Source: an uncultured Clostridia bacterium (GTDB taxonomy: Bacteria; Bacillota; Clostridia; Christensenellales; Borkfalkiaceae). Taken from it: a stretch of DNA of 64,000 nt. The notes below the pieces were generated by a model that was not told the origin of the DNA, did no database searches, and saw only the letters and a list, made by a program, of their open reading frames with translations. How positions within the stretch are numbered: the first letter of the stretch is position 1; every line of letters starts with the position of its first letter. The DNA is taken from positions 1 through 64,000 of the forward strand of contig CALVHO010000006.1 of the NCBI GenBank assembly GCA_944328445.1, in the 5' to 3' direction. Positions 1 to 64,000 of this stretch are shown here, in pieces. Made by a program: the position numbers and the translations under genes.

Positions 1-806
1 GGCTTATCGTACGCCTTCTTTTTGGCGGCGGGCTTGGCAGCCGCAGGCGCGGGCGCGGGTGCGGGCGCCGTAAAGCGCGCGCCGGGCGCGGGGCGCCCCG
101 CGGGGCGCGGGCCCGCGGCGGGCCTGGCGGCCTGCGGGCGGGGCTGGTAGGTGCGCGCTCCTGCGGCCCCTGCGGGAGCGGGGCGCGTTTCGGGCGCGGG
201 GATATACGTCTTGCGCGGCTGCAACAGCGCGCGGCGACGTTCGCGGTCGGCGTACTGCGTGCGGATGATCTGTTCGCCTCCGCGCTGCACCGTCGTCGTG
301 GACGCGCGGGGGCCCTGTGCGGCAGGCGCAGGCTTCTGCTCCGCGGGCGTTTCGGCCGCGGGCTGCTGCTTTGCCTCGGCAGGCTGTGCAGGCGCGGGCT
401 CTTCGGCCTTGGCCGCGGAAGGCTCTTCCTTCACGGGTGCTTCCTGCGCGGGTTTTTGTTCGGCAGCCTCTTCCTTTGCGGGAGCGGGCTCCTCGGCAGG
501 CTGCTGCGCGGCGGGCTCTTCCTTGGCGGGAACGGGCGCGGGCTCTTCCGCCTTCTCCTGCGCGGCGGGCGCTTCGGCCGCGGGAGCTTCCTCCGCCGGA
601 ACGGCCTCTTCCTCGGCCGCGGCTTCGAGCTCCTCCTGCGCACGGCGGCGCGCCAGCGCTTCGAGGTCGGATAGTTCACGCAAGATCTCGTTCACCCGCT
701 TTTCCGTGCCCTGCACGTTCTTCAAGAGGGCTTCGATCCCGTCCCCTTTCAAGAGGTTCGCGATCGTTTCGATGTTCGGGTAGTTGTTCTTCTTTGCTTC
801 TGCCAT
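1..806 (-). CDS. infB: Translation initiation factor IF-2, N-terminal part (partial)
   Basis: This is the 5' end of a gene that runs off the left edge, so only about 268 N-terminal residues are visible. IF-2 is the GTPase that places initiator tRNA on the 30S subunit; its GTPase core is not in the window. The call rests on position: it follows nusA-ylxR-ylxQ, the usual place of infB. The ATG at 806 has GGGAGG 12-13 bases upstream, inside ylxQ, and lies just after the ylxQ stop. The first 55 residues look like two helices (start MAEAKKNNYPNIE) and are not the familiar IF2_N motif. After that comes a long low-complexity stretch of Ala, Glu, Pro and Gln, then a basic Arg/Pro/Lys segment, as in many IF-2 linkers. 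Another Ala-rich protein at this locus cannot be excluded. Confidence 0.75.
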   Translation of the reverse strand, partial: MAEAKKNNYPNIETIANLLKGDGIEALLKNVQGTEKRVNEILRELSDLEALARRRAQEELEAAAEEEAVPAEEAPAAEAPAAQEKAEEPAPVPAKEEPAAQQPAEEPAPAKEEAAEQKPAQEAPVKEEPSAAKAEEPAPAQPAEAKQQPAAETPAEQKPAPAAQGPRASTTTVQRGGEQIIRTQYADRERRRALLQPRKTYIPAPETRPAPAGAAGARTYQPRPQAARPAAGPRPAGRPAPGARFTAPAPAPAPAAAKPAAKKKAYDK

Positions 807-810
807 CTTG

Positions 811-1137
811 CTAAATGTTGCCTCCCGCATAGAATCTGTATCGTTCGTCCGCCGCCGACAGGATCGCCTTGGCAAGCGAGCGGTCGCGCACCGCTGCCAG
901 GCGGCAATTTTCTTTCCCCGTCAGCGCTTCGAGGCGGCCGCTTTCACACACGATCAGGCCGCAGCCGAAGCGCTTTTGCAGCTTGATCGCACTTTTTTTG
1001 GAATTTTCGGACGCACCTTCGCACAAGAGCAGCAGGTGCACGTCCTTTTTGAGCGTTTCCACCGCGTTGAAGCCGCAGGTGAGTTTGCCCGCTTTGATGC
1101 AAAAACCGATGTAGCTTTCCGCTTTACTTCTTTGCAA
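811..1137 (-). CDS. ylxQ: L7Ae-family RNA-binding protein YlxQ
   Basis: A 108-residue protein of the ribosomal L7Ae/L30e/Gadd45 fold, which binds kink-turn RNA; the cellular RNA target of YlxQ is not established. Visible features are the N-terminal KAESYIGFCIKAGKL segment, a central VHLLLLCEGAS strand region and the RFGCGLIVCESGRL region, in the usual order and at the usual length for this family. It overlaps the end of ylxR by 14 bases and is followed after four bases by infB, so all three must be co-transcribed and probably translationally coupled. The N-terminal Met choice is the only one that keeps the fold intact. Confidence 0.85.
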   Translation of the reverse strand: MQRSKAESYIGFCIKAGKLTCGFNAVETLKKDVHLLLLCEGASENSKKSAIKLQKRFGCGLIVCESGRLEALTGKENCRLAAVRDRSLAKAILSAADERYRFYAGGNI

Positions 1138-1393
1138 AAAAGTCCTCCTCGATCCGCGCGTAGACCTCGGCGGGGATCTCCGAAGAAAAGGCCTTGTTCA
1201 AAAGGCGCGCCTTTTTCAGCTTTTTGATGCATTCCGCGTCGTTGCACACGTAGGCGCCGCGGCCCGCGGCCTTGCCCGTGTAGTCGATGAACACGTCCCC
1301 TTCCTTGGGTTTGACGACGCGCAGCATCTCCTTTTTCGGCTTGCTCTCGCGGCAGGCCAGGCACATGCGCATGGGGACTTTTTTGACCTTCAT
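1124..1393 (-). CDS. ylxR: YlxR family protein (DUF448)
   Basis: An 89-residue protein of the YlxR/DUF448 family, small basic nucleic-acid-binding proteins that sit between nusA and infB in most Gram-positives; a role linked to RNase P or transcription has been proposed for relatives but I infer nothing specific here. The family hallmarks are visible: PMRMCLACRE near the N terminus, the GRGAYVC motif in the middle and a paired cysteine (NDAEC). Length is normal. It begins about 70 bases after nusA stops and its 3' end overlaps ylxQ by 14 bases. Confidence 0.9.
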   Translation of the reverse strand: MKVKKVPMRMCLACRESKPKKEMLRVVKPKEGDVFIDYTGKAAGRGAYVCNDAECIKKLKKARLLNKAFSSEIPAEVYARIEEDFFAKK

Positions 1394-1465
1394 TCACCCA
1401 CCTCCGCGGGCCGCCCGTGCGGGCGTATCTTTCACGCGCCCCAAAGGCCCGGGGCGCATACGGCG

Positions 1466-2581
1466 TTATTCGAGGGGTCCGTCCGTCTCGTCGGGATAGT
1501 CCTCGATCTCTTCTTCGACGGCGCGCAGCTCCTCCATCTTGGCGGCCGCGCTCTCGCTCTTGACGTCGATCTTCCAACCCGTCAGGCGGGCGGCCAGGCG
1601 GGCGTTCTGCCCGTCCCTGCCGATGGCCAGGGAGAGCTTGTCGTCGGGAACGACGGCGATGGCCGACTTTTCGTCGATCTGGGTGACGGAGAGCACCTTC
1701 GCGGGGGACAGCGCCTTGGCGATGAATTCGAGCGGGTTGTCGCTCCACTGGATGATATCCACCTTTTCGCCGTTGAGCTCGGCCACCACGGCGTTGACGC
1801 GCGAGCCCTTGTTGCCCACGCAGGCGCCCACGGCGTCCACCTGCGGATCCTCGCTGGCGATGGCCATCTTGGTGCGCTGGCCTGCCTCGCGGGAAATGGC
1901 CTTGACCACGACGGCGCCCGACTTGATCTCGGGGACTTCCTCTTCAAAGAGGCGCTTGACAAAGCCCGCCGAAGTGCGCGAGACCAACACCTGCGCGCCG
2001 CGGCTGCCGCTCTTGATGTTCTTGACATACACTTTGAGGCGGTCGTTGACCTCGTAGCGCTCGCCGGGGACCTGGTCCTGCGGGAGCATGATGCCCTCGA
2101 TCTGCCCCTTTCCCAGCTCGACATAGACGCAGCGCGCGTCCACCTTGCGCACGACGCAGCTCATGAGCTCGAACTTCTTGTCGGAGAACTCGTTGAGCGT
2201 GTTGTCGCGCTCGGTCTCGTGCAGCTTCTGCAAGATGACCTGCTTGGCCGTCTGCGCGGCGATGCGGCCGAAATCTTTGGGTACAAACTCTTCGTAGACG
2301 AGGTCGCCGAGCTTGTAGCTCTTTTTGATCTGCTGCGCCTCGGCGAGGGAGATCTCCTTCTCGCGGTCGGTCACCTCTTCGACGGCCGTGCGGACGGTGT
2401 AGTATTTGATGCTGTTCTTTTCGGGGTTGATGCGGATATCCACGTCTCCCGCGCCGCCTTCGTACTGCTTTTTGTAGGCGGAGATCAGGGCGTTGCGCAG
2501 GGCGTCGATGAACACTTCTTCGCTGATGCCCTTTTCCGCTTCCAGATCGGCCAAAGCCTCGAAAAACTCTTTGCTAACCAT
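1466..2581 (-). CDS. nusA: Transcription termination/antitermination protein NusA
   Basis: NusA binds RNA polymerase at the RNA exit channel and stimulates pausing and intrinsic termination. The 371-residue protein shows the N-terminal RNAP-binding domain (start MVSKEFFEALADLEAEKG), an S1 domain around residues 130-200 (GKGQIEGIMLP, LKVYVKNIK), then tandem KH domains (DAVGACVGNKGSRVNAV and LSLAIGRDGQNARLAARLTG), and a short acidic tail. It has no C-terminal acidic repeats of the proteobacterial kind, as is normal in Bacillota. I chose the ATG at 2581 because GAGGAGAGG lies just upstream; 24 more codons are open upstream but are not needed. It belongs to the rimP-nusA-ylxR-ylxQ-infB unit, whose leader carries a terminator-like hairpin that NusA itself could act on. 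Confidence 0.95.
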   Translation of the reverse strand: MVSKEFFEALADLEAEKGISEEVFIDALRNALISAYKKQYEGGAGDVDIRINPEKNSIKYYTVRTAVEEVTDREKEISLAEAQQIKKSYKLGDLVYEEFVPKDFGRIAAQTAKQVILQKLHETERDNTLNEFSDKKFELMSCVVRKVDARCVYVELGKGQIEGIMLPQDQVPGERYEVNDRLKVYVKNIKSGSRGAQVLVSRTSAGFVKRLFEEEVPEIKSGAVVVKAISREAGQRTKMAIASEDPQVDAVGACVGNKGSRVNAVVAELNGEKVDIIQWSDNPLEFIAKALSPAKVLSVTQIDEKSAIAVVPDDKLSLAIGRDGQNARLAARLTGWKIDVKSESAAAKMEELRAVEEEIEDYPDETDGPLE

Positions 2582-2674
2582 TGTCCTCTCCTCGATGATT
2601 GAATGATTGAAACGGGACCCGCGCGGCTTGGCGCCGCGCTCCGTCCGCAACAAGGGCCGCCCGTGCGGCTTCGC

Positions 2675-3148
2675 TTAGTCGAATTCGATCGCCTGCGAGA
2701 TCTTCACGATCTGCGAAAGGTTGAGCTTGAAGGTCTCCCCCTCCCTCTCCACGGTGATGTTGCCCGCGGCGCCGTCATAATCGCGCAGCACCGCCTCGAA
2801 AAACTTTTCCCCGCGGATGGGCGCGAACAACTTGATCTCCACCTTCTTGCCGATGTTTTTCAAAAAGTCGCTTTCCTTTTTGAAGGGGCGGTCCAGCCCC
2901 GGGCTGCTGACGTTCAGGGTGTACGGCTGCCCGAAGGTGGGGTCGAGCTCGTCGAGCACGGGGTCGGCCGCGTTGTGGAAGCGCTCGCAGGCGTCCAGGT
3001 CGATACCGCCTTCGCGGTCCGTGTCCAAAAACACGGTCAGCGACGGGTGCCGCCCCTGACGGAACACCACCTCGTACAGTTCCACGCCCTGCTCTTCGGC
3101 GATGGGCCGCAGGGCCCGTTCGATCTCTTCCAACGGCTTGACCTTCAT
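2675..3148 (-). CDS. rimP: Ribosome maturation factor RimP
   Basis: RimP assists 30S subunit maturation. The 157-residue product has the family pattern: N-terminal KPLEEIERALRPIAEEQGVELYEV, the LTVFLDTDREGGIDLDACERFHNA segment, and the LNVSSPGLDRPFKKESDF motif, followed by a C-terminal SH3-like domain ending IVKISQAIEFD. The ATG at 3148 follows GGGAGGGAGC and gives the usual length; an open frame extends 17 codons further upstream but would run into the leader hairpin. This is the first gene after the promoter at 3239-3267 and leads the nusA operon. Downstream, 93 bases separate it from nusA. Confidence 0.93.
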   Translation of the reverse strand: MKVKPLEEIERALRPIAEEQGVELYEVVFRQGRHPSLTVFLDTDREGGIDLDACERFHNAADPVLDELDPTFGQPYTLNVSSPGLDRPFKKESDFLKNIGKKVEIKLFAPIRGEKFFEAVLRDYDGAAGNITVEREGETFKLNLSQIVKISQAIEFD

Positions 3149-3177
3149 GCCGCTCCCTCCCGCGTGAACGTGCACAT

Positions 3178-3212
3178 AAAAAGATTTGAGAGCGGGCAAC
3201 CACTCTCAATCT
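3178..3212 (-). terminator. Terminator-like hairpin in the rimP-nusA leader (possible attenuator)
   Basis: Reading the minus strand, AGATTGAGAG (3212 to 3203) pairs with CTCTCAAATCT (3192 to 3182) around a ten-base loop, with one bulged base, and is followed at once by a run of four to five U. This is intrinsic-terminator architecture, yet it lies about 20 bases downstream of a good promoter and 30 bases upstream of the rimP start. It could cap readthrough from ispG and the PolC-like gene, but promoter transcripts must also pass it. In Bacillus subtilis the equivalent leader holds a NusA-dependent attenuator; the same use here is inference. Confidence 0.65.
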
Positions 3213-3238
3213 CATGCTAACGTATATTCAGTAGCCAT

Positions 3239-3267
3239 ATTATACCACACCGTCACGCATTTGGCAA
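3239..3267 (-). promoter_or_regulatory. Promoter of the rimP-nusA operon
   Basis: On the minus strand TTGCCA (3267-3262) is separated by exactly 17 bases from TATAAT (3244-3239), with TGTGG immediately before the -10 box (extended -10). The -35 box lies in the last codons of the PolC-like gene. It gives the translation-factor operon its own start independent of ispG. Confidence 0.8.
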
Positions 3268-4791
3268 GCATTTTTTTGCTTTTATCAGCTCAATGAAGAT
3301 TTTTGCCGTCGCGAGCGCGTCGTCGTAGGCGCGGTGGTGGCGGAAATCGATGCCGTAGAAGGCGGCCAGCGTGTTGAGCTTATAATTGGGCAAAAAGAGA
3401 GCGCTCCGCGCGATGTCGACGGTGTCGTACGCACGGTGGTCGAACATGTAGCCGCTCTGTTCGCCGTAATATTGGATGAACTTGCAGTCAAACTGCACGT
3501 TGTGGCCGACGAGCAGGCAGCCGTCGCAGAACTTGTAAAAATCGGGGATGACCTCGCCGATCTTCGGCGCGCCTGCGAGCATTTCGTCGGTCAGGCCGGT
3601 GAGCTTTACGATCTCTTCGGTGAGCTTCCTCTGCGGGTCGACGAGGGTGGAAAACTTTTCGCGCACCTCGCCGCGGACGATCTTGACGGCGCCGATCTCG
3701 GTGATGGCGTCCATGTTCCCCGACGCGGCGGTGTTGGACAGGCCCGTCGTTTCCAGGTCGAACACGACAAAGGTGTTGTCGACGAGGTCTTTGGGGAGAG
3801 CGGCTTGCTCGAACAGGCTCAGCTGGTTGTAGTCGACGAGCTTTTCGGGTTTGACGCACGTATAGCGCGCGGGGACGGGCAGGCCTTTGCGCTTTTCGGG
3901 CACGAACCCCGCGGGCGGCGCGCCGCGGTTGATGTAGCGCGCGGTGTAGCCGAGCTTGTCGCGGAAAAGCTCGTTTTCGCCCGTGCAGACGATGGAATCC
4001 CCTTCCTTCAACGCGCGGATCTTCGCCTCCGTCTTTTTGCGGAGAAAATACGAAAAGCTGAGCGTGCCCGTGCCGTCGCCGATGGTAAAGCGCAGGTACG
4101 GCTTGCCCTTCTGCGTTTCGCGCTCCCGGATCTGCGTGATGGTCCCGCAGACGGTGAGCATCTCGCTGGGGAAGTTGCAGTCGGCGATGTAGGTCGCCAG
4201 AACGGGCGCTTCGGCCAGGTCGATGGGTTCAAACCCCGTCACGGCAAAGGTGCGCAGGGGCTGCAACTGCGGCGCGGGCTCCTCTTCGGGCTCGTCCGCC
4301 CCGTCCTCTTCCACGACGTCGCCCTTGTCCTTGTCTTCGAGCGAACCTTCAAAGCGGTTGCAGAAGGCGCGGCCGAGCATGCGCTCCACCTCCGCGAGGA
4401 TGCCGCCGTTGCGCTCGAAGTAGCCGCGCTCGGCCGCGTCTACGCCGAAGACGAAGCGGACGGGTTCGCCGAGGTGCACGACGATGTCCTCCGCGCGGAT
4501 GCAGGCCGCGGCCGCGCTGTAACGGGCGGCAAGGTAGTCCAGGATGGCATGGCGGACGAGGCGCTCGTCCGCCACGTGGCGGCGGATGTGCGCCTTTCCC
4601 GCAAAGCCCGCGGGCGCCGCCTCGGCCGCCGCGGCCGCGGCGGCGCGTTCGGACGCCGCGGGGTACGCGGCGTCCGTCACGATCTCGAAGAGGCATGTTT
4701 TATCGGGTATGTCGACGACGATCTTGCGCAGCACCGCACGCGAAAGCCCTTCTTCCGCGCGGATGCGCGCCAAAAATTCCTGTTGGTCCAT
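3253..4791 (-). CDS. PolC-like OB-fold/3'-5' exonuclease protein lacking the polymerase
   Basis: A 512-residue protein at the exact place of polC (between ispG and rimP) that resembles only the N-terminal third of PolC. Residues 1-190 look like the PolC N-terminal region with an Ala-rich insert and an acidic stretch; about 210-290 is an OB-fold (LTVCGTITQIRE, YLRFTIGDGTGTLSFSYF); about 340-505 is a DnaQ-type DEDDh exonuclease with FDLETTGL (D345, E347), NVQFD (D435) and HHRAYDD (H485/486, D490), all catalytic residues present. The PHP domain, palm, fingers and thumb of PolC (about 1,430 residues in relatives) are absent; the reading frame stops cleanly. The ATG at 4791 is preferred over an in-frame TTG at 4848; neither has a strong ribosome site. 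It is probably a proofreading or repair exonuclease derived from PolC. Whether a separate polymerase partner exists elsewhere cannot be seen. Confidence 0.85.
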   Translation of the reverse strand: MDQQEFLARIRAEEGLSRAVLRKIVVDIPDKTCLFEIVTDAAYPAASERAAAAAAAEAAPAGFAGKAHIRRHVADERLVRHAILDYLAARYSAAAACIRAEDIVVHLGEPVRFVFGVDAAERGYFERNGGILAEVERMLGRAFCNRFEGSLEDKDKGDVVEEDGADEPEEEPAPQLQPLRTFAVTGFEPIDLAEAPVLATYIADCNFPSEMLTVCGTITQIRERETQKGKPYLRFTIGDGTGTLSFSYFLRKKTEAKIRALKEGDSIVCTGENELFRDKLGYTARYINRGAPPAGFVPEKRKGLPVPARYTCVKPEKLVDYNQLSLFEQAALPKDLVDNTFVVFDLETTGLSNTAASGNMDAITEIGAVKIVRGEVREKFSTLVDPQRKLTEEIVKLTGLTDEMLAGAPKIGEVIPDFYKFCDGCLLVGHNVQFDCKFIQYYGEQSGYMFDHRAYDTVDIARSALFLPNYKLNTLAAFYGIDFRHHRAYDDALATAKIFIELIKAKKCLPNA

Positions 4792-4855
4792 ATTTATGCC
4801 GACCGTGCGCGCAAAAAGCGCGCCGCGTTCCTTTGTTCTCGCTGCCAAATGCCGT

Positions 4856-5902
4856 TCAGCGCGACGCCAGCAAAGCGTCCAGCTCCTGCAAAAAGACCGC
4901 CTCCGCCTCGTCGGCAGGCACGGTGCGGTACGGTTCGCCCTTGCGGAAGAGCACGCAGCGGCCCTCCCCGCCCGCGATCCCGAGGTCGCAGTCCTTCGCC
5001 TCGCCCGGGCCGTTGACGACGCAGCCCATCACCGCCACCTTGCAGCGCTTGTTCACGCCGAACACCCGCCGCTCCACGCGCTGCGCCAGCGCCATGCTGT
5101 TCCAGGCGCAGCGGCCGCACGTCGGGCAGGCGATGACCTCAACGTAATCTTTTTCCAGCCCGCAGGCGCGCAGGATGCGCTTGGCCGCGTACACCTCTTC
5201 GACGGGGTCGTCCGTCAGCGAAACGCGGACGGTGTCTCCGATGCCGTCCAGAAGCAGCGCGCCGATGCCGACGCTGCTCTTGACGATGCCCGTCTCCTTG
5301 GTGCCCGCCTCGGTCACGCCCACGTGCAGCGGGCGGTCCGTGCGGGCGGCGAGGGTGCGGTACGCCTCGACGGTCAGCGGCACGGACGAAGCCTTGACGG
5401 AGATGACGATGTCCTCCACGCCGTGCCTTTCCAGCACGGCCACGTTTTGCAGCGCGCTCTCCACGAGCGCGGCGGCCGTGCGGCCGTATTTTTGCAGGTG
5501 TTCTTTTTCGATGCTGCCCGTGTTGGCGCCGACGCGCACGCAGATGCGGTGGGCGCGGATGCAGTCTGCCACCTGTGCGATCTCCGCCTCGCCGCCGATG
5601 TTGCCCGGATTGATGCGCACCTTGTCCGCCCCGCTCTCGATGGCAAGCACGGCCAGCCGCGCCGAAAAATGGATGTCCGCCACCACGGGCAGCGAAGACG
5701 CCGCCTTGACGGCGCGGATGGCGCGCGCGTCCCCTTCGTCGCGCACGGCCACGCGCACGATCTCGCAGCCCGCCGCGGCCAGGCGGCCGATCTGCGCGAG
5801 CGTCGCCTGCACGTCGGCGGTGGGCGTGGTCGTCATCGACTGCACGCGCACGGGCGCGCCGCCGCCGAGGGAGAGCCCCCCTACAAAAACTTGCCCGCTC
5901 AT
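4856..5902 (-). CDS. ispG: 4-hydroxy-3-methylbut-2-enyl diphosphate synthase (flavodoxin)
   Basis: IspG converts MEcPP to HMBPP in the non-mevalonate isoprenoid pathway using a [4Fe-4S] cluster. The 348-residue protein has the TIM-barrel N-terminal part (VQSMTTTPTADV, ADIHFSARLA, RINPGNIG) and the C-terminal cluster domain with the expected ligands: C259 and C262 (ACPTCGRC), C294 and E301 (MGCVVNGPGE). Length is the short bacterial form. In many Clostridia ispG follows dxr and rseP; those are missing here and nrdR lies upstream instead. It ends about 65 bases before the start of the PolC-like gene, so the two are likely co-transcribed. Confidence 0.95.
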   Translation of the reverse strand: MSGQVFVGGLSLGGGAPVRVQSMTTTPTADVQATLAQIGRLAAAGCEIVRVAVRDEGDARAIRAVKAASSLPVVADIHFSARLAVLAIESGADKVRINPGNIGGEAEIAQVADCIRAHRICVRVGANTGSIEKEHLQKYGRTAAALVESALQNVAVLERHGVEDIVISVKASSVPLTVEAYRTLAARTDRPLHVGVTEAGTKETGIVKSSVGIGALLLDGIGDTVRVSLTDDPVEEVYAAKRILRACGLEKDYVEVIACPTCGRCAWNSMALAQRVERRVFGVNKRCKVAVMGCVVNGPGEAKDCDLGIAGGEGRCVLFRKGEPYRTVPADEAEAVFLQELDALLASR

Positions 5903-5915
5903 GCCCGCCGCTCCT

Positions 5916-6398
5916 TTACGACTTTTTGCCGTTTTTGCGCTCTTCGCTCTCCTTCATCATCGATTCGAGCTCGCTCATGAAGGAAGGGATATCCTTGAAC
6001 TGGCGGTAGACCGAGGCGTAGCGCACGTAGGCGACTTCGTCGATCTCTTTGAGGCCGTCCATGACCATCTCGCCGATACGCTTGGAGGAGATCTCCTGTT
6101 CGAGGGAATTGTAGATCTGCTTGCGGATGTCGTCGACGAGCTTGTCGATCTTGGCCATGGGCACGGGGCGCTTTTCACAGGCCTTGATGATGCCGCTCTT
6201 GATCTTGTTCGGGTCGAACGCCTGGCGGTTGCCGCCGTTTTTGACGACGAGCACGGGCGTCGTTTCGATGGTCTCGTACGTCGTGAACCGTCGGCCGCAC
6301 TGCGTGCATTCCCGCCTGCGGCGGATGGTCCTGTCCTCGTCCGTCGAACGGCTGTCGATGACCTTGCTTTCCGTGCAGCCGCAGTACATGCATTTCAT
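5916..6398 (-). CDS. nrdR: Transcriptional regulator NrdR
   Basis: NrdR represses ribonucleotide reductase genes in response to ATP/dATP. The 160-residue protein opens with the zinc ribbon (MKCMYCGC, then [13 protein letters not shown]), with the conserved DSR and RRRR segments between, and continues with the ATP-cone domain ([40 protein letters not shown]). Length is normal. Its promoter is at 6436-6464. It is 13 bases from ispG and probably co-transcribed with it. No NrdR boxes belonging to reductase genes are in the window. Confidence 0.95.
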
Positions 6399-6435
6399 AC
6401 CGTTGCCCTCCTACCATTGCTTGTATACGCCATTC

Positions 6436-6464
6436 AGTATACCACAAAATGCGCGGATTGTAAA
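6436..6464 (-). promoter_or_regulatory. Promoter of nrdR
   Basis: Minus strand TTTACA (6464-6459), 17-base spacer, TATACT (6441-6436), with TTTTGTGG directly before the -10 box. It is one of several promoters here with the TGTGG extension. Confidence 0.75.
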
Positions 6465-6482
6465 GCGTACGGCGGCAACGGG

Positions 6483-6689
6483 TCAATAATCGGCCCGCCC
6501 GAGCAGGTAATCGGCGGAAACGTCGAAATATTCGCACAGGCGCACGAGCATCGCCAAGGAAGGCTCCTGCTTGTCGCACTCCCAGGCGTGCACGGCGTTG
6601 CCGCTCATGTTCATGGCTTCGGCCAACTGTTTTTGCGTTACCTTCTTTACGAGGCGCAGTTCTTTCAGCCTCTCTCCGAATACTTTCAT
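6483..6689 (-). CDS. Small Xre-family helix-turn-helix repressor
   Basis: A 68-residue protein that is a single Cro/C1-type HTH domain: FGERLKELRLVKKVTQKQLA, then NMSGNAVHAWECDKQEPS (recognition helix) and LVRLCEYFDVSADYLLG, the usual end of the domain. It has no effector or dimerisation extension. It faces the PH-domain gene at 6798 across a 108-base spacer holding three near-identical 13-base palindromes, so it very likely represses that gene and itself. The ATG at 6689 has no ribosome site; a TATATA box (6702-6697) would put the start of transcription almost on the ATG, so a leaderless mRNA is possible. This last point is inference. Confidence 0.88.
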   Translation of the reverse strand: MKVFGERLKELRLVKKVTQKQLAEAMNMSGNAVHAWECDKQEPSLAMLVRLCEYFDVSADYLLGRADY

Positions 6690-6702
6690 AACAAGCTATA
6701 TA

Positions 6703-6715
6703 CACGAATTTCGTG
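6703..6715. promoter_or_regulatory. Operator-like palindrome O1
   Basis: CACGAATTTCGTG is a perfect 6+1+6 palindrome. It abuts the likely -10 region of the repressor gene and lies just upstream of the -35 box of the divergent PH-domain gene, so a bound repressor could affect both. It is identical to O2. Confidence 0.8.
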
Positions 6716-6723
6716 ATTTCTGC

Positions 6724-6752
6724 TTGACATTCACGAATTTCGTGAGTATACT
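6724..6752 (+). promoter_or_regulatory. Promoter of the PH-domain gene with embedded operator
   Basis: TTGACA (6724-6729), 17-base spacer, TATACT (6747-6752): a near-consensus housekeeping promoter. Operator O2 fills almost the whole spacer, the textbook position for repression by blocking polymerase. Confidence 0.88.
6732..6744. promoter_or_regulatory. Operator-like palindrome O2
   Basis: Second exact copy of CACGAATTTCGTG, centred 29 bases from O1 and sitting between the -35 and -10 boxes of the rightward promoter. Confidence 0.85.
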
Positions 6753-6766
6753 GTTGGTAATGAAAT

Positions 6767-6779
6767 CATGAATTTCATG
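6767..6779. promoter_or_regulatory. Operator-like palindrome O3 (variant)
   Basis: CATGAATTTCATG differs from O1 and O2 by one symmetric base change in each arm and remains a perfect palindrome. It lies in the 5' untranslated region, between the expected transcription start and the GGAGGAGG ribosome site, centred 35 bases from O2. It is probably a weaker site. Confidence 0.65.
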
Positions 6780-6797
6780 AATTTGGAGGAGGAAAAA

Positions 6798-7211
6798 ATG
6801 TCATCGTCACCGAACTATGTGGCACGCAAAAGCATCATGGGAGACTGCGGAGGATGGATCTTTCTCTGCGTGTTGCTCTGCTGGCTCATCGTGCCGATCT
6901 TTATCATGATCTATCTGATCGTGCGGGCGACTCGTTACCGCATCGAATTCTACGACGACCGCATCATCACCAGGAGCGGCGTATTCAACGTCGAGGAACG
7001 GCAGAGCCTGCTCACAACGGTCATGGGCGTGCGCATCCAGCAGAGCTTCGGCGGGCAACTGTTCCGCTACGGGGACGTCATCGTGGACACCGTCGGCAAA
7101 TGGGACGTGAACACCACGGACATCAAACATCCCGACGAGCTGAAACGGTACCTCGAAAACATCATGAGAACGAAAGGCACCAAAGGTGTGCACCAGATCG
7201 TTTCCGACTGA
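6798..7211 (+). CDS. Small membrane protein with bacterial PH domain
   Basis: A 137-residue protein with one hydrophobic hairpin at about residues 18-42 (GWIFLCVLLCWLIVPIFIMIY) followed by a YdbS-like bacterial PH fold (DUF304/bPH2): YRIEFYDDRIITRSGVFNVEERQSLL, VRIQQSFGGQLFRYGDVIVDTV and LKRYLENIM. Such proteins sit at the cytoplasmic membrane; the ligand is unknown. The ATG at 6798 is chosen for its excellent GGAGGAGG site; an in-frame ATG at 6768 would lie within operator O3. It is transcribed from the repressor-controlled promoter, so expression is presumably induced when the Xre protein lets go. Confidence 0.85.
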   Translation: MSSSPNYVARKSIMGDCGGWIFLCVLLCWLIVPIFIMIYLIVRATRYRIEFYDDRIITRSGVFNVEERQSLLTTVMGVRIQQSFGGQLFRYGDVIVDTVGKWDVNTTDIKHPDELKRYLENIMRTKGTKGVHQIVSD

Positions 7212-7242
7212 CGCCCCTATATATTATTTTAGGAGAAACTGT

Positions 7243-9078
7243 ATGCGAAAATTTTTATTGGTCTTTCTTGCCATGCTCGTCGCCCTTTCGGCCGCGGCGC
7301 TGGCTGCCTGCGGAGGGACGGAAGACGCGCCCGCGGAAGCGGAATTTCAAGGCGTTACCTTTGCGGACGGCACCTTCACCTACGACGGCACCGAACACAC
7401 CGTCACGGTGCAGGGCGACATCCCCGCGGGCACGGACATTAAATACGAAAACAACGCCCGCACGGATGCGGGCACAAACACGGCCAAGGCGACGTTGACC
7501 AAGGAAGGCTATAAAACGCTCGAACTGACGGCGACGCTGACCGTGAACAAGGCGCAATTCCCCTCCTCCGTCGTCCTGGAAGGAAAGCGCGTCCTGCACG
7601 ACGGCAAAGAACATTCGCTTGCTGTCGAAGGCGAGCTTCCCGCAGGCACCGCCGTCTCCTACGACGGGAACGGAAAAAGCGAAGCGGGCACGCACACCGT
7701 CACGGCGACGCTGACCAACCCGAATTACGAGACGAAGGTGCTGACGGCGACGCTGGAAATTTACACCCTCGCGCAGGCGGCGCAGGATGTGCTGGAAGGC
7801 ATCCTCGACCGCCCCGAACCCTGGCAGTTCCTGCCCGAAGCGTTTGCCCCCAAAGCCATGGCCTACGGGCAGATGCCTGCGGGCGGCGGCGACTTTACGG
7901 CGGACACCGACGTTTCCGCCATCGGCAAAAGGGCGATCGGAAAGCAGCTGAACGTGCTCTACGACGGCCTCGCCGCGGCCGACACCGCGCTTTCAGCCGC
8001 CGACGCCGTGTTCACGGCGACCGAAGCCGTTACGGCGGCGTACCAGAAATTCCTGGACGAAAACCCCGACGACACCGACGTGTTCGAGGGCTCGGTCACC
8101 ATCGGCGGGGCGGAGTTCCGCCTCCGCATCGAAACGGAAGGCGAGCGCGTCACGCTGCTTGCTGGCAACGGCACCGTCTCGGTCAAGCTCGTTTCCGACC
8201 GTTCGGCAAACGCCCTCTACCGCAACGAGGGCCGCATCCAGATCGCGGACGGCGTGGCGCTCAAATACCAGGCCTCGGAAACGGCGCTCAAACTGGCCGT
8301 ACGCTTCACGGCCGCAGGCGTCGGCACCGTGCAACAGATCTCTTTCACGCGCGGCGAGGACGGCGTGCGCGGTACGCTGCATGAATTTTACGGCACGGAG
8401 AGCGCGAACATCCACACCTCCGCCCTGCTCTATTCGGACGACGAGGTGACGGCCGTGCTGTCGGACAAGCGCGAAAGCAACGACATGAAGATCGGCGCCT
8501 TTGCCGAAGTGTACGACAGCCAAACGGGCGAAATGCTCGGCGGCGAAGTGACGGAGACCAAGAGCATCGCAGGCCTTGCCGCCGCCGAGTACGATACCCT
8601 TTGGTTCAACGTCTACGACGTCGAAGGCATCGAATCGGTGTGCGCCGCCGAAGATACGGAAGGAGACGACAACACGCAAAACGATCATCTCGTCTACATC
8701 AACGGCAAGGCGGATACCTTCCTCCCCGAATACAACACGGTCCCCATCGTCGGCACGAAGACCTCCCGCCACTACGACATCGAGATGCGGCAGGTATGGT
8801 ATTATGTGGCCGTGACCGAGGGCGATGAAACCGTGTACGAGAAGAAAGAGACCACCGTACCGATGTTGTTCGTGCAAAAAGAAAATGCCGACGACTTTGC
8901 CGAGGAATGCTCCGAAAACAACGATATCGCGGCGGCTTTGCCGAAGGACAACCGCGCCACCGTGACGGAGCTGTTTACGGCGCACGGCGCGGAATACGCC
9001 GAAGAAAAGGACAACGTGACCTTCGCCGACATCGGCGCGTACATCGGAGAAAACGATCCGTTCTTTGCACAAGAATAA
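7243..9078 (+). CDS. Secreted lipoprotein with MBG-like repeats
   Basis: A 611-residue predicted lipoprotein. The signal peptide ends in a lipobox, SAAALAAC, with the lipid-modified cysteine at residue 23. Residues about 35-175 hold two similar segments of the MBG/Ig-like type (TYDGTEHTVTVQGDIPAGT and LHDGKEHSLAVEGELPAGT, each followed by an AGT...ATLT strand). The remainder, about 430 residues, is acidic, beta-rich and unrecognised. It starts 31 bases after the PH-domain gene with AGGAG before the ATG, so both may share the repressor-controlled transcript. It is probably displayed on the outer face of the membrane; the function is unknown. A strong bidirectional terminator follows. Confidence 0.8.
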   Translation: MRKFLLVFLAMLVALSAAALAACGGTEDAPAEAEFQGVTFADGTFTYDGTEHTVTVQGDIPAGTDIKYENNARTDAGTNTAKATLTKEGYKTLELTATLTVNKAQFPSSVVLEGKRVLHDGKEHSLAVEGELPAGTAVSYDGNGKSEAGTHTVTATLTNPNYETKVLTATLEIYTLAQAAQDVLEGILDRPEPWQFLPEAFAPKAMAYGQMPAGGGDFTADTDVSAIGKRAIGKQLNVLYDGLAAADTALSAADAVFTATEAVTAAYQKFLDENPDDTDVFEGSVTIGGAEFRLRIETEGERVTLLAGNGTVSVKLVSDRSANALYRNEGRIQIADGVALKYQASETALKLAVRFTAAGVGTVQQISFTRGEDGVRGTLHEFYGTESANIHTSALLYSDDEVTAVLSDKRESNDMKIGAFAEVYDSQTGEMLGGEVTETKSIAGLAAAEYDTLWFNVYDVEGIESVCAAEDTEGDDNTQNDHLVYINGKADTFLPEYNTVPIVGTKTSRHYDIEMRQVWYYVAVTEGDETVYEKKETTVPMLFVQKENADDFAEECSENNDIAAALPKDNRATVTELFTAHGAEYAEEKDNVTFADIGAYIGENDPFFAQE

Positions 9079-9090
9079 GCCGACAGCACA

Positions 9091-9132
9091 AAAACAAAAC
9101 GGCAACCGCCGAAGCGGTTGCCGTTTTGTTTT
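9091..9132. terminator. Bidirectional terminator between the lipoprotein gene and purL
   Basis: AAAACAAAACGGCAACCGC pairs with GCGGTTGCCGTTTTGTTTT around a CGAA loop. A-rich and U-rich flanks on both sides make it usable from either direction; both genes end here. Confidence 0.92.
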
Positions 9133-9149
9133 CTGCCTGCGAAAGGCTT

Positions 9150-12100
9150 TTAGCGGAAATACTTCACGCCGCTTTCAAACAGCTTCATGTCGAAGTTGCC
9201 GCAGCTGTTCTTGTAGAGGTTTTCGCCCGTGCGCTCGGTGTGGCCCATCTTGCCGTAGACGCGGCCGTCGGGCGAGGTGATGCCCTCGACTGCCCACGCA
9301 GAGCCGTTGGGGTTGAACGGATACTGCATGGTAGGCTTGCCCGAAAGGTCGCAGTACTGCGTGGCGATCTGTCCGTTTTTGCGCATCTCTTCCAACGCCG
9401 CGGCGGGCGCGACGATCTTGCCTTCGCCGTGCGAGACGGGAACGGTGAACACGTCCCCCGCCTTGCAGGCGGACAGCCACGGGCTCTTGGCCGAGGCGAC
9501 GCGGATATCCACCAGCGTGGAAACGTGGCGGGCGATGTTGTTGTAGGTCAGCGTCGGGCTGTCGGGGCACAGCGGCCGTATCTCGCCGTACGGCACGAGG
9601 CCGAGCTTGATCAGCGCCTGGAAGCCGTTGCAGATGCCGAGGATGAGCCCGTCGCGCGCGTTCAAAAGCTCCATGACCTGCTCGGCGATGCGCGGGTTGC
9701 GGAAGGTCGTGGCGATGAACTTGCCGCTGCCGTCCGGCTCGTCGCCGCCCGAGAAGCCGCCGGGGAAGGCGATGATGTTGGCGCGGGAGATCGCGTCGGC
9801 AAAGGCGCGGACGCTCTCTTCGATGTCGGCCGCGGAACGGTTTTTGAGCACCAGCACTTCGGGCTCGGCACCCGCGAGGCGGAACTTGCGCGCCGTATCC
9901 AGCTCGCAGTTGGTGCCGGGGAACACGGGGATGAACACGCGCGGCTTGGCCGCCTTCACGGCAACGGTGTGCGGCCGCGCCTTGTCCGCACAGTCGCAGC
10001 AGGGCACATCCCCTTCCGCCGCGGCGGTGTTGGAGAACACCCCTTCGAGGGTGCCGCAGAAGGCCTGCACGGCCTCCTCTTCGCCGACGCTTTGGCCGCC
10101 GAAGGTGAAGCCGCTCTCCTGCGTGCAGCCGATGTACACCTTGTCGGCGGCGAGGGCGGCGGGGTCTTCGAGGGAGACGATGAGGTCGCCGTAGCGCTCG
10201 TCGAGCAGCACGCCCTCCTCCCCTTCAAACGCGAAGCCCAAGAGGTTTCCGAAGCAGGACTTGGCCACGGCCGCCGCCGCGCCGCCGTTTTCAACGACGG
10301 TCGCGAAGCGGATGTTGCCGCTCTTCACGTTTTCATGAACGGCGCGGTACAAATCGGCCAGCGCCTTGAAGTCGGGAATGTTGCTCTCGTCCTTGGGCAC
10401 GGGCAGCAGCCACAGCTTTTGCCCCGCGCGGGAGAGCACGTTGGTGATGAGCCCGCTCGCTTTGGCGGGCGCCAGCGCGAAGGAGATGAGCGTGGGCGGC
10501 ACGTCGATGTGCTCGAAGGTGCCGCTCATGCTGTCCTTCCCGCCGATGGCGGCAAGGCCCAGCCCGATCTGCGCGTACAGTGCGCCGAGCAGCGCCGAAA
10601 GGGGCACGCCCCAGCGCTTGGGGTCGCGGTTCAGGCGCATGAAAAATTCCTGGAAGGTGAGGCGGATCGCGTCGTAATCGCAGCCCGAAGCGATGAGCTT
10701 GGCCACGGACGTCACGATGGAGTAGATCGCCCCCGTGAACGGGCTTTCGCTCATCAGCGCGGAGCAATAGCCGTAGGCCGAAACGGTGGCCACGTCCGTC
10801 TCTCCGCCGCAGATCTTGGCGGCCATGGCGACGGCGGGCGTCAGTTGCGTCTTGCCGCCGAAGGGCATGTACACGCTGCGCGCGCCGATGGTCGAGTCGA
10901 ACATCTCGGAAAGCCCCTTCTTGGAGCAGACGTTCAGATCGGACAGCGCCGCCAAAAGCCCTTCGCGGAACTTGCGGCCGCGCGGCGCGAAGTAGCGGGG
11001 CACGTTGTCGCAGATCTCGGCGTCGATGACCTGCTTGACGCCGTTGGTATCGAGGAAGTCGCGGGGAATGTCGACGATGGCGCGGCCCTTGAAGAGCATC
11101 TTCATGCGGCGGTCGTCGGTGACGACGGCCACGGGAGTCGCCGCGAGGTTCTCCTCGGCGGCGAGGGCGATGAAGGCGTCCTTGTCCTTTTCCGCCACGA
11201 CGACGGCCATGCGCTCCTGCGATTCGGAGATGGCCAGCTCGGTGCCCGAAAGGCCCTCGTATTTGAGCGGGACTTTGTCGAGGTCGATGACCAGGCCGTC
11301 CGAAAGTTCGCCGATGGCTACGGAAACGCCGCCCGCGCCGAAGTCGTTGCACTTTTTGATCAGCCGCGTGGCGGCCTTGTTCAGGAACAGGCGCTGCAAC
11401 TTGCGCTCGGTGAGCGGGTTGCCCTTCTGCACCTCGGCGCCGCAAGTCTCGACGGAATGCGCGTCATGCGCCTTGGACGAACCCGTGGCGCCGCCGCAGC
11501 CGTCGCGCCCCGTTTCGCCGCCCAAAAGGATGATCACGTCCCCCGCCTTCGGCTTTTCGCGGTAGACCATGTCGCGCCGCGCGCCGCCGACGACGAAGCC
11601 CGTTTCCAGGCGCTTCGCCTTGTAACCGGGGTGGTAGACCTCGTCGACGATGCCCGTCGCCAGGCCGATCTGGTTGCCGTAGGAAGAGAAGCCCGCCGCG
11701 GCCGTCTTGGTGATGACGCGCTGCGGGAGTTTGCCTTCGAGGGTGTCTTCGAGCTTTTCGCGCGGGTCGGCGCTGCCCGTCACGCGCATGGCCTGGTAGA
11801 CGTACGTGCGCCCCGAAAGCGGGTCGCGGATGGCCCCGCCCAGGCAGGTCGCCGCGCCGCCGAAGGGCTCGATCTCGGTCGGGTGGTTGTGCGTCTCGTT
11901 CTTGAACATGACGAGGTACTTTTCCGTCTTGCCGTCGATCTCGGCGTCGATGCAGACGGAGCAGGCGTTGATCTCGTCGGAGACGTCCAAATTGTCCAGC
12001 CTCCCCTCCTTTTTCAGCTTCTTCACGGCGATGGTTGCGATGTCCATCAGGCAGGGGTATTTGTCGGCGCGGGAGGCGTTGAACTCGGCAAACAGCTCTT

Positions 12101-12845
12101 TATACAGCGCGTAGGCCTTGGCGATGTGCGGGTCGTCGGAGCGGATGTCGACGCTGCGGATCTCGGTGGCGAACGTTGTGTGGCGGCAATGGTCGGACCA
12201 ATACGTGTCGATGACCTTGATCTCGGTCTCGGTGGGGTCGCGCCCCTCTTTGCGGAAATGGTCGCGCACGAAGGCGAGGTCTTCCACGCTCATGGCAAAG
12301 CCGTTTTTGGCGTGGTAGGCGGCGATGGCCGCGTCGTCCATGGCGATGAACCCTTCCACCGCCTTCACGTCCTGCGTCTGCATTTTGGCGCGGGCGAGCG
12401 TTTCGGGCTTGTCCAGCGAAACTTCGGAACTCTCCACGGGGTTGATGAGGTGCTTTTTCACGCGGGCGAGCTGCGCGTCGTCGATGCCCTTGACGCAGAT
12501 GACGCGCGCGCACTTGATGAGCGGGCGCTGCTTTTGGGTCAGCAGCTGGATGCACTGCGCGGCACTGTCGGCGCGCTGGTCGTACTGCCCGTCCAAAAAG
12601 GCGACGGCGAACACCTTGTAGCCGTCCAGGCGGGGCAGCTCTTCGCGGTAGACGGTGTCGACGGGCGGCTCGGAAAACACGTTGACGATCGCCCCTTCCA
12701 GCTCCTCCGCGCTCAGCCCCTCCGCGTCGTAGCGGATCAGCTCGCGCACGTCTTCGGCGGCGATGCCGAGCTGGTTCGCGAGGTCGTCGCGGATCTTTTT
12801 CGCCTGCAAATTGTCCTTCTTTTCAACGTAGATCCTGTAAATCAT
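9150..12845 (-). CDS. purL: Phosphoribosylformylglycinamidine synthase, single-chain type
   Basis: FGAM synthase converts FGAR, glutamine and ATP to FGAM in purine synthesis. This is the long 1,231-residue form in which the synthase and glutaminase are one chain. The ATP/FGAR-binding synthase part carries YWSDHCRHTTF, the KNETHNHPTEIEPFGGA block and two related halves; the C-terminal glutaminase has FPGTNCELDTARKF, AFPGGFSGGDE, the nucleophile motif GICNGFQAL and VSHGEGK. The ATG at 12845 has AAAGG seven bases upstream and lies just after the purD stop. It is the last gene of the purine operon, ending at the shared terminator. No PurS or PurQ is needed with this form. Confidence 0.97.
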   Translation of the reverse strand: MIYRIYVEKKDNLQAKKIRDDLANQLGIAAEDVRELIRYDAEGLSAEELEGAIVNVFSEPPVDTVYREELPRLDGYKVFAVAFLDGQYDQRADSAAQCIQLLTQKQRPLIKCARVICVKGIDDAQLARVKKHLINPVESSEVSLDKPETLARAKMQTQDVKAVEGFIAMDDAAIAAYHAKNGFAMSVEDLAFVRDHFRKEGRDPTETEIKVIDTYWSDHCRHTTFATEIRSVDIRSDDPHIAKAYALYKELFAEFNASRADKYPCLMDIATIAVKKLKKEGRLDNLDVSDEINACSVCIDAEIDGKTEKYLVMFKNETHNHPTEIEPFGGAATCLGGAIRDPLSGRTYVYQAMRVTGSADPREKLEDTLEGKLPQRVITKTAAAGFSSYGNQIGLATGIVDEVYHPGYKAKRLETGFVVGGARRDMVYREKPKAGDVIILLGGETGRDGCGGATGSSKAHDAHSVETCGAEVQKGNPLTERKLQRLFLNKAATRLIKKCNDFGAGGVSVAIGELSDGLVIDLDKVPLKYEGLSGTELAISESQERMAVVVAEKDKDAFIALAAEENLAATPVAVVTDDRRMKMLFKGRAIVDIPRDFLDTNGVKQVIDAEICDNVPRYFAPRGRKFREGLLAALSDLNVCSKKGLSEMFDSTIGARSVYMPFGGKTQLTPAVAMAAKICGGETDVATVSAYGYCSALMSESPFTGAIYSIVTSVAKLIASGCDYDAIRLTFQEFFMRLNRDPKRWGVPLSALLGALYAQIGLGLAAIGGKDSMSGTFEHIDVPPTLISFALAPAKASGLITNVLSRAGQKLWLLPVPKDESNIPDFKALADLYRAVHENVKSGNIRFATVVENGGAAAAVAKSCFGNLLGFAFEGEEGVLLDERYGDLIVSLEDPAALAADKVYIGCTQESGFTFGGQSVGEEEAVQAFCGTLEGVFSNTAAAEGDVPCCDCADKARPHTVAVKAAKPRVFIPVFPGTNCELDTARKFRLAGAEPEVLVLKNRSAADIEESVRAFADAISRANIIAFPGGFSGGDEPDGSGKFIATTFRNPRIAEQVMELLNARDGLILGICNGFQALIKLGLVPYGEIRPLCPDSPTLTYNNIARHVSTLVDIRVASAKSPWLSACKAGDVFTVPVSHGEGKIVAPAAALEEMRKNGQIATQYCDLSGKPTMQYPFNPNGSAWAVEGITSPDGRVYGKMGHTERTGENLYKNSCGNFDMKLFESGVKYFR

Positions 12846-12847
12846 AC

Positions 12848-14134
12848 TCAACCTTTCAAATTGTATTTGATGCCGATGTCGGTGCGGTATTGTTTGCCTT
12901 CAAAAGCGATCTTGTCGGCGGCGGCATACGCCTTTTGGCGCGCCTCGGCCACCGTTTTGCCCTTGGCGCAGACGTTGAGCACCCGCCCGCCGTTGGTGAC
13001 GAGCGCGCCGCCCTTCCGCGCCGTGCCCGCGTGGTATAAGAAGGCGTCGGGGCCGATGTCCCCGATGGCGATCTCCTTGCCCTTTTCGTAATGCTGCGGG
13101 TAGCCGCCGCTGGCGAGCACCACGCACACGCAGGCGCCCTCCTCCCATTCGACGCGCACATCCGCGAGCCGCCCGTCGGTGACGGCCTCGAAGACGTCCA
13201 AAAGGTCGGTTTTGAGCATGGGCAGCACCACTTGCGTTTCGGGGTCGCCGAAGCGTGAATTGTACTCGACGACTTTTATCCCCTCTTTGGTGCGCATCAG
13301 CCCGAAATAGAGCACGCCCTTGAAGGGGCAGCCCTCCGCGTTCATGGCGGCGACGGTGGGCAGCATGATCTTGTCCATCACCTCGCGCGCGATCTCTTCC
13401 GTGTAGAACGGGCAGGGCGTGAAGGTGCCCATCCCGCCCGTGTTGAGGCCCTTGTCCCCGTCGAACGCGCGCTTGTGGTCGCAGCTGGGGAGCATGGGGA
13501 CGATGGTCTTGCCGTCGGTGAAGGCGAGCACGGAGACCTCCTCGCCCGGGGTGAACTCCTTGCCCGTGAGGAACTCTTCGATGACGACGCGGTTGCCCGC
13601 CGCACCGAAGGCCTTGTCCAACATGATCTGCCGCAGGCCGTCCTCGGCCTCGGCGATCGTTTCGCAGATGAGCACGCCCTTGCCCAGGGCCAGCCCGTCC
13701 GCTTTGAGAACGACGGGGAATTTGCCGCCGCGGACATAGGCGAGCGCCCGCTCATAGTCGTCGAAAACCTCGTAGGCAGCCGTGGGGATGCCGTACTTTT
13801 TCATGAGCGCCTTGGCAAAGCTCTTGCTCGCCTCGATGCGCGCCGCGGCCTTGTCCGGGCCGAAGCAGCGGATGCCGCGCGCTTCGAGCGCGTCCACAAG
13901 CCCTGCGGCGAGCGGGTCGTCCGGCGCGACGACGACGTACTCCACGTCCTTGTGCGCCTCCACCCAGCCGCAGACGGCGGCGTTGTCCATGTAGTCGACG
14001 TCGACGCATTCGGCCAGCTCCGCGATCCCTGCGTTGCCCTTCATGCAATAGATCTTGCCCACGCGGGGGCTCTTGGCAAGGGCCGCCACGATCGCGTGCT
14101 CCCTGCCGCCGTTCCCGATGACTAAAACGTTCAT
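12848..14134 (-). CDS. purD: Phosphoribosylamine-glycine ligase
   Basis: PurD joins phosphoribosylamine and glycine to make GAR. The 428-residue protein starts MNVLVIGNGGREHAI, the classic N-terminal motif, and shows the ATP-grasp signatures FPVVLKADGLALGKGV, EEFLTGKEF, the NTGGMGTF substrate loop and EYNSRFGDPETQ. Length is normal. An open frame extends 50 codons upstream but is not family sequence. It lies about 95 bases after the AICAR transformylase gene and runs up to the purL start. Confidence 0.97.
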   Translation of the reverse strand: MNVLVIGNGGREHAIVAALAKSPRVGKIYCMKGNAGIAELAECVDVDYMDNAAVCGWVEAHKDVEYVVVAPDDPLAAGLVDALEARGIRCFGPDKAAARIEASKSFAKALMKKYGIPTAAYEVFDDYERALAYVRGGKFPVVLKADGLALGKGVLICETIAEAEDGLRQIMLDKAFGAAGNRVVIEEFLTGKEFTPGEEVSVLAFTDGKTIVPMLPSCDHKRAFDGDKGLNTGGMGTFTPCPFYTEEIAREVMDKIMLPTVAAMNAEGCPFKGVLYFGLMRTKEGIKVVEYNSRFGDPETQVVLPMLKTDLLDVFEAVTDGRLADVRVEWEEGACVCVVLASGGYPQHYEKGKEIAIGDIGPDAFLYHAGTARKGGALVTNGGRVLNVCAKGKTVAEARQKAYAAADKIAFEGKQYRTDIGIKYNLKG

Positions 14135-14228
14135 GTATGCTCCCGTCGGGGCCGCGCCCCGCCTGCCGTTACTTTCCAAGCGCCCGCCGTCGGCGGGCGC
14201 TACGTTGCCGTTTTTCTGCCGCTCCCGC

Positions 14229-15413
14229 TCAATGGTGGAACAGCCGCATCCCCGTGAAGGCCATGACCATGCCGTACTTGTCACACGCCTCGATCACGAG
14301 GTCGTCGCGCACCGAGCCGCCCGGCTGCGCCACGTAGGAGACGCCGCTCTTTTTCGCGCGCTCGATGTTGTCCGAGAACGGGAAAAATGCGTCGCTGCCC
14401 AAGGAGACGCCCGTAACGTGCGAGAGGTACTCCTTCTGCTCCTCTTTGGTGAACGGTTCGGGGCGGACGGCAAAGTATTGTTTCCACACGCCGTCGCCGA
14501 GCACGTCCTCACACTCGTCGGAGAGGTAGATGTCGATGATGTTGTTCTTGTCGGGACGGCCGACGCCCTCGGCGAATTGCAGGCCGAGCACCTTGTCGCT
14601 CTGGCGCAGGTGCCAAAGGTCTGCCTTGGTCCCCGCCAGGCGCGTGCAATGGATGCGCGACTGCTGCCCCGCCCCCACGCCGATGGCCTGGCCGTCGGCG
14701 GCAAAGCACACGGAATTGGACTGCGTGTATTTGAGGGTGATCAACGAGATGATGAGGTCGGTCTGCGCCGCTTCGGGGAGGTCTTTGTTTTTGGTGACGA
14801 TGTTTTTGAGCAGGTCTTTGTCGATCTTGAACTCGTTGCGGCCCTGCTCGAAGGTGACGCCGAACACCTGTTTGCGCTCGACGGGGTCGGGCCTGTAATC
14901 TTTGTCGATCTTGACGATGTTGTACCCGCCCTTGCGCTTGGTTTTGAGGATGGCCAGTGCCTCGGGCGTGTAGCCGGGCGCGATGATGCCGTCCGAAACT
15001 TCGCGCGCGATGATGCGCGCCGTGACCTCGTCACACTCGTCGGAGAGGGCGATCCAGTCGCCGAAGGAGGACATGCGGTCGGTGCCGCGGGCGCGCGCGT
15101 AGGCGCAGGCCAAGGGGGAATCGTCCAGCCCGTCGATGTCGTCGACGAAGCAGGATCTTTTCAGCCGTTCGGAGAGCTTTTTGCCGACGGCGGCGCTCGT
15201 GGGGCTCACGTGCTTGAAGGAGGTGGCCGCCACCTGCCCGACGTTCTCTTTGATCTCTTTCACCAGCTGCCAGCTGTTCAGCGCGTCCAAAAAGTTGATG
15301 TAACCCGGGCGCCCGTTCAGGATCTCCAAGGGCAGATCGCTCCCGTCCGCCATGAAGATGCGGGAAGGCTTCTGGTTGGGGTTGCAGCCGTATTTGAGCT
15401 GAAATTCGTTCAT
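14229..15413 (-). CDS. AICAR formyltransferase, stand-alone domain (PurH-type)
   Basis: A 394-residue protein matching the formyltransferase half of PurH, which formylates AICAR to FAICAR using 10-formyl-THF. Visible motifs are LKYGCNPNQKPS at the N terminus, the TSFKHVSPTSAAVG block carrying the catalytic Lys-His pair, GVGAGQQSRIHCTRLAG, and GSDAFFPFSDNIERAKKSGV. The N-terminal MGS-like IMP cyclohydrolase domain of bifunctional PurH is missing. That step is supplied by the neighbouring PurO-type gene. The ATG at 15413 has GGAGG just upstream. Its position between purN and purD is where purH lies in other Clostridia. Confidence 0.93.
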   Translation of the reverse strand: MNEFQLKYGCNPNQKPSRIFMADGSDLPLEILNGRPGYINFLDALNSWQLVKEIKENVGQVAATSFKHVSPTSAAVGKKLSERLKRSCFVDDIDGLDDSPLACAYARARGTDRMSSFGDWIALSDECDEVTARIIAREVSDGIIAPGYTPEALAILKTKRKGGYNIVKIDKDYRPDPVERKQVFGVTFEQGRNEFKIDKDLLKNIVTKNKDLPEAAQTDLIISLITLKYTQSNSVCFAADGQAIGVGAGQQSRIHCTRLAGTKADLWHLRQSDKVLGLQFAEGVGRPDKNNIIDIYLSDECEDVLGDGVWKQYFAVRPEPFTKEEQKEYLSHVTGVSLGSDAFFPFSDNIERAKKSGVSYVAQPGGSVRDDLVIEACDKYGMVMAFTGMRLFHH

Positions 15414-15424
15414 GTTCTCCTCCC

Positions 15425-16141
15425 TTACTTGTTTTTGTTGATGAGCACGCTCTCGCTCTTGCCCGTTTCCAGGTCGATCGAGCGCGCGTAGAGGGAAATC
15501 TTGTTCGCCTCGTTCAGGTTCTCCCACAGCGTGGCGGCAAAGGCGTGCACGTCGTCGGGGATGCGCACGCGCTCGGGCTCGCCCGTGAAGGTCGGGATGG
15601 GGTCGCCGTCGCAGTTGTAGGTGTGGATGAAGTGGCCGACGCCCGCCAGCGGCGCATAAGAGAAGGTGTAGCGGTTGCAGGCGCTGCCCTTTTCGTCCGC
15701 GCTTTTGAGGATGCTCATCTTATACGTGAACCCGCCCGCGAAATCGAGCACGGCGCTGATGCGCGGCGTGAAGTTGGGCGCGTCCGGCTCGAAGCAGCGC
15801 GTTTCCAGCGCCTGCTCGAAGCTCTTGCCCTGCGCGAGGAAATTGCAGACGGTGTCCGTCTGGTCGCCGTTGGTGACGACGAGGCAGTCCCCCGCCCGCC
15901 GCACGGGCGAATAGATGATGAGAGACGGGTCCTTGACCTTGCTCGCGTCAAAGGGATAGATGACGATCTCCTCCCCTTTTTCCACGAAGACGCGGTTGCG
16001 GCTGTTTTCGCTGCGGCCCATGATGAAGTAGGCGAACACGGCCTTTTTGCCGCTTTCGCTCAGCCCCACGGCGATGCCGCGGCCCACATAGCTGTTGTCC
16101 TTGATCAGTTCCCCGATGTCGGAGACGGCGTAGATGTTCAT
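15425..16141 (-). CDS. IMP cyclohydrolase, PurO-type
   Basis: A 238-residue protein of the IMP_cyclohyd family (PurO, first known from archaea), which closes the ring of FAICAR to give IMP. It begins MNIYAVSDIGELIKDNSYVG and has GRGIAVG, AYFIMGRSENSRNRVF, VVTNGDQTDT, the PNFTPRISAVL segment and ISLYARSIDL, all consistent with the family, at its usual length. AGGGGGT precedes the ATG at 16141. It sits 12 bases from the stand-alone AICAR formyltransferase, so the two together replace bifunctional PurH. The precise subfamily (PurO proper or the clostridial relative) needs an alignment. Confidence 0.9.
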   Translation of the reverse strand: MNIYAVSDIGELIKDNSYVGRGIAVGLSESGKKAVFAYFIMGRSENSRNRVFVEKGEEIVIYPFDASKVKDPSLIIYSPVRRAGDCLVVTNGDQTDTVCNFLAQGKSFEQALETRCFEPDAPNFTPRISAVLDFAGGFTYKMSILKSADEKGSACNRYTFSYAPLAGVGHFIHTYNCDGDPIPTFTGEPERVRIPDDVHAFAATLWENLNEANKISLYARSIDLETGKSESVLINKNK

Positions 16142-16176
16142 GAACAGACCCCCTGTGTCCTGATTTTTGTATGACG

Positions 16177-16794
16177 TCACGGCAAAATCGTGACCTTTCT
16201 TCCGTTTTTGACGATCTTGCCCGTCGTCAGCAGGCGCACGGCCTCGGGCAGGGCGCGGTGCTCCTCTTCCAGGATGCGCGCCTGTAAACTTTCGGGCGTG
16301 TCGCCATCCTTGACCTCGACGGCGCGCTGCATGATGATGGCGCCGCCGTCGCAGTTCTCATCGACGAAATGCACCGTGACCCCCGAGAGCTTGACGCCGT
16401 ACTCGATGGCGGCGCGGTGCACGTGCAACCCGTAAAACCCCTTGCCGCAAAAGCTGGGGATGAGCGACGGGTGGATGTTGACGATCTTATCGGGGAAGGC
16501 GCGCACGAAATTTTCGCTGACGATGGAGAGCCAGCCCGCGAACACGACGTAGTCGATGCCGCGCGCATAGAGCGCGGCGATCACGTCCTCGTACATCGCC
16601 TCGGGCGAAGCAAAATCCTTTTTGCTGCGGACAATGTGCTCGATGCCGTGCTTTTTTGCCCGCTCGATGGCGCCGATGCCCTCTTTGGAGGCGACGAGCA
16701 GCGCGATCTCGCAAAAGGGCGCGCGCTCGTTCGCGTCGATGATCGATTGAAAATCGCTGCCCGAACCGCTCGCGAATACCGCTATCCTCTTCAC
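16177..16794 (-). CDS. purN: Phosphoribosylglycinamide formyltransferase
   Basis: PurN formylates GAR with 10-formyl-THF. The 205-residue product has RIAVFASGSGSDFQSII at the N terminus, VFAGWLSIVS, the NIHPSLIPSF active-site loop (Asn and His), the GVTVHFVDENCDGGAI block with the catalytic Asp, and ILEEEHRALPEAV near the end. The start is a GTG at 16794 overlapping the purM stop in a GTGA, so translation is coupled to purM. Length is normal. Confidence 0.95.
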   Translation of the reverse strand: MKRIAVFASGSGSDFQSIIDANERAPFCEIALLVASKEGIGAIERAKKHGIEHIVRSKKDFASPEAMYEDVIAALYARGIDYVVFAGWLSIVSENFVRAFPDKIVNIHPSLIPSFCGKGFYGLHVHRAAIEYGVKLSGVTVHFVDENCDGGAIIMQRAVEVKDGDTPESLQARILEEEHRALPEAVRLLTTGKIVKNGRKVTILP

Positions 16795-17819
16795 CGCAGC
16801 GAAACTCCTTTGCCCGCCACCGTCGTGCCGATGCGCCAGGCCTGTTCGCCCGCCTCCGCCAGCGCCGAAAGGGCTGCGGAAACGTCCTTTTCCTCCACGC
16901 ACACCACCATGCCGATGCCCATGTTGAAGGTGTTGTAGATCTGCTCGTCGCCGATGCCTGCCTTCTCCTGCATGACGGAGAAGATGGCGGGAACGGGGTA
17001 AGACCCCTTTTCGATCTCGCAGCCGACGCCTTCGGGGAAGATGCGCGGGATGTTCTCGATGAACCCGCCGCCCGTGATGTGCGCGATGCCCTTGACGTGC
17101 ACCTTGCGGATAAGCGAGAGGATGCTCTTGACGTAGATCTTCGTGGGCGTGAGCAATACGTTCAGCAGTTTGTCTTTCAGGCGGTCGTCGTAGCGGAACA
17201 AATCGGGCGCGTTGGCGGAATCGCCGAACAGCCGCCGCACCAGCGAATAGCCGTTGGAATGGATGCCGCTGGACGCGATGCCGATGAGCGCGTCGCCGGG
17301 GCGGATGTCCTTGCCGTTGATGACTTCGCTCTTGTCGACGATGCCCACGGCAAAACCCGCGATGTCGTACTCGCCGTCTGGATAAAACCCGGGCATTTCC
17401 GCCGTTTCACCGCCGATGAGCGCGCAGCCCGCGCGGCGGCAGCCCTCCGCCACGCCCGAGACGACGGTCGCCACCGTTTCGGGCAAGAGCTTGCCCGTGG
17501 CGAAGTAGTCGAGGAAAAAGAGGGGTTTGGCGCCCTGGCAGACGATGTCGTTCACGCACATGGCGACGGCGTCGATGCCGATGGTGTCGTGTTTGCCCGA
17601 AAGGAAGGCGTATTTGAGCTTGGTGCCCACGCCGTCCGTCCCCGCGACGAGCACGGGCTCCTTCATCTTTTCTCCCGCGATGGAATAAAAACCGCCGAAG
17701 GACCCGATGTCGCCGAGGACGTTTTCGTCGAAGGTGGTCTTGACGTGCTTTTTCATCAGCTCGACGGCTTTGTAACCTCTCTCGACGTCCACGCCGCTGT
17801 CTTTGTACGAAATGGCCAT
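16791..17819 (-). CDS. purM: Phosphoribosylformylglycinamidine cyclo-ligase
   Basis: PurM closes the imidazole ring, turning FGAM into AIR with ATP. The 342-residue protein shows YKDSGVDVERGYKAV at the N terminus, the VAGTDGVGTKLKYA nucleotide loop, MCVNDIVCQGAKPLFFLDY, LIGGETAEMPGFY and HITGGGFIENIPR, all standard. It overlaps purN by four bases and follows purF after 21 bases. Confidence 0.97.
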   Translation of the reverse strand: MAISYKDSGVDVERGYKAVELMKKHVKTTFDENVLGDIGSFGGFYSIAGEKMKEPVLVAGTDGVGTKLKYAFLSGKHDTIGIDAVAMCVNDIVCQGAKPLFFLDYFATGKLLPETVATVVSGVAEGCRRAGCALIGGETAEMPGFYPDGEYDIAGFAVGIVDKSEVINGKDIRPGDALIGIASSGIHSNGYSLVRRLFGDSANAPDLFRYDDRLKDKLLNVLLTPTKIYVKSILSLIRKVHVKGIAHITGGGFIENIPRIFPEGVGCEIEKGSYPVPAIFSVMQEKAGIGDEQIYNTFNMGIGMVVCVEEKDVSAALSALAEAGEQAWRIGTTVAGKGVSLR

Positions 17820-17840
17820 AAACTTGCGTTGCTCCTTGGT

Positions 17841-19262
17841 TCAATCAAATTGGGATTTGCTTTCCCGCACCGCCTGCGGCGGGTACGGGCACTGCCCGTC
17901 GAAACAGCCCGTGCAAAAGCCGAGGCGGGCGCCGCGGCAGGACTGTTTGAGTTGTTCCACCGTCATGAATGTGAGCGTATCGGCCCCGATGAAACGGCAG
18001 ATCTCCTCCACCGATTTATTGGCGCCGATCAGCTGCGAATAGTTTTCGATGTCGATGCCGAGGCGGCAGGGATGGCGCACGACGGGCGACGCCGCCATCA
18101 TGTGCACTTCCTTCGCCCCGCCTTCACGCAAGAGCCGCACGATCTTGCGGCTGGTGGTGCCGCGGACGATGGAATCGTCGATGATGATCACGCGCTTGCC
18201 CTCGATGTTGGCGCGCAGTGCGTTGAGCTTGACGCTCACGCTGCTTTCGCGCATGCCCTGCTCGGGCTGGATGAAGGTGCGCCCCACGTAGCGGTTTTTG
18301 GAGAGCGCCTCCACGCAGGGGATGCCCGAGACCTCGGAATAGCCGTGCGCGGCCGCCAGCCCAGAATCGGGCACGCCGCTGACGACGTCCGCCTCGATGC
18401 GGCTGTTGCGGGCGAGGATGTGCCCCGCCTCGCGGCGGGCCGCGTAGACGCTCAGCCCGTCGATGACGCTGTCGGGGCGGGCGAAGTAGACGTATTCAAA
18501 GATGCAGGCCGCGGGCTCCTTCTTTTCGAGAAAATAGGAGCGCTCCCCTTTCGCGTCGACGACGAACACCTCGCCGGGCTGTACGTCCCGCTCGAAGGCT
18601 GCACCCGCCGCGTCGAGGGCGCAGCTCTCGCTGGCGATCACCACGTCGTCGAGGGCGCGGCCGATGGCCAGGGGGCGGATGCCGTACGGGTCGCGCACGG
18701 CGATGAGCTTGTCCGCCGTCATCACGACCAGCGCGTACGAGCCGCACAGCTTCGAGCAGGCGGCCAAAACGCCCTTCACGATGTCCCCGTCGCTGTACTT
18801 GTTGATCAGCAGCGCCAGCACCTCGGAATCGACGGAGGTCTGGAACACGGCGTTGTCGCGGATGAGCTCGGCGCGCAAGGCGGCGGCGTTGGTCAGGTTG
18901 CCGTTGTGCGCCAGCGCCGTGCGCCCGCACTTGCCCGTAAAGACGACGGGTTGCGCGTTCACGGCAAGGCTGGCGCCCGACGTGGAATAGCGCACGTGCC
19001 CGATGGCGATGTCCCCTTCGGGCAGCTGCGAAAGCCGCCCGCCCGAAAACACCTCGGGCACCAGGCCCATGCCCTTGTAGTAATTGATCTTGTCTGCATA
19101 GGCAACGGCGATGCCGCAGCTCTCCTGCCCGCGGTGCTGCAAGGCAAAGAGGCCGTAGTAGACGGTGTGCGCCACGTCGCGCGTCTCGTTGCTGTACACG
19201 CCGAACACGCCGCACTCTTCATGCATGCCGTCGGACGGAAGTTTTCCGTCGCGCAGGTACAT
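17841..19262 (-). CDS. purF: Amidophosphoribosyltransferase
   Basis: PurF catalyses the first committed step of purine synthesis, making phosphoribosylamine from PRPP and glutamine. The 473-residue protein has an N-terminal Ntn-type glutaminase (EECGVFGVYS, with Cys17 presumably exposed by removal of a short propeptide) and a phosphoribosyltransferase domain with VIIIDDSIVRGTTSRKIV. The cysteine-rich tail CRGARLGFCTGCFDGQCPYP is consistent with the iron-sulfur cluster of the Bacillus-type enzyme, together with CRFIGADTL upstream. An internal Met just before EECG (19226) is an alternative start that would leave almost no propeptide. Confidence 0.96.
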   Translation of the reverse strand: MYLRDGKLPSDGMHEECGVFGVYSNETRDVAHTVYYGLFALQHRGQESCGIAVAYADKINYYKGMGLVPEVFSGGRLSQLPEGDIAIGHVRYSTSGASLAVNAQPVVFTGKCGRTALAHNGNLTNAAALRAELIRDNAVFQTSVDSEVLALLINKYSDGDIVKGVLAACSKLCGSYALVVMTADKLIAVRDPYGIRPLAIGRALDDVVIASESCALDAAGAAFERDVQPGEVFVVDAKGERSYFLEKKEPAACIFEYVYFARPDSVIDGLSVYAARREAGHILARNSRIEADVVSGVPDSGLAAAHGYSEVSGIPCVEALSKNRYVGRTFIQPEQGMRESSVSVKLNALRANIEGKRVIIIDDSIVRGTTSRKIVRLLREGGAKEVHMMAASPVVRHPCRLGIDIENYSQLIGANKSVEEICRFIGADTLTFMTVEQLKQSCRGARLGFCTGCFDGQCPYPPQAVRESKSQFD

Positions 19263-19275
19263 ACGCGCGCCCCGC

Positions 19276-19983
19276 TTACTTGCCCGTGAGGCGGGCAAAC
19301 ACTTCTTTGTAAGCGTCCTCCACCCCGCCGAGGTCGCGGCGGAAGCGGTCTTTATCCAGCTTTTCGCCCGTGGTCATGTCCCAGAAACGGCAGGTGTCGG
19401 GCGAGATCTCGTCGGCGAGCAGGATCTGCCCCTTGAAGCGGCCGAATTCCAGCTTGAAATCGATGAGGTCGATGTTGAGGCCCGCGAAGAACTCCTTCAT
19501 CACGTCGTTGACCTTGAAGGCCATCTTTTTGATGGTGTCGATCTCTTCGGGGGTGGCCAGCTCCATGGCCAGCGCGTGGTATTCGTTGATGAGCGGGTCG
19601 CCGAGCTCGTCGCTCTTATAGCTGAACTCAATGACGGTTACGGGCAGTTTTTTGCCCTCGGGAACACCGTAGCGCTTGGAAAAGCTGCCCGCCGCGGTGT
19701 TGCGGATGATCACTTCCAGCGGCACGATCTGCACCTTTTTCACGGCCGTTTCGCGGTCGGAAAGCTCCTCCACGTAATGGGTGGGGATGCCGTGCTGTTC
19801 CATGATCCTGAACATCATGTTGCTCATCTTGTTGTTGATGACGCCCTTGCCCGCGATGGTGCCCTTTTTCAGGCCGTTGAACGCGGTCGCATCGTCCTTA
19901 TAGTCGACGATGACGATGTCGGGATCGTCGGTGGCGAACACCTTTTTCGCCTTGCCTTCGTACAGCTGTCCGAGTTTTTTCAT
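19276..19983 (-). CDS. purC: Phosphoribosylaminoimidazole-succinocarboxamide synthase
   Basis: PurC (SAICAR synthetase) joins CAIR and aspartate with ATP. The 235-residue protein has the N-terminal [10 protein letters not shown] glycine loop, [54 protein letters not shown], and [28 protein letters not shown]. Length and motifs are typical of bacteria. It lies between purE and purF. Confidence 0.97.
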
Positions 19984-20019
19984 GGTATGACCTCCGAAAA
20001 ATTTTGACGTGATGAAAGG

Positions 20020-20517
20020 TTATTGGCCCTGCAATTCGTTTTGCAGCGCCGCGTCGTCGGCCGCGATCTTGGCGGCCATCTGCGCCTTGTACTCTTTGAG
20101 CTTCGCCCCGATGGCGGGATAGCGCAGGGCAAGGATCTGCAAGGCCAGAAGGCCCGCGTTTTCCCCGCCGTTCACGCCCACCGTGGCCACGGGGATGCCC
20201 GAAGGCATCTGCACGATGGACAGCAGGCTGTCCAGCCCGCCCATCATGTCCGTCTTGACGGGCAGCCCGATGACGGGCAGCGTCGTATAGGCGGCGATGA
20301 CCCCGCCGAGGTGCGCGGCCTTGCCCGCCGCGCAGACGATCACCTCGACGCCGTCCGCTTCCGCGCCCGCCGCAAAGGCGTGCGCCTCGTCGGGCGTGCG
20401 GTGGGCGGAGATCACGCGCACCTGCGTTTCCACCCCGAACTTTTTCAACACTTCTACGGCGGGCTTGACCACCGCGAAGTCGGACTTGCTCCCCATCAGG
20501 ATCGCTGCTTTTGCCAT
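20020..20517 (-). CDS. purE: N5-carboxyaminoimidazole ribonucleotide mutase, class I-like PurE
   Basis: PurE converts N5-CAIR to CAIR. The 165-residue protein starts MAKAAILMGSKSDFAVV and has VRVISAHRTPDEAHAFA, VIVCAAGKAAHLGGVIAAYT, LPVIGLPVK and SIVQMPSGIPVATV, the class I pattern rather than the class II AIR-carboxylase pattern. PurK, the usual class I partner, is not in the window. It is the first gene of the purine operon; AAAAAAGGAG lies nine bases before the ATG. I could not place a convincing promoter in the 72 bases separating it from the divergent membrane protein gene, and no purine riboswitch is visible there. Confidence 0.93.
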   Translation of the reverse strand: MAKAAILMGSKSDFAVVKPAVEVLKKFGVETQVRVISAHRTPDEAHAFAAGAEADGVEVIVCAAGKAAHLGGVIAAYTTLPVIGLPVKTDMMGGLDSLLSIVQMPSGIPVATVGVNGGENAGLLALQILALRYPAIGAKLKEYKAQMAAKIAADDAALQNELQGQ

Positions 20518-20589
20518 CGTGCCTTCGCTCCTTTTTTTTGATTAAAACCGCCCCGCGCTGCGCATACTCAGCGGCGAGGAGAATTTGCG

Positions 20590-20886
20590 ATGTTGCTGCC
20601 CTACCTGCTCTTGGCCGCCTATCTGCTGGCCGTCAACCTGTACGCCTTCCTTTGGGTGCGCACGCAGCGGCGCGCGGCCGAAGGGCGGGCAAGGGGCGGA
20701 AGCGGAAACGCGCGGCTGCTGCTGGCGGGGCTTTTGGGCGGCGCGCTCGGCGGCTACATCGCCATGCTGGCGCTGCGCTTCAAGACGGATAACCTGCTGC
20801 CCATGCTTTTGCTGCCCCTCATGATCGTGCTCAACGGCTACCTCGTATACGCGCTGGTGCGCGGCGGTTGGGCGGTCCTGCGCTGA
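20590..20886 (+). CDS. DUF1294 family small membrane protein
   Basis: A 98-residue membrane protein with the DUF1294 pattern: an N-terminal helix (LLPYLLLAAYLLAVNLYAFL), a short basic loop ending in RLLLAGLLGGALGGYIAMLAL, the FKTDN segment, then a C-terminal pair of hydrophobic stretches. Function is unknown in the family. GGAG lies upstream of the ATG. It is divergent from purE with only 72 bases between, so the two may share a regulatory region; nothing in the sequence links it to purines. Confidence 0.75.
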   Translation: MLLPYLLLAAYLLAVNLYAFLWVRTQRRAAEGRARGGSGNARLLLAGLLGGALGGYIAMLALRFKTDNLLPMLLLPLMIVLNGYLVYALVRGGWAVLR

Positions 20887-20934
20887 ACGCGGCCTGCCCT
20901 TTTTCTGCAAAGCTCCCGAAAAGCGCGCCCGCGC

Positions 20935-20989
20935 AAGAAAGAAAGCAGGGGCCGCACGGCGCGCGGAAGGCGCCGCAGGTACCTGCTTT
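20935..20989 (-). terminator. Terminator-like hairpin after the 34-codon frame
   Basis: Minus strand AAAGCAGG (20989-20982) pairs with CCTGCTTT (20949-20942); the enclosed 32 bases form a further GC-rich stem, and CTTTCTT follows. It begins at the stop codon of the 34-codon frame, as expected for a short transcript. Confidence 0.55.
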
Positions 20990-21092
20990 ACGGCCGCATA
21001 TAGCCCGCGAGGGTGCGCTGCGCCGGCCCTGCCGCAAAGGCGCGGCACGGGCAGCCGTACAGGACGGACTTGCTGGGCAAACTTTCCACCAT
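20988..21092 (-). CDS. Possible 34-residue microprotein
   Basis: A short frame starting MVESLPSKSVLYGC and containing a CPC motif (YGCPCRAF), ending in a basic-aromatic tail. AGAGG lies eight bases before the ATG. It is flanked by a TTGGAA-N16-TATACT promoter about 75 bases upstream and a hairpin terminator directly at its stop, which is why I list it. I do not recognise the peptide. It could equally be a passenger frame within a small regulatory RNA of about 220 bases. Conservation of the frame in relatives would decide. Confidence 0.4.
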   Translation of the reverse strand: MVESLPSKSVLYGCPCRAFAAGPAQRTLAGYMRP

Positions 21093-21164
21093 CGGCGTTT
21101 CCTCTTGCTCCGCCTCGGCGGAGCTTGTACACGGCGCAAGGGCAAGCCCTTGTACCGCCTGTAT

Positions 21165-21192
21165 AGTATACCACAAAATACGGCTTTTCCAA
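21165..21192 (-). promoter_or_regulatory. Promoter of the putative short transcript
   Basis: Minus strand TTGGAA (21192-21187), 16-base spacer, TATACT (21170-21165), with TTTTGTGG before the -10 box, the same extension as at nrdR. Confidence 0.68.
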
Positions 21193-21284
21193 ACTGTTTG
21201 GGCACGCTTTGCAAAAATTTTTTCACAACGCGCGGGGCGCGGCGGAAGGAACGTCCCCTTTCCGCGCCCGAAAGACGGCAAACG

Positions 21285-21312
21285 GCCGCAGCGGCAAGTG
21301 CCGCTGCGGCCG
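21285..21312 (-). terminator. Hairpin after the 71-codon gene
   Basis: GGCCGCAGCGGC pairs with GCCGCTGCGGCC around an ACTT loop, 11 bases after the stop codon at 21323. The U-tract is poor (GTTTGCC), so efficiency is uncertain. Confidence 0.6.
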
Positions 21313-21322
21313 CCTTTCGGCA

Positions 21323-21538
21323 TTATTTACTCTTTTCGGACTCTTTGGTCGCCGCTTCTGCGGGCACTTCTGCCGCGGCGGCATTGCCGGACGCCTTCAA
21401 CAGGTCGCGGATCTCGGCCAGGAGGTCTTCGACGGCGGGCTTGGCGGGCGCGGCGGGGGCAGCAGCCTCGGCGGGCGCGGCTTCCTGCGCGGCGGCCTCT
21501 TCGATCTCCTTCTTCGCCTTCTTTTCCTTCTCTGCCAT
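21323..21538 (-). CDS. Small Ala/Glu/Lys-rich hypothetical protein
   Basis: A 71-residue protein with a charged N terminus (MAEKEKKAKKEIEE), an Ala/Pro-rich linker and a short amphipathic helix (VEDLLAEIRDLLKA), then another Ala/Glu-rich tail. There is no membrane segment and no recognisable domain. It resembles the low-complexity tails seen on other proteins in this window. It starts 13 bases after the Cof-type hydrolase gene and is probably co-transcribed with it; a hairpin follows. It may be a structural or adaptor peptide; that is a guess. Confidence 0.6.
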   Translation of the reverse strand: MAEKEKKAKKEIEEAAAQEAAPAEAAAPAAPAKPAVEDLLAEIRDLLKASGNAAAAEVPAEAATKESEKSK

Positions 21539-21551
21539 GGTAAAAACCCAC

Positions 21552-22382
21552 TCAGATGTATTTATTCAGGTTCGAGGCGATGAATTTCGCCACGGAATCC
21601 TCTTCCGAATAGCCGATCACGCCCGTCGCGGCCGCTTGCAGGGCGGCGTCGGCGTTTTTCACGGCATAGCTCTCGTCGGCGGCGGCAAAGAGCGTCCTGT
21701 CGTTGGGCGCGTCGCCGAACACGACGAGCTTTTCCGCCCCCAAGATGTCTTTCAGCCGCGCAGCGGCCGCGCCCTTCGACGTCGTCGCGGGCATGATCTC
21801 GCACCAGTAATCGGTGTGGTAGGTCTCGCGTTCGTAAATGCAGCGGATGTCCGCACGGGTGCAAAGTTCGCCGTACAGCGCGTCCAGCCGTTCCTTTGCC
21901 TCGATGCAGTTGAAATAAAAAAAGTCGGCGCCGAACAGGTCCTCCTGTTCACGGATGGGATAAAAGCGCGCATCCCCAGCCCGCCGCACGAGGTAGCGCT
22001 GCATCCCGCTCGACTCCTTCCCCCCGACCCAGGAGACGCGCTCGGCGCCGTCGTGGAAGGAATAAATGAAGGGATGGATGTCGTACCGGGCGAAGAGCTC
22101 GCGCAGATAGCACAGCTGCTCCACCGTGAAATGGTTGTTGTAGAGCACTTCCTTGGTGTGCGGGTGCATGATGAGCGCGCCGTTGTATAGGATGACGGGA
22201 AGGTTCTGCCGCAGGCCCCAGCAGGCCTTGGCCGCCGAATTGAGCGAGCGCGCCGTCGCGTACGTGAACGCGAGCCCGTTTTCGTCGACCATGCGGTTGA
22301 TCTCTCCGAGGGTATAAGCGGATACAGTTTCTTGCGCCGTCAATAAAGTCCCGTCCAAGTCAGAAATAAACAGCGTTTTCAT
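21552..22382 (-). CDS. Cof-type HAD-superfamily hydrolase
   Basis: A 276-residue phosphatase of the Cof/class IIB HAD family, probably acting on sugar phosphates or related metabolites. Motif I is LFISDLDGTLLT (catalytic Asp pair), motif II the ATARSLNSA Ser/Thr region, and motif IV VVFGDAPNDRTLFAAAD. The cap region is between, including GALIMHPHT. The substrate cannot be read from the sequence. The ATG at 22382 follows the promoter at 22450-22478. The 71-residue protein gene follows closely. Confidence 0.9.
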   Translation of the reverse strand: MKTLFISDLDGTLLTAQETVSAYTLGEINRMVDENGLAFTYATARSLNSAAKACWGLRQNLPVILYNGALIMHPHTKEVLYNNHFTVEQLCYLRELFARYDIHPFIYSFHDGAERVSWVGGKESSGMQRYLVRRAGDARFYPIREQEDLFGADFFYFNCIEAKERLDALYGELCTRADIRCIYERETYHTDYWCEIMPATTSKGAAAARLKDILGAEKLVVFGDAPNDRTLFAAADESYAVKNADAALQAAATGVIGYSEEDSVAKFIASNLNKYI

Positions 22383-22449
22383 GAATACCTGCCCATATCG
22401 GACAAAGCCCGCCGCGGGCGGGCACATGCCGTTTCGCTTTACAAATGCA

Positions 22450-22478
22450 AGTATACCACACATTTCTCCGAAATGCAA
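22450..22478 (-). promoter_or_regulatory. Promoter of the Cof-type hydrolase gene
   Basis: Minus strand TTGCAT (22478-22473), 17-base spacer, TATACT (22455-22450), preceded by TGTGTGG. Confidence 0.78.
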
Positions 22479-22522
22479 GCCAAACGGCGCGCAAAACGCA
22501 TTTTTCGGGCGTGCGTAAAAAG

Positions 22523-22548
22523 ACCGCCCGCGGCGGCGCGGGCGGAAA
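22523..22548 (-). terminator. Terminator of the ABC importer operon
   Basis: On the minus strand CCGCCCGC and GCGGGCGG form a stem separated by a short GC loop, followed by TCTTTTT, about ten bases after the ATPase gene stop at 22556. Confidence 0.88.
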
Positions 22549-22555
22549 CGTACGT

Positions 22556-23236
22556 TTATGACCCGCCGAGCAGGGCCTGCACGACGGCGTCTTTGAAGGG
22601 CGAAGGCTGCCCGTAGGCGCGGGGCGGTTCGCCCTCGGCGCAGATGTCGGCCGCCACCTTCCCGCCGCGCAGCACCACCGCGCGGTGGGCGAGCATACAG
22701 GCCTCCTCCGCGTCGTGCGTGACGAACACGGCCGTGCGCCGCTCCTCCCGCCACAGGCGGCAAAACACGTCGATGAGGCGGATCTTCAAGGCGGTGTCGA
22801 GAGAGGAAAAGGGTTCGTCCATGAGGATGAGCCGCGAAGGGTATGCGAAGGCGCGCGCGATCGAAACGCGCTGCGCCTGCCCGCCCGAAAGCTCGCAAGG
22901 GTATGCGTTCTCCTTTCCGCCCAGCTCCACTTTTTCCAGCATTTCGGAGATCTTCCGCCGCTCCTCGCCCTTGCCGAGCACGAGCGCGATGTTGCCGCGG
23001 ACGGTCAGGTTGGGGACGAGCCGCTCCTCCTGAAAGATGTACGAGATCTTTCCGGGCACGTTTTCGATGCGCCCCTCGTACGGAGTGAGGCCCGCGAGCA
23101 TGTTCAAGACGGTGGTCTTGCCGCAGCCCGAAGCTCCCAGCAGGCAGGTGATCTTCCCCTCTTCAAAGGACAGCGAAAAATCTTTGTACACGGCGGTATC
23201 GCCGTACGATTTGGTGATGTTTTTCAGCTCGATCAT
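22556..23236 (-). CDS. ABC transporter ATP-binding protein (NitT/TauT type)
   Basis: A 226-residue ATPase that powers the importer encoded with it. Walker A is GASGCGKTT, the signature is LSGGQAQRVSIARAF, Walker B LILMDEPFSSLD, and the H-loop is VFVTHDAEEA. It starts MIELKNITKSYGD at 23236, overlapping the permease gene by four bases; an open frame runs 15 codons further upstream without support. Length is a little short for the family but complete. It is the last gene of the operon. Confidence 0.93.
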   Translation of the reverse strand: MIELKNITKSYGDTAVYKDFSLSFEEGKITCLLGASGCGKTTVLNMLAGLTPYEGRIENVPGKISYIFQEERLVPNLTVRGNIALVLGKGEERRKISEMLEKVELGGKENAYPCELSGGQAQRVSIARAFAYPSRLILMDEPFSSLDTALKIRLIDVFCRLWREERRTAVFVTHDAEEACMLAHRAVVLRGGKVAADICAEGEPPRAYGQPSPFKDAVVQALLGGS

Positions 23237-24054
23237 CGGCGCACCTCCCTCGGCTTTTTGTGGCCGCGGCCCGTTTTCCACACGTCCGTGATGCGCGTGA
23301 GCTGCCCGAGCGCGAACTCGATGAGCCCGCCCGTGACCAGGACGACGAGCGTCAGCGCGAACATGCGCGCGACGGAGACGGGGTCGGGATAGCTGCCCGC
23401 GTCCTGCATCATCCAGCCCAGCGCGTTGTACGTGTGCGCGAGGATCTCGGCCGAGACGGCCACCTTGACCGACAGCGAAAAATTGGGCCCCGCCTGCGCG
23501 AACAGCGAAGGCAGCATCTGCGGCACGGCGATGCGGAAGATGCGGTCAAAGCGCGAAAGGCGGTACACCTTTGCCATATCCAACAGCTTCGGGTCGATGG
23601 CGCGGTAGGCCGCAGAAAGCTGCGCGTAGGAGACGGGAAAGAGCATCAAAAAGGTGACGATGACGGGCACGGTGTGCTTGGAGAACCAGAGCACGAGCAT
23701 GAGCGTCACGGCCAGGGTGGGCACGGTGCGCAGCACCGCGACGAAGGGCGCGAGAAAGGAGCGGCACTTGCCGCTCAGCGCGCCCAGCGCCACCCCCGCC
23801 ACGGCGCAGGCATAGGCCAGCAGCCAGCCCTCGGCCGCGCGCAGCAGCGTCAGCGCGAAGGAACGCCAAAAGAACCCCTCCGTGAGGAGCTCTCCGAGGC
23901 CGCGCAGCGTCGCCCAGAAGGAGGGCAGGACGTAATCGTTGCCGACGGCGGCGTAGGCGACGAGCCACGCCGCCCACATGACGAGCACGGCCAGCAGCGA
24001 AAACAAGACGTTGCACGCCCTGCCCGCCCAAAACGAACGCAGCTTTTCCCTCAT
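23233..24054 (-). CDS. ABC transporter permease (NitT/TauT type)
   Basis: A 273-residue inner-membrane permease with about six hydrophobic segments. The binding-protein-dependent transport domain occupies the middle; the coupling EAA-like loop is around AAYRAIDPKLLDMAKVYRLSRFDRIFRIAVPQMLPS. It resembles SsuC/TauC/ThiX permeases. It lies between the binding protein and the ATPase, overlapping both by four bases, so the three are certainly one transcript. The substrate is not determinable from it. Confidence 0.92.
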   Translation of the reverse strand: MREKLRSFWAGRACNVLFSLLAVLVMWAAWLVAYAAVGNDYVLPSFWATLRGLGELLTEGFFWRSFALTLLRAAEGWLLAYACAVAGVALGALSGKCRSFLAPFVAVLRTVPTLAVTLMLVLWFSKHTVPVIVTFLMLFPVSYAQLSAAYRAIDPKLLDMAKVYRLSRFDRIFRIAVPQMLPSLFAQAGPNFSLSVKVAVSAEILAHTYNALGWMMQDAGSYPDPVSVARMFALTLVVLVTGGLIEFALGQLTRITDVWKTGRGHKKPREVRR

Positions 24055-25133
24055 GCGGCGTCCGCCTGCGGCGTGTAGAAGAAGGCGTCTTGGGCGGCGA
24101 ACGTCTTGCCCGCGGCGGCGGACAGTTCGGCCAGCAGGCCGTTCACGCGGTCTTTGATGGCGGCGGCCGCCTCAAAGCGGATGGCGCAGCGTTCCAGCAC
24201 CTGCGGCGTGAGGTCGGTCTCGTTGAAGGTGGGCGCCGAGCCCTCTTTGGCGAAGTGCCCCGTCACGGCGTCGTACAGCGTCTTGGCGGGCGCGGTCCCG
24301 ATCCACGTCGCGTTGGCCGCCACCGCGGCGGTAAACGCCTCGATGAAGGCGGGAGAGCTCTCGATGAGTTCGGTCTTGGCCACCAGCACGGCCTGCGGGT
24401 ACCCCCGTTCGCCGTACAGCGCCTGCATGTCTCCCGCCACGGACAGCTTTCCGCTGCTCGTTTTGCGGTTGACGACGGGCTCGGCCGCGATCATGAGATC
24501 GTACGGCGCCGTGGGGACGATCGCCGTGCCGTCCACCGAATAGAGGTAGGCCTTTTTGGTCTCGTTCTCCTCGTCCGCGTCCTGCCGCACTTCAAACTCA
24601 ACATCGTACTTGGACAGCACGGTGCGCAGGATGTACCCGACAAAATTGTCCAATTGCAGGCAGCCGATCTTTTTGCCTTGGAACATCTCCTTCGCGTTTT
24701 GGGAAGTGATCTTTACCTCCCCATTTGCGGAAAGGATGTAGATGTTGCCGTGCGTGACCGCGCCGAGCATCTTGTACGTTTCCCCCGTGCCGAGCAGGTT
24801 CGCCGCCGCATTGACGGGCAGCACGGCGATGTCCGCCTTGGGCTCTTTGCCCGTCACGTAGGTCTGGATAGTGGATGCGTCGACGACGTTGTAATCGGGC
24901 TTGAACACGGCCGCATCCTCCCCTTCGCCGACGGTGAACTGCTTTTCCTCGCTCATCAGCTGCGCCATGGCAAGGGCGGGCGCGCCGTCGGGCATGTACA
25001 CGCTGAGCGCGGTCTCGCTGCCCGTAGCCGTGTTTCCGGGAGGCGGGGGCGTCTCGTCGTCACAGGCGGCGAGGGCGAAAACGCCCAGGGCGAGCAACAG
25101 GCACGCAAACAATACTGCCAATGTCTTTTTCAT
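24051..25133 (-). CDS. ABC transporter substrate-binding lipoprotein (NMT1/SsuA-like)
   Basis: A 360-residue lipoprotein with signal peptide and lipobox ending at Cys24 (ALAACDDE). The mature protein matches the NitT/TauT/ThiY binding-protein fold: LSVYMPDGAPALAMAQLM, STIQTYVTGKEPKADIAVLPVNAAANLL and a ligand-site GKKIGCLQLDN segment. The family imports nitrate, taurine or other sulfonates, or the thiamin precursor HMP, and sequence alone does not choose. No TPP riboswitch motifs are in the leader, which argues weakly against HMP. It is the first gene behind the structured leader at 25134-25298. Confidence 0.88.
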   Translation of the reverse strand: MKKTLAVLFACLLLALGVFALAACDDETPPPPGNTATGSETALSVYMPDGAPALAMAQLMSEEKQFTVGEGEDAAVFKPDYNVVDASTIQTYVTGKEPKADIAVLPVNAAANLLGTGETYKMLGAVTHGNIYILSANGEVKITSQNAKEMFQGKKIGCLQLDNFVGYILRTVLSKYDVEFEVRQDADEENETKKAYLYSVDGTAIVPTAPYDLMIAAEPVVNRKTSSGKLSVAGDMQALYGERGYPQAVLVAKTELIESSPAFIEAFTAAVAANATWIGTAPAKTLYDAVTGHFAKEGSAPTFNETDLTPQVLERCAIRFEAAAAIKDRVNGLLAELSAAAGKTFAAQDAFFYTPQADAA

Positions 25134-25170
25134 GATATCTCCTTCGGGAATCGCCGTGATTTACCCGCCG

Positions 25171-25212
25171 AAAAGAGAAAAGCCCTCCTTTCCGCCGCGG
25201 CAAAAAAGGAGG
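25171..25212 (-). terminator. Intrinsic-terminator hairpin in the ABC importer leader
   Basis: On the minus strand CCTCCTTT (25212-25205) pairs perfectly with AAAGGAGG (25191-25184), with GCCGCGGC stacked within, followed by GCTTTTCTCTTTT. It lies between the promoter and the first gene, about 40 bases before the ATG, as in attenuators and riboswitches. Confidence 0.72.
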
Positions 25213-25286
25213 ACAAAGAGCTGTTCGCGTTCTTTCTCCCCTTTGCCGTCGGGACGTACCCTCCGACGCAGGTTCCGATTCCAAAC
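25213..25286 (-). promoter_or_regulatory. Possible riboswitch or attenuator domain upstream of the importer
   Basis: About 75 transcribed bases precede the terminator hairpin. They include a stem GTCGG...CCGAC around the GGGTACGTC segment, and purine-rich GGGGAGAAAG. The layout (promoter, folded domain, terminator, gene) is that of a ligand-sensing leader, but I matched it to no known aptamer: the TPP, guanidine-I, SAM, fluoride and PreQ1 landmarks are not present. Confidence 0.4.
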
Positions 25287-25292
25287 GCATAC

Positions 25293-25321
25293 AGTATACC
25301 GCAACCGCCCGCAAAAGGCAA
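25293..25321 (-). promoter_or_regulatory. Promoter of the ABC importer operon
   Basis: Minus strand TTGCCT (25321-25316), 17-base spacer, TATACT (25298-25293). The leader from here to the ATG is about 155 bases. Confidence 0.75.
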
Positions 25322-25398
25322 GCAAAAAAAGCACGCCGCTTGCGTTTCTTCTTGGTGCAACGCCGCATAAAAACGGCGGCGCCGCGCATGCTTTGGGT

Positions 25399-25572
25399 AT
25401 GTTCAAGCGCATCCTCATCGCCGCCCTGACGGCGGTCTGCCTGGCGGCGGCCCTGCTCGTTTTATACAACTGCACGGCCCAAGTGCACGCGCCGCGCGTC
25501 GCCCGCTTTTTGGCCGTGCACGCGGAGGCTCCCTCCTTCCGCCCGCCAAGCCCCCGCCTGCCGAAGATATGA
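25399..25572 (+). CDS. Possible 57-residue membrane-anchored peptide
   Basis: The frame begins MFKRILIAALTAVCLAAALL, a positively charged start and one hydrophobic helix that could be a signal anchor, then a basic, Pro-rich tail (SFRPPSPRLPKI). A perfect terminator with its U-tract on the plus strand begins two bases after the stop, which supports a real rightward transcript. Against it, there is no clear ribosome site and no promoter that I could place. I do not recognise the family. Confidence 0.4.
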   Translation: MFKRILIAALTAVCLAAALLVLYNCTAQVHAPRVARFLAVHAEAPSFRPPSPRLPKI

Positions 25573-25573
25573 A

Positions 25574-25605
25574 GATCCCGTGCCGCAAAGCACGGGATCG
25601 TTTTC
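25574..25605 (+). terminator. Terminator after the 57-codon frame
   Basis: GATCCCGTGC pairs with GCACGGGATC around CGCAAA, followed by GTTTTC on the plus strand. On the minus strand, towards the macrodomain gene's 3' side, the U-tract is weak. Confidence 0.85.
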
Positions 25606-25618
25606 AGCATGGCCGTTT

Positions 25619-26464
25619 TCACATGTTTTTGAGGATGTCTCCGTAGATCTCGCGGTCCCTGTCCAAAAAGACGTCGAATACCACGCGCAGGTCGTACCCC
25701 GTTTCGAGCAGCCAGTTTTTGACCGCGCCCACGGCGATGGCCGCGGCTTCGTCGGCGGGGAAGCCGAACACCCCCGTCGAGACGCAGCAAAACGCCACCG
25801 ACTTGAACTTCATCGCGCGCGCCAGGTTGAGGCAGGACAGGTAGCAATTGCGCAGGACGCGGCCGTCCTCCTCGCGCACGCGCAGCCCCACCATGGGGCC
25901 GACGGTGTGCAGGATGTACTTGGAAGGCAGGTTGTACGCGAGCGTCACTTTGGCACAGCCCGCGGGCTCCGCTTCGCCCTGCGCGCCCATGATGCGCGAG
26001 CAGTCGAGGCGCACCTGCACGCCCGCGCGGGAATGGATGACGTTGTCGATGCACTTATGGTGCGGGATGAAACAGCCGAGCAAGGAATTGTTGGCGGCGT
26101 TGACGATCGCGTCGGCGGCGAGGCGGGTGATATCCCCCTGCCAGAGCGCGATGTTGTCCGTAAAGGTGAGCGAAGAGAGGTCCACGATGCCGTTTTCGGC
26201 CGTTTCGGAACGGAACAAACGGTCCTGGATCTGCAAAAAACGGTCGCCGACGGGGTTGGGCAAACGCTCGTTCAGATACCCCCAAATAAGGTCGCGCTTG
26301 ACCTTATACGGGTAGCTGAACGCGGCGATCTCGTTGCGCTCTTCGAGCAGAACGCCGAGCATCTCGTCGCAGATGGCGTTCTTTTCCTCTTCGCCGATCA
26401 CCTCGAACGGGCGCGGCACGTAATCGAGGTCGATCAGCTCTTTGTATTCGTTCAGGCTCAGCAT
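25619..26464 (-). CDS. Macrodomain protein, zinc-binding protein-ADP-ribose hydrolase type
   Basis: A 281-residue protein: an N-terminal helical extension of about 110 residues, then a macrodomain (ALWQGDITRLAADAIVNAANNSLLGC, YILHTVGPMV, VAFCCVSTGVFGFP). The loop FIPHHKCIDNVIHSRAGVQVR carries the His/Cys set of the bacterial zinc-containing macrodomains, which remove ADP-ribose from proteins and in Staphylococcus and Streptococcus pair with a sirtuin in lipoate operons. No sirtuin, lipoate ligase or GcvH-like gene is next to it here, so it may serve another ADP-ribosylation pathway. It precedes no close partner: 31 bases separate it from the hydratase upstream, suggesting co-transcription. 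Confidence 0.88.
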   Translation of the reverse strand: MLSLNEYKELIDLDYVPRPFEVIGEEEKNAICDEMLGVLLEERNEIAAFSYPYKVKRDLIWGYLNERLPNPVGDRFLQIQDRLFRSETAENGIVDLSSLTFTDNIALWQGDITRLAADAIVNAANNSLLGCFIPHHKCIDNVIHSRAGVQVRLDCSRIMGAQGEAEPAGCAKVTLAYNLPSKYILHTVGPMVGLRVREEDGRVLRNCYLSCLNLARAMKFKSVAFCCVSTGVFGFPADEAAAIAVGAVKNWLLETGYDLRVVFDVFLDRDREIYGDILKNM

Positions 26465-26495
26465 CGGGCCACCTCCGTACGGGAGCGCCGCGGGG

Positions 26496-28721
26496 TCACT
26501 TCCCCGCGTTGAAGTTGATCAGGCAACCGCTCAGGATGATCTTACGCTCGTCGGGCGTGAGCTGGCCGACGGTGAAGGTGACGTCCTTGACGGAATGGCC
26601 GCTGATGTGTTTGGCGGGGATCTTGGCAGCGCCGTCCGCGATCAGGCGGTCGATGTTTTCGATGTAGATGTAGTCGCCCACCTTGCACTTGAATTTATCG
26701 GCCTGCAACGGCAGCATGCCCCAGTTGATGAGGTTGCTGCGGTAGCGCTTGGTGGCGTACTCCTGCGCGATGTTGGCGATGCCGCCCAAAACGCGCTGGC
26801 AGGACGCCGCCTGTTCGCGCGCGGAACCGTCGCCCGGCTTTACGGCCACGACGCAGCTGCCGTAGATCGTGCCCTCGCGGATCTCCACGCCGTTGAGGTG
26901 CTTTGTCACGCTTTCGGGCAGCGAGCCCGTTTCGCGGCGGACGGCCTCCTCGGCCTGCACCGCCTTGGCCCTGCCCACGTACGCGGGGTCCTTGCGCGAG
27001 AGCGCAAACTCGGCCAGCTTCATGGGGTTGGAGCGGTAGGAAGAGGTCTCGCCCGAGGGGATAAGCTCGTCCGTGGTGGTCACGGGATCGTCGATCACGC
27101 TGACCGCCTTGATGAGGACGTGGCGGCCGAGGGGGATCATTTCCGGCCAGTCGGCGATGTTGGGGCCGTATTTCAGTTCGGCGTCGCGGTGCGCCTTGCC
27201 CGCGCCGTGGTAGACGCGGTTTTTATAGATCTCCCCGTCAAAGCAGTATTTTTTGACCTTTTTGGTGTATTCCGCTTCGGTGGCGGGCGTGAGCCTGCCG
27301 CCGTTTGCAGCGGTGGCCGCGATGGAACGCGCGTCCATCAGCGCCACGGCCGCCAGCTGCCCCGCCGCGGGCTTGCTGCCCTCGCGGCTCTCAAAATTGC
27401 GCGTCGTGTGGCGGATGGAGAGCCCGTTGTTGGCGGGCACGTCCCCCGCGCCGAAGCACGGGCCGCAGAATGCCGTCTTGACCACGGCGCCCGCATCCAT
27501 CAGCGTGCCGACGTAGCCGTTCTCCACCAGCGCCTTGTACACGGGCTGGCTGGACGGGTAGACGCTGAGCGAAAATTCGTCTGCGCCCGTCGACTTGCCT
27601 TTGAGGATCTCGCACGCCTCGGCGATGTTCTCGTACATGCCGCCCGCGCAGCCGGCGATGATGCCCTGGCTCACGTAGAGCCCGTCGGAGCGGATCTTGT
27701 CGGTCAGGGTGAACTTGTCGTCCCCGCGCAGTTTGCGCCCCGCCGACTCCACCTCTTCCAGGATCTCGCGGGGATGGTCCATGACCTCGCGGATGGTGTA
27801 GGCGTTGCTGGGATGGAAGGGAAGCGCGATCATCGGCTCGATGGCCGAGAGGTTGACGGTGATGCCGTAATCGTAATAGGCGGGGTCGGAAGGGTGCAGT
27901 TCCTTGAAGTCTTTCTCCCGGCCGTGCGTCTTGTAGTATTCGCGGGTCTTTTCGTCCGTCTCCCAGATGGAGGAAAGGCAGGCCGTTTCCGTCGTCATCA
28001 CGTCGATGCCGTTGCGGTAGTCCATGGACAGGTTTTTGATGCCGGGGCCGACAAATTCGAGGATCTTGTTCTTGACGAACCCGTTCTTGAACACGGCCCC
28101 GCAAAGAGCGATGGCCACGTCCTGCGGGCCGACGCCCTTTTTCAGGTTGCCGCGCAGGTAGACGGCGACGACGTCGGGGCGGGCGATGTCATACGTCTTG
28201 TTGAGGATCTGTTTGACGAGCTCGGGCCCGCCCTCACCCACCGCCAGCGTGCCCAGGGCGCCGTAGCGGGTGTGCGAATCGCTGCCGAGGATCATGCGGC
28301 CGACTTTGGCCTCCACCTCGCGCATGTACTGGTGGATGACCGCCAGGTGGGGCGGCACGAAATCGGCGCCGTACTTTTTGGCCGCCGAAAGGCCGAAAAC
28401 GTGGTCGTCCTCGTTGATGGTGCCCCCCACCGCGCACAGCGAATTGTGGCAGTTGGTGAGCACGTACGGGAGCGGGAATTCTTTGAGGCCGCTGGCCTTG
28501 GCCGTCTGGATGATGCCGACGTACGTGATGTCGTGCGAGGTGATGGCGTCGAACTGCAACTGCATGTTCTGTTCGCCGCCGCGGTTGTGCGCGCGCAGGA
28601 TGCCGTAGGCCATCGTGCCCTTGCGCGCCCTTTCCTTCTGCTCGGACGTGAGGAACGCCCTGTTTTCCTTGACGAGCGCGCCGTTCATGTAGTAACAGCC
28701 GCCGCGAATGAGTTTGATCAT
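26496..28721 (-). CDS. Aconitase-superfamily hydratase (YbhJ-like)
   Basis: A 741-residue aconitase-fold protein of the YbhJ group, whose reaction is unknown. Cluster-ligand cysteines are in place: C358 (IAGCAGG), C419 and C422 (FCGPCFG), so a [4Fe-4S] enzyme is expected. Other superfamily landmarks are [20 protein letters not shown] and the swivel-domain motif [14 protein letters not shown] with [17 protein letters not shown]. Other TCA-cycle genes are absent nearby. The ATG at 28721 has GGAGAGAAAGG directly upstream, and a consensus promoter (28761-28789) drives it. It is larger than homoaconitase small/large subunits and is a single chain. Confidence 0.88.
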
Positions 28722-28760
28722 CCTTTCTCTCCTCGGTTTGCGGATTTTGGGTATGACACT

Positions 28761-28789
28761 ATTATATAGCGCAGCGCGCATTTTGTCAA
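28761..28789 (-). promoter_or_regulatory. Consensus promoter of the hydratase gene
   Basis: Minus strand TTGACA (28789-28784), 17-base spacer, TATAAT (28766-28761): a perfect housekeeping consensus, the strongest-looking promoter in the window. Confidence 0.9.
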
Positions 28790-28815
28790 ACGGTAGCCGC
28801 GCATTGCCCGCCGCG

Positions 28816-28842
28816 AAAAAAAGACCGCCGCGGATGCGGCGG
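28816..28842 (-). terminator. Terminator of the ATP synthase operon
   Basis: CCGCCGC and GCGGCGG form a tight stem on the minus strand followed by TCTTTTTTT, about 30 bases after the atpC stop. A second stem, ACGCGCGGACCGCGCGT, overlaps the end of atpC. Confidence 0.9.
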
Positions 28843-28871
28843 AAAAGGCGGACGCGCGGTCCGCGCGTTTT

Positions 28872-29282
28872 TCAGCGGCGGCCGCTGCGGTTTTTGACCT
28901 GCAACCTGGCAAAGGCGCGCGCCAGCGCCGCGCGGTTGAGCTTGAACTCTGCCGCGCTGCGGTTGCGGCGCAGCTGCTCTTCGGCGCGCTCTTTGGCCTC
29001 GGCGGCGCGGCGGGCGTTGATGTCCTCCGGCCACTCCACGGCCTGCGCGAAGGCGATGGTCTCGTCGGGGCGGACCTCGATGAACCCCTCGCTCATGAAC
29101 GCCTCGCGCGTGACGCCGCCCTCGGTGATGGAGATGGTGCCCGGTTCCGTAGCAAAGACCATGGGCTGGTGCCCCGCCATGATGGTGCAGGCCCCGCCCA
29201 GCGAAGGGATGTTCACGCTCTCCACTTCACCGCGGTAAAAGCTCTTTTCGGGCGTGATGATCTCCAAAAAGAATGTGTTCAT
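28872..29282 (-). CDS. atpC: F-type ATP synthase subunit epsilon
   Basis: Epsilon is the rotor subunit that couples gamma to the c-ring and inhibits hydrolysis. The 136-residue protein has the beta-sandwich (FFLEIITPEKSFYRGEVESVNIPSLGG, IMAGHQPMVFATEPGTI, GFIEVRPDETIAF) and a C-terminal two-helix domain from about residue 88, unusually Arg/Ala-rich. It follows atpD by 11 bases and ends the operon. Confidence 0.95.
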   Translation of the reverse strand: MNTFFLEIITPEKSFYRGEVESVNIPSLGGACTIMAGHQPMVFATEPGTISITEGGVTREAFMSEGFIEVRPDETIAFAQAVEWPEDINARRAAEAKERAEEQLRRNRSAAEFKLNRAALARAFARLQVKNRSGRR

Positions 29283-29293
29283 CCCCTCCCTCC

Positions 29294-31568
<2,275 letters not shown>

Positions 31569-31569
31569 G

Positions 31570-33132
31570 TTATACGGCCTCCGCGGAGCTTTCCTCGGCG
31601 CCTTCCGCCGCGGGCGGAGCGGCCTCCTCTTCCACGACGGAGGAGATGTAGGCCTCGGCGGCGGCGAGGATCTTCTGGCGCAGCGCCTCGAATACGGGCT
31701 TATCGGGGTCGATCGCCTCCAACAGAGCGGGCTCGTTGGCGTGCAGGTGCCCGAGGATGCCCGCATTGCAGGCCGTCACCTGTTTCGCGGGGATCCTGTC
31801 GATGAGGTCGCTCTGCGAAACGAGCAGCAGCACGATCATTTCGCGCACCGTATAGTTGCGGTACTGCGGCTGCTTCAAGGTATCCGTCATCTTTACGCCG
31901 CGCGAAAGGGTCTTCTGTGTTTCGGCGTCGAGGTCGGAGCCGAACTGCATGAACACGGCAAGCTCGCGGTACTGGGCGAGGTTGACGCGCAGCTGCCCCG
32001 AGATGCGGCGGATGGCGGCGCGCTGGGCGCTGCCGCCCACGCGCGAGACGGACAGCCCGACGTTGACCGCGGGGCGGACGCCGCTGTTAAACAGCTCGCT
32101 TTCCAGGTAGATCTGCCCGTCTGTGATGGAGATGACGTTGGTGGGGATGTACGCGGAGATGTCCCCTGCCAGCGTTTCGACAATGGGCAGCGCCGTGATG
32201 GAGCCGCCGCCGAGCGCGTCCGAAAGCCTGGCCGCCCGTTCGAGGAGGCGGGAATGCAGGTAGAACACGTCGCCCGGGTAGGCCTCGCGGCCCGAGGGGC
32301 GTTTGAGCAGCAGGCTCATGGCGCGGTAGGCCACCGCGTGTTTGGAGAGGTCGTCGTAGACGATGAGCACGTCCTTCCCCTTGTACATGAAGTACTCGGC
32401 GAGGGCGCAGCCGCTGTACGGGGCGATGTATTGCAGGGGCACGGCGTCGTCGGCCGTGGCGCAGACGACGCAGGTGTAGTCCATGGCGCCGCCATTGCGG
32501 AGCGTCTGCAAGATCTTGGCCAGAGAGGAGGCCTTCTGCCCGATGGAGACGTAGATACAGATCACATCCTCTCCCCGTTGGTTGAGGATGGTATCGACGG
32601 CGATGGCCGTCTTGCCCGTCTGCCTGTCCCCGATGATCAGCTCGCGCTGGCCCCGCCCGATGGGGATCATGCTGTCGATGGCGAGGATGCCCGTTTGCAG
32701 CGGCGTATCCACCTTGGCGCGGTCCATGATGGCGGGCGCGGGGAATTCCACGGGGCGGGTGCCCGCAGCCTCGGCCTCTTCCATGCCGTCGATGGCGTGG
32801 CCCAGCGGGTCGACGACGCGGCCGAGCAGCCCCTCGCCCACGCGCATGTGCACCGTTTCGCCCGTCGAATAGACGAGGTCGCCGTAGCGCACCCCTTCCC
32901 CTTCCGAGAGCAGGACGGCGCCGACGTTGTCCTCTTCGAGGTTGAGCGCGAGGGCGCGGCCGCCGCCGTGCACCTCCAAAAGCTCGTTGTATTTGACGTC
33001 GTGAAGGCCGGAAATGCGCACGATCCCGTCGCCCGAATAGACGATGCGGCCGCAGGCGCGCTCGTCGATGGAGACGCGCGCGTTTGCGATCTTTTCGCGG
33101 ATATCCTTTCCGATGGCGTTGATGTCGATCAT
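31570..33132 (-). CDS. atpA: F-type ATP synthase subunit alpha
   Basis: Non-catalytic nucleotide-binding subunit of F1. The 520-residue protein has the P-loop GDRQTGKTAIAVDTILNQ, the VYVSIGQKASS region, LIVYDDLSKHAVAYR and SGVRPAVNVGLSVSRVG with the arginine finger region. The N-terminal helix IGKDIREKIANA, which in other enzymes binds the N-terminal domain of delta, is kept even though delta lacks that domain here. The C terminus carries an added acidic, Ala/Glu/Pro-rich tail. The ATG at 33132 gives the normal start MIDINAI. Confidence 0.97.
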   Translation of the reverse strand: MIDINAIGKDIREKIANARVSIDERACGRIVYSGDGIVRISGLHDVKYNELLEVHGGGRALALNLEEDNVGAVLLSEGEGVRYGDLVYSTGETVHMRVGEGLLGRVVDPLGHAIDGMEEAEAAGTRPVEFPAPAIMDRAKVDTPLQTGILAIDSMIPIGRGQRELIIGDRQTGKTAIAVDTILNQRGEDVICIYVSIGQKASSLAKILQTLRNGGAMDYTCVVCATADDAVPLQYIAPYSGCALAEYFMYKGKDVLIVYDDLSKHAVAYRAMSLLLKRPSGREAYPGDVFYLHSRLLERAARLSDALGGGSITALPIVETLAGDISAYIPTNVISITDGQIYLESELFNSGVRPAVNVGLSVSRVGGSAQRAAIRRISGQLRVNLAQYRELAVFMQFGSDLDAETQKTLSRGVKMTDTLKQPQYRNYTVREMIVLLLVSQSDLIDRIPAKQVTACNAGILGHLHANEPALLEAIDPDKPVFEALRQKILAAAEAYISSVVEEEAAPPAAEGAEESSAEAV

Positions 33133-33166
33133 AATGTTCCTGTGCGGCACAAAAAAATGCGCCCGT

Positions 33167-33388
33167 TCAGACGGAGCGGCGCACCGTTTCCAGCCGCGTG
33201 CGGACGGAGCCGTCGTAGATGGTGTCCCCGATCTGGATGACAATGCCGCCGAGGATGGACGGGTCAAGGGTGTAGCGCACGTTCGGGCAGCCCCGCTGCT
33301 CGGCGAACGCCGCGATCTTGGCCTGCGTCTCCGCGTCGGCCTGCATGGCCAGCGTGACCCTGGCCGTACCCTTTTCAGCGCTTTTCAT
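33167..33388 (-). CDS. atpH: F-type ATP synthase subunit delta, C-terminal domain only
   Basis: Delta links the peripheral stalk to F1. The product is only 73 residues against about 175-185 in relatives. What remains is the C-terminal domain, with VTLAMQADAETQAKIAAFA, RYTLDPSILGGIVIQIGD and the highly conserved YDGSVRTRLETVRR end. The N-terminal six-helix bundle that grips the alpha subunits is missing. It is not displaced by a frameshift: the gene overlaps the end of atpF by 14 bases, and that frame is a complete b subunit, so there is no room upstream. The length equals the C-terminal domain almost exactly. It begins MKSAEKGT at 33388. Confidence 0.85.
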   Translation of the reverse strand: MKSAEKGTARVTLAMQADAETQAKIAAFAEQRGCPNVRYTLDPSILGGIVIQIGDTIYDGSVRTRLETVRRSV

Positions 33389-33923
33389 GGCTGTTCCACT
33401 CCGTGAGGCAGTCCTCGATCAGCTTTTTGTTGTCCTCGGGGGCGATGTTCTTTTCGAGCACCTTTTCCGCCACGAGCACGGATACGTCCGCGATCTGCCG
33501 CTCGATCTCCTTTTGCAGGCCGCGGCGCTCCTCGCCGAGCGAGCGCTCGGTCTGGGCGATCATGTTTTTGGCCTCGTCGCGGGCGCGGCCGACGATGTCG
33601 TCCGCGCGGCGGTTGGCCTCCTTCACGGCGTTTTCGCGGATGACGGCCGCTTCCTTCTTCGCGTCGGAGAGCACCTGCTCGGTGCTTTCCTTCATCTGCT
33701 TGACCTCTTCGCTGAGGGCGGCGTTGTCCTTTTCGATCTTGCGGATCTTTTCCTGCCGCTCGCGGATCATCTTTTTCACGGGTTTGAAGAGCAGAAAATA
33801 CAGCCCGACCGTGAGCACGACGAGGTTGAAGAGATGGAGCACGACGCTCTGCCATTCGAGGCCGAGCGCCTCGAACGGGTTGGCCAAAAGCTGTGCCGCC
33901 GTTTGCATGAACACGTTTGTCAT
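33375..33923 (-). CDS. atpF: F-type ATP synthase subunit b
   Basis: Peripheral-stalk subunit. The 182-residue product has one membrane helix at about residues 25-45 (SVVLHLFNLVVLTVGLYFLLF) after a short amphipathic start, then a long charged coiled coil with heptad-like Glu/Lys spacing to the end. It is slightly longer than the usual 160-170. No delta domain is fused to it. The ATG at 33923 is preferred over an in-frame TTG five codons upstream; neither has a clear ribosome site. Its last 14 bases overlap atpH. Confidence 0.93.
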   Translation of the reverse strand: MTNVFMQTAAQLLANPFEALGLEWQSVVLHLFNLVVLTVGLYFLLFKPVKKMIRERQEKIRKIEKDNAALSEEVKQMKESTEQVLSDAKKEAAVIRENAVKEANRRADDIVGRARDEAKNMIAQTERSLGEERRGLQKEIERQIADVSVLVAEKVLEKNIAPEDNKKLIEDCLTEWNSHEKR

Positions 33924-33965
33924 AACCGAAAATCCCAAATCATTGGCGCGGCCGCAAAAGCGCGG

Positions 33966-34223
33966 TCACGATACGAAGATGAGGAGGATGCTCACGAGCA
34001 GGCCGTAAATGGCCGTCGTTTCGGCAAAGGCGAGGCCGATCATGAGCATGGTACGGATCTTGCCGACGGCCTCGGGCTGGCGCGCCGTCGCCTCGACGGC
34101 TTTGCCCGTGGCGATGCCCATGCCGACGCCCGCGCCGATGCCCGTCAGGGCCGCGATGCCCGCGCCGAGAAGGGCGCCGTCGGTGGCGAGAAAATTCGCG
34201 ATCGTTGCGATCAAAAGTTCCAT
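33966..34223 (-). CDS. atpE: F-type ATP synthase subunit c
   Basis: The 85-residue proteolipid forms the rotor ring. Two membrane helices flank the ARQPEA loop, and the ion-carrying Glu68 sits in [11 protein letters not shown]. The residues after the Glu (Thr-Thr, and Tyr73) resemble sodium-type rings, but the position of the first-helix glutamine needed in sodium rings is Met35 ([11 protein letters not shown]). Proton coupling is therefore more likely, though not settled. GGAGG lies upstream of the ATG. It lies between atpB and atpF. Confidence 0.96.
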
Positions 34224-34252
34224 TGCGATAACCTCCGTGGTTCAGCTGATGG

Positions 34253-35035
34253 TCAAAGCGCCCGGGCTTCCCGCGCGCGCTTGGGCTTTGGTTTGCGCAT
34301 CTTCCTCGGCACCTTTTCGGCCGCCTCCTGCACGAACGTCAGCGTGAGCGAGGCGAACACGTACGACTGGATAAAGGCGTGGAAGAGCGTGAACAGCGGC
34401 GTGAGGATGGCGGGCAGAACCAGCGGCAGCCCGACATACCAGATCCCCTCGACGAGGATGTACACCATGTCCATGATGACCATGCCGCTGAGGATGCTGC
34501 CGAACAGGCGGAAAGTCATGGAGACAGGCACCGCCAGGTCGGAAACGATGTTGATGGGGTTGAGGTAGTGTTTGAAGCGGCGCGCGCGGTTGGACGCGAA
34601 GCCGATGGTATGGATGAAGAGGAAGGTGCAAAGGGCCAACGCCAGGCAGGCGCCGAGGTCGGCGATGGCGGGCCGCAGCCCGAACAGCTCGATGAGTACG
34701 CCGAAACAGATGTAGGCGGCCGCCCCCAGCGTATACGGGCCCATGATGGTGCCGTAACGGTCGCACATCTCGTCGGCGCTCTTGTCGAAAAAGCTCACCA
34801 GCCACTCCACGAACATCTGCATGGGCGAAGGCGTCGTCTTCCAGCGGCGGATGACGGTCAGCCGCAGGATGAGCGCCGCCAGGAGCAGGAGCACGACGAC
34901 GACAAAGCCCGAAAAGACGCTGCCGTTGACGACGAACCAGCCCGCTTCGATGACGTGGTTTTCGGTATCGGGAAAGATCTCGTCGCGCAGGCCGCTGAAA
35001 TCGATGGCCAGAAGCTGCGCGGACAAATTCGCCAT
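34253..35035 (-). CDS. atpB: F-type ATP synthase subunit a
   Basis: The 260-residue membrane subunit forms the ion half-channels. The essential Arg is in the MTFRLFGSILSGMVI helix, with the NPINIVSDLAVPVS and FTLFHAFIQSYVFASLTLTFV segments typical of the family. The C terminus has a basic tail after the last helix (KPKPKRAREARAL). GGAGG precedes the ATG. It is the first gene of the operon; there is no atpI before it. Confidence 0.95.
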   Translation of the reverse strand: MANLSAQLLAIDFSGLRDEIFPDTENHVIEAGWFVVNGSVFSGFVVVVLLLLAALILRLTVIRRWKTTPSPMQMFVEWLVSFFDKSADEMCDRYGTIMGPYTLGAAAYICFGVLIELFGLRPAIADLGACLALALCTFLFIHTIGFASNRARRFKHYLNPINIVSDLAVPVSMTFRLFGSILSGMVIMDMVYILVEGIWYVGLPLVLPAILTPLFTLFHAFIQSYVFASLTLTFVQEAAEKVPRKMRKPKPKRAREARAL

Positions 35036-35065
35036 ACCGCATTCCTCCTTTCCGAAATCAAAGCC

Positions 35066-35094
35066 ATTCTACACCTTTTGCACGTTTTTTTCAA
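35066..35094 (-). promoter_or_regulatory. Promoter of the ATP synthase operon
   Basis: Minus strand TTGAAA (35094-35089), 17-base spacer, TAGAAT (35071-35066), 31 bases before the atpB start. Confidence 0.72.
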
Positions 35095-35248
35095 GCAAAT
35101 CACCGTACACAAATCAGAAAAAAATCGGGCAGCGGCGCGCTGCGGGCACAAACGCATAAAATACGGGCGCGCGGGCGCGCGTATAAAAAAGCATTGCACG
35201 GGCCCGCGGAGGGCACTGCGGCATTTGCGGCAAAAGTAGCGCCCTTGC

Positions 35249-35277
35249 TTGCTTTTTTGCGCGCGATGTGGTACAAT
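35249..35277 (+). promoter_or_regulatory. Promoter of the PH-like membrane protein gene
   Basis: TTGCTT (35249-35254), 17-base spacer, TACAAT (35272-35277), with GATGTGG before the -10 box, matching the TGTGG extension seen on other promoters here. Confidence 0.75.
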
Positions 35278-35306
35278 CGCTGCAACGACAGACAGGAGGC
35301 CGCGCC

Positions 35307-35771
35307 ATGGCCGACAAGACCTACAAATTCCGCTTCACCAAGGCGGTGTTCATCCTCATCCTCGCGGGCATCGCGCTCGCCGTGGGGGCCGCCGCCTTTG
35401 CCGCCTACCGCATCGTCGTGTTCGGCTTTGCCACCGTTTCCCTCGGCATCCAGCACTGCGTGCTGCTGCTCTTTGCCGCGCTCGCGCTCGTGATCTTCCC
35501 CTCCCTGCTCATCCGCTCGGTGTACAAACTCACGGATACGCACATCGTGCTCTGGTTCGGGATCATCAAATCTTCGTACAAGATCGCTGACGTGGAGGCG
35601 GCACACCTCTTCACCAAGACCAATAAGCTCGTCCTCTACTTCAAAGACGACCGCTACACCGTGATCGTGGTCAAGCCGGAATGGTACAACGAATTCGTCA
35701 AAGAGCTCACCGCCCGCAACGAGAAGATCCGCTACGACGTTTCGACGAGCGAAAAGGACGAAGAAAACTGA
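35307..35771 (+). CDS. PH-like domain membrane protein
   Basis: A 154-residue protein with two hydrophobic helices (about residues 12-35 and 45-70) followed by a small beta domain resembling bacterial PH domains: YKLTDTHIVLWFGIIKSSYKIADVEAAHLF, LVLYFKDDRYTVIVV and the helix PEWYNEFVKELTARN. Family members are membrane-anchored and of unknown function. AGGAGG before the ATG at 35307 fixes the start. It has its own promoter, and a strong terminator separates it from upp. Confidence 0.8.
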   Translation: MADKTYKFRFTKAVFILILAGIALAVGAAAFAAYRIVVFGFATVSLGIQHCVLLLFAALALVIFPSLLIRSVYKLTDTHIVLWFGIIKSSYKIADVEAAHLFTKTNKLVLYFKDDRYTVIVVKPEWYNEFVKELTARNEKIRYDVSTSEKDEEN

Positions 35772-35795
35772 CCCGCCTTTGCCGATACACACGAA

Positions 35796-35831
35796 GCGGC
35801 GCCGCATCCGAAGATGCGGCGCCGCCTTTTT
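35796..35831. terminator. Terminator between the PH-like gene and upp
   Basis: GCGGCGCCGCATC pairs with GATGCGGCGCCGC around CGAA, followed on the plus strand by CTTTTT. Convergent genes end on both sides, so it may work both ways. Confidence 0.9.
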
Positions 35832-35840
35832 GTTGTTATT

Positions 35841-36479
35841 TTATTTTGTGCCGAAGAGGCGGTCCCCCGCGTCCCCGAGCCCGGGCAGGATGTACCCGTT
35901 TTCGTTGAGTTCACGGTCGAGGGTGGAGACGTACACGCGCACGTCGGGATGTTCGCGCGCGACGCGGTCGATGCCCTCGGGCGCGGCGATGATGGACATC
36001 ATGCGGATATTTTTGCAGCCGCGCTTTTTCAGGGCGGCCAGCGCGTCGCAGGCGGAGCCGCCCGTGGCGAGCATGGGATCGACGAGGATGACCGTCTTGT
36101 TTTCGATGCCGTCCGGCAGTTTGCAGTAATACTCCTGCGGTTCGAGCGTCTCCTCGTTGCGGTACATGCCGATGTGGCCGACGCGCGCCGTGGGGAACAC
36201 TTTGTGCACGCCGTTGACCATCCCCAGCCCCGCGCGGAGGATGGGCACGATGGCCACGCTCTCCTCGGGGATGCGGTACTGCACCGTCTTTTCGAGCGGG
36301 GTCTCCACTTCGACGGGAACGAGCTGCACGTCGTCCATGCTGACGTAGGTCATGATCTGGGTGATCTCTTCCACCAGCTCACGGAACTCCTTCATGCCCG
36401 TGTTCTTGTCGCGCAAAATGGAGATCTTGTGCTTGATGAGCGGGTGATCGAAGACGAATACGTTAGGATATTTTTCCAT
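35841..36479 (-). CDS. upp: Uracil phosphoribosyltransferase
   Basis: Upp makes UMP from uracil and PRPP in pyrimidine salvage. The 212-residue protein has [20 protein letters not shown] at the N terminus, the [13 protein letters not shown] region, the PRPP loop [14 protein letters not shown] and the uracil-binding [17 protein letters not shown]. Length is normal. Its start overlaps the end of the uracil permease gene by 17 bases, so uptake and salvage are coupled. Confidence 0.97.
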
Positions 36480-37953
36480 CGTCCCCCTCCGCTTCGGCCG
36501 TATCTGCCGCGACGCTTTCGGGTGCGGGAGCCTCATTCGTCTCCTCCGCGGCCTCGGCCGTGCCCGCCGCGTCGGCCGCGACGCCTTCGCCGTGGCCCTC
36601 TTTCTTTTTATTGATGTTCACGAGCAGGTTGGTCAGGATGCCGAGGATGAGCGCGCAGGCGATGGCGGTCAGAGTGATCTTGCCGAAGGTGAGTGCCATG
36701 CCGCCCACGCCCGCGATGAGAACGGAAGAAACGGTAAAGAGGTTGCCGTTGTCGTTGAGGTCGACCTTCTGCACCATTTTCAGACCGCTGACGGCGATGA
36801 AGCCGTACAGGGCGATGCAGACGCCGCCCATCACGCAGGACGGGATGCTGGCCAGGAAGGTGATAAAGGGAGCGACGAAGGAGGCGACGATGGCCAGAAG
36901 CGCCGTCACGAAAATGGTGAGGACGGAGGCGTTGCCCGAGATGGCGACGCAGCCGATCGACTCGCCGTAGGTGGTGTTGGGGCAGCCGCCGAACACGGCG
37001 CCGACCATCGAACCGACGCCGTCGCCAAGCAGCGTGCGCGAAAGGCCGGGGTCGGTCAGCAGGTCCGTTTCGATGATGGAGGAGATGTTTTTGTGGTCGG
37101 CCAGATGCTCGGCAAAGACGACAAAGGCCACGGGGATGTAGGCCACGGCGATGGTGCCGATGTAGGAACCGATGCTCGCCCCTTCCGCGGGCGTGAGCGA
37201 ACCGTCAAACACTTCCAGGAAGGTGAAGTGCGGGTACCACTCCATCGAGCTGAAAATGGTGAAATCGATGATGCGCATCGACTCGGCGCCGGGGATGTAG
37301 CTGAACGCCGTAAAGACGGAGGCCAGCGCGTAGCCCGAAAGGATGCCGATGATGAAGGGGATCATTTTCAGCATCTTTTTGCCGTAGACCGAGCAGACGA
37401 TGGTGACGGCCAGCGTGACGAGCGCGCACAGCAGGCTGAGCAGCGAATGGGTGTTCATGAGGTAGCTGCCGAGGTCCGCGTCGAACGTGGCGCCGTTGAG
37501 GACGTTCTGGACGGCGCTGCCCGAAAGGGAGAGCCCGATGAGCGCCACCGTGGGGCCGATGACGGCGGCGGGCATGACCTTGTCGATCCACTTCACGCCC
37601 GCGAATTTGATGATGACGGCGATGACGACGTACACCAGGCCCGCGAACACGGCGCCGATGATGAGGCCGAGGTAGCCCAGCGACGCCGAAACGCCGCCCG
37701 CGAACGCCGCGGTCATGGAGCCGATGAAGGCGAAGGAGCTCCCCAAAAAGACGGGGCTCTTGAATTTGGTAAAGAGCAAATAGATGAGCGTGCCCGCGCC
37801 CGCGCCGAACAGCGCCGCCGCGATGGACATCCCGTTGCCGACGATCATCGGCACGGCGATGGTCGCCGCGAGGATCGCCAGCAGCTGCTGCAAGGCAAAC
37901 AGGACGAGCCGGCCGGGAGTCGGCCTGTCTTTGACGCCGTAGATCAGCTTCAT
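36463..37953 (-). CDS. uraA: Uracil permease (NCS2/UraA family)
   Basis: A 496-residue inner-membrane symporter with about 14 hydrophobic segments. UraA landmarks are [39 protein letters not shown] (conserved Glu) and [23 protein letters not shown]. The last 45 residues form an added acidic, Ala/Glu/Pro-rich tail after [11 protein letters not shown] that is not part of the transporter fold. AGAGGTG precedes the ATG at 37953. It overlaps upp, which supports uracil as substrate. Confidence 0.93.
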
Positions 37954-38015
37954 TTGTAGTACACCTCTGCAAGTTTTTGGCCCCGCCCCGCAAAGGGCGG
38001 AGAACACATTGCCTT

Positions 38016-38044
38016 AGTATAACACGTTCCGCCGCCAAATGCAA
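38016..38044 (-). promoter_or_regulatory. Promoter of the uraA-upp operon
   Basis: Minus strand TTGCAT (38044-38039), 17-base spacer, TATACT (38021-38016), preceded by GTGT. The 60-base leader contains a CCGCCC/GGGGCGG stem, but no PyrR-type antiterminator was recognised. Confidence 0.75.
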
Positions 38045-38191
38045 GGATATGTGAACGTATCGTGAAAAAACCCGCAAAAATATCCGCGCGGGCAAAGGGC
38101 GCGGAAGGCGGCGGTGCGGGGCGGCGGGCGGAAAAGGCCCCGCGCGCGCATGCGTGCGGGGCAAGGTACGGCGGGCAAGCGGCCCGCACGT

Positions 38192-38953
38192 TCATTCGAT
38201 CTTGATGAGGTCGTCGCCGAGGTCGCGCAAAAAGTCGGGGATGTCGTCCTCCGCTGCGGCGGGCTGCCCGCCCGTCCCCTGCCCGCCTTCGGGCGCGCCC
38301 TGCGCGGCGGTATCTGCGGCGGGGGCGCCTTCCGCGGGCGCACTTTCCGCGCCCTCTTCCGCGGCGGGCCCGTCCACATACACGTTCCCCGCGTACAGGT
38401 AGGAATCGGGCTCGTTGCCGTGCAGTTTGGCGATGCTCTCCATCAGCGTGTCGTAATCGGGCAGGTCCTCGATGCTGTTGAGGCGGAACCGTTTGAGGAA
38501 GTTATCCGTCGTCGCGTAGAGGATGGGCCGCCCCACCGCGTCCTTGCGGCCGACGGGTTCGATCATCTTCAAGTCGAGCAAGGTGTGGATGGCGTAGTCG
38601 CAGTTGAGGCCGCGCAACTCTTCCAGCTCGCCCTTGGTGATGGGCTGTTTGTAGGCGATGATGGCCGAGCACTCCAAAATGGTGCGCGTGAACTCGCGCT
38701 CCTTGATGGGGTTGAGCACGGCCGAAACGAAATCCTTGTATTCGGGATTGCTCGAAAGCTGCAACTTTTTGTTGAAGGAGAGCAGGCGGATGCCGCTCTT
38801 TTCGCTGTAACGCTCCTGCAATTTCTTGGCGGCGTCGCGGATGTCCTTTTCGCTCACGCCCAGCTTTTCGGCCAGGATGGCGACAGGCACGGGATTGCCC
38901 GAGACGAACAGCACGCTTTCAAGAATATTGCTCAGATTCTCCAATATCTCCAA
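38192..38953 (-). CDS. scpB: Segregation and condensation protein B
   Basis: ScpB is the winged-helix kleisin partner of the SMC condensin. The 253-residue product has LESVLFVSGNPVPVAILAEKLGVSE, the GIRLLSFNKKLQL strand, ECSAIIAYKQPITKGELEELRGLNCD, and IEPVGRKDAVGRPILYATT, all typical, through about residue 195. A 55-residue Ala/Glu/Gly/Pro-rich tail follows, ending in the acidic IPDFLRDLGDDLI. The start is a TTG at 38953 with GGAGGAAG in front, inside scpA (35-base overlap). Translation is thus coupled to scpA. Confidence 0.94.
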   Translation of the reverse strand: MEILENLSNILESVLFVSGNPVPVAILAEKLGVSEKDIRDAAKKLQERYSEKSGIRLLSFNKKLQLSSNPEYKDFVSAVLNPIKEREFTRTILECSAIIAYKQPITKGELEELRGLNCDYAIHTLLDLKMIEPVGRKDAVGRPILYATTDNFLKRFRLNSIEDLPDYDTLMESIAKLHGNEPDSYLYAGNVYVDGPAAEEGAESAPAEGAPAADTAAQGAPEGGQGTGGQPAAAEDDIPDFLRDLGDDLIKIE

Positions 38954-39713
38954 TGAACTCTTCCTCCGCCCTGTCCGGATTGGTTTTGATGACGATCTTG
39001 CCGAACGTTTCGTCCTGTTCGACGGTGATGAACTGGTATTTCAGCAATTCGAGAAGCGCCTGAAAGGTGGTGATGATCTCGTTCTTGCCCGAATGGGGAG
39101 AAAAGAGTTCTTCAAAGCCCACTTCGCCGCGCTCGCTCAGCGCGCTGCGGATGTGCTGCGCGCGGTCGGGGATGGTGTACACGTCCTTGGGGATCTCGCG
39201 TTCCAGCCCCGCGTCACGCATGCGCGCCTCCCGCCGCAGCATGAGGTCGGTGAAGGCCCGCAGCAACCCGTCGAGGTTGAAGTCGCGGTAGACGATGCGC
39301 GCCTCGCCGACGTTTTTGTCCGGTTCCTTATAATAAAAACCAACCGTTTCCAGCTCTTTGAGCTTGGCGCTCTCCTCTTTGAGCATCTTGTACTCTTCGA
39401 GGGCGCGGATGAGTACGGCCTCGCCGTCCTCCTCGCCGTCTTCGGGTTCGACGATGGAAGGCACCAGGCTCTTGGCCTTGATCTCCAAGATGGCCGACGC
39501 GATGGCGAGGTATTCGCTCGCCTTGTCGATGTCGATGTACGGCAGGCCCTTCATGTAATCGAGGAACTGTTCGGTCACCTTGGAAACGAACACGTCCTTG
39601 ATCTCGATCCGCTCCTGGCGGATGAGGAACAGGAGAAGGTCGAGCGGGCCTTCAAAGTTGTCCAATACGGTCGTGTAGTCGACGACCGATTCAAATTTCT
39701 CTTCTTTTCCCAT
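38919..39713 (-). CDS. scpA: Segregation and condensation protein A (kleisin)
   Basis: ScpA bridges the SMC heads. The 264-residue protein shows the conserved N-terminal NFEGPLDLLLFLIRQERIEI, then YLAIASAILEIKAKSLVP, an acidic insert, and the C-terminal winged helix with IITTFQALLELLKYQFITVEQDETFG. Length is normal. It overlaps scpB by 35 bases and ends just short of the M50 peptidase stop upstream, so the three genes form one unit. Confidence 0.96.
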   Translation of the reverse strand: MGKEEKFESVVDYTTVLDNFEGPLDLLLFLIRQERIEIKDVFVSKVTEQFLDYMKGLPYIDIDKASEYLAIASAILEIKAKSLVPSIVEPEDGEEDGEAVLIRALEEYKMLKEESAKLKELETVGFYYKEPDKNVGEARIVYRDFNLDGLLRAFTDLMLRREARMRDAGLEREIPKDVYTIPDRAQHIRSALSERGEVGFEELFSPHSGKNEIITTFQALLELLKYQFITVEQDETFGKIVIKTNPDRAEEEFIGDIGESEQYS

Positions 39714-39714
39714 A

Positions 39715-40461
39715 TCAAAAGATCGCTCCCCAGGGAATGGACGGCACGCCCCAGCCGCAGATCAGCCCCCACAGCGCCGCGATCGGCCAGCCGAACACGT
39801 ACCGCGCCAGCGAGAGGACGTAGCCGAGGATATCAAAGTAGCGGATGATCTCCACCGCCGCGGCGTTGCCGCCGAACGAGGTCAGCAGCGAAATGCAAAA
39901 ATGCACGGCGATGAGCACGATCAGGATGACGGGGCCGTTCTTTTCAAAAAAGCGGAACACCTTTCCGCGCTTGCGCGCGGCGGCGTCGACGACGCGCCAG
40001 CCGTCCAGCGGCGCCAGCGGGATCAAGTTGAACACGCAAAAGGAGATGGAATACAGATACAGCAGCCGCGGCAGTTCGCCGATAATGTGGTCCAAAAACG
40101 GGATCGACGTATCCACGGACGCACCCAAAACGTAGAGCGGGTAGAACAGCAGCGCGCAGATGTAGTTGACGGTGACGCCCGCCAGCGCCGTCATCGCCAG
40201 CCCGCGGCGGTAATGGCGGAAGTTGTGCGGGTCGATGGGCACGGGCTTCGCCCAACCGAAGCCCGCAAAGGCAAAGAGGATGATCCCGAGGGGATCGAAA
40301 TGCGCCATCGGGTCCAGCGTAAGGCGGCCGTAGATCTTTGGGGTCCCGTCCCCGCATTTGTAGGCGACAAAGGCGTGCGCAAATTCGTGCAGCGTCAGCA
40401 CAAAGGCGACGGCCACCAGGCTGACAACGAGCGAAAGCGCCTCGTACAGCAACGAAGTCAT
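39715..40461 (-). CDS. Site-2-type membrane metalloprotease (M50 family)
   Basis: A 248-residue integral membrane peptidase. The zinc motif HEFAH lies at residues 25-29 in the first helix, and the second metal site is NLIPLAPLDGW near residue 160. Four to six membrane segments are expected. It is the short form without a PDZ domain, so it belongs to the YwhC/YdcA-like site-2 group rather than RseP. In Clostridia this gene commonly sits before scpA-scpB, as here. The substrate is unknown. Confidence 0.92.
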   Translation of the reverse strand: MTSLLYEALSLVVSLVAVAFVLTLHEFAHAFVAYKCGDGTPKIYGRLTLDPMAHFDPLGIILFAFAGFGWAKPVPIDPHNFRHYRRGLAMTALAGVTVNYICALLFYPLYVLGASVDTSIPFLDHIIGELPRLLYLYSISFCVFNLIPLAPLDGWRVVDAAARKRGKVFRFFEKNGPVILIVLIAVHFCISLLTSFGGNAAAVEIIRYFDILGYVLSLARYVFGWPIAALWGLICGWGVPSIPWGAIF

Positions 40462-40467
40462 GCAAAG

Positions 40468-40496
40468 ATTATACTATATCCGCGCAAAAAAAGCAA
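40468..40496 (-). promoter_or_regulatory. Promoter of the M50-scpA-scpB unit
   Basis: Minus strand TTGCTT (40496-40491), 17-base spacer, TATAAT (40473-40468). It overlaps no gene; transcription would begin only a few bases before the ATG at 40461, so the leader is extremely short. Confidence 0.72.
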
Positions 40497-40540
40497 GGCG
40501 AGCGCACGGGCGCGGGCAAAAAGCGCAAAAAAGCGCAAAC

Positions 40541-40566
40541 AAAAAAGCGGCGGATGCCGCTTTTTT
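40541..40566. terminator. Terminator after lysA
   Basis: AAAAAAGCGGC pairs with GCCGCTTTTTT around GGAT. The run of U on the minus strand comes six bases after the lysA stop at 40573. It also isolates the M50 promoter from lysA. Confidence 0.92.
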
Positions 40567-40572
40567 GCCTGT

Positions 40573-41895
40573 TCAGCGCAGGCGTGCGGGGACGGCGTCG
40601 TTGCGGACGAGGTCCTCGTAGCTCTGCGGTTTGACGATGTAATCGGCCTGCCCGTCCTTGACGAGCACGACGGGCGGCACGAGGTTGCGGTTGTAATTGC
40701 TCGCCATCGAATAATTGTAGGCGCCCGTGGAGAGCACGGCAAGGATGTCGCCGCGGCGGGCGGGCGGCAGCTGCACGTCGGCGCAGACGATGTCTCCGCT
40801 CTCGCAGCACTTGCCCGCGATGCTCACGCGCTCCGTTGCCTTCTCGCGCGCCCTGCCCGCCAAAACGGCGGTATACTTCGCCTGGTAGAGGGCGTAGCGC
40901 GGGTTCGCGAACATGCCGCCGTCCACGGCGGCGTATTTTTTGACGCCCGGGATGTCCTTGACCGCACCCACCGTGTACAGCGTCACGCCCGCCTCCCCCA
41001 CGACGGAGCGGCCGGGCTCGACGAGCAGGAAGGGCGCGCGCAACCCCTTGGCCGCGGCTTGTTCCTTCACTTCCCGCAGGATGCTCTTCAACCCCGCGGC
41101 GTAATCGGAAACGCTCTGCACGGCGTCCTCGTCGGTGTACCAGATGCCGAAGCCGCCGCCGAGGTTGAGCTGCGCCGCCTCAAAGCCGAGGGTGTTTTTC
41201 ACGTCGGCCATGAACGAGAGCAGCTTGTCGGCCGCCAGGCGGAAGGAATGCAGCTCGAAGATCTGGGAACCGATGTGGCTGTGGAAGCCCTGCAAGGCGA
41301 TGTGCTTTTTTTGCAGGGCGTAACGCGCGAAGTCCATCGCCGCGCCGCCCTCGACCGAAAAGCCGAACTTGCTGTCCGTCTTGGCCGTCTGGATGTAATG
41401 GTGGGTGTGCGCCTCGACGCCGGGGTTGACGCGCAGAAGGACGTTCAGGATCTTCCCCTTTTCGGCGCAGATCTCGTCGAGCATGTCCAGCTCGGAATAG
41501 GCGTCGGCGACGACGGTGACGCCGTAGTCGGCCGCCTCTTCCAGCTCGCGGCGCAGCTTGTTGTTGCCGTGCAGGTAGATCTTTTCCGCGGGGAAGCCCG
41601 CCCTGCGCGCTGTGTACAGTTCGCCGCCCGAAACGACGTCCGCCCCCACCCCTTCGCTCTGCACGATCTTGTACACGGCCGTGCAGCAGAAGGCCTTGGA
41701 GGCGTACAGCACCAGGCCGTTGCCGCCGTACTCCTCTTCGATGGCGGTGCGGTACGCCGCGCACATGTCGCGGATGTACTGCTCGTCCATCACGTACAGC
41801 GGCGTGCCGAAGCGCGCCGCCAGGTCGAGCGCGTCGGCGCCGCCGATCCGCAAATGGCCCTTTTCGTCTATCTTCAAAGTGCTGCGTTCGTTCAT
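40573..41895 (-). CDS. lysA: Diaminopimelate decarboxylase
   Basis: LysA makes lysine from meso-diaminopimelate with pyridoxal phosphate. The 440-residue protein has the PLP lysine K67 in LVLYASKAFCC, the HSHIGSQIF and LNLGGGFGIWY motifs of the barrel, EPGRSVVGEAG, the CESGDI catalytic Cys at the dimer interface and GAYNYSMASNYN. Length is typical. GGAAGGG precedes the ATG. It is transcribed alone from its own promoter; no T-box or lysine riboswitch is visible in the short leader. Confidence 0.96.
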   Translation of the reverse strand: MNERSTLKIDEKGHLRIGGADALDLAARFGTPLYVMDEQYIRDMCAAYRTAIEEEYGGNGLVLYASKAFCCTAVYKIVQSEGVGADVVSGGELYTARRAGFPAEKIYLHGNNKLRRELEEAADYGVTVVADAYSELDMLDEICAEKGKILNVLLRVNPGVEAHTHHYIQTAKTDSKFGFSVEGGAAMDFARYALQKKHIALQGFHSHIGSQIFELHSFRLAADKLLSFMADVKNTLGFEAAQLNLGGGFGIWYTDEDAVQSVSDYAAGLKSILREVKEQAAAKGLRAPFLLVEPGRSVVGEAGVTLYTVGAVKDIPGVKKYAAVDGGMFANPRYALYQAKYTAVLAGRAREKATERVSIAGKCCESGDIVCADVQLPPARRGDILAVLSTGAYNYSMASNYNRNLVPPVVLVKDGQADYIVKPQSYEDLVRNDAVPARLR

Positions 41896-41926
41896 CGGAT
41901 GGTCCCTTCCGTTCTTCTTCTATACG

Positions 41927-41955
41927 ATTTTATCATACTTTTTCGGGAAAAGCAA
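41927..41955 (-). promoter_or_regulatory. Promoter of lysA
   Basis: Minus strand TTGCTT (41955-41950), 17-base spacer, TAAAAT (41932-41927). The leader is about 25 bases. Confidence 0.7.
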
Positions 41956-42043
41956 CGTTTTGGCGGACAAACGGCGCGCCGAAACGGGCGGTAATTTTCC
42001 GCGGCGTGCCCGCCGACCGCGCGTGCGCACGGGCGCGTGGCAT

Positions 42044-42076
42044 GAAGAAAGGGCGCGCGATGCGCCCCCTTTCTTC
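42044..42076 (-). terminator. Hairpin after the tRNA pair
   Basis: GAAGAAAGGG pairs with CCCTTTCTTC on the minus strand with a GC-rich loop, starting five bases beyond the tRNA-Val 3' end. There is no U-run afterwards, so it may act as a processing or weak termination signal. Confidence 0.6.
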
Positions 42077-42080
42077 GCTT

Positions 42081-42157
42081 TGGTAGAGACAGTAGGACTC
42101 GAACCTACGACCTCTCGCATGTGAAGCGAGCGCTCTAACCAACTGAGCTATGCCTCC
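42081..42157 (-). tRNA. tRNA-Val (anticodon CAC)
   Basis: A 77-base tRNA with encoded CCA. The acceptor stem GGAGGCA pairs with TGTCTCT (two G-U pairs). The anticodon loop TTCACAT is closed by CTCGC/GCGAG, giving CAC for GUG valine codons. The T loop GTTCGAGTC is standard, and the D arm contains AGCTCAGTTGGTTAGAGC. It is separated from tRNA-Leu by 35 bases that contain a GC hairpin. Confidence 0.95.
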
Positions 42158-42192
42158 GTATCCGCCCCGCTGCGGGGCGCAAACGTTTTGAT

Positions 42193-42279
42193 TGGTGCGA
42201 GTGACAGGACTTGAACCTGCACGGGATCGCTCCCACTAGAACCTGAATCTAGCGCGTCTGCCAGTTTCACCACACTCGC
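42193..42279 (-). tRNA. tRNA-Leu (anticodon CAG)
   Basis: An 87-base class II tRNA with encoded CCA and a long variable arm (TGGGAGCGATCCC). The anticodon loop TTCAGGT, closed by CTAGA/TCTAG, reads CAG for CUG leucine codons. GCGAGTG pairs with CACTCGC in the acceptor stem. It lies 19 bases after the S51 peptidase gene and is probably transcribed together with tRNA-Val. Confidence 0.95.
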
Positions 42280-42298
42280 ATGGCGGCCTTGCGGCGGC

Positions 42299-43018
42299 TC
42301 ATAAGACCATGCACGGTTGGATGCGCTCCTTGCAAAGGCTGCCGCCCTCGCAGCGGATGCGGTACGCCGCGCCGCCCGCGCTCAGCGAGCGGACGATCGT
42401 CCCGTTCACGATCTCGATGGCACTGCCGTCCTCCAAGGCGACAGCGTCTTGCTTATTATACAAAAGAATTTTGTCAAAGTCAAGCGCTCGAAGGTTATAA
42501 TGCGGAGAAATTATCCCTTTTATCCAATTTAATCCCGGGTAGACGGCGTAGGCGCCCCCGTCCTCCCCGCCACAGGCCGCGGCGGAGTCGGTGTACATGC
42601 GTTCAAACCAGCAGATGGCCCCCGCCGAGAGGCCGCAGACGATGACCCCGCGCTCGTAGGCGTCCCGTATGAGGGGCAAAAGCCCCGTCTCCTGCCAATG
42701 GCCGAGCATGAACACGGTATCGCCGCCGCCGATGTAGAGAAAGTCCGCCTTTTGGAATTTTTCCGCGATCTTCTCCATGCTCATTTCCCCGTGAACGGTC
42801 AACGCAACGTCCGCCTTGATGTCGAACACCGAGGTGTACGTCTTGCGGAAGCTGTTGAAGTACGGCATGCTGTCGTGGCTGGCCGTGGGGATGAACAGGC
42901 CGTACGCGCGGCGGTCGCCCGCGCGCTCCTTGGCGCGGCGGGCGATGTAGCCGTCGATCGGCAGCGTCTCTTTGGTGCGGAGCTCTCCCCCGCCGATGCA
43001 TATGAGCGTCTTGTCCAT
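42299..43018 (-). CDS. Peptidase S51 family protein (dipeptidase E-like)
   Basis: A 239-residue Ser-hydrolase of the dipeptidase E/cyanophycinase clan. The nucleophile Ser131 is in VIVCGLSAGAICWF; other family motifs are ICIGGGELRTKET at the N terminus, ADFLYIGGGDTVFML and IISPHYN with the His. The preferred substrates in relatives are Asp-X dipeptides; the precise substrate here is unknown. It is the last protein gene before the tRNA pair. Confidence 0.9.
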   Translation of the reverse strand: MDKTLICIGGGELRTKETLPIDGYIARRAKERAGDRRAYGLFIPTASHDSMPYFNSFRKTYTSVFDIKADVALTVHGEMSMEKIAEKFQKADFLYIGGGDTVFMLGHWQETGLLPLIRDAYERGVIVCGLSAGAICWFERMYTDSAAACGGEDGGAYAVYPGLNWIKGIISPHYNLRALDFDKILLYNKQDAVALEDGSAIEIVNGTIVRSLSAGGAAYRIRCEGGSLCKERIQPCMVL

Positions 43019-43026
43019 GGCCGCGC

Positions 43027-43506
43027 TCAGCCGTTCTGCTTCTTTTTGCGGGCCTTGTAAGCGGACTCGCGCTGCATGACGGCGTCGAGGGTACGGACGG
43101 CTTTTTCCGTCTCGCCCAAGGCCGCGGCGACGGCCTCCTGCACGCCGCCCTTGTCCTTGGCGGCCTTGTACGGCAAAAGGGTGCGGTCCGCGCTTTCGAG
43201 CGACTGCGCCACCGAGGACAACTCCATGTCGCGCGCCTTTTGCGCCATGCGCGACGTCAGGTAAGAAAGTTTTTCGAGGCGGTACAGGAGCTTGGAAAGG
43301 CGGCGGAAAAATTCAAAGTTGGAATAGGCGCCCTTGCGCTCGTTTTCGGCAAACTCCCGCATGCGGTTCTGCCAGTTCACGACCATGGATTTGAGCTCGG
43401 TCTGGTTCGGCAGCTTGTTCTTGCGGTGCATCAAAAGCAGGATGACGATGCCGACGACGATGATGCCGCCGTATACGCAGTACTGTATGATCAATTCCGT
43501 CGTCAT
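43027..43506 (-). CDS. Membrane-anchored coiled-coil hypothetical protein
   Basis: A 159-residue protein with a single N-terminal membrane helix at about residues 8-26 (IIQYCVYGGIIVVGIVILLL) and a cytoplasmic helical remainder rich in charged heptads (FEFFRRLSKLLYRLEKLSYLTSRM), ending in a Lys-rich tail. I do not recognise the family. Its start overlaps the mscS stop by four bases, so the product is made with the channel and may be an accessory to it; that is inferred only from the overlap. Confidence 0.7.
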   Translation of the reverse strand: MTTELIIQYCVYGGIIVVGIVILLLMHRKNKLPNQTELKSMVVNWQNRMREFAENERKGAYSNFEFFRRLSKLLYRLEKLSYLTSRMAQKARDMELSSVAQSLESADRTLLPYKAAKDKGGVQEAVAAALGETEKAVRTLDAVMQRESAYKARKKKQNG

Positions 43507-44354
43507 TTCCGTTCCTCCTCTTTCTTTGCGGCGCTTTCACCGAGCAGGCGCACTTCGAGCTGGTTGAACGGGATCTCGATCCCGTTTTGCCGCAGGGCGG
43601 CGAAGATGCGCTCGTACAGCCCGTTCAGCACATCCCAGTAAAATTCGTTCTGCGTCCACACGCGCAGCGAAAATGTCAGCGAACTTTCCCCGTACTTTTT
43701 GAGCACGACGGAGGGCGCGGGCACGTTCACCACCTTGTCAAATCCGCGGGCGCATTCGAGGAGAATGGTGCGCACGGCCTCGGGCTCGACGGCGTAGGGC
43801 AGCGGCACGTCCACGACCGCCCTGCGCAGCGGCATGGCGCTGTAATTGATCATGTCCGTGGAGAGGATCTCGCTGTTGGGGATGATGACTTCGATGTTGT
43901 CGTACGTTAAGATCTTGGTGTTGAACAGGCGGATGTCCTGCACCAGGCCCGCCGTGCCGTTGACTTCGACGTAGTCTCCCTTGGAAAACGGCCGCGTGAA
44001 AATGATGATGATGCCGTTGGCAAGGCTCGCGAGGCTGTCCTTCAAGGCCAGGATTACGGCCAGGGCCACCGCCGAGAAGGCGGCGACGATGCCCGCCGTG
44101 GAAAAGCCGAGCGAGCTGACGAGCACGACCACCAAAGCCACGTACAGGACGATGGTCACGATGGAGACAACGAACGACGCCGCGGCCCTGTCGAGGCGGC
44201 GGCTGCGGTAGGCGACCGAACGCACGATCCCCGTCACGATCTTGACGACGATGATGCCCAGCACCAGGAACGCGGCCGTACGCACGATGGCGATGCCCGC
44301 GCCCTGCGCGAAGTTGGCGCCGAAGTTTTTCAGCGCCTGCCAAATCTCTTGCAT
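43503..44354 (-). CDS. Small-conductance mechanosensitive channel (MscS family)
   Basis: A 283-residue channel. After two N-terminal membrane segments, the pore-lining TM3 is AGIVAAFSAVALAVILALKDSLASLANGIIII, with alternating Gly/Ala spacing, followed by FSKGDYVEVNGTAGLVQDIRLFNTKI, the conserved start of the beta domain, and the alpha/beta C-terminal domain (PLRRAVVDVPLPYAVEPE). The size is the three-helix MscS type. It opens under membrane tension to release solutes. Confidence 0.93.
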   Translation of the reverse strand: MQEIWQALKNFGANFAQGAGIAIVRTAAFLVLGIIVVKIVTGIVRSVAYRSRRLDRAAASFVVSIVTIVLYVALVVVLVSSLGFSTAGIVAAFSAVALAVILALKDSLASLANGIIIIFTRPFSKGDYVEVNGTAGLVQDIRLFNTKILTYDNIEVIIPNSEILSTDMINYSAMPLRRAVVDVPLPYAVEPEAVRTILLECARGFDKVVNVPAPSVVLKKYGESSLTFSLRVWTQNEFYWDVLNGLYERIFAALRQNGIEIPFNQLEVRLLGESAAKKEEERK

Positions 44355-44469
44355 CTCTTTCTCCTTGTTTTATAAATTCAAAGCGAAAACGGGAAGCGCC
44401 CGCATCTTTATAAACTATATAAAGAATAGGTCGCCGCACGGCGGCCCCGCCGACAAAAAAGCGTGCCCG

Positions 44470-45759
44470 TCAGCGGCAAAGCCCGGCTCTGCGCAGAAGA
44501 CGCTTTTGCCGCGCCGCGCATTCGGAATAAATTTTTTCGAGCGGTTCGCCGAGGAAATAGCGGCCGCGCTCGTACACCACTTTTCCGCCCGCTATGGTCA
44601 TGAGCACGTCGCCCGTTCCCGCGCTGTACACGATGTTGCTCCGTACCCCCGCAAGCGGCTGCATGGACGGCGAGGACAGGTCGATGAGCACGACGTCTGC
44701 AAACATGCCCTCTTGCAAGACCCCGCCCGCAAAGCCGAGGGCGCGGTAGCCGTCCTCCGTCGCGGCGGCGAGCGCGTCGGCGGCGGTGACAGCGGCGGCG
44801 TCTTTGAGCGCCTCCTTTTGCAGGCAGGCGTACAGGTACATCTCGCGGAACATCGAGGCGGCGTTGTTGCTGGCGGTGCCGTCCGTGCCGAGGGCGGGCC
44901 GCATACCCGCGCGCAGCATGGACGCCACGGGCGCAACCCCAGACGCCAGCTTCAAATTGCTCGCCCCGTTCACGACGGGCGTGACGCCGCTCTGGCGCAG
45001 CAGTGCCAAGTCGTCCTTGTCGGCATAGACGCAATGCGCGGCCAGGCCGCCGTTGTCGAAATAGCCGAGCTTGTGCAAGAACTGCGGAGGGGTCAACCCG
45101 CCGTGGCGCACGGTGCAGTCGCCCACCTCTTTGAGCGTTTCCGACAGATGGATGTAGGTGGGCGCGCCCGTCTCGGCGGCGAAATCGGCCACGCGCGCAA
45201 GCAGGCTCTCCGTGCTCGTGTATTCGGCGTGGACCCCGGGAAAATAGCGAACTCTGTCTGACAGAGTACTATACAAACGGTAAAAATCCGCGATATCGGC
45301 GAGGATATCGTCCTCTTTTTCCGAATTTGAACCACAACACAGCGCAAGGCACAGGCCCGCGTTCTGCGCGGCGGCGAGCACGGCGGCGGGGTAAAAATAC
45401 ATGTCGGCAAAGCAGGTGATGCCGCCGCGCACGTATTCCGCCAGCTGCAACATCGTGCCCCAATACACGTCCTCTTCGGTCAGCCCCTCTTCGAGCGGAA
45501 AGATGCGGTCGTACAGCCAGCTTTCCAGCGTCATGTCGTCGGCGACGCCGCGGAACAGGCACATCGCCGCGTGCGCGTGCGCGTTGCAAAAGCCGCTCAT
45601 CAACAGGTTTTTGCCGCAGTCGATCGAGCGGTCGGCAACAAATCCCGCGCGCGGTTTGCCGACGGATACGATCCGCCCGTCCTCGATCAGCAGTTCGCCC
45701 TCCTCCAAGGAAGCGCGCGCCGACGGCAGCAGGCGGGCGTTGTACAGCCGCAGTTTCAT
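44470..45759 (-). CDS. Amidohydrolase, MTA/SAH deaminase-like
   Basis: A 429-residue metal-dependent deaminase of the TRZ/ATZ group. The metal site shows as NAHAHAAMCLFRG (HxH), YIHLSETLKEVGD, AAHCVYADKDDL and the Asp of ALGTDGTASNNAASMFREM. The composite domain spans both termini (LLIEDGRIVSVG and VLIDLSSPSM). The usual first His motif is NAHTH; here it reads NAHAH, which keeps the metal ligands. Close families deaminate S-adenosylhomocysteine, 5'-methylthioadenosine or adenosine, or guanine-like rings. It overlaps galU by four bases, without an obvious metabolic link. Confidence 0.88.
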   Translation of the reverse strand: MKLRLYNARLLPSARASLEEGELLIEDGRIVSVGKPRAGFVADRSIDCGKNLLMSGFCNAHAHAAMCLFRGVADDMTLESWLYDRIFPLEEGLTEEDVYWGTMLQLAEYVRGGITCFADMYFYPAAVLAAAQNAGLCLALCCGSNSEKEDDILADIADFYRLYSTLSDRVRYFPGVHAEYTSTESLLARVADFAAETGAPTYIHLSETLKEVGDCTVRHGGLTPPQFLHKLGYFDNGGLAAHCVYADKDDLALLRQSGVTPVVNGASNLKLASGVAPVASMLRAGMRPALGTDGTASNNAASMFREMYLYACLQKEALKDAAAVTAADALAAATEDGYRALGFAGGVLQEGMFADVVLIDLSSPSMQPLAGVRSNIVYSAGTGDVLMTIAGGKVVYERGRYFLGEPLEKIYSECAARQKRLLRRAGLCR

Positions 45760-46655
45760 GCCTTGTCCCTTTTCAGCTTATCGGCAAGCTCCAACAGATA
45801 GCCGCGGAAGGGCGCGGCGAGCGACTCGTCGCGCAGGGCGTATTCGACGTTGGCCTGCAAAAATTCCAGCTTGTTGCCCGCGTCGTACCGCTTGCCGTCG
45901 AAGCGGCAGCCCATGAGCCTGCCCTCGCGCGCCAGCGCCTGCAAGGCGTCAGTGAAATAGACCTCCCCCGACGGCGAGGGCGGCGTGCGGCGGATGATGT
46001 CGTAGATGTCGCTCTCCACCACGTAGCGGCCGATGACGGCGTCGTTGGAAAATTTCTGCTCCACCTTCGGCTTTTCGACGATCTTGTCGATGCGGCAAAG
46101 ACTTCCCTGCCGCGCCGAGGCCGAAATGTTGGCGTATTTGGGAACGTCGCCGTCGGATACCTCCATCACCGCCACGGTGGGAAGGCCGGTGCGTTCATAG
46201 CAATCGATGAGCTGACCGATGCCCGTGGGCTTCCCCTCTTCGGTATGGATGACGTCGTCTCCGAGAAGGATGGCGAAGGGATCCCCGCCCGTGAATGCCT
46301 CGGCGTAGAGCACGGCGTCGGCAAAACCGACGGGGTGCTTCTGCCGCACGAAATAGAGGTTGGCCAAGGACTCCATGCGGCGGGACATCTGCAAATATTC
46401 GCTCTTGCCCTCCCGTTCGAGCAGGTCGTCCAGCTCGGGGGTATAGTCAAAGAAATCTTCGAGGATGCGCTTGTTGCGGCCCGTGATCACGAGGATGTCG
46501 CGGATGCCCGCGGCGACGGCCTCCTCCACGATGTAAAGGAGCGTCGGCTTGTCGACGATGGGCAGCATCTCTTTGCAGACCGATTTGGTCACGGGCAGGA
46601 AACGGGTGCCGAACCCCGCGGCGGGGATCACGGCCTTGGTGATCTTTTTAGGCAA
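45756..46655 (-). CDS. galU: UTP-glucose-1-phosphate uridylyltransferase
   Basis: GalU makes UDP-glucose for envelope polysaccharides and glycolipids. The 299-residue protein has AVIPAAGFGTRFLPVTKSVCKEMLPI, VDKPTLLYIVEEAVAAGI, LGDDVIHTEEGKP and the KIVEKPK region, all standard. The start is a TTG at 46655, fixed by AGGAGGT; an ATG five bases earlier is out of frame. A GGGC hairpin lies just before the ribosome site. Confidence 0.95.
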   Translation of the reverse strand: MPKKITKAVIPAAGFGTRFLPVTKSVCKEMLPIVDKPTLLYIVEEAVAAGIRDILVITGRNKRILEDFFDYTPELDDLLEREGKSEYLQMSRRMESLANLYFVRQKHPVGFADAVLYAEAFTGGDPFAILLGDDVIHTEEGKPTGIGQLIDCYERTGLPTVAVMEVSDGDVPKYANISASARQGSLCRIDKIVEKPKVEQKFSNDAVIGRYVVESDIYDIIRRTPPSPSGEVYFTDALQALAREGRLMGCRFDGKRYDAGNKLEFLQANVEYALRDESLAAPFRGYLLELADKLKRDKA

Positions 46656-46793
46656 AGCATACCTCCTCTGCCCGGCCCAAAGAGGCGGGCAGGCTTTTTT
46701 CAGTGTGTGCAGACGGCCGCGCGTTCATGCCGCGGATGCGTGCACAGGCAAAAAGTGCAGACATGCGCGGGCACGCACCGCACGGAACACGCA

Positions 46794-47249
46794 TCAGAGC
46801 GAGGAGCCGAACTTCTTTTCGATGGCGGCGATCTTGTCGACGCGGCGCTGATGCCGCCCGCCCTCGAACGCGGTGTTCAAAAAGGTATCGACGATCTCCA
46901 ACATCAGCCCGTCGCCGATGACCTTCTGCCCGAAGGCGATCATGTTCGCGTCGTTGTGCAGGCGGGTGTATTTGGCCGAATAGGTGTCGTGGCAGTGCGC
47001 GCAGCGGATGCCGGGCACCTTGTTGGCGGCGATGGAGATGCCGATGCCCGTGCTGCAAATGAGGATGCCGCGCTCGCACTCGCCGCGCGCCACGGCCTCG
47101 GCCGCGGGCAGGGCAAAGTCGGGATAGTCGCACGAATCGGGCGTGTTCGTCCCGAAGTCGACGACTTCGTGACCCAGCCCGCGCAGGTGCGCCAGCAGGA
47201 CGCCTTTGAGCGTGAGCCCGCCGTGATCGCAGGCGATGGCAAGTTTCAT
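46794..47249 (-). CDS. rpiB: Ribose-5-phosphate isomerase B
   Basis: RpiB interconverts ribose 5-phosphate and ribulose 5-phosphate in the pentose phosphate pathway. The 151-residue protein begins MKLAIACDHGGLTLKG and has DYPDFALPAAEAVARGE, the active-site GILICSTGIGISIAANKVPGIRCA (catalytic Cys) and NDANMIAFGQKVIG. GGGGGAT precedes the ATG. It follows ywlE and sua5 as in Bacillus, where the homologue is ywlF. Confidence 0.95.
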   Translation of the reverse strand: MKLAIACDHGGLTLKGVLLAHLRGLGHEVVDFGTNTPDSCDYPDFALPAAEAVARGECERGILICSTGIGISIAANKVPGIRCAHCHDTYSAKYTRLHNDANMIAFGQKVIGDGLMLEIVDTFLNTAFEGGRHQRRVDKIAAIEKKFGSSL

Positions 47250-47267
47250 AGGAAGATCCCCCTTGTT

Positions 47268-47318
47268 TGATTTCTTTTTTATAAAGCCGCGTATGATTTC
47301 TTTTTTTACAAAGCCGCC
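47268..47318. repeat. Imperfect tandem repeat, two units
   Basis: Two copies of about 24 bases (unit 1 47268-47291, unit 2 47294-47317) share TGATTTCTTTTTT, then TAYAAAGCCGC. They lie between ywlE and rpiB, upstream of the rpiB ribosome site. They look like a local duplication in the leader. Confidence 0.7.
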
Positions 47319-47331
47319 GCGTGCGGCCCTT

Positions 47332-47802
47332 TTAGGGCCTCGATTTCGGCGGCGGGTCTGTCTGCGGAAAATACTTTCCGATGATGGCGGAGGCGGCGCG
47401 CTCCAAGAGGCGCGCGGTGGCGCGGTAGACTTCGATCCCCTGCCCGTACGGGTCGGGGACTTCAAACCCCGCTATCTCGGAAATGCTGTGCACGTTCTCG
47501 AAAGCGTTCAAAAGTTCCTTCTGCCCGTCCGTCATGCAGACGACGAGAAAGCTGTTCTCGATCATCTTGTGTTTGAGCTGGCGGGGATGGAATTTGGAAA
47601 AGTCGATCCCGCGCTCCCGCAGGCACGCGGCGCTGTTTTCATGAATGAAAGAGCCTTCCTGCACGAAGATGCCCGCCGAGGCCGCGTCGACGAACTTGAT
47701 CTTGCGCCGCTTGATCTCGGCGCGGAAGATCGCCTCGGCCATCGGGCTGCGGCAGGTGTTTCCCGTACAGACGAAGAGAACTTTTTTGCGCTTCATGGTC
47801 AT
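47332..47802 (-). CDS. ywlE: Low-molecular-weight phosphatase, probable protein-arginine phosphatase
   Basis: A 156-residue phosphatase of the LMW-PTP fold. The P-loop is VCTGNTCRSP with the nucleophile Cys12 and Arg18; the general acid is Asp in VPDPYG. The residue after Asn in the loop is Thr16; in B. subtilis YwlE the equivalent Thr11 gives specificity for phosphoarginine instead of phosphotyrosine, so an arginine phosphatase is likely. The partner kinase McsB is not in the window. It overlaps the end of sua5 by four bases, and the order sua5-ywlE-rpiB is the Bacillus one. Confidence 0.88.
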   Translation of the reverse strand: MTMKRKKVLFVCTGNTCRSPMAEAIFRAEIKRRKIKFVDAASAGIFVQEGSFIHENSAACLRERGIDFSKFHPRQLKHKMIENSFLVVCMTDGQKELLNAFENVHSISEIAGFEVPDPYGQGIEVYRATARLLERAASAIIGKYFPQTDPPPKSRP

Positions 47803-48794
47803 TCCCCCGCGCAGGCCTTGCCCAGCCTGTTCTGCACGCCCGCCATGATGCCGTCCTCCTCCTTCGGCCGGACGGCGACGAGCGCGTCGGCAACGGTCTC
47901 GGCGCGGCGCAAAAGGATGTAGAGATTGGCCGCCATCTCGGCGGGCGTCTTCCCCAGATCCAGGACCGAGCCCGCGGGGAAGCAGGGCGCCGCGGCGCTC
48001 TCGCAGAGCACGCAGGCCCGCAGCCCAGCCGCGCGCAGCTGCCGCAATTTTTCCGCGGCCTCCGCCGTGCGGTCCGCCTCGAACAGGTACGTCTTGCAGG
48101 CGGGCGCGTAGTGCTTGTATTTCATGCCGGGCGAACGCACCTGCTCCCCCGCCTTGGGGACATACAGGCCGCAGTCCCCGACGGTTTCGGCGATCTGCTC
48201 GCGCGAGACGAGCCCCTCGCGCAGGATGACGGGGATCTCCCCCGTCACGTCGCAGACGGTGCTCTCGATCCCGCCCTCGCAGGCGCCGCCATCCAGGATC
48301 AGCGGGATGCGGCCGTTCAGGTCGGCAAAGACATGCTCCGCCGTCACGGGGCTGACGTGTTTGGATACGTTGGCCGAGGGCGCCGCGACGGGCATGTCCG
48401 TATAGCGCAAAAAGCGCTGCGCGCCCGGATGTGCAGGCACGCGCACGGCCAGCGTCTGCAACCCGCAGGAGACTACGCCGCTCACCGCGCCGCGGCTGCT
48501 GTACACCATCGTCAGCGGCCCCGGCAAAAAGCGTTCGCGCAGCTTCGCCGCATACGGGCGATCGTCAAAGACGAGGCGCCCGAGGTCGTAATCTTTGTGC
48601 ACGTGCACGATCAGCGGGTTGTCGGCGGGGCGGCCCTTCACGGCATAGATGGCCCGCACGGCGTCATCGCGGCGGGCGTCTCCGCCGAGGCCGTACACCG
48701 TTTCGGTCGGGAAGGCCACGACGCCTCCCCCTTCCAGCACCGCCTTGGCCTCGGCCAGGGAATCCTCGCCGATGGGCCGTATGCGCGTCTCCAT
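47799..48794 (-). CDS. L-threonylcarbamoyladenylate synthase (Sua5 type)
   Basis: Makes threonylcarbamoyl-AMP, the first step to t6A37 in ANN-reading tRNAs. The 331-residue protein has the N-terminal YrdC domain (GGGVVAFPTETVYGLGGDA, YAVKGRPADNPLIVHV, LPGPLTMV, VRVPAHP, PVAAPSANVSKHVSPVTAEHV) and, after about residue 215, a linker with SPGMKYKHYAPAC leading to the Sua5 C-terminal domain. It is thus the two-domain Sua5 rather than the one-domain TsaC. It starts just after dnaB. Confidence 0.94.
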   Translation of the reverse strand: METRIRPIGEDSLAEAKAVLEGGGVVAFPTETVYGLGGDARRDDAVRAIYAVKGRPADNPLIVHVHKDYDLGRLVFDDRPYAAKLRERFLPGPLTMVYSSRGAVSGVVSCGLQTLAVRVPAHPGAQRFLRYTDMPVAAPSANVSKHVSPVTAEHVFADLNGRIPLILDGGACEGGIESTVCDVTGEIPVILREGLVSREQIAETVGDCGLYVPKAGEQVRSPGMKYKHYAPACKTYLFEADRTAEAAEKLRQLRAAGLRACVLCESAAAPCFPAGSVLDLGKTPAEMAANLYILLRRAETVADALVAVRPKEEDGIMAGVQNRLGKACAGE

Positions 48795-48797
48795 GGC

Positions 48798-50321
48798 CTA
48801 CTCCTCCCCCGCGGGGCCGCCGAAGTCTGCGCCTTCTTCACCGAAGTCCGCGCCTTCCTCGCCAAAATCCGCGCCTTCCTCGCCGAAATCCGCGCCTTCG
48901 GGCGCCGCAAACGCCTCGGGCGGCTCCAACTCGTCCAAATCGTCCCCGCGCTCGGGCGGTGCCTCGGGCAGGTCGGCCATCGGCGGGTTCACGTAGCGCA
49001 CCTGGTCGCCGCGGAAACGCAGCTTCACGCGGCCGAGCTCGCCGTTGCGGTGCTTGGCGATGATCAGGTCGGCCATGTCCTTTTGCAGCTTTTTGTTCTT
49101 GATCTCTTCCTCCGACAAGCCGATGTCCGGCCTATGGATGAACATGACGATGTCCGCGTCCTGCTCGATGGCGCCCGATTCGCGCAGGTCGGACAGCTGC
49201 GGCTCCTCGGAATTGGCGATACGGCGCAGCTGCGACAGCGCCAAAACGGGCACATCGAGCTCCTTGGCCATGATCTTCAAGCTGCGGGTGATGGAGGAGA
49301 TCTCCTGCTGCCTGTTCTCTTCCCGCCGCTTTTCACCGCTGCGCATGAGCTGTATGTAGTCGATCATGACCAGATCCAGCCCCTCTTTGCGCGCTTTGAG
49401 ACGGCGGCATTTGGACAAGATCTCGGCGGGCGTGATCTGCGAAGAATCGTCGATGTAGATGCGCGCCTTTTTCAAAGCCGAACTCGCCGCCCACAATTTT
49501 TTCCATTCGCTGTGCGTGAGCTTGCCGGCCATGGCCTGCGACATGCTGACCCTGGCATGCGAGCAAAGGAGCCTCTGCGCCAGCTGGATGCGCGGCATCT
49601 CCAAGGAGAAGACGGCGCACACGCGGTCGTCGGCGAGGGCGGCGTGCTCGATGATGTTCATGCCGATGGTCGTCTTGCCGACGCCGGGGCGGGCGGCAAG
49701 CACGATGAAGTCGGATTTTTGCAAACCGTTCGTGATGCGGTCGAGCTTGGTAAAGCCCGTGTTGACGCCGCGCAGGGCGTCCTTATCGCGGGAAATGACC
49801 TCGAATTTGTGCAAAACGCTGTCGTATGCGCCGTCTTCCCGCATATCCACGAGGGCGGACGTGTCCGACTTTTTGGAGATGTCGAACACGAGCTTTTCGG
49901 CATAGGCGACGCTGTCCTCTGCGTCGGCTCCGGTCAGGGAATTTTCAATGATGCTCTGCGAGGCGCGGATCAGGCGGCGGTTGATGCTGTCGCGGCGGAC
50001 GATCTCCAAATAGGAGCGGTAATTGGCCGCCGACGGCATGGCCTGCGCCAGCTCGGTGATGTATTTGAGCCCGCCCGCCTTTTCCAGCGAATTTTCGTTT
50101 TCGAGCTCGTCGGCCAGCGTGACGAGGTCGACAGGCTTCCTGTCGTTGAACACGACTTTCATCGCCCCGAGGATGAGGCGGTGCGATTCCTGGTAAAAAT
50201 CGTCCTCGGACAGGGTGTCGAGGATGTCGGTCTGGATCTCGTTGTCGAGCATCAGGCAGCCCAAAAGGGCCTGCTCGGCTTCGAGATTGTTGGGCATCGC
50301 GTTGATCTTTCCTTTCGGCAT
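48798..50321 (-). CDS. dnaB: Replicative DNA helicase DnaB
   Basis: DnaB is the hexameric fork helicase. The 507-residue product has the N-terminal domain (NNLEAEQALLGCLMLDNEIQ), linker, and RecA-type core with Walker A ARPGVGKTTIGMNI, Walker B LVMIDYIQLM, and the SQLRRIANSE and HRPDIG motifs. The last 50 residues form an acidic tail with a near-perfect sevenfold-residue tandem repeat, EGADFGE, in four copies. No intein is present. The ATG at 50321 follows AAGGAAG. It is an unusual neighbour for sua5, and rplI is not beside it. Confidence 0.96.
   Translation of the reverse strand: MPKGKINAMPNNLEAEQALLGCLMLDNEIQTDILDTLSEDDFYQESHRLILGAMKVVFNDRKPVDLVTLADELENENSLEKAGGLKYITELAQAMPSAANYRSYLEIVRRDSINRRLIRASQSIIENSLTGADAEDSVAYAEKLVFDISKKSDTSALVDMREDGAYDSVLHKFEVISRDKDALRGVNTGFTKLDRITNGLQKSDFIVLAARPGVGKTTIGMNIIEHAALADDRVCAVFSLEMPRIQLAQRLLCSHARVSMSQAMAGKLTHSEWKKLWAASSALKKARIYIDDSSQITPAEILSKCRRLKARKEGLDLVMIDYIQLMRSGEKRREENRQQEISSITRSLKIMAKELDVPVLALSQLRRIANSEEPQLSDLRESGAIEQDADIVMFIHRPDIGLSEEEIKNKKLQKDMADLIIAKHRNGELGRVKLRFRGDQVRYVNPPMADLPEAPPERGDDLDELEPPEAFAAPEGADFGEEGADFGEEGADFGEEGADFGGPAGEE
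48830..48900. repeat. 21-base tandem repeat encoding EGADFGE
   Basis: Just over three 21-base units (with a partial fourth) differing only at single silent positions, located in the dnaB 3' end. They encode the acidic heptad EGADFGE in register with the reading frame, so copy-number changes would stay in frame. Confidence 0.85.
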
Positions 50322-50357
50322 GGCAATCACTTCCTTCGCATGCGGCGCTCGGCCTTG

Positions 50358-52133
50358 TCAGAACAGCATCCCTTCCAGCGCCGCGAGCGTCTCGTCGAAG
50401 GAGCGCAGCGCCGCTTCAAAGGGCTCTTTGCCGGTCAGGTCCACGCCCGCGATCTTCAAAAGCTCCACGGGGCCGTCGCTGCCGCCGGACGACAAAAACG
50501 CCTTGTAGTCGCGCACGGCCGCCTCCCCTTCGCGCAGGATGCGGTCGGCGATGGCGACGGCGCTGACGATGCCCGTCGCGTATTTGTAGACGTAGAACGG
50601 GGTGTAAAAATGCGGGATGCGGGACCATTCGTAGGCGATCTGTTCATCGTGCACGACGGCGCCGCCGTAATATTGCTTGTTCAGTTCCAGGTAGAGCGAA
50701 CACAGCCCGTCGGCGGTGAGCGCCTCGCCGCGCTCGGCCATGGCGTGCGCGCGGCTTTCAAATTCGGCGAACATCGTCTGGCGGTGCAGCGTCGTGCGGA
50801 CGGTGTCCAGAAAATAATTGAGCAGGTATTTCTTCGTCTTCGCGTCTTCGCTCTGCGCCAGGATGTGCCGCAGCAACAGCACTTCGTTGACGGTGCTGGC
50901 CACCTCGGCCACAAAGATGCGGTAATCGGCCGTGGGATAGGGCTGCGCGGCGTTGGAATACCACGTGTGCAGCGAATGCCCCATCTCGTGGGCGATGGTG
51001 AACACGTCGTGCGTGGTCGGGCGGTAATTCAATAGGACGTACGGATGCAGGCCGTACACGCCCGTGCTGTATGCGCCGCTGCGCTTGCCCGCCGTCTCGC
51101 ACACGTCCACCCAGCCCTCGGCAAAGCCCTTGCGCAGCAGGGCGCCATACTCCTCCCCCAACGGGGCAAGGCCCTTCACCACGAGGTCGCAGGCCTCTTC
51201 GTAGCCGAGTTTGAGTTCCGCGTCGGGCACGAGGGGCACGTAGAGGTCGTACATGTGCATCTCGTCCAGGCCCAGCGCCCGCTTGCGCAGGGCCATGTAG
51301 CGGTGCATGGAAGGCAGGTGCTCGTGCACCGCGCCGATGAGGTTTTCGTATACGCAGGCAGGGACGTCCTCCCCGTCCAGCGCGCCCTCCAAACAGGAAG
51401 CGTACCCGCGCGCCCGCGACAGGAATACGTCCTTTTTCACGTTCCCGTCGTAGACGGCGGCGAGCGTGTTGTTCAGGCCGATGTAAGCTTGGTAATAGCG
51501 CTCGAAGGCGCGGCGGCGCAGCGCGCGGTCCTCCCCGTGCAGCAGCTCGCCGTAAATGCCGTGCGTGAGGGCGATGGTGCCGCCCTTGCCGTCATCCACC
51601 TCACCCAAGGCGATGTCGGCATTGTCGATCATGGAAAAGATGTTTTGGAACTGCCCGTACACCTCCCCGCCCGCGGCGAGCAGGCGCTCCTCAGCGGCCG
51701 AAAGGATGTGCGGCTTCTGGCGGATGAGGCAGCGGAAATAATAGCCGTACGGCGCCAGGCGCGGATCGGCCGCCAGCGCGCGCAGCTCGCCCTCGTCCAG
51801 CGCGGAGAGCTCGGGCTCGACGAAGGCCGTTTCCGCGGAATAGCGCACGTACAGCGCCATCGCGCGCGACTGCATGGCCGTGTATTTTCCGTCGCGGGTG
51901 TCCTCGTCGTGCTTCATGTGCGCGTACAGGTACAGCCGTTCGAGCGCCCTGCCGGCCCGCTCCTGCGCGTCAAAGAGGGCGCGCACGGCGGAAGGGTCGC
52001 CGAGCTTGCCCGCAAAGTGCGAAAAATCGAGGTACGTCCCCGCTTTTTCGTAACCAAGCTCCCAGGCCTCGTCCGACGGGAAGATGTCCTCGGTGTGCCA
52101 CTTGTATTTCGCTTCGACTTCCTTTCTTTCCAT
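50358..52133 (-). CDS. pepF: Oligoendopeptidase F
   Basis: A 591-residue cytoplasmic zinc peptidase of the M3 family that cuts oligopeptides. The zinc motif is H382-E383-H386 in FTIAHEMGHSLHTW, with the third ligand Glu in FVAEVASTVNEVLL. The N-terminal region starts YKWHTEDIFPSDEAWEL, typical of PepF; other landmarks are IPHFYTPFYVYKYATG near the C terminus. The ATG at 52133 is used although a longer frame is open. Length matches the family. Confidence 0.95.
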   Translation of the reverse strand: MERKEVEAKYKWHTEDIFPSDEAWELGYEKAGTYLDFSHFAGKLGDPSAVRALFDAQERAGRALERLYLYAHMKHDEDTRDGKYTAMQSRAMALYVRYSAETAFVEPELSALDEGELRALAADPRLAPYGYYFRCLIRQKPHILSAAEERLLAAGGEVYGQFQNIFSMIDNADIALGEVDDGKGGTIALTHGIYGELLHGEDRALRRRAFERYYQAYIGLNNTLAAVYDGNVKKDVFLSRARGYASCLEGALDGEDVPACVYENLIGAVHEHLPSMHRYMALRKRALGLDEMHMYDLYVPLVPDAELKLGYEEACDLVVKGLAPLGEEYGALLRKGFAEGWVDVCETAGKRSGAYSTGVYGLHPYVLLNYRPTTHDVFTIAHEMGHSLHTWYSNAAQPYPTADYRIFVAEVASTVNEVLLLRHILAQSEDAKTKKYLLNYFLDTVRTTLHRQTMFAEFESRAHAMAERGEALTADGLCSLYLELNKQYYGGAVVHDEQIAYEWSRIPHFYTPFYVYKYATGIVSAVAIADRILREGEAAVRDYKAFLSSGGSDGPVELLKIAGVDLTGKEPFEAALRSFDETLAALEGMLF

Positions 52134-52206
52134 ACGTCTCCGTGAACGCGCCCGCGTACAGGCGCGCGGGCAGCGGCGCGGCCGCCCGAAAAGCGCGCGG
52201 CCGCGA

Positions 52207-53562
52207 TCAGTTTTTGTTGCTGTGGATGGGTGCGGGGATGCGCCCGCCGCGGCGCACGAAGCGCGAACTGTCCGTGCGGTTGACGGGCATGATGGGCGCG
52301 CGCCCCAACAGGCCGCCGAATTCCACGCTTTCCCCCACACCCTTGCCCGGCACGGGGATGACGCGCACGGCCGTCGTCTTGTTGTTGATGGTGCCGATGG
52401 CCGCCTCGTCGGCGATGATGGCGGAGATGGTCTCGGCAGGAGTGTCCCCCGGGATGGCGATCATGTCCAGCCCCACCGAGCAGACGGCCGTCATGGCTTC
52501 GAGCTTGTCGATGTTCAATAACCCCTTGTCGGCGGCTTCGATCATGCCGATGTCCTCGCTGACGGGGATGAAGGCGCCCGAAAGCCCGCCCACGTGCGAA
52601 CTGGCCATCACGCCGCCCTTTTTGACGGCGTCGTTGAGCATGGCCAGCGCGGCCGTGGTGCCGTGCCCGCCCACGCATTCGAGGCCGAGCTCTTCGAGGA
52701 TGTGCGCCACCGAATCCCCCATCACAGGCGTGGGCGCCAGGGATAGGTCGACGATGCCGAACTCCGCGCCCAGGCGCGCGGCAGCCTCCTTGGCGATGAG
52801 CTGGCCCGCGCGGGTGATCTTGAAGGCGGTGCGCTTGATCATCTCGGCGCAGTCGTTCAGGTTGGCGTCGGGGATATTTTCGAGCGCGTGCTTGACCACG
52901 CCCGGGCCCGAAACGCCGACGTTGATCACGGTGCCGCTCTCCCCCACGCCGTGGAAGGCGCCCGCCATGAAGGGGTTGTCCTCCACGGCGTTGGCAAAGA
53001 CGACGAGCTTGGCGCAGCCGAGGCCATCCTTGTCGCGGGTGGCTTCGGCCGTGCGCTTGACGATCTCTCCCATCGCCCGCACGGCGTCCATATTGATGCC
53101 CGATTTGGAGGAGGCGACGTTGACCGACGAGCAGACGCGCTCCGTCGAGGCGAGCAGCTCGGGGATGCTCTCCAAGAATATTTTTTCGTAGTCGGCGGTG
53201 CCTTTATGCACGAGGGCGGAATACCCGCCCAAAAAGTCGATGCCGAGCTCTTTGGCGGCGGCGTCGAGGGCGCGGCCGACGAGGGGCGCGCCTTCGGGGA
53301 AGGCCGCGCAGACGAGGCTGACGGGCGTGACCGAGACGCGCTTGTTGACGATGGGGATGCCGAATTCGCCCGAAAGCTGCCCCGCCACCTTGACGATGTT
53401 TTCCGCCTTGCGGCAGACGGTATCGTGCACGGCCTGCGCCGTTTCGCGCGCGGTGGCGCGCACGCACGGCAAAAGGGAGATCCCCATCGTGATCGTGCGG
53501 ATGTCGAGATGCTCGCGCTCGATCATGTCGATGGTTTCCAGAACGTCGAATTTGTTGAACAT
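52207..53562 (-). CDS. UPF0210 (PFL family) protein
   Basis: A 451-residue protein of the UPF0210/DUF711 family, structurally related to pyruvate-formate-lyase-type barrels; its reaction is unknown. Landmarks are [15 protein letters not shown] at the N terminus, [59 protein letters not shown] and [11 protein letters not shown]. It follows the ACT-domain gene by 11 bases, the conserved partnership in Bacillota. Confidence 0.93.
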
Positions 53563-53573
53563 GGCGGCCCCGC

Positions 53574-53843
53574 TCAGATGTTGTGCATGGCGTTGAAGAT
53601 CGCCTCGTGCTGCAAACGGATGCTCATGCCGATCTCTTTGCCCAGCTCTTCGCATTGGCGGGCGAGCTCGGAGAGCTCCTCGGTCATGCCGCTGATGTCC
53701 ACGAGCATGATCATGGCGAAATATTCCTGCAAAATGGTCTGGCTGATGTCTTCCACATTCACGCCCTTTTCCGCCAGGAACGAACTGACCTTGGCGATGA
53801 TGCCCTTTTTGTCCTTGCCTGTGACCGTGACGACTGCGCGCAT
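53574..53843 (-). CDS. ACT-domain protein (UPF0237)
   Basis: An 89-residue single ACT domain of the UPF0237 family ([34 protein letters not shown]), which binds amino acids or related ligands as a regulator. Its gene is almost always next to UPF0210, as here, so it may regulate or bind that protein; the ligand is not known. It begins just after the two-helix membrane protein gene stops. Confidence 0.92.
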
Positions 53844-53844
53844 A

Positions 53845-54432
53845 TTACTTGACCTCTCCCATGCGGACGGGCTGCCTGGCGGCGTCCTCCCGCTGTTTTT
53901 CTTCGATAAAGGCGGCGTCATGCCCGACCGTTTCGTAGCCGATGATGACGTTGCCGTGGGTGATGTAGCTGACGATGTCTCCCGCCTCGAAGACGGGCAA
54001 TTCCTTTTCGACGACGGAATAGATCTTGCGGTCCATGTATTCGGACTTCTTTTTGCTCCATTCGCTGAAAATGAGCACGTAATAATCGACGCCGTCGTTG
54101 AGCTCGCTGCCCTCGTAGCGCAAAAAAATGCTGCGGTTGACCTGCTTGATGCCCGTAGACATCGAGGAGATCAGCCTGTAATAGCGGCGGGCGCGGTGGG
54201 CCTTGATGCCCAAAAAGATCCACGAAAAGATGATGAACAGGCAGGTCGCCGTGCAGGCGACGGCCTTGGGGACGGGTTGCAGCGGGTCCTCGAAGGGCAG
54301 CATGATGAAAAAGACGAGGCTCGCCACGCAGATGGCGGCAAAGACGGCCAGCACCGCCCAATAGATGTTGAAGATGCGCCTTTTTTGCCGGTAAGCGCCG
54401 TACAGGTCGCCGTCGTTGAAGAGAATGGTCAT
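53845..54432 (-). CDS. Two-helix membrane hypothetical protein
   Basis: A 195-residue protein with two adjacent membrane helices at about residues 25-70 (IYWAVLAVFAAICVASLVFFIML and ACTATCLFIIFSWIFLGI) and a soluble C-terminal domain with alternating strands (YYVLIFSEWSKKKSEYMDRKIYSVVEKELPVFEAGDIV). This recalls YcxB-like or PH-like domains but I cannot assign it. It ends one base before the ACT-domain start codon. The ATG at 54432 is preferred over another six codons earlier. Confidence 0.65.
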   Translation of the reverse strand: MTILFNDGDLYGAYRQKRRIFNIYWAVLAVFAAICVASLVFFIMLPFEDPLQPVPKAVACTATCLFIIFSWIFLGIKAHRARRYYRLISSMSTGIKQVNRSIFLRYEGSELNDGVDYYVLIFSEWSKKKSEYMDRKIYSVVEKELPVFEAGDIVSYITHGNVIIGYETVGHDAAFIEEKQREDAARQPVRMGEVK

Positions 54433-54446
54433 GTTCGTCCGTCCGT

Positions 54447-55301
54447 TCACTCGCTGATAAAGAGCACGCCGAGGGTGTTCCTGCCGCAGTGGCTGGTGAT
54501 GATACTGCCCGCCACCGTTTCGATGATCTCGTCGAAATCAAAATTTTCGCGCACGAGCTGCTTGGCCGCGTCGACGAGCTCGGCGTCGGCATTGCTGTGG
54601 GTCACGAAGCAGCGCGTACGGTCGTAGGCGGGGTAATCGGCCACCAGGTCGCACACGTACTTTTTCAGGCAGCGCATCATCGAACCGAGGTATTTGCGCT
54701 TGGGATAGAGCTGCCCCTCCTTCATGGCGATCATGGGATGCACCGAAAGGACTTTGGAGCCGTAATAGGAGAGCGCCGAGCAGCGCCCGCCCTTGTACAG
54801 GTACAGGAGGGTATCGGGGATGAAGGAGGTGTTGACCTTGTCCCGCAGGGCGACGACGGCGTCGAAGATCTCCCGCGCGCCCTTGCCCTCGTCGCGCAGG
54901 TCGCAGGCTTTGAGCACGAGCAGGCCCTGCCCCGTCGAGAGTGCGTGCGAATCGACGACGAACACCTTGTCCGCCCCGATCGCCGCGGCGGCCGACTTGG
55001 CAAAGCCGTACGAGCCGCTCGCCTTGGAGGAGATGTTGAAGTGCAGCACCGTCTTCCCCTCGTCGGTGAAGCGGCGGAAAAATTCCTCGTATTCGGCGGC
55101 GCTGGGCGCGGCCGTCTTGGGCAGGTCTCCCGTCTCGTTGAAGTAGCGGAAGATGTCGTCGGGAACGATGTCGATGCCGTCGCGGAAGGTCTTTGCGCCG
55201 AGCATGACGCTGAGGGGATAGAGCACGACGCCGCGCTCGGCGATCAGGCGCTCGCCGAGGTCACAAGTGCTGTCCGAAGTGATGACGATGGAATGGTTCA
55301 T
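54447..55301 (-). CDS. DegV family fatty-acid-binding protein
   Basis: A 284-residue DegV protein; the family binds long-chain fatty acids for phosphorylation by FakA. It has the N-terminal IVITSDSTCDLGERLIAE, the DGIDIVPDDIFRYFNETGDLPKTAAPS segment, NISSKASGSYG with the lipid-headgroup Ser/Thr, YLYKGGRCSALSYYG and ITSHCGRNTLGVLFI. Length is normal. No fakA homologue is in the window. Confidence 0.94.
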   Translation of the reverse strand: MNHSIVITSDSTCDLGERLIAERGVVLYPLSVMLGAKTFRDGIDIVPDDIFRYFNETGDLPKTAAPSAAEYEEFFRRFTDEGKTVLHFNISSKASGSYGFAKSAAAAIGADKVFVVDSHALSTGQGLLVLKACDLRDEGKGAREIFDAVVALRDKVNTSFIPDTLLYLYKGGRCSALSYYGSKVLSVHPMIAMKEGQLYPKRKYLGSMMRCLKKYVCDLVADYPAYDRTRCFVTHSNADAELVDAAKQLVRENFDFDEIIETVAGSIITSHCGRNTLGVLFISE

Positions 55302-55325
55302 GTTTTGTCTCCGTTGCGTCCTGTT

Positions 55326-55916
55326 TCAGGCAAAGATGCCGAACAACCGCGTGAAAAAAGTTTTATGTTGCAAGGAAAAATCGGTCACGACGCCCAAAAG
55401 CCCGTCCAGCGGCAGGGTGCCGAGGGAGCCCGGGGCGGGGCGGCTGTCGTTGCTGACGCTGCGGTGATCGCCCAGCACGAACACCTCCCCTTCGGGCACG
55501 GTGACGGGGTCGAGCGTCTGCTTCCAGTCCTCGGTCAGGTACGGCTCCTGCACGACGTACGACCCTTCCGTCCCCGCGTCTATGCGGTACAGGACGCCGT
55601 TCTCGGCGTAGACCACGTCGCCGGGCAGGCCGATCAGCCGCTTGATGACGTACTTGGAATCGCTCCCGCGCTCGCTGTAAATGACGATGATGTCTCCCCG
55701 CTGCGGGTCGCGGGTGCGGTCCACGAACACGTAGTCGCCGTCGTGCAGCGTGGGCTCCATCGAGCCCTGCTCCACACGCACCCCAACCAGGATCTCGGTA
55801 AAGAGGATGACGAAGCAGATAAACACGGCCGCCACGGCCGCCAGAAAGCGCAGGACGGAGACGGTCTCCCCCCAAGGATCGCGGCGGCTTTGCAGATTCG
55901 CGGCAAATTCATTCAT
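55326..55916 (-). CDS. lepB: Signal peptidase I
   Basis: A 196-residue type I signal peptidase that cleaves exported preproteins at the membrane. One N-terminal membrane helix (about residues 22-45, VLRFLAAVAAVFICFVILF) anchors it. The catalytic Ser52 is in GSMEPTLHDGDYV and Lys92 in YVIKRLIGLPGD; GDHRSVSNDSRP is the family box E. Length fits the Gram-positive form. It overlaps DUF951 by eight bases. Confidence 0.95.
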   Translation of the reverse strand: MNEFAANLQSRRDPWGETVSVLRFLAAVAAVFICFVILFTEILVGVRVEQGSMEPTLHDGDYVFVDRTRDPQRGDIIVIYSERGSDSKYVIKRLIGLPGDVVYAENGVLYRIDAGTEGSYVVQEPYLTEDWKQTLDPVTVPEGEVFVLGDHRSVSNDSRPAPGSLGTLPLDGLLGVVTDFSLQHKTFFTRLFGIFA

Positions 55917-56097
55917 GCGCGGCTCCTTTGGACGGGCGGACGGCCTTTTTCAATGCGTCCGCGCCCATCATCACCACGCGCCCGCAACGGTCGCAGCGGA
56001 TCTTGTAGTCGGCGCCGACGCGCACCACCGTCCACACGTCTCCGCCGCAGGGGTGTTTTTTTTTGGTGACGATCTTGTCTCCCAATGAGTATACCAT
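55909..56097 (-). CDS. DUF951 family small protein
   Basis: A 62-residue protein with the DUF951 pattern: SLGDKIVTKKKHPCGGDVW, then VVRVGADYKIRCDRCGRVV. Two cysteines in the CDRC pair and one in HPCGG suggest a small zinc- or RNA-related fold; function unknown. The ATG at 56097 fits the family N terminus, but a TATACT hexamer overlaps its first codons and no ribosome site is present, so expression probably comes from readthrough of the upstream unit. Confidence 0.85.
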   Translation of the reverse strand: MVYSLGDKIVTKKKHPCGGDVWTVVRVGADYKIRCDRCGRVVMMGADALKKAVRPSKGAAHE

Positions 56098-56099
56098 AT

Positions 56100-56111
56100 T
56101 TTACCGGTAAA
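56100..56111. repeat. Perfect 12-base palindrome TTTACCGGTAAA
   Basis: It lies three bases upstream of the DUF951 start and 24 bases after the neighbouring hydrolase gene. It could be an operator; no matching copy was noticed elsewhere in the window. Confidence 0.5.
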
Positions 56112-56134
56112 TGGAAAGAAATTCGGGTGAAAGT

Positions 56135-57820
56135 TCAAAGCCAAAGCAAATTGTTGACGCAGACGGTGCCTTCCGAACGGAAACACAGGTACGCCACGCT
56201 CGAAAAACTTTGCAGCGGCATGTTCACGCCGTCTTTGAAGTCCTTGGCGCCGAGCACGTGGTTGGTCCAGCAATCGCCGCCGGGCACGCGCAGCACGCGG
56301 GTGAAAAAGCTCTTCTGCTCGCCCTCGCACACGCAGAGGGATACGGTCAGTTCGGCATCCGCGGGACTGTACACGTCGAATTTGAGGAGGGCGTTTTCGG
56401 CGGGGCGGTAGCGCCCGTCGCCGAAGCGGTACAGCCGCAGCCCGTACGGGGAATAGGCACCCTTGATGCCGTGCGGCCCGTCGGCGAGGCGCACGGGCGC
56501 GGGGTCGCCGTACAGGAAGCAGCCCGCCAGCAGCGAACTTTCCGCGTCGTCGGGGGCAAAGCTCCCCGCCCCCTCCCCGCTCGCGTAGAGGATGCGGCAG
56601 CGGTCGGTCATATTTGCGTATCCGTGCTCCACCTTCTTCACGGCGATCTTGGAAGAGACGCAGAACCCGCTGCTGTACTCGGCGCCCGCAAAGGCATACA
56701 CGCGGGCGGCACCCTTGTAAGCGTTGAGGTAAAAGAGCATGTCTCCCTCCTCGTCCACACGTTTTAAGGGGCAGAGCGCCCAGTCGCGGGTGTCGCTGTC
56801 GGGGTTGTCTTCCGCCATGTACGCATGCACGTCGCTCACCTCGCCGTCGCGGTCGAGGCGCACCCGCGCCACGAGGTCTCCCCCGTCCTCGTCGATGCAG
56901 ATCTCCAAGGGCGCGGGGATGAACATCTCCATGCCTTTCAGGTACTTGCCGAGGAAGGCGAACAGGTCGTCCAGCCCGTGCTTGCCGATGAAGCCGTTGT
57001 AGCGCACGGCGAAGAAAAAGGACTTGTCGGCGTCGGGGTTGATGCGCGCGTAGGTATCGAAGGCGCGGTCGGCCTCGAAATTTTCGTCGTTGGTGGAACA
57101 GAGCATCAGCACGGGGCAGCGCGCGTAGGGCGCGTAGGCCTGCGACTCGACGCCCGCCAGGAAGCGGTAGCGCTCGTCGTCCATGGCGAGGTCGTTGTCC
57201 TGGCCGAACTTGTGCACGCCGCGGTAGGCGCGCCAGCCGCCCGCACAGACGGGCACCGCGCAGGAGAGGCCCTCTGCCGTGGCCGCCAGCTGCCAGACGA
57301 TCTCGCCGCCCGCTTTGAGGCCGACGGCGCCGATGCGGCCGATGCAGTCGAGGGAACGCAGGTAGCGCAGCGCGTAGCGCGCGACGGCCACCCATTCGTA
57401 CCAGCTCGTCTCTTGCGCCGTCTCGTCGGCGTAGTCGATGTGCCGCCCCGCCTGGCGCAGGTTGGCATACGGGACGGTCTTGGGGTAGACGGTGTAACCC
57501 GCGGTATCCTCCCATGCGCCGCGGTAATCGGGCATGAGCACGGCGTACCCCTTCCGCGCGAACAGCTTTGCCAGTTCACGGTCGGCCGTGCGGCCGCAGT
57601 CGGGCATGACGAGCACGGCGGGCAGCGTTCCGCCCTTGTCGGGCATGGCAAAGACGGCGAAAATGTTGACGCGCTCGCCGCCCGCCTCCCTGCCGGGGAA
57701 GCGGACATAGCGCAGGATGACGTTGTCCTCGGTCGTCTCTTCGGATACGGTGCCCTCGACGGGCAGCGTGTCGTCGAAGCCGCTCCATAGCGTCACGGGG
57801 GTCAGGATCTTGTTCGGCAA
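56135..57820 (-). CDS. Alpha/beta-hydrolase-fold protein with missing nucleophile
   Basis: A 561-residue protein. The first half is a dienelactone-hydrolase or acetyl-esterase-like alpha/beta hydrolase: VVMPDCGRTAD-like strands, GYAVLMPDYRGAW, YALRYLRSLDCIGRIGAVGLKAGGE, CPVLMLCSTNDENFEADRAF and the HG near residue 283. The nucleophile elbow should be G-x-S-x-G but reads GLKAGG, with Lys169 where Ser is expected, so it is probably not an ordinary esterase. The second half (about residues 290-561) is beta-rich and unassigned. No signal peptide is seen. It stands between sbcC and DUF951 on the minus strand. Confidence 0.72.
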   Translation of the reverse strand: MPNKILTPVTLWSGFDDTLPVEGTVSEETTEDNVILRYVRFPGREAGGERVNIFAVFAMPDKGGTLPAVLVMPDCGRTADRELAKLFARKGYAVLMPDYRGAWEDTAGYTVYPKTVPYANLRQAGRHIDYADETAQETSWYEWVAVARYALRYLRSLDCIGRIGAVGLKAGGEIVWQLAATAEGLSCAVPVCAGGWRAYRGVHKFGQDNDLAMDDERYRFLAGVESQAYAPYARCPVLMLCSTNDENFEADRAFDTYARINPDADKSFFFAVRYNGFIGKHGLDDLFAFLGKYLKGMEMFIPAPLEICIDEDGGDLVARVRLDRDGEVSDVHAYMAEDNPDSDTRDWALCPLKRVDEEGDMLFYLNAYKGAARVYAFAGAEYSSGFCVSSKIAVKKVEHGYANMTDRCRILYASGEGAGSFAPDDAESSLLAGCFLYGDPAPVRLADGPHGIKGAYSPYGLRLYRFGDGRYRPAENALLKFDVYSPADAELTVSLCVCEGEQKSFFTRVLRVPGGDCWTNHVLGAKDFKDGVNMPLQSFSSVAYLCFRSEGTVCVNNLLWL

Positions 57821-57833
57821 AATGCACTCTCCT

Positions 57834-60491
57834 TCAATCGCGGATCTCGATGCGCGAGCTGCCGTTTTCCGCGGCGCCCGTCACGACGATCTTATGATCG
57901 ATGCGGTGTTTCAATTCTTCGATATGCGAGATCAGCCCGATGGTGAAATGTTTGTTTTTCAGCTTTTCGAGGCTGTCGATGACCAGTTCCACGAGCTTTT
58001 CGTCCAAGGTACCGAAGCCCTCGTCCAGGAAGAAAAACTCGATGGGTTTGAGCGATTTGGCGTAGATGGCGGCCGACAGGGCCAGCGCCAGCGACAGCGA
58101 TACGAGGAAGGTCTCCCCGCCCGACATCGTATTGACGCCGCGCAGCTGCCCGCCCGCCAGGTTATCCCCGATGAAAAAGCCCTGGCTGTAACGGATGAAG
58201 TACCGCCCGCCCGTCAGGTGCAGGAGGGTGCCGCTCGCCTGCAAGGCGATGTCCGCAAGGTATTCGGAGGCGACGAACTCCATAAAATTGTTGCCGCGGA
58301 CGAGCTCGCGCAGCCTGGAAACGAGGTCCAGCCTGCCTTTGAGGGCGGCGTGCTCCTTTTCCAGCCCACGCCGCACTTCCAGCCGACGTTGCAGCTCGGC
58401 GCAGCGGCTTTCGAGCACGGCGCAGCCCTCGGCGGCGCGGCGCCTGGCGTCGGCGCAGCGGTCGAAGGCCTCCTTCGCGCGCAAAAACTCCTCTTCGGCC
58501 ACGGCGGGCGGCACGCCGCCCTCACTCAAAAGCCGCAGGTTGGCCTCCGTTTCCAAGAGCCCGCGCGCGTGTTCTTGCAGACGCTTTTCGGCCGCCGCGG
58601 CGTCGGGAAAAGCGGCGATCACTTCGTCCGCCTCTTCCTCCCGCGTGAACCCGCCCGCCTCCATGGCCGCGCGCAGCGCGGCGGCGTCCTCGGCAGCGGC
58701 AGCGGCGTATTGCTGCAACAGCGCCTCGGCGCGGGCGGTCTCCACGTCGGCCGCGGACGCGCGCCCGCGCGCATCCTCCGCACGCTTACGCAGCAGGGCA
58801 AGGGCGTCGGAAAGCTCCTTTTTCTGCCCTTGCAGCCCGCGCACGGCCGCGGCGGGGTCGGCCTCGCCCACGGCCTCGCGGATGCGCGCGCGCACCGTTT
58901 GCAGGCGCGCCTCTGCGGAGCGCACGCCCTCTTCGGCCGAGCGCAGCGCCGTTTCCGCCTCGGTGACGGCGGCTTCGGCGCGGATGCGTTCCGCTTCGGC
59001 GGCGTGCGCCGCGCCCTGCAACGCCTCTCGGGCGGCGGCGCGGCGGCGGTATTCGTCCAGCAGCGCGGAAAGGTCCTCCCCTTTTTGCGCCGTCCGTTCA
59101 CGGTAATAGTCCACGAGCGACGCCAGTTCCCGCTCCGTCCAGGCGTAGAGTTCCCCTTCGGGCGGGAAGCGGCGGCGCAGTTCGCCGTACTTTTCCTCAA
59201 AATGGCGCAGGGCGCGGCCGTATTCGCCGCGCAGCAGCGCGCCCTCGGCCCTGCCGCGCAGGAAGGCGCCGATGTCCTCTTCCCCGCCCGCGGCCGCCGC
59301 GGCCTTTTCGGCCTTGGCGCGCGCCGCCTGCAAGGCCGCCTGCCGCGCGGCGAGCTGCCGCTGCGCCGAAGACAGGATGGCCGCGGCCTTTTCCTTCTCC
59401 TTGCAAAGCGACGCCTCTTCGGCGGCGTCCTTGGCGGCAAAACCTGCCGCCGTCAGCTTCGCCGCGCACGCTTCCAGCTTTGCCGACAGCGCGGCTTCCT
59501 CGCCCGTTTCGCGCAAGGACTGCAAAAAGGCAGCGGCTTCCGCCCCCTCCTGCCGCGCGCGCTCGCGCGCGGCCGAAGCCTTTTTTTCCTCCGCGGCGCG
59601 CGCCGCGGCGCGCGCCCGCAAGGCGGCTATCTCTTTGGCGGGGGCCAGCCGCTGCAAGCCCGCGCGCACGGCGTTCATCTCCCCTTCCCGGGCGAGAAAC
59701 TCTTCGCGCCGCCCGCACAGCGCCGCATAGCGGGCGTACTTTTCACGGGCCTCCTTCATGCGGGAAAACTCTTCCTGCAACAGGCCGAAGCGCTTATCCA
59801 GCTCCGCGCGCTCGGCCGCGAGCGCCGCGGCCTGACCGCGCAGGGCCGAAAGCGCCTCCTCGCCCGCGTCGGCATACCCTTTCAGCTCCCCTTCCTTGGC
59901 GTCGAAAGCGGACTTGACGGCGGCGTACCGCTCGCGGATGCGCTCGTTGAGCCCCGCGCCGTATTTGTCCAGCCCGAACAGGCGGGAGATCAGCTGCAAA
60001 CGCTCGGAGCGGTCGGCCTTGACGAACTGCGCGAACTCGCCCTGCGGCAGCGCGATGCACTTTTTGAAATCCTCGAAGGAGATGCCCACCAGCGCCGCGA
60101 TGGCGGCGTTGCCCTGCTTGACCCCGTCGGCGACGGCCATGAGCCGCCCGTCCTTCCACTCGGACAGGCGCAGCGTCTGCAACGAATTTTTGCGGCGGAT
60201 GCCTCGCTCGACGCGGAAACGGCGGCGCTCTCCCGCTTCGGCCGTTTCAAAGTCGAAAACGACGTAGGCGCTGTCGCAGTTGTAGTTGATCATGTCGGCC
60301 GCGACGCCGCTGCGGACGCGGTCCACCTTGCCGTAAAGCGCAAAGACGATGCTGTCGAGGATGGTGGTCTTGCCGCTGCCCGTGTCCCCGAAAATGCCGA
60401 AGATGCCGCCCGCGCTCAGGCGGGTGAAATCGACGACGGCCTTTTCCGAAAAGCTGTTGATCCCGCAAAATTCAAGGCGCTCAGGCTTCAT
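57834..60491 (-). CDS. sbcC: Exonuclease subunit SbcC
   Basis: The SMC-like ATPase of the SbcCD (Mre11-Rad50-like) nuclease, which opens hairpins and blocked DNA ends. The 885-residue protein starts KPERLEFCGINSFSEKAVVDFTRL and has Walker A FGDTGSGKTTILDSIVFALYG, two long Ala/Arg/Glu-rich coiled coils and the C-terminal ABC signature TMSGGETFLVSLSLALALS with the Walker B FFLDEGFGTLDE. The coiled coils are shorter than in E. coli (1,048 residues). Zinc-hook cysteines were not found in the middle. It overlaps sbcD by 11 bases. Confidence 0.94.
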   Translation of the reverse strand: MKPERLEFCGINSFSEKAVVDFTRLSAGGIFGIFGDTGSGKTTILDSIVFALYGKVDRVRSGVAADMINYNCDSAYVVFDFETAEAGERRRFRVERGIRRKNSLQTLRLSEWKDGRLMAVADGVKQGNAAIAALVGISFEDFKKCIALPQGEFAQFVKADRSERLQLISRLFGLDKYGAGLNERIRERYAAVKSAFDAKEGELKGYADAGEEALSALRGQAAALAAERAELDKRFGLLQEEFSRMKEAREKYARYAALCGRREEFLAREGEMNAVRAGLQRLAPAKEIAALRARAAARAAEEKKASAARERARQEGAEAAAFLQSLRETGEEAALSAKLEACAAKLTAAGFAAKDAAEEASLCKEKEKAAAILSSAQRQLAARQAALQAARAKAEKAAAAAGGEEDIGAFLRGRAEGALLRGEYGRALRHFEEKYGELRRRFPPEGELYAWTERELASLVDYYRERTAQKGEDLSALLDEYRRRAAAREALQGAAHAAEAERIRAEAAVTEAETALRSAEEGVRSAEARLQTVRARIREAVGEADPAAAVRGLQGQKKELSDALALLRKRAEDARGRASAADVETARAEALLQQYAAAAAEDAAALRAAMEAGGFTREEEADEVIAAFPDAAAAEKRLQEHARGLLETEANLRLLSEGGVPPAVAEEEFLRAKEAFDRCADARRRAAEGCAVLESRCAELQRRLEVRRGLEKEHAALKGRLDLVSRLRELVRGNNFMEFVASEYLADIALQASGTLLHLTGGRYFIRYSQGFFIGDNLAGGQLRGVNTMSGGETFLVSLSLALALSAAIYAKSLKPIEFFFLDEGFGTLDEKLVELVIDSLEKLKNKHFTIGLISHIEELKHRIDHKIVVTGAAENGSSRIEIRD

Positions 60492-61650
60492 CTTCCGCCT
60501 CCGTGAGGGACAGGAACAGCTCCGTCAGTTCTTTGGGCGCGTCCTCGCCGTACAGGCTGCGGTAGTAGGCGGAAAACAGCTCCGAAGAGGACATCTGCCG
60601 CCGCGAAACGCCCGCAAGGCTTTCGCCCCCGTCCCCCTGCACGACGGGCAGGATGGAGACGAGGCCTTCGTTGGCCTCTTTGAGGGCGCGCACCTGCGCC
60701 GAAACGAGCGGCTCGCGCAGGTAGAGCGTCAGTTCCACGTAGGCGCCCGGGTACTTGCCGAGCAGCGCCGCGCCCTCCTCCGCGCCGTTTGCGGACAGGC
60801 GCACCAGCTGCCTGCCCGCGGTGAGCGGCACCTCGTGCAGGCCGTGCACGCCGCTCTCGTCGAGATCGAAGACGACGACGCTCTTTTCGCATCCCGCCTC
60901 GTCAAAGGAGTATTGCAAGATCGAACCGCTGTAATACACGTTTCCGCGGAAATGCTGCCGCCTGTGCAGGTGGCCGAGCGCCGTATACGCACAGGGCGGG
61001 AGCAGGGAGAGCGGCACGGCGCGGGCGCCGCCGAGGTCGATCTCGCGTTCGCCCTCGCTGACCTTCCCGCCCGCCACGAACAGGTGCGACAAAAAGACGG
61101 AAGGCAAGCCCTCGGCGCACGCGGCCTGCCCTTCGGCGATCCAGCGGCGCATCTTGTCGGCAAAGCTCTCGCCGGGGGCCAGCTCTTCGCCGCAGCGCGC
61201 CTCGTTCGGGTACGGGAGCACGTTCACGTACACACGCCCGCCCGTGCGGCCGCGGAACACGATGTGGTTGGTGCCCGCCTCGACGGCGCAGACGGCGCGG
61301 TCCCCGCCCGTGGCGGGCACGCGGCGGCCGTTGCCGAAGATGTAGATGCCCTGCTCTTCGGCCAGCACGCCCGCCGCCGTCAGGCGCACGTTGTCGTCAT
61401 GGTTGCCGCTGATGGCCAAAACGCAGCGGTCCTTGCCCGCGATCGCCTTCACGGCGGCGTAAAAGACGCTCTCCGCCCGCGCGGACGGGAGATAGTTGTC
61501 AAAGACGTCGCCCGCCACCAGCACGAGCTCCACACCCTCGCGGTCACAGACGGAGGCTATTTCGTTGAGGACGGCGGCCTGTTCGTCCAGCCGCTCCCTG
61601 CCGGCCAACCGTTTGCCGATGTGCCAGTCGGAGGTGTGTAAGATCTTCAT
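60481..61650 (-). CDS. sbcD: Exonuclease subunit SbcD
   Basis: Mn2+-dependent nuclease subunit of SbcCD. The 389-residue protein has the Mre11-type phosphoesterase motifs LHTSDWHIGKRL, LVAGDVFDNYLPS, AISGNHDDNVRL, VFLSHLFV and YTALGHLHRRQ, and the usual capping and SbcC-binding C terminus. Its own promoter overlaps the divergent DnaD-family gene's promoter. It is the first gene of the sbcDC unit. Confidence 0.96.
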   Translation of the reverse strand: MKILHTSDWHIGKRLAGRERLDEQAAVLNEIASVCDREGVELVLVAGDVFDNYLPSARAESVFYAAVKAIAGKDRCVLAISGNHDDNVRLTAAGVLAEEQGIYIFGNGRRVPATGGDRAVCAVEAGTNHIVFRGRTGGRVYVNVLPYPNEARCGEELAPGESFADKMRRWIAEGQAACAEGLPSVFLSHLFVAGGKVSEGEREIDLGGARAVPLSLLPPCAYTALGHLHRRQHFRGNVYYSGSILQYSFDEAGCEKSVVVFDLDESGVHGLHEVPLTAGRQLVRLSANGAEEGAALLGKYPGAYVELTLYLREPLVSAQVRALKEANEGLVSILPVVQGDGGESLAGVSRRQMSSSELFSAYYRSLYGEDAPKELTELFLSLTEAEDEA

Positions 61651-61709
61651 GCAACGCAGAGCAAAGCAAGGCCGAATTTCGCCTGTTTCCGATTTTGTGG
61701 CGAAATGCC

Positions 61710-61738
61710 CTTGCTTTTACGGCAAATAATTTATATAA
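61710..61738 (+). promoter_or_regulatory. Promoter of the DnaD-family gene
   Basis: TTGCTT (61710-61715), 17-base spacer, TATAAT (61733-61738). The -10 box abuts that of the opposing sbcD promoter. Confidence 0.8.
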
Positions 61739-61767
61739 TAGTATAGCGCAAAGCGGGAAATAAATCA
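61739..61767 (-). promoter_or_regulatory. Promoter of sbcD-sbcC
   Basis: Minus strand TTGATT (61767-61762), 17-base spacer, TATACT (61744-61739). It overlaps the DnaD-gene promoter head-on, so occupancy by polymerase should be mutually exclusive. Confidence 0.75.
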
Positions 61768-61790
61768 AGCGTTACGCGGAGTTTTGCCAG

Positions 61791-63560
61791 ATGGGTTTTT
61801 GTTCTTATTCCAATGAATTTTCGCAGTCGTCCTACACGAACGTCGAAAACCAGTTCATCCAGAAATACATGGCGCTGGGCGAGGGTGACGCCGTAAAAGT
61901 CTACCTCTTCGGCCTGTACCTTTGCCAGAACGTGCAGGGGGACTATTCCCTGGCCGAGGCGGCCAAAACGCTCAACCTGCCCGAAGAGACGGTGACGGAG
62001 TATTTCCGCTTTTGGGAAGATTTCGACCTGTTGGAGATCGTCACCTACGAGCCCTTCGCCGTGCGCTACTTCCCCGCCGACTACGCCAAGGGCAAGCCCA
62101 AACGCATCCGCGGGGAAAAGTATACCGACTTCAACAAGGCGCTGCAATCGCTGATGCCGAAGCGCATGATCTCCTCCACCGAATTCATGAAGTACTTTTC
62201 GGTCATGGAAGAATACGGCGTCAAGCCCGAGGCCATGCTGCTGATCGTGCGCTACTGCCTCGACCTCAAAGGCGAAAACATCGCGGCCAACTACATCCTG
62301 CAAGTGGCGAAAAATTTCGCCGCCGAAGGCGCCGTCACGGTGGAGCAGGTGGAAGGCAAGCTCTCGGGCTACCTCGTGCAAAACAGCGAACTTTCCGAAG
62401 TGCTCCGCGCCCTCGGCTCTTCCAAAAAGCCCGAGCCCGAGGACCACAAGCTGTTCAAAAAGTGGACGGAAGAATTCGGCTTCGGCAAAGACGCGGTCGT
62501 GTTCACGGCCAAAAAGGTCAAGCGCGGCGGCATCGCGGGGCTGGACCGCACCCTCACGGAGCTGTACGCCAACAAAAAATTCGGGCCCGCCGAAATCGGG
62601 GAATTCCTCGACGGCAAGGAGACGCTGCGCGCCCTGACGCTGGAAGTCGCCAAGGAGCTGGGCGTGTACTGCGCCGTCGTGGAGACGTACACGGACAACT
62701 TCGTCAGCGGCTGGCTGGCGGACGGCTTCGACGCCCCTTCCCTCGTCGTGCTGGCGAAATACTGCTTCCGCCGCGAAAAGAAATCCTTTGAAAAGATGGA
62801 CGAGCTTTTGAAAAAGCTCTCCTCCCTCGGCGCCGTTTCCGCGGAGAGCATCGCCGCCTACATCGAAAACGAGGCCCGCGAACGCGCCTTCGCGGGCGAA
62901 GTGCTGCGCGCGACGGGCGCGCAGCGGCGTGTGACGAACTGGGACCGCGACTGCCTGCAAAACTGGCGGCGCTGGGGCTTTTCGGACGAGATGATCCTCA
63001 AAGCCGCGGCCCTGGCCGAGGGCAAGGCCAGCCCCGTCCCCTACATCACCTCCGTGCTCTCTTCGTGGAAGGCGGAGGGCGTGTTCAGCCCCGCGCAGAT
63101 CGGGAGCCGCGCGCCCGCCCAAAAGGACGAGGGCGCCCGCGAGCGGGAGCGCGAAGCGGCACGGCGGGTGCAGAGCTACTACTTCAACCTGCGCGAAAAG
63201 GCGAAGGACCGCGCCGAACACTACCGCAAACTGGCCGAATCAGACGAGGCGTTTGCCCGCAACGAGGACGCGCTGCGCGCGGCCGAGATCGCGCTGGCCA
63301 AGGCCGAGGCGCTCGGCGGAGACGTGCAGACCCTTTCCGCGCAGCTGGACGGGTACAGACGGGAACGCGCCGACATCCTCGCGCGGCTGCACCTGCGCGA
63401 AGAGATGCTCGAACCGCAATACCGCTGCAAGAAGTGCAACGACACGGGCTTCGACAAGGACGGCAACGTGTGCGACTGCTACCGCAAATTCGTTTCGGAA
63501 GCAAGCGCGGACGAACGGCTGGAAAACATCCTCGACGCCTATTCCGACATCGACATCTGA
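61791..63560 (+). CDS. DnaD-domain protein with DnaC-type N-terminal zinc motif at its C terminus
   Basis: A 589-residue replication-type protein. Residues about 1-90 are a DnaD-like winged-helix start (NEFSQSSYTNVENQFIQKYM, YSLAEAAKTLNLPEETVTEYF). Several DnaD/DnaB_2-like helical repeats follow, the last being TNWDRDCLQNWRRWGFSDEMI with SPVPYITSVLSSW. The final 100 residues form a coiled coil and then YRCKKCNDTGFDKDG with CDCYRKF (Cys546, 549, 561, 563), the pattern that opens the DnaC/DnaI helicase loader. The AAA+ ATPase that should come next is absent: the frame stops and a terminator follows. It may recruit DnaB without ATP. GGAG lies before the ATG. Confidence 0.8.
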   Translation: MGFCSYSNEFSQSSYTNVENQFIQKYMALGEGDAVKVYLFGLYLCQNVQGDYSLAEAAKTLNLPEETVTEYFRFWEDFDLLEIVTYEPFAVRYFPADYAKGKPKRIRGEKYTDFNKALQSLMPKRMISSTEFMKYFSVMEEYGVKPEAMLLIVRYCLDLKGENIAANYILQVAKNFAAEGAVTVEQVEGKLSGYLVQNSELSEVLRALGSSKKPEPEDHKLFKKWTEEFGFGKDAVVFTAKKVKRGGIAGLDRTLTELYANKKFGPAEIGEFLDGKETLRALTLEVAKELGVYCAVVETYTDNFVSGWLADGFDAPSLVVLAKYCFRREKKSFEKMDELLKKLSSLGAVSAESIAAYIENEARERAFAGEVLRATGAQRRVTNWDRDCLQNWRRWGFSDEMILKAAALAEGKASPVPYITSVLSSWKAEGVFSPAQIGSRAPAQKDEGAREREREAARRVQSYYFNLREKAKDRAEHYRKLAESDEAFARNEDALRAAEIALAKAEALGGDVQTLSAQLDGYRRERADILARLHLREEMLEPQYRCKKCNDTGFDKDGNVCDCYRKFVSEASADERLENILDAYSDIDI

Positions 63561-63584
63561 CCCGCGCGCCCGCGAAAAACACGC

Positions 63585-63627
63585 AAAGAGCCGCGGGGCG
63601 GGCCGAACGGCCCGCCCCGCGGCTCTT
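63585..63627. terminator. Terminator after the DnaD-family gene
   Basis: AAAGAGCCGCGGGGCGGGCC pairs with its complement around GAAC, followed by TTTCATTTT on the plus strand; it also sits against the stop codon of the opposing gene at 63628. Confidence 0.92.
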
Positions 63628-64000
63628 TCATTTTCCGTCCGCCGCGGCGATGCGCGCGGCCGCCTCGCACAGCGGCGCCATCGTGCCGCCGCCGAGGTCG
63701 AGATAGATGCAGCGGCCGTCGTAGCCGCCCATGTAATGACGGATAAGGTTGAAGCCGCGAAAATCTCCGCGCAGCTCCGCGAGCAGGCGGTCGAAGGGGT
63801 ACCCCTCGCTGTATTCCTTGGCGGGGAACACAAATTCCAGCCACATCCCCTCGCGCATGCGCTCGCGGGTGATGCGGTCGATGCTGACGCCGAAAGCGGG
63901 CAAGGCGACCGCGCGCGCCGTCGTTTCGTCCCACGCGGCCAGCACGGCCGCAAACCCTTCGCTGCCGCGCCCGCAGACCGTCTTTTCGCCGCCGCGATAG
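63628..64000 (-). CDS. Unidentified protein, C-terminal part (partial)
   Basis: An open frame of 124 codons that continues past the right edge, so only the C terminus is visible. It contains TVCGRGSEGFAAVLAAWDET, GVSIDRITRERMREGMWLEFVF, FDRLLAELRGDFRGFNLIRHYM and DGRCIYLDLGGGTMAPL. There is no signal, membrane helix or motif that I recognise. It ends at the shared terminator. Frame and composition agree with coding sequence, but the family is unknown. Confidence 0.65.
   Translation of the reverse strand, partial: YRGGEKTVCGRGSEGFAAVLAAWDETTARAVALPAFGVSIDRITRERMREGMWLEFVFPAKEYSEGYPFDRLLAELRGDFRGFNLIRHYMGGYDGRCIYLDLGGGTMAPLCEAAARIAAADGK

Follow-up and report, generated by a model that had tools for sequence, protein, structure and literature searches.

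A polymerase-less remnant of PolC in Christensenellales and its likely role as a clamp-tethered proofreader for DnaE1

What occupies the polC locus of a clostridial genome in which the gene is far too short to encode a polymerase? This question is raised by a stretch of 64,000 nucleotides (the window) from an uncultured member of the Borkfalkiaceae (contig CALVHO010000006.1 of assembly GCA_944328445.1). Between ispG (4856–5902, minus strand), the upstream neighbor that marks the polC locus, and rimP (2675–3199, minus strand), which is followed by nusA (1466–2653), lies one uninterrupted open reading frame of 512 amino acids (3253–4791, minus strand). The encoded protein comprises two N-terminal alpha/beta domains (residues 1–158; 4318–4791, minus strand), an OB fold (residues 180–292; 3916–4254, minus strand), a linker and a DEDDh 3′-5′ exonuclease (residues 340–506; 3274–3774, minus strand).

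Pfam searches assigned residues 213–272 to an OB fold (PF01336) and residues 342–499 to an RNase_T exonuclease (PF00929, E 6.6e-36), and no match to PHP, palm or finger domains was found in the 512-residue protein, even at E ≤ 10. An AF2 model (pLDDT 92 overall, 94 for the N-terminal pair) showed the two alpha/beta domains, the OB fold, a flexible linker and the exonuclease, the catalytic residues of which are D345, E347, D435, H486 and D491. An earlier note, made from the sequence alone, had described a 512-residue protein between ispG and rimP with a PolC-like N terminus, an OB fold and an intact DEDDh exonuclease. All of this held, apart from the last two catalytic residues, given there as H485 and D490 and thus one position off; the strand had not been stated.

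The relationship to PolC rests on several parts of the protein. In hhalign comparisons the N-terminal region alone matched PolC in register (probability 97.6, E 3.7e-12), as did the OB fold alone the PolC-type OB fold preceding the exonuclease (probability 99.0), and both together reached a probability of 99.7 (E 2.4e-25). The top structural match in Foldseek was PolC from Enterococcus faecium (9qpc, 396 columns), while the top sequence match among solved proteins was the exonuclease of Thermotoga maritima PolC (2p1j, E 1.5e-63) with 218.7 bits vs. 107 bits for E. coli epsilon. None of the curated family models is satisfied: the protein reaches 156 of the 873 bits of the PolC model NF001688, palm and fingers not being matched, 84 of 196 and 83 of 222.7 bits of the epsilon models PRK05711 and TIGR01406, respectively, and 160 of 508 bits, by its exonuclease part only, of the DEDD exonuclease/UvrC-like family PRK07883. 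Its locus and three domains in order identify the gene as a polC orthologue in remnant form. The tree with PolC and epsilon/DnaQ families that the earlier note had proposed does not establish if the exonuclease descends from that of PolC or was fused at a later stage, as the alignment is too short (172 columns). The tree remained unresolved even after omission of long branches, and a clade uniting short forms with PolC was not rejected (p = 0.078).

Compared with PolC (PRK00448, TIGR01405), the reduced protein shares the ispG-polC-rimP-nusA locus, the two N-terminal domains, the OB fold, the DEDDh exonuclease and a QxxLF-type motif, but lacks the PHP, palm, thumb, finger, HhH and C-terminal domains (512 vs. 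~1,400 residues). Its exonuclease is not inserted in a PHP domain; where PolC carries a PHP stretch of about 80 residues between OB fold and exonuclease, a linker of about 40 residues is present.

With the polymerase part of PolC absent, the replicase content of the source genome (1.92 Mb, 96.5% complete) becomes decisive. A whole-genome search revealed no PolC and only a single C-family polymerase gene (PF07733), encoding a DnaE of 1194 residues with PHP, polymerase, finger, HhH and OB domains that exceeds the curated thresholds of two models for DnaE subunit alpha and carries a clamp-type motif, QMNLF, at residue 947. With just one PF07733 gene, relocation of the PolC polymerase to another locus is ruled out. 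The remaining polymerase is inferred to be of the DnaE1 type on the basis of its complete set of domains, intact PHP domain, QxxLF motif and clostridial position in the DnaE tree, rather than from a tree with reference DnaE1-3 sequences. Loss of the DnaE PHP domain to make room for the remnant is likewise ruled out, its ligands (HHDHEHCDH) being intact in 43/43 sequences. PF00929 proteins number two, the reduced PolC and a protein of ~326 residues on C4; as the latter is a distant DEDDh_C protein, the reduced PolC is the only epsilon-like DEDDh enzyme of the source genome. The distant DEDDh_C exonuclease (G000:C4:62720-63205) is itself conserved in nearly all same-genus genomes. As a separate observation, DnaE (L081:1316-4897) and the DnaE of nearly all sampled short-form species contain a loop insertion of ~8–40 residues near positions 476–510 that is absent from PolC bearers.

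The short form is fixed in the genus, where it occurs in 25 of 25 genomes, the other 24 proteins sharing 57–74% identity with that of the window. Among 297 sampled genomes of the order (GTDB Christensenellales), PolC, called at E ≤ 1e-120 with the PolC model, is present in 99, spread over 17 families, and in none of the other ~198. Near-full-length short forms (~500–550 residues) were found in families 1, 3, 6, 8, 9, 10, 14, 18, 19, 20, 24, 28, 29 and 32, where family 1 corresponds to the Borkfalkiaceae, and family 16 contains degenerate short forms. The short-form families, at least 14 in number, and the families with full PolC form disjoint sets. In the short-form genomes examined, PF07733 detected one full gene, that of DnaE, with the exception of a few genomes with an additional partial match of ~330 residues and of one 81%-complete genome without any match. 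Family 1 includes members with public records as Candidatus Gallimonas and Coproplasma, matched to the family by percent identity only; Coproplasma has been placed in the Borkfalkiaceae within the Christensenellales (PMC8035907). Outside the order, matches among 245 sampled genomes of the class were mostly exonucleases within full PolC (frames of ~1,330–1,550 residues) and in a few cases stand-alone DnaQ-like proteins; no short form was present among the listed matches from these genomes.

Gene order and phylogeny point to a single origin of this distribution. In many families the short form lies within the arrangement ispG-x-rimP-nusA, and so does full PolC in sister families. Among five genomes examined from other orders, polC comes after ispG in four, and rimP-nusA was recovered in one of these. 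In a DnaE tree rooted with five Clostridia from other orders, 27 short-form species formed one clade (SH-aLRT 100) nested among PolC bearers, from which we conclude that the PolC polymerase was lost once. The same split between short form and PolC appeared in trees for NusA (support 99) and, weakly, for IspG (support 49). Faster evolution of DnaE upon loss of PolC was considered and dropped, as the stem of the clade is long for DnaE, comparable for NusA and short for IspG. The suggestion of the earlier note that the lineage had lost the polymerase module of PolC and kept the exonuclease is thus supported, with no full PolC, one DnaE, the short form fixed throughout the genus and in many other families at the same locus, and a single loss. 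Of the parts of the reduced protein, the exonuclease shows the strongest conservation, with dN/dS values as low as 0.05 within the genus.

A feature that had escaped the earlier note is a clamp-binding-type motif, Q323-L-S-L-F327 (3811–3825, minus strand), in the flexible linker between OB fold and exonuclease. QLSLF is the known clamp motif of Bacillus subtilis PolC, and binding depends on its positions 1, 4 and 5 (PMC12309361). Q323 and F327 are conserved to ≥90% in 53 homologues, about as strongly as the catalytic residues. It has to be kept in mind that this set was fetched with an exonuclease motif, so that the catalytic residues do not constitute independent evidence there. The pattern Qxx[LIMF][FLM] occurs in the linkers of 48 of the 53 homologues vs. 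4.3% of shuffled linkers; the glutamine is missing in five, and one sequence (G029) is without the motif altogether. In PolC, on the other hand, the motif resides at the C-terminus in 27 of 28 rows (~23 distinct), a single row having it in the OB-exonuclease region. The reduced protein has no C-terminal motif of this kind, and the clamp motif has apparently been re-created at a new place. Docking of the linker on the sliding clamp is an inference from sequence, as binding data are lacking and the clamp contact was not modeled.

We consider it likely that the remnant of PolC is tethered to the clamp and proofreads for DnaE1 in trans, with the reservation that this function is inferred and has not been subjected to a biochemical or genetic test. 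In this scenario, a single ancestral event in the clade would have stripped PolC of its PHP domain and entire polymerase. The remnant would dock on the sliding clamp and probably also bind DnaE1, much like PolC and DnaE in B. subtilis, with the N-terminal and OB domains positioning it at the replisome. It would excise mispaired 3′ ends left by DnaE1 and thus serve as a proofreader of the epsilon kind, derived from PolC and acting in trans. For B. subtilis PolC, trans-proofreading of DnaE has been shown, along with recruitment by DnaE and stimulation of DNA synthesis by DnaE (PMC5627055). That a free exonuclease works with DnaE, as the earlier note had proposed, remains an inference, which is strengthened by the clamp motif together with the published trans-proofreading by PolC. 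The two cases share correction of DnaE errors in trans by the PolC exonuclease but differ in that full PolC acts alongside DnaE3 in B. subtilis, whereas the present clade has no PolC polymerase left and relies on DnaE1 as its only replicase.

DnaQ/epsilon of E. coli Pol III offers a second comparison. Like epsilon, the remnant is a separate DEDDh exonuclease that is expected to serve a DnaE1 polymerase, and it has its motif beside the exonuclease; E. coli epsilon possesses a clamp motif of its own next to the exonuclease. Unlike epsilon, the reduced PolC features the N-terminal and OB domains of PolC, places the motif before the exonuclease and scores far below the epsilon family cut-offs. It also has almost no C-terminal tail, since only ~6 residues follow the exonuclease fold in the AF2 model, where an E. 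coli-type epsilon tail would bind the PHP domain of alpha; the remnant may, however, dock through another surface.

In families 16 and 19, with the exception of genus g96, the catalytic site of the exonuclease has been lost: 25 sequences lack the DEDDh residues while retaining open frames of 490–560 residues. Genome searches showed no loss of catalytic residues in the other sampled families. The last aromatic residue of the clamp motif is lost in 24 of the 25 dead forms (QxNFV, QLSLD, QIRFD), and 54 of 61 exonuclease-intact rows keep the motif (Fisher p 5e-14 for the association of both losses, relatedness being ignored and some rows being near-duplicates). The best tree implies two exonuclease losses, yet one origin is not rejected (AU p = 0.29). 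The dead forms still appear constrained, though dS is saturated. Given two family groups with a catalytically dead version, replicative proofreading by reduced PolC cannot be essential in every lineage. In the proposed scheme, the intact PHP site of DnaE1 would act as a second proofreader that allowed some families to afford the loss. A more far-reaching version, in which DnaE1 is the sole polymerase, the dismantled PolC serves as a clamp-bound replisome subunit, and some families subsequently inactivated the exonuclease while retaining the scaffold as a structural part of the replisome, is tentative and in our judgment falls a little short of being favored. Compensation of the dead exonuclease by a second DnaQ was rejected as inconsistent, because several such species are without any. 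Some species with dead remnants in families 16 and 19 (L290, L291, L296-L300) encode stand-alone DnaQ-like proteins of ~190–240 residues, others none. One species of family 16 (G039) has a separate exonuclease of 449 residues with a weak BRCT match (L068:5088-6434) alongside the dead remnant, which was not found consistently in other dead-exonuclease species.

The main rival to trans-proofreading is a mainly structural role, in which the N-terminal/OB scaffold contacts DnaE, the clamp loader or the clamp and the exonuclease is dispensable. It is favored by the 25 full-sized open frames devoid of catalytic residues and by the reported resemblance of the N-terminal domains of PolC to tau domain V (Timinskas and Venclovas, 2011). 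A fold search with the N-terminal pair gave weak KH/BON-like matches only, and tau domain V was absent among the best 50. Retention of the catalytic residues in the other sampled families, the superior conservation of the exonuclease and the low dN/dS in the genus speak against a purely structural role, which we regard as unlikely; a scaffold function may possibly coexist with proofreading.

Similarly improbable is a function in DNA repair or RNA processing, in which the exonuclease no longer acts at the fork and its motif recruits it to repair sites. In support, DnaE1 with its intact PHP site could proofread alone, the pairing of an OB fold with a DEDDh exonuclease is also suited to repair or to RNA substrates, and the activity has been lost in some families. 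On the other hand, the protein is replicase-derived, very widely kept, bears a clamp motif and constitutes the only epsilon-like DEDDh enzyme of the source genome. A third alternative, retention of the N-terminal half of PolC with a DnaQ-type exonuclease fused later in place of the PHP domain and polymerase, draws on the unresolved exonuclease tree and on the clamp motif directly before the exonuclease, as might be the case for a new junction. It is rendered unlikely by the closeness of the exonuclease to that of PolC among solved sequences (218.7 vs. 107 bits for E. coli epsilon) and by the best class-wide matches, which are nearly always exonucleases within full PolC. Such a fusion would bear on the origin alone and does not conflict with a proofreader function. 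A decaying pseudogene or an assembly break, suggested by the absent polymerase half, is all but excluded by the same form in all 25 genus members and at least 14 families, with open frames and signs of purifying selection.

Three replicase sets have been described, DnaE1 only, PolC plus DnaE1 and PolC plus DnaE3 (PMC3919608; PMC12926913), in surveys that covered ~2,000 and 3,000 genomes; PMC12926913 used complete genomes, which would under-sample a clade known mostly from metagenome assemblies. PolC lacking the exonuclease accounts for 6% of PolC and occurs in Clostridia/Negativicutes (PMC3919608). It likewise separates exonuclease from polymerase in Clostridia but represents the reverse case, with the polymerase kept. 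DnaE1-only Clostridia (PMC3919608) share the single DnaE1 replicase, and no polC remnant is reported for them in the relevant passages of that paper. A PolC without polymerase was not found described in the openly searchable literature, subscription papers and supplements excluded. A DnaE1-only replicase combined with an exonuclease-bearing remnant of PolC is thus previously undescribed in searchable literature, while priority remains unproven.

In a large clade of gut Clostridia, PolC plus DnaE1 gave way to DnaE1 alone, leaving behind a remnant that looks like the proofreader of DnaE1. A natural series of full PolC, exonuclease remnant and dead remnant is available, and the division of labor between PolC and DnaE1 in Clostridia becomes testable by comparison. 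A prediction bearing on microbiome selectivity is that PolC inhibitors such as ibezapolstat would have no target in gut Clostridia of this clade.

A rewired replisome, at which the earlier note had hinted on the basis of a DnaD/DnaC-type protein and a tailed DnaB, is not established. Of this, only the DnaB_2 (DnaD-type) domain was confirmed, in a protein of 589 residues (61791–63560, plus strand) that carries a C-terminal CxxC…CxC cluster resembling the zinc part of DnaI/DnaC loaders and in which no AAA+ domain was found.

The clean stop of the reduced polC followed by a rimP promoter, likewise noted earlier, held as sequence. The promoter, TTGCCA-17-TATAAT (3267–3239, minus strand), overlaps the last codons, which contain its −35 box, and the stop of the gene; it starts the rimP-nusA unit and is conserved in five of five genus members compared. 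A similar pattern was present at 44 of 51 loci, against an expectation of 11.8. No Rfam match above gathering score was found at the locus. Downstream of the promoter, the rimP leader (3160–3225, minus strand) contains an inverted repeat, GAGAGTGG...CCGCTCTC, with a T-run, that is common to five genus members and is a possible candidate for an attenuator of rimP-nusA.

Follow-up and report, generated by a model that had tools for sequence, protein, structure and literature searches.

The window, the whole stretch of 64,000 nucleotides analysed here, carries on its minus strand an operon of eight ATP synthase genes in the order a, c, b, delta, alpha, gamma, beta and epsilon. Its genes are:

34253 to 35035, minus strand: atpB, a subunit, 260 aa (family profile matches)
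33966 to 34223, minus strand: atpE, c subunit, 85 aa (family profile matches)
33375 to 33923, minus strand: atpF, b subunit, complete, 182 aa (PF00430 3-132 of 132)
33167 to 33388, minus strand: atpH, C-terminal (b-binding) domain of delta alone, 73 aa, a stand-alone gene (Pfam OSCP and fold match)
31570 to 33132, minus strand: atpA, alpha subunit, 520 aa (family profile match)
30675 to 31568, minus strand: atpG, gamma subunit, 297 aa (family profile matches)
29294 to 30682, minus strand: atpD, beta subunit, 462 aa (family profile match)
28872 to 29282, minus strand: atpC, epsilon subunit, 136 aa, C-terminal helical domain present (family profile matches)

By its profile matches, with eight genes and the standard subunits, this is an F-type (standard F1Fo) operon. 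The alpha, beta, gamma, b, c and epsilon subunits all scored above the cut-offs of the standard NCBIfam models, and near-complete family matches for every subunit except delta agree with a reading made earlier from the sequence only, which had taken the other subunits to be full length. The c subunit (33966-34223) contains the stretch AETTAIY. It appears to have a methionine at the position of the Na+-site glutamine in the c subunit of Ilyobacter, and on this comparison protons look the likelier coupling ion. Next to the operon, on the same strand (window 26496-28781), is a gene for an aconitase-superfamily hydratase (NCBIfam NF008503, 1208 bits).

The atpH reading frame (33167 to 33388, minus strand) has 73 codons and begins with ATG. 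It had been described as the C-terminal domain only, which was confirmed by its match to Pfam OSCP (PF00213; E 7.8e-14), in which residues 6-72 align to positions 102-171 of a profile of 172. The NCBIfam delta model TIGR01145 aligned over 102-170 of 172 with a score of 42.1, under its cut-off of 57.5, which is to be expected when only half the protein is present. A predicted structure of the 73-aa product (pLDDT 79.8) matched the delta/OSCP C-domains of many solved ATP synthases in Foldseek, which mainly confirms the domain. With regard to the canonical features of delta/OSCP, the C-terminal b-binding domain is present and complete and the N-terminal six-helix domain is absent. The end of the complete atpF runs 14 nt into the start of atpH, which leaves no space for the missing half of delta, just as the sequence-only reading had held. 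Neither is atpH fused to alpha, since its stop codon lies at 33167 and alpha starts at 33132 in a different frame.

The same gene, of 71-79 aa, was found before alpha in 16 other members of the genus, and the gene and its layout were the same in all 17 genus loci read. The dN/dS of atpH was 0.05-0.28 in the ten most similar pairs, with a median of 0.30 over 85 pairs with dS<2; the gene is under purifying selection in the genus. The stop codon of b and the start of the delta C-domain lie 226-387 nt apart in the 30 full-delta operons measured, compared with 1-59 nt in 27 operons with a stand-alone C-domain, and this bimodal spacing indicates that the coding stretch of the N-domain is cleanly missing. 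Comparison of atpH across relatives had been suggested earlier as a check, and the equal gene in the 16 other genus members, together with the bimodal spacing, rules out a frameshift. The earlier reading had also allowed that a full delta at this place in close relatives would speak against it; there is none within the genus, and a full delta does occur in three genomes of the family (G026, G083 and G044), in operons of a different lineage. Although the genome is a draft in 41 contigs, an artefact or decaying gene (a frameshift, a misassembly or a pseudogene of a full delta) is scarcely credible, as misassembly and pseudogene are refuted by the genus-wide presence, the dN/dS and the gene spacing, and matches occur in many other families.

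The sole OSCP match in the 1.92-Mb genome (96.5% complete) was atpH itself. A delta-NTD profile built from 19 delta N-domains found none in the window genome and gave a best E of 0.03 in 16 genus mates; on five held-out full-delta genomes, used as a control, it gave E 6.7e-19 to 2.7e-29. The search also took in G296, which is neither a control nor a genus mate. A separate delta N-domain, which the sequence-only reading had proposed to look for, was thus found in the genome by neither the OSCP nor the NTD profile. That the domain is encoded nowhere in the genome supports the earlier claim that the stator is attached differently here.

The window alpha is unextended, with an N-terminal segment of the usual length. 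It keeps the N-terminal helix (INAIGKDIREKI) without the canonical PEEISxIIKxQIKxY. When the 24 residues before the alpha barrel were compared at equal core identity (0.55-0.72, rows without an anchor being left out), they were 47% identical among full-delta species, where they carry this motif, as against 18% and 21% among N-domain-less species with stand-alone and fused C-domains, respectively. Judged from these alignments, the constraint on the alpha N-terminal sequence is relaxed where the N-domain is gone, which fits a lost contact with the delta N-domain. The earlier remark about a retained alpha N-terminal helix holds for the helix itself, but its sequence has been released.

These observations bear on the possibility that the place of the delta N-domain on top of F1 has been taken by another protein or by an extended b or alpha. 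Fast divergence may hide such a substitute from profile searches, and relatives with two C-domains have a longer C-terminus on b. However, there is no additional gene between b and alpha, the alpha N-terminal segment is of normal length, the delta-NTD profile finds none, and the N-domain-binding sequence of alpha is not conserved; we regard such a replacement as very unlikely. The earlier interpretation thus stands as to a different attachment of the stator and is unsupported as to a protein that supplies the contact: no candidate was found, alpha is unextended, and in many relatives the C-domain sits covalently on the N-terminus of alpha, which points to a direct junction between the delta C-domain (deltaC) and alpha.

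Loss of the delta N-domain is old and shared with many relatives of this bacterium, and it is common in the order. The following counts are approximate, being taken from sampled genomes and from the matches listed only. In the family, 34 of 151 genomes had an OSCP match, and atpA was likewise found in 34 of 151. In the order, 186 of 396 sampled genomes had a match; delta was of full length in 33 among the matches listed, and a hand count put the remaining ones at about 39 with short and about 75 with long frames. About 150 of the 186 matches, roughly four fifths, are not of full length, and in the genomes of the order without a full delta the C-domain mostly forms a separate gene or sits on the alpha N-terminus. 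The N-domain part was absent in about 28 among the weakest 46 of 217 matches in the class sample, and in about 6 of 172 in the phylum sample.

Some further features of these operons were seen. Some OSCP matches of the order sample span a stop codon and begin at profile positions 19-50, where we suspect a delta-N-like tail on b; such tails are present in some relatives. Many full-delta operons of the order (L063-L081) have a short epsilon of about 86-95 aa without C-terminal helices, and in N-domain-less operons (L083-L102) epsilon has about 133-152 aa.

About 100 operons were read for their layout. Delta was observed as a full-length protein, as a stand-alone C-domain, as a C-domain on the alpha N-terminus, as tandem C-domains on alpha, and in a single b-deltaC-alpha chain. 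The tandem type, with two C-domains fused to alpha, was found in four genomes, G144, G090, G082 and G134, and at the loci L016, L022, L028 and L029, and Pfam recognised two OSCP stretches in both examples examined. The b subunit has a longer C-terminus, with an apparently repeated motif, at L016 (tandem) and at L027 (single C-domain). One stand-alone delta of about 131 aa (L084, G280) holds a partial and a complete C-domain in tandem and is unfused. A possible intermediate occurs at L180 (G741) and in further f48 genomes, where alpha is fused to a delta whose N-domain is shortened, the C-domain being preceded by about 100 residues; L183 and L185, close relatives of L180, have the short-N-domain delta as a separate gene.

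The one-chain b-deltaC-alpha form was found in five genomes, G407, G432, G424, G341 and G472 (loci L111, L116, L119, L188 and L074, the last of these in G407), as open frames of 746-791 aa that start with a hydrophobic segment typical of b. In G432, G424, G341 and G472 this gene is the single atpA. A separate b-like gene precedes it at G407, G432, G424 and G472; no separate b gene was picked up at the locus L119. The b part of the three-way fusion scored 24.1 and 20.4 bits, below the Pfam curated cut-off of 28, and gave no report for L119 and L074. An AlphaFold model of the G432 chain starts with a long N-terminal helix, after which come, in this order, a second b helix, deltaC, the alpha N-helix and alpha, and its three best PDB matches are three chains of 9JC1, the engineered Bacillus PS3 enzyme discussed below. 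Two atp operons each, one with a full delta and one N-domain-less, were found in G044 (L077/L078) and G407 (L073/L074), both of which are drafts in which contamination is possible.

A tree of alpha and beta from 106 operons (LG+G4) was made quickly, is unrooted and has some rows half filled. On it the N-domain switches between present and absent at least 5 times, and the C-domain between fused and free 12 times, 9 of these among N-domain-less rows; as the tree is unrooted, such counts alone do not separate gain from loss. A single N-domain-less clade was rejected on this quick, unrooted tree (p-AU 2e-54), so that either the change in the N-domain was repeated or operons moved between lineages. 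Operons of the same family fall in several places of the tree, which makes whole-operon transfer between lineages likely, as far as such a tree can indicate. Free and fused C-domains interchange on it, as expected if both have the same role.

In the textbook F-type ATP synthase, with its single peripheral stalk and single a subunit, nothing but the c-ring determines how many ions an ATP costs; F1 always contains three alpha subunits. How the alpha N-termini are used in ordinary enzymes is described in the main text of Ueno et al. 2025 (PMC12229609): one touches the C-terminal region of delta, and two touch its N-domain on the three-fold axis. We think it rather probable that atpH encodes a working minimal delta, whose C-domain joins b2 to alpha by itself and would thereby permit more than one stalk, the number of stalks being our inference. 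Each deltaC would hold the C-termini of one b2 dimer and, on its other side, the N-terminal segment of a single alpha. Once the three-fold axis is free of the N-domain, nothing would distinguish the three alpha N-termini, and the enzyme may then have two or even three deltaC-b2-a stalks. Extra stalks would move more ions per ATP, and with a higher ion/ATP ratio an Rnf-bearing anaerobe could make ATP even when its ion-motive force is low. RnfC is encoded in the genome (453 bits), which makes an Rnf ion gradient likely, and a high ratio would, we infer, suit a low gradient.

Relatives appear to make the same junction covalent, as deltaC-alpha, deltaC-deltaC-alpha or b-deltaC-alpha. As there are three alpha per F1, a b-deltaC-alpha chain that escapes cutting after translation would supply each F1 with three b-type anchors; fused chains could be open to proteolysis, or free alpha could come from internal starts. 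The b-deltaC-alpha form is the strongest genetic hint of multi-stalk enzymes; the free form fixes no copy number, and a free deltaC could still serve once per enzyme.

Under the main alternative, the minimal delta would work with a single stalk: deltaC would sit on b2 and one alpha, two alpha N-termini would be empty, and the N-domain would have been dispensable and lost. Since delta has a gene of its own here, it need not be present three times; the b and a genes are ordinary and present in one copy each; and the engineered enzyme included single-stalk particles, by the main text of PMC12229609. Against this, the same text identifies the N-domain as what limits the number of stalks. Relatives have repeatedly fused deltaC to alpha, so that each F1 must hold three deltaC where the chains stay uncut, and four of the five b-deltaC-alpha genomes have no other alpha. 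Taken together, we find a single-stalk enzyme somewhat unlikely. The preferred reading, a minimal delta that permits several stalks, leads to a wider and more tentative proposal, which we consider possible: that multi-stalk ATP synthases occur naturally and commonly in the order, having arisen repeatedly when the delta N-domain was lost, the window representing the route through a free deltaC, and one lineage having locked the arrangement in through b-deltaC-alpha, where every alpha brings a membrane-anchored b arm of its own.

The main text of the 2025 engineering study (PMC12229609) shows that removal of the N-domain with fusion of the C-domain to alpha lifts the one-stalk limit. Our survey finds N-domain loss in nature, in free and covalent forms, including chains in which each alpha has its own b. 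Among these are concrete candidates for enzymes that are multi-stalk by nature and for anaerobes that make ATP at a low ion-motive force. The fused type is already published; the unfused type of the window and the three-part fusion appear to be unreported. A literature search for a stand-alone C-domain delta, tandem C-domains on alpha and b-deltaC-alpha, with most subscription journals outside its reach, found no report of them.

Among known systems, the mycobacterial b-delta fusion resembles the forms described here in having stalk subunits in one chain. It is unlike them in not being joined to alpha and in that the window delta aligns only to the end of the chain; mycobacterial delta keeps its N-domain. 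The N-ATPase (alternate F1F0) is an F-type enzyme with an altered peripheral stalk and without the usual delta (PMC5706428). It has no delta at all and a longer b, whereas the window has a delta C-domain and a b of 182 aa. Membership of this class was rejected, as the window subunits score below the alternate-F1F0 cut-offs (alpha 601 against 750.5, beta 586.5 against 752, b 44 against 224.7).

The best sequence match (E 1e-9) and the best fold match of the window delta are to Chloroflexus aurantiacus (PDB 9ITJ, 9ITK). For 9ITJ and related structures, 12 delta chains occur in 6 entries, two per entry on average, and in two chains of 9ITK only about 70 delta residues are modelled. The C. aurantiacus delta differs in having 157 aa, with sequence preceding the C-domain.

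Another close system is the natural deltaDeltaN-alpha type. According to the main text of PMC12229609, Acidaminococcus fermentans and two UniProt entries have an N-domain-less delta-alpha fusion, and the authors predict multi-stalk enzymes in nature, A. fermentans included. The window shares with this type the loss of the N-domain and the retention of the C-domain; its C-domain is not fused to alpha, unlike that of A. fermentans (which we compare by its description there), and the fusion is found in many relatives. The stand-alone, double-C-domain and b-deltaC-alpha forms appear to go unmentioned in that main text. In the Bacillus PS3 enzyme of Ueno et al., by the same account, the delta N-domain was deleted and the C-domain fused to alpha; the product had as many as three b2 stalks and three a subunits, with an H+/ATP ratio of 5.8 against 3.0. 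The fusion was chosen because the authors feared unstable binding of a free deltaDeltaN; the window suggests that a free C-domain may suffice. The engineered enzyme (9JC1) is man-made and fused, whereas the window delta is a separate small gene, and among the natural relatives there are also some with two C-domains on each alpha, or with b attached. Like the window operon, it has no delta N-domain and a C-domain that links b2 and alpha, and the fused relatives share its layout.
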